NCBI GenBank assembly: GCA_021796135.1
Contig: JAJYOQ010000122.1
Coordinates: 1-9,981, forward strand
Direction of reading: 5' to 3'
DNA length: 9,981 bases
From: Bacteroidota bacterium
GTDB taxonomy: Bacteria > Bacteroidota > Ignavibacteria > Ignavibacteriales > Ignavibacteriaceae
This document shows, piece after piece, positions 1 through 9,981 of this stretch (position 1 is the first letter of the stretch; every line of letters starts with the position of its first letter). The notes below the pieces were generated by a model, which worked only from the letters and a program-made list of their open reading frames with translations, had not been told where the DNA came from and made no database searches. A program made the position numbers and the translations under genes.

Positions 1-1289
1 GTTTGAGATAATTCGTTTCCTATACATAGGATAGGTATCTTATACATTTCAGCAAGCATTGCATAATGCCGGATCCATATATAATAGTAATCAAAAAATT
101 TATTCCAATCAGATTTATTATCCATTCTTATCTCCCCGGGCCACCCATGTTCAACCCAAATATGGGGTTTTAACATTACAACAAAATTTAATTTTAAAGA
201 GGATTCCTCAAGAAAAATAAGGCTTTCATCATTCTCTGCAAATGCAGATTGCCAGAATCTAAGCGGTTCCGGTTTACTTGGATCGGACATTGAGGTAAAT
301 GGCATTATTGAAATTGCATTCACTCCGATTTGCTTTAATGCCTTTAATGACTGGTAAGATTCCCCCGAGAGATACCCGTTATAAATGTCATAGCCAACAT
401 GTGCATAGGAAATACCTTTTAAATATCCAAAGGATTTGCGCAGGAAATTATTTTTTTCTAAGTATATATTCCGCTTATAGGTTTTAGATAGATTAGAAAG
501 GTATGAGAGCCATTCAATGTTTAATTTCTTGATCTGAAATTTATAGGGAGACCAATTTGCATACTTAATCATTAAATTTTTAACACCCATTTTTTGTATT
601 AAGAACTCAACAAATGTACCGGCAAGAGGGTCTGTGATCAAATAGGATTCTGTTTTAGACTTTTGATTATCGAGCAAATTCTTTAATGCAGGAACATTAT
701 CAGAAAGGAATAATTTGCTAGCCCAATATTTATAGTCAAAACCTCTCCAACTTCTTGCAAAATAAACGGACATTCCTGTCTCTAAGAATTTATATTTTGG
801 TTGTCCGTAATTTTTTCGAAGTAATAATATTACATCTTGAGTAAAATCATCACCTTTAATAAAATTATTTATTACAGAATGTACTGATTCATTTGATTCT
901 TCATAATTTGAAATACTTGTATTGTTTGTAATCAAGCCTTTTTCTTCAAAAGAGTTATATAGATTATACTGAATGTGAAAGGGCTTTAAAGGTTTTCCCA
1001 GCTTATTTTGGAGATAACCAACTGACTTTGCATTTAATAAAGCAAGTTCTTGTATTTCCGATTTCCTAATTTCAGAGGAGTGCCTGATATAGGTATAATT
1101 ACTAGTGACCAAGACCGTATCATTTAGATTTTCATAAATAATTCCGGATTTATTTATTACATTTTGCTTATTTTTTATACCTTGTTTTGCAATACCATTA
1201 TTAGTTGAAAACGACAAATAAATTACAACAGAAAAAATAAAAGCAAGCAAATAAATTATAGCTCTATGGTAAAAATGATATTTTTTCAT
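1..1289 (-). CDS. GH113-like glycosidase-type protein with degenerate peptidase-MA-like N-terminal region (partial, 3' end missing)
   Basis: This frame is open from an ATG at 1289-1287 to the left edge, giving 429 codons and no stop. Residues about 9-27 are a hydrophobic signal/anchor following MKKYHFYHR, so the protein is probably exported or tethered to the membrane. Residues about 100-260 resemble the peptidase-MA (gluzincin) fold: FLETGMSVYF (168-177) matches the usual 'EGLAxYF' block and is followed by a W-A...P-L..L pattern. However, the expected HExxH reads HSVIN (136-140), so that part should not be a working protease. From residue 290 a TIM-barrel begins: KGISYAH (291-297), LKALKQIGVNAISIMPF (315-331), LKPHIWVEHGWPGEI (373-387) and CIGNEL (422-427). 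This order is typical of GH113 beta-mannanase-like proteins, where the Glu of 'GNE' (here E426) is the acid/base. The second catalytic Glu would lie outside the window. No Shine-Dalgarno is visible. It diverges from the porin operon. The family call is from memory of motifs; the substrate is unknown. Confidence 0.8.
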   Translation of the reverse strand, partial: MKKYHFYHRAIIYLLAFIFSVVIYLSFSTNNGIAKQGIKNKQNVINKSGIIYENLNDTVLVTSNYTYIRHSSEIRKSEIQELALLNAKSVGYLQNKLGKPLKPFHIQYNLYNSFEEKGLITNNTSISNYEESNESVHSVINNFIKGDDFTQDVILLLRKNYGQPKYKFLETGMSVYFARSWRGFDYKYWASKLFLSDNVPALKNLLDNQKSKTESYLITDPLAGTFVEFLIQKMGVKNLMIKYANWSPYKFQIKKLNIEWLSYLSNLSKTYKRNIYLEKNNFLRKSFGYLKGISYAHVGYDIYNGYLSGESYQSLKALKQIGVNAISIMPFTSMSDPSKPEPLRFWQSAFAENDESLIFLEESSLKLNFVVMLKPHIWVEHGWPGEIRMDNKSDWNKFFDYYYIWIRHYAMLAEMYKIPILCIGNELSQ

Positions 1290-1367
1290 TATAGAATATA
1301 GAAATGATTGTAAAAACTGTTAGTATCTCTAATCAAATGCAGTAATTTATTTACTAAAAATTCTAAA

Positions 1368-1387
1368 AATGTCGGTTAATTGACAAA
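1368..1387. promoter_or_regulatory. Candidate operator upstream of the porin operon (imperfect inverted repeat)
   Basis: AATGTCGGTTAATTGACAAA is an imperfect inverted repeat (TGTC....TTGACA) and matches the perfect palindrome at 9522-9541 at 15 of 20 positions, including AATGTC, TTA and TTGACA. Two 8-bp half-sites with a 4-bp spacer is a Crp/Fnr-like geometry. It lies about 140 bp before the GTG of the porin gene. The TTGACA could instead be an ordinary -35 box. The link to the Crp-type protein at the right edge is an inference. Confidence 0.35.
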
Positions 1388-1512
1388 AGTTAATAAATGT
1401 TAGTCTTATTTTGATAATTATAAAATATCTTTTAAATAAAATTAATTGTTTCCGAATAATTTGTTTATTCAATGAAATATTATATATCGATATAAATTCA
1501 TTTTTTTATTAT

Positions 1513-1518
1513 AAGGAG
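1513..1518 (+). promoter_or_regulatory. Shine-Dalgarno that fixes the GTG start of the porin
   Basis: AAGGAG lies 7 nt before the GTG at 1526. The signal peptide begins directly after this codon and no in-frame ATG lies nearby, so the GTG is the start. Confidence 0.8.
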
Positions 1519-1525
1519 TTCATTT

Positions 1526-2662
1526 GTGAATAAATTTTCCCTTTTTTCAGTCATTTGCTTAATATTTATGACTTTTTCAATAATTAGCTATAGCCAGTCA
1601 ATAAATTATGAGCCAGGAAACGGTTTGCATATTAATTCAAAAGACAATAAGTTCGATTTTCTTTTCAGCGGATATATCAATACTATTTTTGATTACCACA
1701 ATATAAACCAAAATGGAAGTATCGATAATTCATTCTCAGTACACAGAGCAAGAATAGATTTAGGCTTTAATTATTTAAATGATTATAATATGTTTTTTGA
1801 GTTTGATGCAGCAGGTCAAAGGACAGAAATGGTTTTGGCACAAATTCAGGCTCGAATCATTTCAACTAATTATATTTTAGCAGGCAAATTTATAAATCCA
1901 TTTTCGCCTGAAAATAACCGTTCTACAAGCGGACTGAGTACAATAGAGAGATATTCCGGATTGAATTCAATGTTTCTTCTTCCTGCACTCGATGCTCAAT
2001 TTGGATTGATGTACTATGGGACAGCATCAAACTTTGACTATTATTTGAGCCTAACAAACGGCAACGGGCAAGCTTCGCAAAATATTAGTGAAAATAATAA
2101 CAGTAAAGACGTGACAGTAAGAATTGGATATACCACTTCTAAATATTTCAAATTCGGTTTAAGTCTGGACTACACGAAAGAGGAACTGCAGCAATTAAAT
2201 TTAGTTGACCACACTTTTGAAAGCTTTAATACGGCTAATGTGTATGGACGGCGCCTGGGATATTTGGGCAATTTTAAATTCGAGAATAATCCCTTCCTGT
2301 TAAGAGGAGAAATTTTTCAATACAATTTTAATGATAATTTATCATCTTTTAACGAAGTAAAAAATTTTCTCGGAGGTTATTTTGAAATTGGTTATTTCCT
2401 GTTTGGGGATAGAAATAACGGTGTTCAGACCATTGGAAGGTTTGAGACAGCACGATACGGAAAGACAGTTCAAGGATTTGAAGGTCCAACAGTTTTGAAC
2501 AGCTATTTGTTAGGCACTAATTGGTATGCTAATAAAGTATTTAATTTTCAGCTAAATTTAATTTATGAAGATGCTAATAGGAATTCATTATTACCATTAA
2601 CAAGATTAACCGATAAAAATAATGAATTTGAAATTCTTTCTACCGTTCAGTTAAAATTTTAA
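1526..2662 (+). CDS. OprP/OprO-type outer-membrane porin
   Basis: This is a 378-residue outer-membrane beta-barrel protein of the phosphate-selective porin O/P type (OprP/OprO), judged by overall pattern. Residues 1-23 are a signal peptide: MNKF, a hydrophobic core, then SYS before Gln24. The remainder is alternating aromatic/polar beta strands, for example FLFSGYINTIFDY near the mature N-terminus and VHRARIDLGFNY a little later, which are the usual first strands of this family. Further strands follow at regular spacing to the C-terminal ILSTVQLKF, whose terminal Phe is the classic outer-membrane assembly signal. It starts with GTG behind a strong Shine-Dalgarno. It is the first gene of the operon and lies 16 nt before the symporter, so it probably admits the solute that the symporter imports. 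The family name does not prove phosphate as substrate; arsenate, other anions or small sugars are equally open. Confidence 0.85.
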   Translation: MNKFSLFSVICLIFMTFSIISYSQSINYEPGNGLHINSKDNKFDFLFSGYINTIFDYHNINQNGSIDNSFSVHRARIDLGFNYLNDYNMFFEFDAAGQRTEMVLAQIQARIISTNYILAGKFINPFSPENNRSTSGLSTIERYSGLNSMFLLPALDAQFGLMYYGTASNFDYYLSLTNGNGQASQNISENNNSKDVTVRIGYTTSKYFKFGLSLDYTKEELQQLNLVDHTFESFNTANVYGRRLGYLGNFKFENNPFLLRGEIFQYNFNDNLSSFNEVKNFLGGYFEIGYFLFGDRNNGVQTIGRFETARYGKTVQGFEGPTVLNSYLLGTNWYANKVFNFQLNLIYEDANRNSLLPLTRLTDKNNEFEILSTVQLKF

Positions 2663-2678
2663 TTAAAGAAGGAGAGTT

Positions 2679-4052
2679 ATGTCTACAGTTCTTTATTGGC
2701 AATGGGGAGTTATACTTTTTTCAAGTACGATGTTATATTTTGTTTCACCAAAAGTGGTAAGCAAAGAAAGTTTTTTTAAGGGTGCATCTAAAGAATTGAA
2801 AAAGCCCGGTTATGCAATGCTCACCTTTAGTTTAGTTATATCGTGGATATTTGCAAAATCGGTTACGAATGTTTCAAATCTGGGGATGCAATTCGGATTT
2901 GTCGGAGGAGTGGCGTATGCAACTTATTATTTATCGTTTTTAGTTGCCGGGATTGTAATCTATAATCTAAGGACGAAAACAAATATAAGCAGCTTTCATG
3001 AATTCTTAGAGAAAAAATTCGGAAGAGGCGCAATTATAGCATTTACAATAGTAATTGCTATAAGATTATTAAATGAAATATGGTCAAACACAGAAGTTAT
3101 AGGATCATATTTTGGAGCAAACGGTTCCCCCCAATACATTGCTTCAATAATAGTATTCACCGGATTAACATTAGCTTATACTTTAAAAGGCGGTTTCAGA
3201 ACATCAATGGTCACGGATTTGATTCAGATGGGCTTATTATCCGTTTTACTTTTTATAGTTCTAAGTTTAATAATTCCCAGCAGAGGATCAATTACCCCAT
3301 TTATAAAAACAGGCAATTGGACAATGGCAGGAGGAGTTGACTTAATTTTAGTAGCTCTCATCCAGATTTTTAGTTACCCTTTTCATGACCCTGTTTTAAC
3401 TGACAGAGGATTTTTATCAGATCCAAAAACAACTTTGAAAAGTTATATAACTGCAACGATAATAAGTTCAATTATAATTTTGCTTTTTAGTCTGGTGGGA
3501 ATTTACGGAAGTTTTATCGGACTAAAAGGTGAAGCGGCAGTCGAAGTATCTAAATCCTTCGGTATTTTTACATTAGTTGTAATGAACTTTATTATGGTCA
3601 CATCAGCTTCCTCATGCATTGATTCCACTTTTTCGTCAGTTTCAAAATTAGTAACGATAGATTTGGGTAAAAAAGAAAATGCAACAATATCCCGAGGCAG
3701 ATGGGCAATGATATTAACGGCAATTGGCGGAACAATTCCATTAATTTTTTCGCCTAGCATTTTATCTGCTACTACTTTAAGCGGAACAATGGTTCTTGGT
3801 CTTGCACCGGTTTTCATATTGTGGAAAGTTCCGGCACCAAAAATATCATTTCACTTAGCTTTATGGACAGGAGTAATTGCCGGAATTGTTTTAGTCTTCG
3901 GATTACTTCCAAAATTTTTATATATAGGAAATGGAAGCTTTGCTGACTTGCTTGCAATTAATGTATATGCAACACTAATTATATTTATATTATACTTGGT
4001 TCCTGTCTTATTCAGTAAAAAAGAAAACATGATATCTGTAATTGAAATTTAA
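2679..4052 (+). CDS. Sodium:solute symporter (SSS/SLC5 family)
   Basis: This 457-residue inner-membrane protein has about 12-13 hydrophobic segments. The SSS signature is visible as AYTLKGGFRTSMVTDLIQMG (166-185), close to the family pattern 'GGlraVvwTDviQ'. QIFSYPFHDPVLTDRGFLS (229-247) corresponds to the conserved loop before TM7. TSASSCIDSTFSSVSK (308-323) is the TM8 segment, where paired Ser/Thr residues normally form the Na2 sodium site. Family members use the sodium gradient to import sugars, amino acids, carboxylates or other small solutes; nothing seen here fixes the substrate. The length is slightly short for the family (usually 480-550). GGAGAG lies just before the ATG. It is sandwiched between the porin and the radical SAM gene with 16-nt gaps on both sides, so it is almost certainly co-transcribed with them and may supply the substrate of the downstream enzymes. 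Confidence 0.88.
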   Translation: MSTVLYWQWGVILFSSTMLYFVSPKVVSKESFFKGASKELKKPGYAMLTFSLVISWIFAKSVTNVSNLGMQFGFVGGVAYATYYLSFLVAGIVIYNLRTKTNISSFHEFLEKKFGRGAIIAFTIVIAIRLLNEIWSNTEVIGSYFGANGSPQYIASIIVFTGLTLAYTLKGGFRTSMVTDLIQMGLLSVLLFIVLSLIIPSRGSITPFIKTGNWTMAGGVDLILVALIQIFSYPFHDPVLTDRGFLSDPKTTLKSYITATIISSIIILLFSLVGIYGSFIGLKGEAAVEVSKSFGIFTLVVMNFIMVTSASSCIDSTFSSVSKLVTIDLGKKENATISRGRWAMILTAIGGTIPLIFSPSILSATTLSGTMVLGLAPVFILWKVPAPKISFHLALWTGVIAGIVLVFGLLPKFLYIGNGSFADLLAINVYATLIIFILYLVPVLFSKKENMISVIEI

Positions 4053-4055
4053 TTT

Positions 4056-4059
4056 GAGG
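4056..4059 (+). promoter_or_regulatory. Weak Shine-Dalgarno supporting a TTG start of the radical SAM gene
   Basis: GAGG lies 9 nt before TTG at 4069. The cluster-binding cysteines begin at residue 25 and the first internal Met is only at residue 99, so the TTG is needed to encode a complete enzyme. Confidence 0.55.
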
Positions 4060-4068
4060 CTGGCTTAA

Positions 4069-4959
4069 TTGAAAAATAATTTTCCCGAAATAAAGCTTAC
4101 AACCCTTGACAATCTTTGGTTTCAGGTAAGCGGCACCATTTGCAATATTGCCTGTAAGCACTGCTTCAATAATTCAAGTCCTGTAAATCGCGCTTTTGAA
4201 TTTTTAACATTTGATCAATGTAAATCTTATATAGATAATGCTGTTAGAATTGGTGTTAAGGAATTCTACTTCACCGGCGGTGAGCCGTTTGCAAATAACG
4301 AAATTCTAAAAATTTTAGAATATTCTCTCAGATATGGACCGGCGACCGTATTAACGAATGGAATGCTAATAAAAGAAGGTACTGCCGAAAAGTTAAATGA
4401 AATACAGTCGGCTTCAATATACACCTTAGAACTGCGGATCAGTCTAGACGGATACAACGAAGAGATGAATGATAAGATTAGGGGATTTGGTGTTTTTAAA
4501 AAAGCACTTAAAGGCATAAAATTTTTATACGAAAATAATTTTCTTCCTATTATCACAATAACTAAGACATGGGAGGAATCTGAAGAAGATAAGATTTTAA
4601 ATGAGTTTAAGGAGTTATTATATAAGAACGGTTATAAAAGACCCCGATTAAAGATACTACCTTCAATAAAGATCGGGCAAGAGGTACTTCGTACAAAAGG
4701 TTATGAAAACTATGAATATGTTTATGAAGAAATGCTTCAAGATTATGACACAAGCCAGTTAATTTGTTCAAACAGCAGACTTGTAACAAGTAAAGGCATC
4801 TATGTTTGTCCTATACTTCTTGAATCCGAAGATTCAAAGTTAGGGGACACATTATTAGAGTCATCTAAAAGTTATAGACTATCGCATCAAGCATGCTATA
4901 CTTGTTATTTATACGGAGCAATATGTTCAAATTTTTCATCGGGGAGGCGGGATGCTTAA
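4069..4959 (+). CDS. Radical SAM enzyme with SPASM/twitch-like C-terminal cysteines
   Basis: This is a 296-residue radical SAM protein. CNIACKHC (25-32) is the CxxxCxxC motif that binds the SAM-cleaving [4Fe-4S] cluster. FTGGEP (68-73) is the SAM-binding GGE motif, and SLDG (125-128) is a further core barrel motif. The C-terminal third carries C233, C247, C276, C279 and C286 in a C-x13-C...CxxC-x6-C layout, with SKGIYVCP resembling the SPASM 'dG.v.pC' strand. An auxiliary Fe-S cluster is therefore likely, as in enzymes that modify peptides or small molecules. The start is TTG. The stop overlaps the phosphoesterase gene by 8 nt, indicating translational coupling. It is too unlike typical ArsS (whose Cys motif is followed by HVDAGP-type sequence) to name. 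No small precursor-peptide gene is evident beside it. The reaction is unknown; the neighbouring flavoprotein and polyferredoxin could supply its electrons. Confidence 0.88.
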   Translation: MKNNFPEIKLTTLDNLWFQVSGTICNIACKHCFNNSSPVNRAFEFLTFDQCKSYIDNAVRIGVKEFYFTGGEPFANNEILKILEYSLRYGPATVLTNGMLIKEGTAEKLNEIQSASIYTLELRISLDGYNEEMNDKIRGFGVFKKALKGIKFLYENNFLPIITITKTWEESEEDKILNEFKELLYKNGYKRPRLKILPSIKIGQEVLRTKGYENYEYVYEEMLQDYDTSQLICSNSRLVTSKGIYVCPILLESEDSKLGDTLLESSKSYRLSHQACYTCYLYGAICSNFSSGRRDA

Positions 4960-5737
4960 AAAAATCGCTTTATTCGGAGGAGTATATAGTAATTATATTG
5001 CGCTTAAAGATGTAATCAAAGATGCACAAAAGAATAACGTTGATCAAATATACTGTCTTGGAGACTTAGGTGCATTTGGTCCAAATCCCGATAAGGTTTT
5101 CCCCATTTTAATTGAGAATAATATAAAAGTGATTCAAGGTAATTATGATAATTCAATCGGAAACGATTTAAATGACTGCCAATGCGGGTATACCGATCCC
5201 CGCGATAATTACTTTGCAAAATTAAGTTACGATTATACTTACAAGAATACCAGCAATGAGTTTAAGAATTGGATGAGAGCCCTTCCATCGGAATTAAAAA
5301 TAATTTTGGGGAAATACAATATACTTCTTTGCCATGGCTCTCCGAGAAAGACAAACGAATTTCTTTGGGAGACCACCACACCTACCCATTTTCTTGATAA
5401 ACTTTGTCGTGATTATAATTCTGACATCATTTGTGCTACTCACACCGGTATTCATTGGGATAGACAGTTAACCGGCGGTAAACATTTCATAAACGTAGGG
5501 GTAATTGGAAGACCTGAAAACGACGGTAGTCAAAATGTCGGCTATACGATATTAGAAATAGATAATGAAGATATAAATATTCAATATATAAAGGTTGAAT
5601 ACGATTACAATAAGTTAGCGCTTGAAATGAGGGAAGAAAAATTGCCTAAAGAGTTTGTAGAGACAATTATATCGGGATGGTGGACTACCTGCCTGGAAAT
5701 TTTACCTGCAAAAGAAAGAATACGCGGGAAATATTAA
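4952..5737 (+). CDS. Calcineurin-like metallophosphoesterase-family protein with altered motif I
   Basis: This 261-residue protein follows the YfcE/calcineurin-like phosphoesterase fold. Visible motifs are GDLGAFGP (37-44; metal ligand D38), GNYD (63-66; N64), CHGSPR (127-132; H128) and ATHTGIHW (162-169; H164, with H168 beyond). Motif I, normally DxH in 'SDIHGN', reads GGVYSN (9-14), so both the Asp and the His that ligate the first metal are replaced by Gly and Tyr. One metal site may survive, or the protein may bind rather than hydrolyse. Other distinctive blocks are DCQCGYTDPRDN (75-86), TNEFLWETTTPTHF (134-147) and GWWTTCLEILPAKER (242-256); the last resembles a tail I recall from similar proteins in other phyla. 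The start ATG overlaps the radical SAM stop and has GGAGG 4 nt upstream. The partner is probably the radical SAM product. Family membership is secure; activity is doubtful. Confidence 0.85.
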   Translation: MLKKIALFGGVYSNYIALKDVIKDAQKNNVDQIYCLGDLGAFGPNPDKVFPILIENNIKVIQGNYDNSIGNDLNDCQCGYTDPRDNYFAKLSYDYTYKNTSNEFKNWMRALPSELKIILGKYNILLCHGSPRKTNEFLWETTTPTHFLDKLCRDYNSDIICATHTGIHWDRQLTGGKHFINVGVIGRPENDGSQNVGYTILEIDNEDINIQYIKVEYDYNKLALEMREEKLPKEFVETIISGWWTTCLEILPAKERIRGKY

Positions 5738-5740
5738 ATA

Positions 5741-5746
5741 GAAGGA
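5741..5746 (+). promoter_or_regulatory. Shine-Dalgarno that decides the start of the FAD oxidoreductase
   Basis: GAAGGA lies 8 nt before ATG 5755. It follows the phosphoesterase stop at 5737 and rules out the in-frame upstream ATG at 5677, which would overlap that gene and add a non-homologous 26-residue stretch before the Rossmann motif. Confidence 0.8.
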
Positions 5747-5754
5747 AATATAAT

Positions 5755-7083
5755 ATGCACCTAGTAATAATTGGAAACGGAATTACCGGTATAACGACGG
5801 CTCGATATGTAAGGAAACAAAGTGACATGAGAATCACAATTATTTCCAACGAGTCTAAATATTTTTTTTCACGTACAGCCTTGATGTATGTATATATGGG
5901 ACACATGAAATGGGAAAATCTAAAACCCTACGAAGATTGGTTCTGGGATAAGAATAAAATTGAACTTTTATTTGGTAAGGTAACTTCAATCGATTCAGAT
6001 ACAAAGACACTTTATATTGACAATAATATAAGACTTGGATATGATAAACTTGTCATTGCGACAGGTTCAGAGACTAATAAATTCGGATGGAAGGGACAGG
6101 ATTTAAAAGGCGTGCAAGGACTTTATTCAAAACAGGATTTGGAGAGTCTTGAAGAGAATTCAAAGAATGCCCATTCAGCTGTTATTGTCGGGGGAGGATT
6201 AATAGGTATAGAACTTGCGGAAATGCTCCATACGAGAAATATTGAAGTCACTTTTTTAGTACGGGAAAAACTTTATTGGAATAATATCCTTCCGGATGAA
6301 GAAGCCGCAATTGTAAGCAGACATATACTTGAACATGATATGCAATTAAAGCTAGGTACTGAGTTAAAAGAAATTTTACCCGATGCTAATGGAAGAGTAA
6401 GGGCTATATTAACCAATAAAGATGAAGAAATCCCATGTCAATTAGTTGGTTTAACACCGGGAGTTCATCCAAATATAGATTTTTTGAAAAATACAAAAAT
6501 TGAAACCGGAAGAGGTGTCTTAGTCAATGATTACTTTGAAACAAATGTTTCTGATATATATGCAGCAGGTGATTGTGCAGAAATTAAATCTTCTGCTGAT
6601 GGAGAAAGGAACAAACTGGAACAGCTTTGGTACACAGGAAAAATGCAGGGGAAAGTGCTTGCAAAAAATATTTTAGGAGAAAAGGAAAAATACGATAGAG
6701 GAATTTGGTACAATTCTGCAAAATTTTTAGATATTGAATACCAGACCTATGGATTTGTCAGCTCTTTACCACGCATTGGGGAAGAATCATTTTATTGGGA
6801 GCATTCTTCGGGAAAGATTTCTCTCCGAATTGTATTTTCATCAAAAGACAGGTCAATAATCGGAGTAAATGCTTTTGGAATGAGACTCCGTCACAAATTA
6901 TTTGAACTCTGGATAAAAGAGAAGAAAACAATAGAATATGTAATAGAAAATTTACGTTCTGCAAATTTTGATCCTGAATTTTACAAAAAGCATGACCGGG
7001 AAATACTTGGTAAATTCAATCAGGAAAATCCCGGGAAAAAGCTTGTTATGAACAAACAGTTATTATCAAATATTAATTTATAA
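5755..7083 (+). CDS. FAD/NAD(P)-dependent oxidoreductase (pyridine nucleotide-disulfide reductase-like fold)
   Basis: This 442-residue flavoprotein begins directly with an FAD-binding Rossmann motif, LVIIGNGITGITTARYVRK (GxGxxG at 7-12). It continues with the IATGSE block (101-106), a second Rossmann motif for NAD(P)H, VIVGGGLIGIELAEML (143-158), and the C-terminal FAD motif IYAAGDCAE (268-276). This layout matches rubredoxin-reductase, nitrite-reductase large-subunit and NADH-oxidase type enzymes. There is no redox-active CxxC or CxxxxC near the FAD motif, so it is not a true disulfide reductase. More likely it passes electrons between NAD(P)H and an external acceptor. The C-terminal 120 residues (about 320-442) are a separate region rich in aromatic and charged residues. 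The gene starts 17 nt after the phosphoesterase and ends 10 nt before the polyferredoxin, which is the obvious electron partner. The substrate is unknown. Confidence 0.87.
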   Translation: MHLVIIGNGITGITTARYVRKQSDMRITIISNESKYFFSRTALMYVYMGHMKWENLKPYEDWFWDKNKIELLFGKVTSIDSDTKTLYIDNNIRLGYDKLVIATGSETNKFGWKGQDLKGVQGLYSKQDLESLEENSKNAHSAVIVGGGLIGIELAEMLHTRNIEVTFLVREKLYWNNILPDEEAAIVSRHILEHDMQLKLGTELKEILPDANGRVRAILTNKDEEIPCQLVGLTPGVHPNIDFLKNTKIETGRGVLVNDYFETNVSDIYAAGDCAEIKSSADGERNKLEQLWYTGKMQGKVLAKNILGEKEKYDRGIWYNSAKFLDIEYQTYGFVSSLPRIGEESFYWEHSSGKISLRIVFSSKDRSIIGVNAFGMRLRHKLFELWIKEKKTIEYVIENLRSANFDPEFYKKHDREILGKFNQENPGKKLVMNKQLLSNINL

Positions 7084-7093
7084 TTAGAAGAAT

Positions 7094-8416
7094 ATGAATA
7101 CGATAAAAACCGAACCTATTAAAATTTATAAACAAAGTTTAACTATTGAGATATCCAAAAAGATTGGTACAGCTGCAATTGGTCTAGGTTTTCTTTTATT
7201 TCTTGTAAGCTTGACAGGGTTTACTAATAATCAACCTCTTTTATTTTTCTTTTTAAGCTTTGGACTAATTGTTTCCGGTTCCACCCTTTATTTTATATCT
7301 CAATTAAAGGAGGCGCCGGCAGGAATAAAAAATAATAAAATATTTTTTAATGAAATATCCTCCAAAAAGACTGCAGCATGGATTTTGGGTGTTGTAATAA
7401 CCTTATTTTATATTTTACTATACTGGTTCCCCGACACAATTCAAAACTGGATAAATTTAGTTAATCCGCTGAGTTATTGGATTAGAGGAAAATCCGCCGA
7501 TAAATGGTTTATGTATGGAACATTTTACACTACGGCAGTGATCATTATGGGAATCAGGATGATACTTAAATACAGACATAATCGATATCAAATTCTTAGA
7601 TCTATTTCTGTCAGTATTTTTCAATTAGGATTTTCATTTATTATTCCGGGAATACTTTTAAGACTGAACCAGCCGGAATTTTATTTCAATTATTTCTGGC
7701 CCTTAAAGTTTCAATATCTTTTTCCGGATGAAATAAAATATTTAACTTCGAACGGAGATGCACTAGGATACTTCATGGTATTTTGGGGAATCGCTATGTT
7801 TTTAATAGCCACGCCCATACTCACATATTTTTTTGGAAAGCGCTGGTATTGTTCCTGGGTTTGCGGATGCGGCGGGCTTGCGGAAACTGCAGGAGATCCA
7901 TTTAGGCAGAACTCAGACAAATCCCTTAAAGCATGGAAACTGGAAAGGTGGTCAATTCATTCTGTTTTAGTATTTGTAGTTATAACAACCGGATTGCTAT
8001 GGATTAACTCTGCAACGGGAGGCAAAGAACTAGGAAGTATATCACAAACATTTGCTGATTGGTATGGTTTTGTAATCGGAGCATTATTTTCGGGAATTAT
8101 TGGTGTTGGATTTTATCCCATTTTCGGCAGCCGGGTTTGGTGCAGGTTCGGCTGTCCCATGGCTGCGACACTAGGAATTCTGCAAAAACATTTTTCAAGA
8201 TTCAGAATTACAACAAACGGAGGACAATGTATTTCATGCGGAAACTGTTCAACTTATTGTGAAATGGGTATAGATGTAAAATGGTATGCACAAAGAGGTC
8301 AAAATATAATTCGTTCTTCATGTGTAGGATGCGGTATTTGTTCTGCCGTGTGCCCAAGAGGTGTTTTAAAGCTTGAAAATCTTCCAACTGAAAATAGATA
8401 TAACAAAGTTGATTAA
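7094..8416 (+). CDS. Membrane-bound 4Fe-4S polyferredoxin, NapH/NosR-like
   Basis: This 440-residue integral membrane protein has about eight hydrophobic segments (near 24-43, 48-68, 95-112, 140-158, 169-190, 224-247, 288-304, 324-344). Juxtamembrane cysteines C253, C257 and C259 (WYCSWVCGCG) and C350 and C354 (VWCRFGCPM) correspond to the CxxxCP pair of NapH/NosR/CcoG-type proteins. Two ferredoxin-like 4Fe-4S motifs follow near the C-terminus: CISCGNCSTYC (379-389) and CVGCGICSAVCP (410-421). NapH-type proteins move electrons between the quinone pool and a redox partner. No N-terminal FMN-binding domain of the NosR/RnfG type is seen. It follows the flavoprotein by 10 nt, so the two may form a membrane electron-transfer unit feeding the radical SAM enzyme or a reductase. 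The usual CP after the first pair is replaced by CGCG, an added cysteine. The Shine-Dalgarno is weak (AGAAG). Subfamily and partner are inferred. Confidence 0.87.
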   Translation: MNTIKTEPIKIYKQSLTIEISKKIGTAAIGLGFLLFLVSLTGFTNNQPLLFFFLSFGLIVSGSTLYFISQLKEAPAGIKNNKIFFNEISSKKTAAWILGVVITLFYILLYWFPDTIQNWINLVNPLSYWIRGKSADKWFMYGTFYTTAVIIMGIRMILKYRHNRYQILRSISVSIFQLGFSFIIPGILLRLNQPEFYFNYFWPLKFQYLFPDEIKYLTSNGDALGYFMVFWGIAMFLIATPILTYFFGKRWYCSWVCGCGGLAETAGDPFRQNSDKSLKAWKLERWSIHSVLVFVVITTGLLWINSATGGKELGSISQTFADWYGFVIGALFSGIIGVGFYPIFGSRVWCRFGCPMAATLGILQKHFSRFRITTNGGQCISCGNCSTYCEMGIDVKWYAQRGQNIIRSSCVGCGICSAVCPRGVLKLENLPTENRYNKVD

Positions 8417-8480
8417 TTTGGATGATTATCAATAGATTTACTAACAAAATATATACATTAATAGCATATTTAAGCATATA

Positions 8481-9239
8481 ATGAAGAAAATTTTTCAGGG
8501 ATTAAAAAGTACAGTTGTAAAATTAAATACCTCGGAAAAAACTAATAAATCAATTATTTCAATAATAATATTTATCCGATACCCCGAGAATGGGAAAGTT
8601 AAGACTCGTTTAGCGTTAACAATCGGAGACAATTATGCGAAAGAATTTTACAAAATTATTGCGCAGAGTATTGTCGCTGAAGTTAAAAGAGTTAAGAATT
8701 CAAAGATTTATTTATTCTCTGCCGAAATAGAGGCAACCGAGAAAATCAAGAAATGGTTAAAAGGAAATTTTCTTGTTACTAATCAGGAAGGAGAAGGTTT
8801 AGGTACGAGAATGTCAAATGCATTTTTGAGTTTATTCTCTTCCGGCACAAAGAAAACTTTACTTATCGGAACGGATATACCAGATATCAGCAAAGAAATA
8901 ATCGAAAAGGCATCTGAAATGCTAGATATATACGATATTGTAATTGGCCCTGCTTTAGATGGAGGTTATTATTTGCTTGGAATGAAAAAACTGTATAATA
9001 CTTTATTTGAGAAAATTCAATTTAGTGTCAATACAGTATTATCTCAGACCATTCTAGAAGTTGAAAAATTAGGTTTAAGTTATTTTATACTCCCTAAACT
9101 TCAAGATATCGATACGGAAGAGGATTTAAAGAATTGGCTTAATAATGGGAGCAGATCAAATTTAAAAAAAGAAATTAACCTTATATATAACTTAATAAAC
9201 GGTAGAGTACCGCAAAGGTGCATTCATTGCGGGGAATAG
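8481..9239 (+). CDS. CofC/MobA-like transferase, DUF2064/TIGR04282 type (rSAM/selenodomain- or arsenosugar-associated)
   Basis: This 252-residue cytoplasmic protein has the nucleotidyltransferase/glycosyltransferase-A fold of the DUF2064/TIGR04282 group. Motifs in order are FIRYPENGKVKTRLA (31-45; NTP-binding loop), EGEGLGTRM (103-111), LIGTDIPDIS (128-137; acidic metal-binding), GPALDGGYYLLGM (157-169) and LQDIDTEEDL (207-216). This family was first described as 'rSAM/selenodomain-associated transferase 1' and is now often labelled arsenosugar-biosynthesis glycosyltransferase. Here too it lies beside a radical SAM gene, which fits. Oddities: the homologous domain begins only near residue 25, so there is a short Lys/Thr-rich N-terminal extension, and the end carries a two-cysteine tail, RCIHCGE (246-252), outside the fold. 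The gene is 64 nt after the polyferredoxin and has no visible Shine-Dalgarno, so it may be less tightly coupled to the operon. Donor and acceptor are unknown. Confidence 0.87.
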   Translation: MKKIFQGLKSTVVKLNTSEKTNKSIISIIIFIRYPENGKVKTRLALTIGDNYAKEFYKIIAQSIVAEVKRVKNSKIYLFSAEIEATEKIKKWLKGNFLVTNQEGEGLGTRMSNAFLSLFSSGTKKTLLIGTDIPDISKEIIEKASEMLDIYDIVIGPALDGGYYLLGMKKLYNTLFEKIQFSVNTVLSQTILEVEKLGLSYFILPKLQDIDTEEDLKNWLNNGSRSNLKKEINLIYNLINGRVPQRCIHCGE

Positions 9240-9242
9240 AAA

Positions 9243-9485
9243 CTATAGCATATTTTTTCTCTTTGAAATCATTGATAAAAGATTTAATTCGTCAATATCA
9301 CCATATGAGAATAATTTATCATCTATTAGCAGCGCAGGTAAAATACTAATACCCTTATCATTATATTCTTTTTCATTTATTATATTTAAATAAACATCGG
9401 GATATCGCAGGGCAATATCTTTTAATTTAGCCTTTGCGCGAATACATGCCGAACAATTATTCGTAATAATTAAAGATAGTTTCAT
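9243..9485 (-). CDS. Small thioredoxin/glutaredoxin-like protein with CSAC motif
   Basis: This 80-residue protein has a minimal thioredoxin fold: first strand LSLIITN (3-9), redox motif CSAC (11-14) at the start of helix 1, and ILPALLIDD (48-56) carrying the cis-proline P50 opposite the CxxC. GDIDEL follows in the final helix. It resembles the small glutaredoxin-like/thioredoxin-like domains that reduce disulfides or carry electrons in the cytoplasm; no signal peptide is seen. It lies downstream of the Crp-type gene on the same strand (59-nt gap) and ends only 3 nt from the convergent transferase gene. The start codon lies inside an 8-bp inverted repeat (9480-9498) and no Shine-Dalgarno is visible. 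Possible roles are to reduce a partner in the cluster, possibly the cysteine tail of the transferase, or to report redox state; these are guesses. Confidence 0.75.
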   Translation of the reverse strand: MKLSLIITNNCSACIRAKAKLKDIALRYPDVYLNIINEKEYNDKGISILPALLIDDKLFSYGDIDELNLLSMISKRKNML

Positions 9486-9498
9486 TTTTTAAATGAAA
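9480..9498. repeat. Inverted repeat covering the start codon of the thioredoxin-like gene
   Basis: TTTCATTT-TTT-AAATGAAA has perfect 8-bp arms and a 3-nt loop. In the minus-strand mRNA the ATG would sit in the 3' arm of the hairpin. It is nearly all A·U, so it should be weak. Confidence 0.4.
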
Positions 9499-9521
9499 AA
9501 TAGGAAGGAAGTCATAAAAAA

Positions 9522-9541
9522 AATGTCAATTATTTGACATT
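9522..9541. terminator. Perfect 20-bp palindrome followed by a T-run: terminator of the Crp-type gene and/or Crp-type operator
   Basis: AATGTCAATTATTTGACATT has perfect 8-bp arms with a 4-nt spacer, beginning 3 nt after the stop of the Crp-type gene. Read on the minus strand the hairpin is followed by six further Ts (9521-9516), as in an intrinsic terminator, but each arm has only two G·C pairs, so the stem is weak. It resembles the site at 1368-1387 in front of the porin operon (15 of 20 positions), which argues for an operator; in that role it would sit upstream of the thioredoxin-like gene. Both roles may apply. Confidence 0.5.
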
Positions 9542-9544
9542 ATT

Positions 9545-9981
9545 TTAGATTGAAAGTTTCTTTAATTCATCAGGTTTCAAAATAATTAGCTTTTTTCGAT
9601 CAAAATTTATAATACCTTTTTCCCGAAGATCCGAAAGGAGATAATTAACTGTTTGTCTAGAACTGGCAGTGATTTCACCGATATCCTGATGTTTAAGGAA
9701 AGGTTTAATAAATATTTGTGCGCCCAATTCTTTTCCGTTTTTTTCAGCTAATCTTAATATAAAAGAAATAATTCTTTGATTGGCATCTTTAAAGACAAGA
9801 TCTTCGATTCTTTCCGAATAGCTTCGTAGTTTTAGTCCGATGAGCTTTGTCATTTTTAAATTCAATGAAGGGTTTTTATTTATAAAATCTGCAAGTTCAT
9901 TTTTATTTATTGCGCATATTAGGGAAGGTTCAATTGTAACAGCATAATCAGTTCTTTGTTCTTCTTCGAGATAAGCCATTT
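9545..9981 (-). CDS. Crp/Fnr-family transcription regulator (partial, N-terminus outside window)
   Basis: The 144 residues from the Met at 9979 are the end of a Crp/Fnr-type regulator; the frame stays open to the edge, so that Met is probably internal. The first ~25 residues are the last strands of the effector-binding barrel. Next comes the long dimerisation helix (about 30-62), then a winged helix-turn-helix with HQDIGEITASSRQTVNYLL (97-115) and the wing INFDRKKLIIL (124-134). The recognition helix reads SSRQTVNYLL: the Arg of E. coli CRP's RETVGR is kept, but the Glu is Gln and the second Arg is Tyr. The target should therefore differ from TGTGA or TTGAT. No Fnr-type cysteines are seen in the visible part, but the N-terminus that would carry them is missing. 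The effector is unknown. It is probably transcribed with the thioredoxin-like gene unless the palindrome at 9522-9541 ends transcription. Confidence 0.85.
   Translation of the reverse strand, partial: MAYLEEEQRTDYAVTIEPSLICAINKNELADFINKNPSLNLKMTKLIGLKLRSYSERIEDLVFKDANQRIISFILRLAEKNGKELGAQIFIKPFLKHQDIGEITASSRQTVNYLLSDLREKGIINFDRKKLIILKPDELKKLSI

Follow-up and report, generated by a model that had tools for sequence, protein, structure and literature searches.

The locus described here raises the question of which compound is handled by a compact cluster of transport, radical SAM, and redox genes. The window, i.e. the whole stretch of DNA analyzed, comprises 9,981 nt of a Bacteroidota genome (Ignavibacteriaceae). 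The first-pass annotation had proposed seven genes on one strand with very short gaps, and this was confirmed by ORF calling: seven ORFs were found on the forward strand at 1526-9239, and the intergenic spacings are, in order, 16, 16, -8, 17, 10, and 64 bases. The domain identities proposed for the seven genes likewise agreed with profile matches; the polyferredoxin is NapH-like by its motifs only (CISCGNCSTYC and CVGCGICSAVC), and its TIGR02163 score lies below the cut-off of 213. The features of the region are:

1526..2662, + strand: Porin_O_P-type outer-membrane porin, 378 aa (PF07396, 39.3 bits, cut-off 20.9)
2679..4052, + strand: SSS-family sodium/solute symporter, 457 aa (PF00474, SSF, 24.3 bits, barely above the cut-off of 22.8)
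4069..4959, + strand: radical SAM enzyme (rSAM) with a SPASM/twitch-like C-terminus, 296 aa, core gene (Radical_SAM, 71.8 bits)
4952..5737, + strand: metallophosphoesterase-fold protein (MPE), kin of ars-operon (Car1-like) MPEs, 261 aa, core gene (PF12850, Metallophos_2, 42.4 bits; PF00149, Metallophos, 37.1 bits)
5755..7083, + strand: FAD/NAD(P)H oxidoreductase of the Pyr_redox_2 type, 442 aa, without CxxxxC (PF07992, 163.5 bits)
7094..8416, + strand: NapH/MauN-like membrane polyferredoxin, 440 aa (Fer4 and Fer4_5 domains; TIGR02163, 54.0 bits)
8481..9239, + strand: TIGR04282-family CofC-like transferase, 252 aa (TIGR04282, 196.8 bits, cut-off 134)
9243..9485, - strand: small thioredoxin-like protein, convergent; conserved neighbouring gene of uncertain membership (PF13192, 23.4 bits, below the cut-off of 24.8; same position in L001)
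9545..9979, - strand: Crp/Fnr-family regulator, truncated by the end of the window; conserved neighbouring gene of uncertain membership (PF13545, 56.9 bits; same position in L001)

For the FAD oxidoreductase, an alternative in-frame start lies upstream at 5677; 5755 was chosen because the flavoprotein domain begins there. Rfam and tRNA scans of the window yielded nothing, and promoter and terminator scans performed no better than shuffled sequences. The seven genes occur in identical order in another Bacteroidota metagenome-assembled genome (L001), at 59-88% identity, and thus the gene order reflects more than chance. The proposed layout of porin, symporter, radical enzyme, and redox genes is conserved in close relatives: each of the four Bacteroidota relatives (L001-L004) has the SSS symporter upstream of rSAM, and syntenic counterparts of the porin are found in L001 (74% identity) and in L004, where the gene is split into two ORFs.

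Which of these genes belong together was addressed by comparing genomes. Conserved co-occurrence, which had been expected, does exist, and independent scattering is refuted for the rSAM-MPE pair. In a planctomycete order (102 genomes), all 20 rSAM-positive genomes also encode the MPE (p = 2.8e-19, uncorrected for relatedness), and in the Calditrichota/KSB1 phylum (82 genomes) this is true for 15 of 16 (p = 1.6e-15, again uncorrected for relatedness). Because ten genomes (G001-G010) had been located via rSAM, the unbiased co-occurrence is that in the remaining rSAM genomes, of which 19 are planctomycete and 11 are Calditrichota/KSB1. Across 40 rSAM neighbourhoods, both genes were present in 32, on the same strand in 31, and at most 242 bases apart in 24. 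This set omits L007 and L011, which are the contigs of L051 and L050, as well as L008, a 5.5-kb contig that stops within ArsM; it contains close relatives (e.g., L085/L086, L088/L089, and L046/L050), and L049 and L050 represent one genome. In five genomes (G603, G633, G644, G664, and G668) the MPE and rSAM are on separate contigs. The distance matrices of the two proteins are correlated (r = 0.87, 33 pairs, 0 of 5000 permutations). Moreover, another large family consists of MPE-rSAM fusions: both Pfam domains were present in all 120 proteins listed of 1440 hits, and the named members, Azospirillum griseum among them, are mostly Alphaproteobacteria. Together, these findings show that rSAM and the MPE are inherited together. 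The flanking genes in planctomycetes vary, and include ApbE, LigT, and sigma-factor genes.

The flavoprotein and the polyferredoxin, which had been proposed to form a four-gene core with this pair, do not share its distribution. The FAD type of the window together with NapH was found beside rSAM in 3 of the 40 neighbourhoods (L001, L002, and L004), all from Bacteroidota, and there the FAD oxidoreductase is placed between the MPE and NapH. A different type of FAD oxidoreductase occurs near rSAM in 18 of the 40, and in one genome an FAD oxidoreductase is fused to rSAM. Searches of 146 and 164 Bacteroidota genomes revealed no rSAM genome beyond the same four, and the MPE was found in one of 395 Bacteroidota genomes, the starting genome.

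The residues of the MPE argue against the phosphoesterase role that its homology would suggest. In the alignment, motif I, D-x-H, is changed to G-x-Y in all 153 standalone rows and in 119 of the 120 fusion rows, and the last His of GHTH is replaced by G in all 273; the altered metal-site positions G10, Y12, and G166 are found in all 153 standalone rows. The 153-row sets of both proteins comprise 33 locus rows including the window and the 120 best database hits, and rows repeat because the window's own rSAM is also among these hits. The losses would fit an abolished two-metal hydrolysis, and that of motif I speaks against an ordinary phosphatase. A Cys pair, Cys76-x-Cys78, is invariant (present in all 153 standalone rows and all 120 fusion rows). 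Given the loss of the first metal-site motif and the invariant Cys-x-Cys, a function in redox chemistry or arsenic binding is, judged by the sequence, more likely for the MPE than that of a phosphoesterase.

The homologues of the MPE include plasmid-borne MPEs of ars operons, which adjoin ArsR and ACR3, ArsM, ArsH, or ArsC (five relatives, 31-37% identity, from five of six plasmid records examined out of 67 with a match). For the As(V) reductase Car1, which belongs to the same group of MPEs, Cys74 and Cys76 were reported to be essential in the excerpt considered of PMC12124457. The Cys-x-Cys is at exactly these positions in three ars-operon MPEs (L013, L015, and L017), and Cys76-x-Cys78 aligns with this Car1-type pair, a comparison based on the Car1 residue numbering given in that excerpt. 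When L015b and L018b were excluded from the count, the pair was also found in the five ars-operon MPEs, one Roseomonas MPE, and one cyanobacterial MPE. The latter is encoded on a plasmid without ars neighbours, which shows that the pair also exists outside ars operons; the second MPE of the Pedobacter ars operon (L015b) is without it. None of the PDB matches listed for the MPE was labelled Car1 or arsenate reductase, which is not evidence against a likeness to Car1, and no relative was found in viral_contigs.

The rSAM contains the core motif CX3CX2C at residues 25-32 and five further invariant Cys at the C-terminus. Full SPASM domains contain seven Cys; rSAM has fewer and is nearer to the twitch type. 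With the model of the arsenosugar enzyme ArsS (TIGR04167) it scored 54.6 bits, the cut-off being 300, so that rSAM is not ArsS; the match is confined to the radical SAM core, and the family members listed score about 40-65 bits.

Next, the association with arsenic genes was quantified. The arsenic context that had been proposed is present in relatives, in the form of ArsM, a TIGR04169-type AhpD protein, and TIGR04282/TIGR04283, whereas domain scans of the window detected no ArsM, ArsS, SelD, ArsR, or efflux gene; of the known arsenosugar pathway, it thus contains neither ArsM nor ArsS. ArsM (PRK11873) was above cut-off in 20 of 40 pair-bearing relatives. In the Calditrichota/KSB1 group, 11 of 16 rSAM genomes have ArsM within the cluster, and a twelfth has it on the same contig as the MPE. 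The arsenosugar-type ArsM was found in 13 of the 102 planctomycete-order genomes, and all 13 are among the 20 with the pair (p = 8.3e-12); the other seven pair-bearing genomes have none above cut-off, and in three loci examined (L125-L127) the gene is unlinked to the pair. ArsS was above cut-off in 4 of 40 pair-bearing genomes, all Calditrichota/KSB1, and in 0 of the 20 planctomycete pair genomes. For three cluster ArsMs, the best model was the arsinothricin ArsM (373-378, below the cut-off of 500). An AhpD-like protein lies near rSAM in 6 of 40 loci and exceeds the TIGR04169 cut-off in L011. TIGR04282 was above cut-off in the window, L001, L088, and L128, and in L001 it is preceded by a fused TIGR04283 domain; the TIGR04282 model is a hypothetical equivalog, the name of which rests on association. 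The pair is little studied. Its two members are found together in several bacterial groups, frequently alongside arsenic genes, and its link to arsenic is one by association.

Could the true substrate instead be a compound of phosphorus or of another oxyanion (phosphonate, phosphite, or selenium), with generic arsenic-labelled neighbours? The Roseomonas cluster contains a phosphonate-type ABC transporter (PhnD/PhnE-type), and a nearby flavoprotein matched TIGR03169 (Nterm_to_SelD) with 214 bits, below the cut-off of 310; PHO4/PiT permeases occur in four clusters, including some of Calditrichota/KSB1. The Porin_O_P of the window, the MPE fold, and the Cys pair of the cyanobacterial MPE outside an ars operon also suit this explanation. 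However, arsenate uses phosphate-type transporters as well, and therefore these do not discriminate between arsenic and phosphorus. The ArsM genes within the Calditrichota/KSB1 clusters and the pair in 13 of 13 genomes with arsenosugar-type ArsM speak against a non-arsenic substrate, which we regard as rather unlikely.

Alternatively, the cluster might serve to take up and degrade organoarsenicals: a compound made by other organisms would be imported by the porin and symporter, the MPE would reduce it to the trivalent state, and rSAM would remove or rearrange the carbon group. The leading genes of the window and L001, a porin and a Na+/solute symporter, point in this direction, as does a Marinobacter plasmid, on which a related rSAM gene is followed by a symporter of 45% identity; the frame of this rSAM gene is broken in the record, and the plasmid is counted solely as a sign of gene neighbourhood. 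A PDB sequence search with the window's symporter gave no hit. Also, in G001, the genome of the window's closest relative, no ArsM match was better than 5.7e-5. However, the ArsM, TIGR04282/TIGR04283, and TIGR04169-type proteins beside or with the pair carry biosynthetic labels, and the PiT permeases of some Calditrichota/KSB1 clusters are of an inorganic-anion type, which makes breakdown unlikely.

Maturation of a ribosomal peptide or protein, perhaps the MPE itself, by the SPASM/twitch rSAM is improbable; a precursor peptide inside the operon is ruled out by gaps of at most 64 bases. Least probable is that the MPE acts as an Ap4A-hydrolase-like phosphatase on a nucleotide product of the rSAM step, given the substitutions in motif I and GHTH.

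We tentatively favour, with a chance just short of even, that rSAM and the MPE act as a reductase/radical-SAM module in organoarsenic biosynthesis, which would probably represent a route to the C-As bond other than ArsS. This reading is based on gene order and co-inheritance, on fusions and residue patterns, and on the association with arsenic genes; from these we infer a substrate, a reduction, a C-As bond, a direction of synthesis, an electron path, and a product. An arsenic oxyanion or simple arsenical would be imported through the porin and symporter, a role that a PiT-type or PhnDE-type permease may fill in some relatives. The MPE, with Cys76-x-Cys78 and one remaining metal half-site, would reduce pentavalent arsenic and hold it as trivalent thiolate. 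The SPASM/twitch rSAM would then add a SAM-derived carbon radical to the held arsenic, generating a C-As bond in the manner of ArsS or ArsL while belonging to neither family. Electrons could be supplied by the FAD protein and polyferredoxin, and the product may be tailored by ArsM, TIGR04282, and TIGR04283 where present. Possible, and somewhat more speculative, is a widespread and hitherto undescribed two-component machine, in which an MPE turned arsenic reductase passes trivalent arsenic directly to its own rSAM, within one polypeptide in the fusion family. At least in Bacteroidota, Calditrichota/KSB1, Planctomycetota, and Pseudomonadota, such a machine would generate the C-As bond of organoarsenicals, either arsenosugar-like or new, in the absence of ArsS. 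The outline of the first-pass annotation is thus partly supported.

If this pair does provide another route to the C-As bond, organoarsenic biosynthesis would extend further than is apparent from counts of ArsS, and the planctomycete arsenosugar ArsM would gain a partner. A large unnamed protein family would also gain a function, and the MPE would exemplify a hydrolase fold remodelled for redox chemistry alongside a radical enzyme. To our knowledge, there is no biochemistry for any member of the pair. In literature searches, judged from titles and abstract openings and from excerpts of PMC8552651, PMC12124457, and PMC12159101, no arsenic system that combines an MPE with a radical SAM enzyme was found.

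Several known systems resemble parts of the module. With SPASM/twitch enzymes (SkfB, BlsE, SuiB, anSME, and MoaA), rSAM shares the fold and C-terminal cysteines, but the identity in alignments is 16-20% and the gene context differs. With Car1-type As(V) reductases (Rufibacter tibetensis Car1 and Paraclostridium dentum Orf1), the MPE has the fold and the equally placed Cys-x-Cys in common. In contrast, D-x-H and GHTH are intact in all five ars-operon MPEs compared, whereas the rSAM-paired MPEs have lost both, carry an added conserved WWxxC C-terminus, and fall outside the ars-operon group in the tree. Because of these losses, the Car1 activity is not simply transferable to the MPE. ArsS is likewise a radical SAM enzyme with a proposed role in C-As bond formation, and arsenosugar-type ArsM accompanies the pair, which is also located near TIGR04282/TIGR04283; rSAM differs in its score far below the TIGR04167 cut-off and in having an MPE partner. 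ArsL of arsinothricin biosynthesis is also a radical SAM enzyme beside an ArsM. According to the partial description in PMC8552651, ArsL has 428 aa, CX3CX2C at 194-201, and three conserved Cys only; the size of rSAM (296 aa), the position of its motif, and its five additional invariant Cys rule out, by this description, that it is ArsL. Only a few biosynthetic routes that form C-As bonds are named in the excerpt of PMC12159101, i.e. methylation, ArsS, ArsL, and the EPSP-derived bisenarsan route, and the rSAM-MPE module would probably be distinct from the ArsS route among them.

The first-pass annotation had described seven closely spaced genes on one strand of the window, and this cluster was confirmed, with domain matches as described. 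The intergenic gaps are 16, 16, -8, 17, 10, and 64 bases.

1526-9239, plus strand: seven genes, in the order porin, SSS symporter, radical SAM enzyme (rSAM), metallophosphoesterase-fold protein (MPE), FAD oxidoreductase, NapH-like polyferredoxin, and TIGR04282 transferase
3-1289, minus strand: open reading frame with a GH113-like match at its C-terminus (42.4 bits); it points away from the cluster and continues beyond the window start
9243-9979, minus strand: thioredoxin-like and Crp/Fnr genes, convergent, behind the cluster

A Bacteroidota MAG (locus L001) contained all seven genes in identical order, with 59-88% identity to the window and the symporter best conserved; its TIGR04282 domain is fused to a TIGR04283 domain, and both score over the cut-off. 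Two further loci, L002 and L004, retained the five genes from symporter to NapH, and L003 retained only symporter, rSAM, and MPE. The four-gene core proposed earlier therefore had to be reduced to rSAM and MPE, together with the symporter in Bacteroidota. In L002 (14631-15080) and L004 (14499-14942), related uncharacterised proteins of 149 and 147 aa replace TIGR04282 after NapH; the 149-aa protein had no Pfam match. The convergent thioredoxin-like and Crp/Fnr genes are conserved behind the cluster in L001 (15177-16180), and a role as its regulator is possible.

Forty rSAM neighbourhoods from Bacteroidota, Calditrichota/KSB1, and Planctomycetota, some of them close relatives, were compared. 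Both rSAM and MPE were present in 32, in 31 of these on one strand; the exception, L077, has them on different strands with several kb between. The distance was at most 242 bases in 24 neighbourhoods, and an ArsM gene lies between the two in seven. Among the remaining eight, three end at a contig edge (L049, L051, L074), in L050 the MPE adjoins the second piece of a broken rSAM, and for L076, L080, L085, and L086, as also for L074, the MPE is on a different contig of the genome. An FAD oxidoreductase was near the rSAM in 18 of the 40 neighbourhoods, of the type that genome G530 encodes as a 734-aa in-frame fusion with rSAM (L040 7120-9324; L027). Other neighbours were ApbE-family-cluster genes at six planctomycete loci (L006, L072, L078, L083, L085, L086) and LigT-like-cluster genes at the same loci except L078 (one member of each Pfam-scanned), and SAM hydroxide adenosyltransferase-cluster genes in L044, L045, and L089 (L045 member scanned). 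On a Marinobacter adhaerens plasmid (L129 8791-9856), an rSAM relative with a reading frame broken in the record adjoins an intact window-like symporter.

The two genes were also inherited together. Of 102 genomes of a planctomycete order, 20 had the rSAM, 22 the MPE, and 20 both; for the 82 genomes of Calditrichota/KSB1 the numbers were 16, 15, and 15 (hypergeometric p = 2.8e-19 and 1.6e-15, kinship of genomes ignored). Their evolutionary distances correlated (r 0.87; 0 of 5000 permutations as high), a correlation that shared genome ancestry also favours. One planctomycete genome additionally encodes a 620-aa protein with fused MPE and rSAM domains, followed by a DUF3047 protein (L097 238-2732). 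The best 120 of its 1440 matches, 580-686 aa long, all had both Pfam domains; among nine listed matches naming an organism, eight were from Alphaproteobacteria and one from SAR324.

A metallophosphoesterase of ars operons is reported to resemble the Rufibacter tibetensis As(V) reductase Car1 and to have Cys74 and Cys76, which are essential in Car1 (PMC12124457). The window MPE matched 67 plasmid records. In five of six examined in detail, the homologue stands beside ArsR and ACR3, ArsM, ArsH, or ArsC; the sixth, cyanobacterial, had no ars genes around it. The Cys pair is present at 74/76 in three ars-operon loci (L013, L015, L017), aligned with C76/C78 of the window, and C76 and C78 were found in 153 of 153 rows of the rSAM-paired MPE family. 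The pair also occurs outside ars operons, in the cyanobacterial MPE, which falls on the ars-operon side of the tree; conversely, the Pedobacter operon has a second MPE without the pair. That cyanobacterial gene (L018 5004-5828) adjoins a second MPE-like gene, folE, and hemB.

In all 153 rows, the first metal-binding motif (motif I), D-x-H, is changed to G-x-Y and the final His of GHTH to Gly, whereas all five ars-operon MPEs retain both motifs. The rSAM-paired MPEs keep D38, N64, D66, H128, and H164, and C247 is invariant within a WWxxC tail. The fusions have lost motif I in 119 of 120 rows, and the final GHTH His as well, and carry the Cys pair in 120 of 120, with D66 replaced by Glu. In the tree, rSAM-paired MPEs (84/97) and fusions form one group (96/88) to which the ars-operon MPEs do not belong, several branches being long. 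The predicted structure (pLDDT 86.7) matches a SapH-like MPE group. We infer that a hydrolase fold was converted to redox or arsenic binding; nucleotide hydrolysis is the rival that we place last.

In relatives, arsenic-associated genes occurred with the pair. Of the 16 Calditrichota/KSB1 genomes, 11 have an ArsM gene within the cluster (G005, G007, G008, G009, G530-G533, G582-G584), and in G581 ArsM is on the same contig as the MPE. Three scanned cluster ArsMs had their top score with the arsinothricin ArsM model, below cut-off, and an alignment of seven rows showed many cysteines to be invariant. A PiT phosphate permease accompanies four ArsM-bearing Calditrichota/KSB1 clusters (L042, L044, L045, L120) and two ArsM genes elsewhere (L121, L123). 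Six of the 40 loci have an AhpD-like protein close to the pair; the L011 member passes the TIGR04169 cut-off. Arsenosugar-type ArsM (NF038099) exceeded the cut-off in 13 of the 102 planctomycete-order genomes, all among the 20 pair-bearing ones (p 8.3e-12), unlinked to the pair in three loci examined (L125-L127). ArsS exceeded its own cut-off in none of these 20 and in 4 of 40 genomes overall; such absences are soft because many of the assemblies, being MAGs, may lack parts of the genome. TIGR04282 exceeded its cut-off in the window, L001, L088, and a Roseomonas plasmid, and was just under in L120. The Roseomonas cluster reads TIGR04282-DUF547-rSAM-rSAM-PhnD-PhnE-ABC-MPE, its second rSAM being the relative of the window rSAM.

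Our working model is one of organoarsenic synthesis, every chemical step of which is inferred. Arsenate or a simple arsenical would enter the cell, and the MPE would reduce the arsenic and retain it as a trivalent thiolate. The rSAM would then attach a SAM-derived carbon radical to it, with electrons from the FAD protein and polyferredoxin, and ArsM and TIGR04282/TIGR04283 transferases would tailor the product. We regard this model as nearly balanced between right and wrong, leaning slightly to the latter. More doubtful is a direct hand-over of trivalent arsenic from an MPE-derived reductase to its rSAM partner, forming C-As bonds where ArsS is missing, in at least four phyla. Against the model stand the TIGR04282 label as the sole arsenic-associated gene in the window, a search of the closest genome (G001) that found no ArsM, the loss of motif I, which the ars-operon MPEs keep, the occurrence of the Cys pair outside ars operons, and the phosphonate-type transporter in the Roseomonas cluster. 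The cyanobacterial and Pedobacter MPEs weaken the argument drawn from the Cys pair, which counts somewhat against both the model and the hand-over and slightly favours two less likely rivals, breakdown of organoarsenicals instead of synthesis and a phosphorus compound as substrate. A peptide maturation system, placed third, is unlikely.

Among the papers that full-text searches listed, none described such an MPE-rSAM pair in its title or the opening lines of its abstract. Radical SAM formation of C-As bonds has precedent, with ArsS adenosylating arsenic and ArsL transferring a 3-amino-3-carboxypropyl group (PMC12159101, PMC8552651). The proposed role of the pair would be a variation on radical SAM organoarsenic chemistry, an already known kind; a direct reductase-to-radical hand-over, if true, would be more than that.
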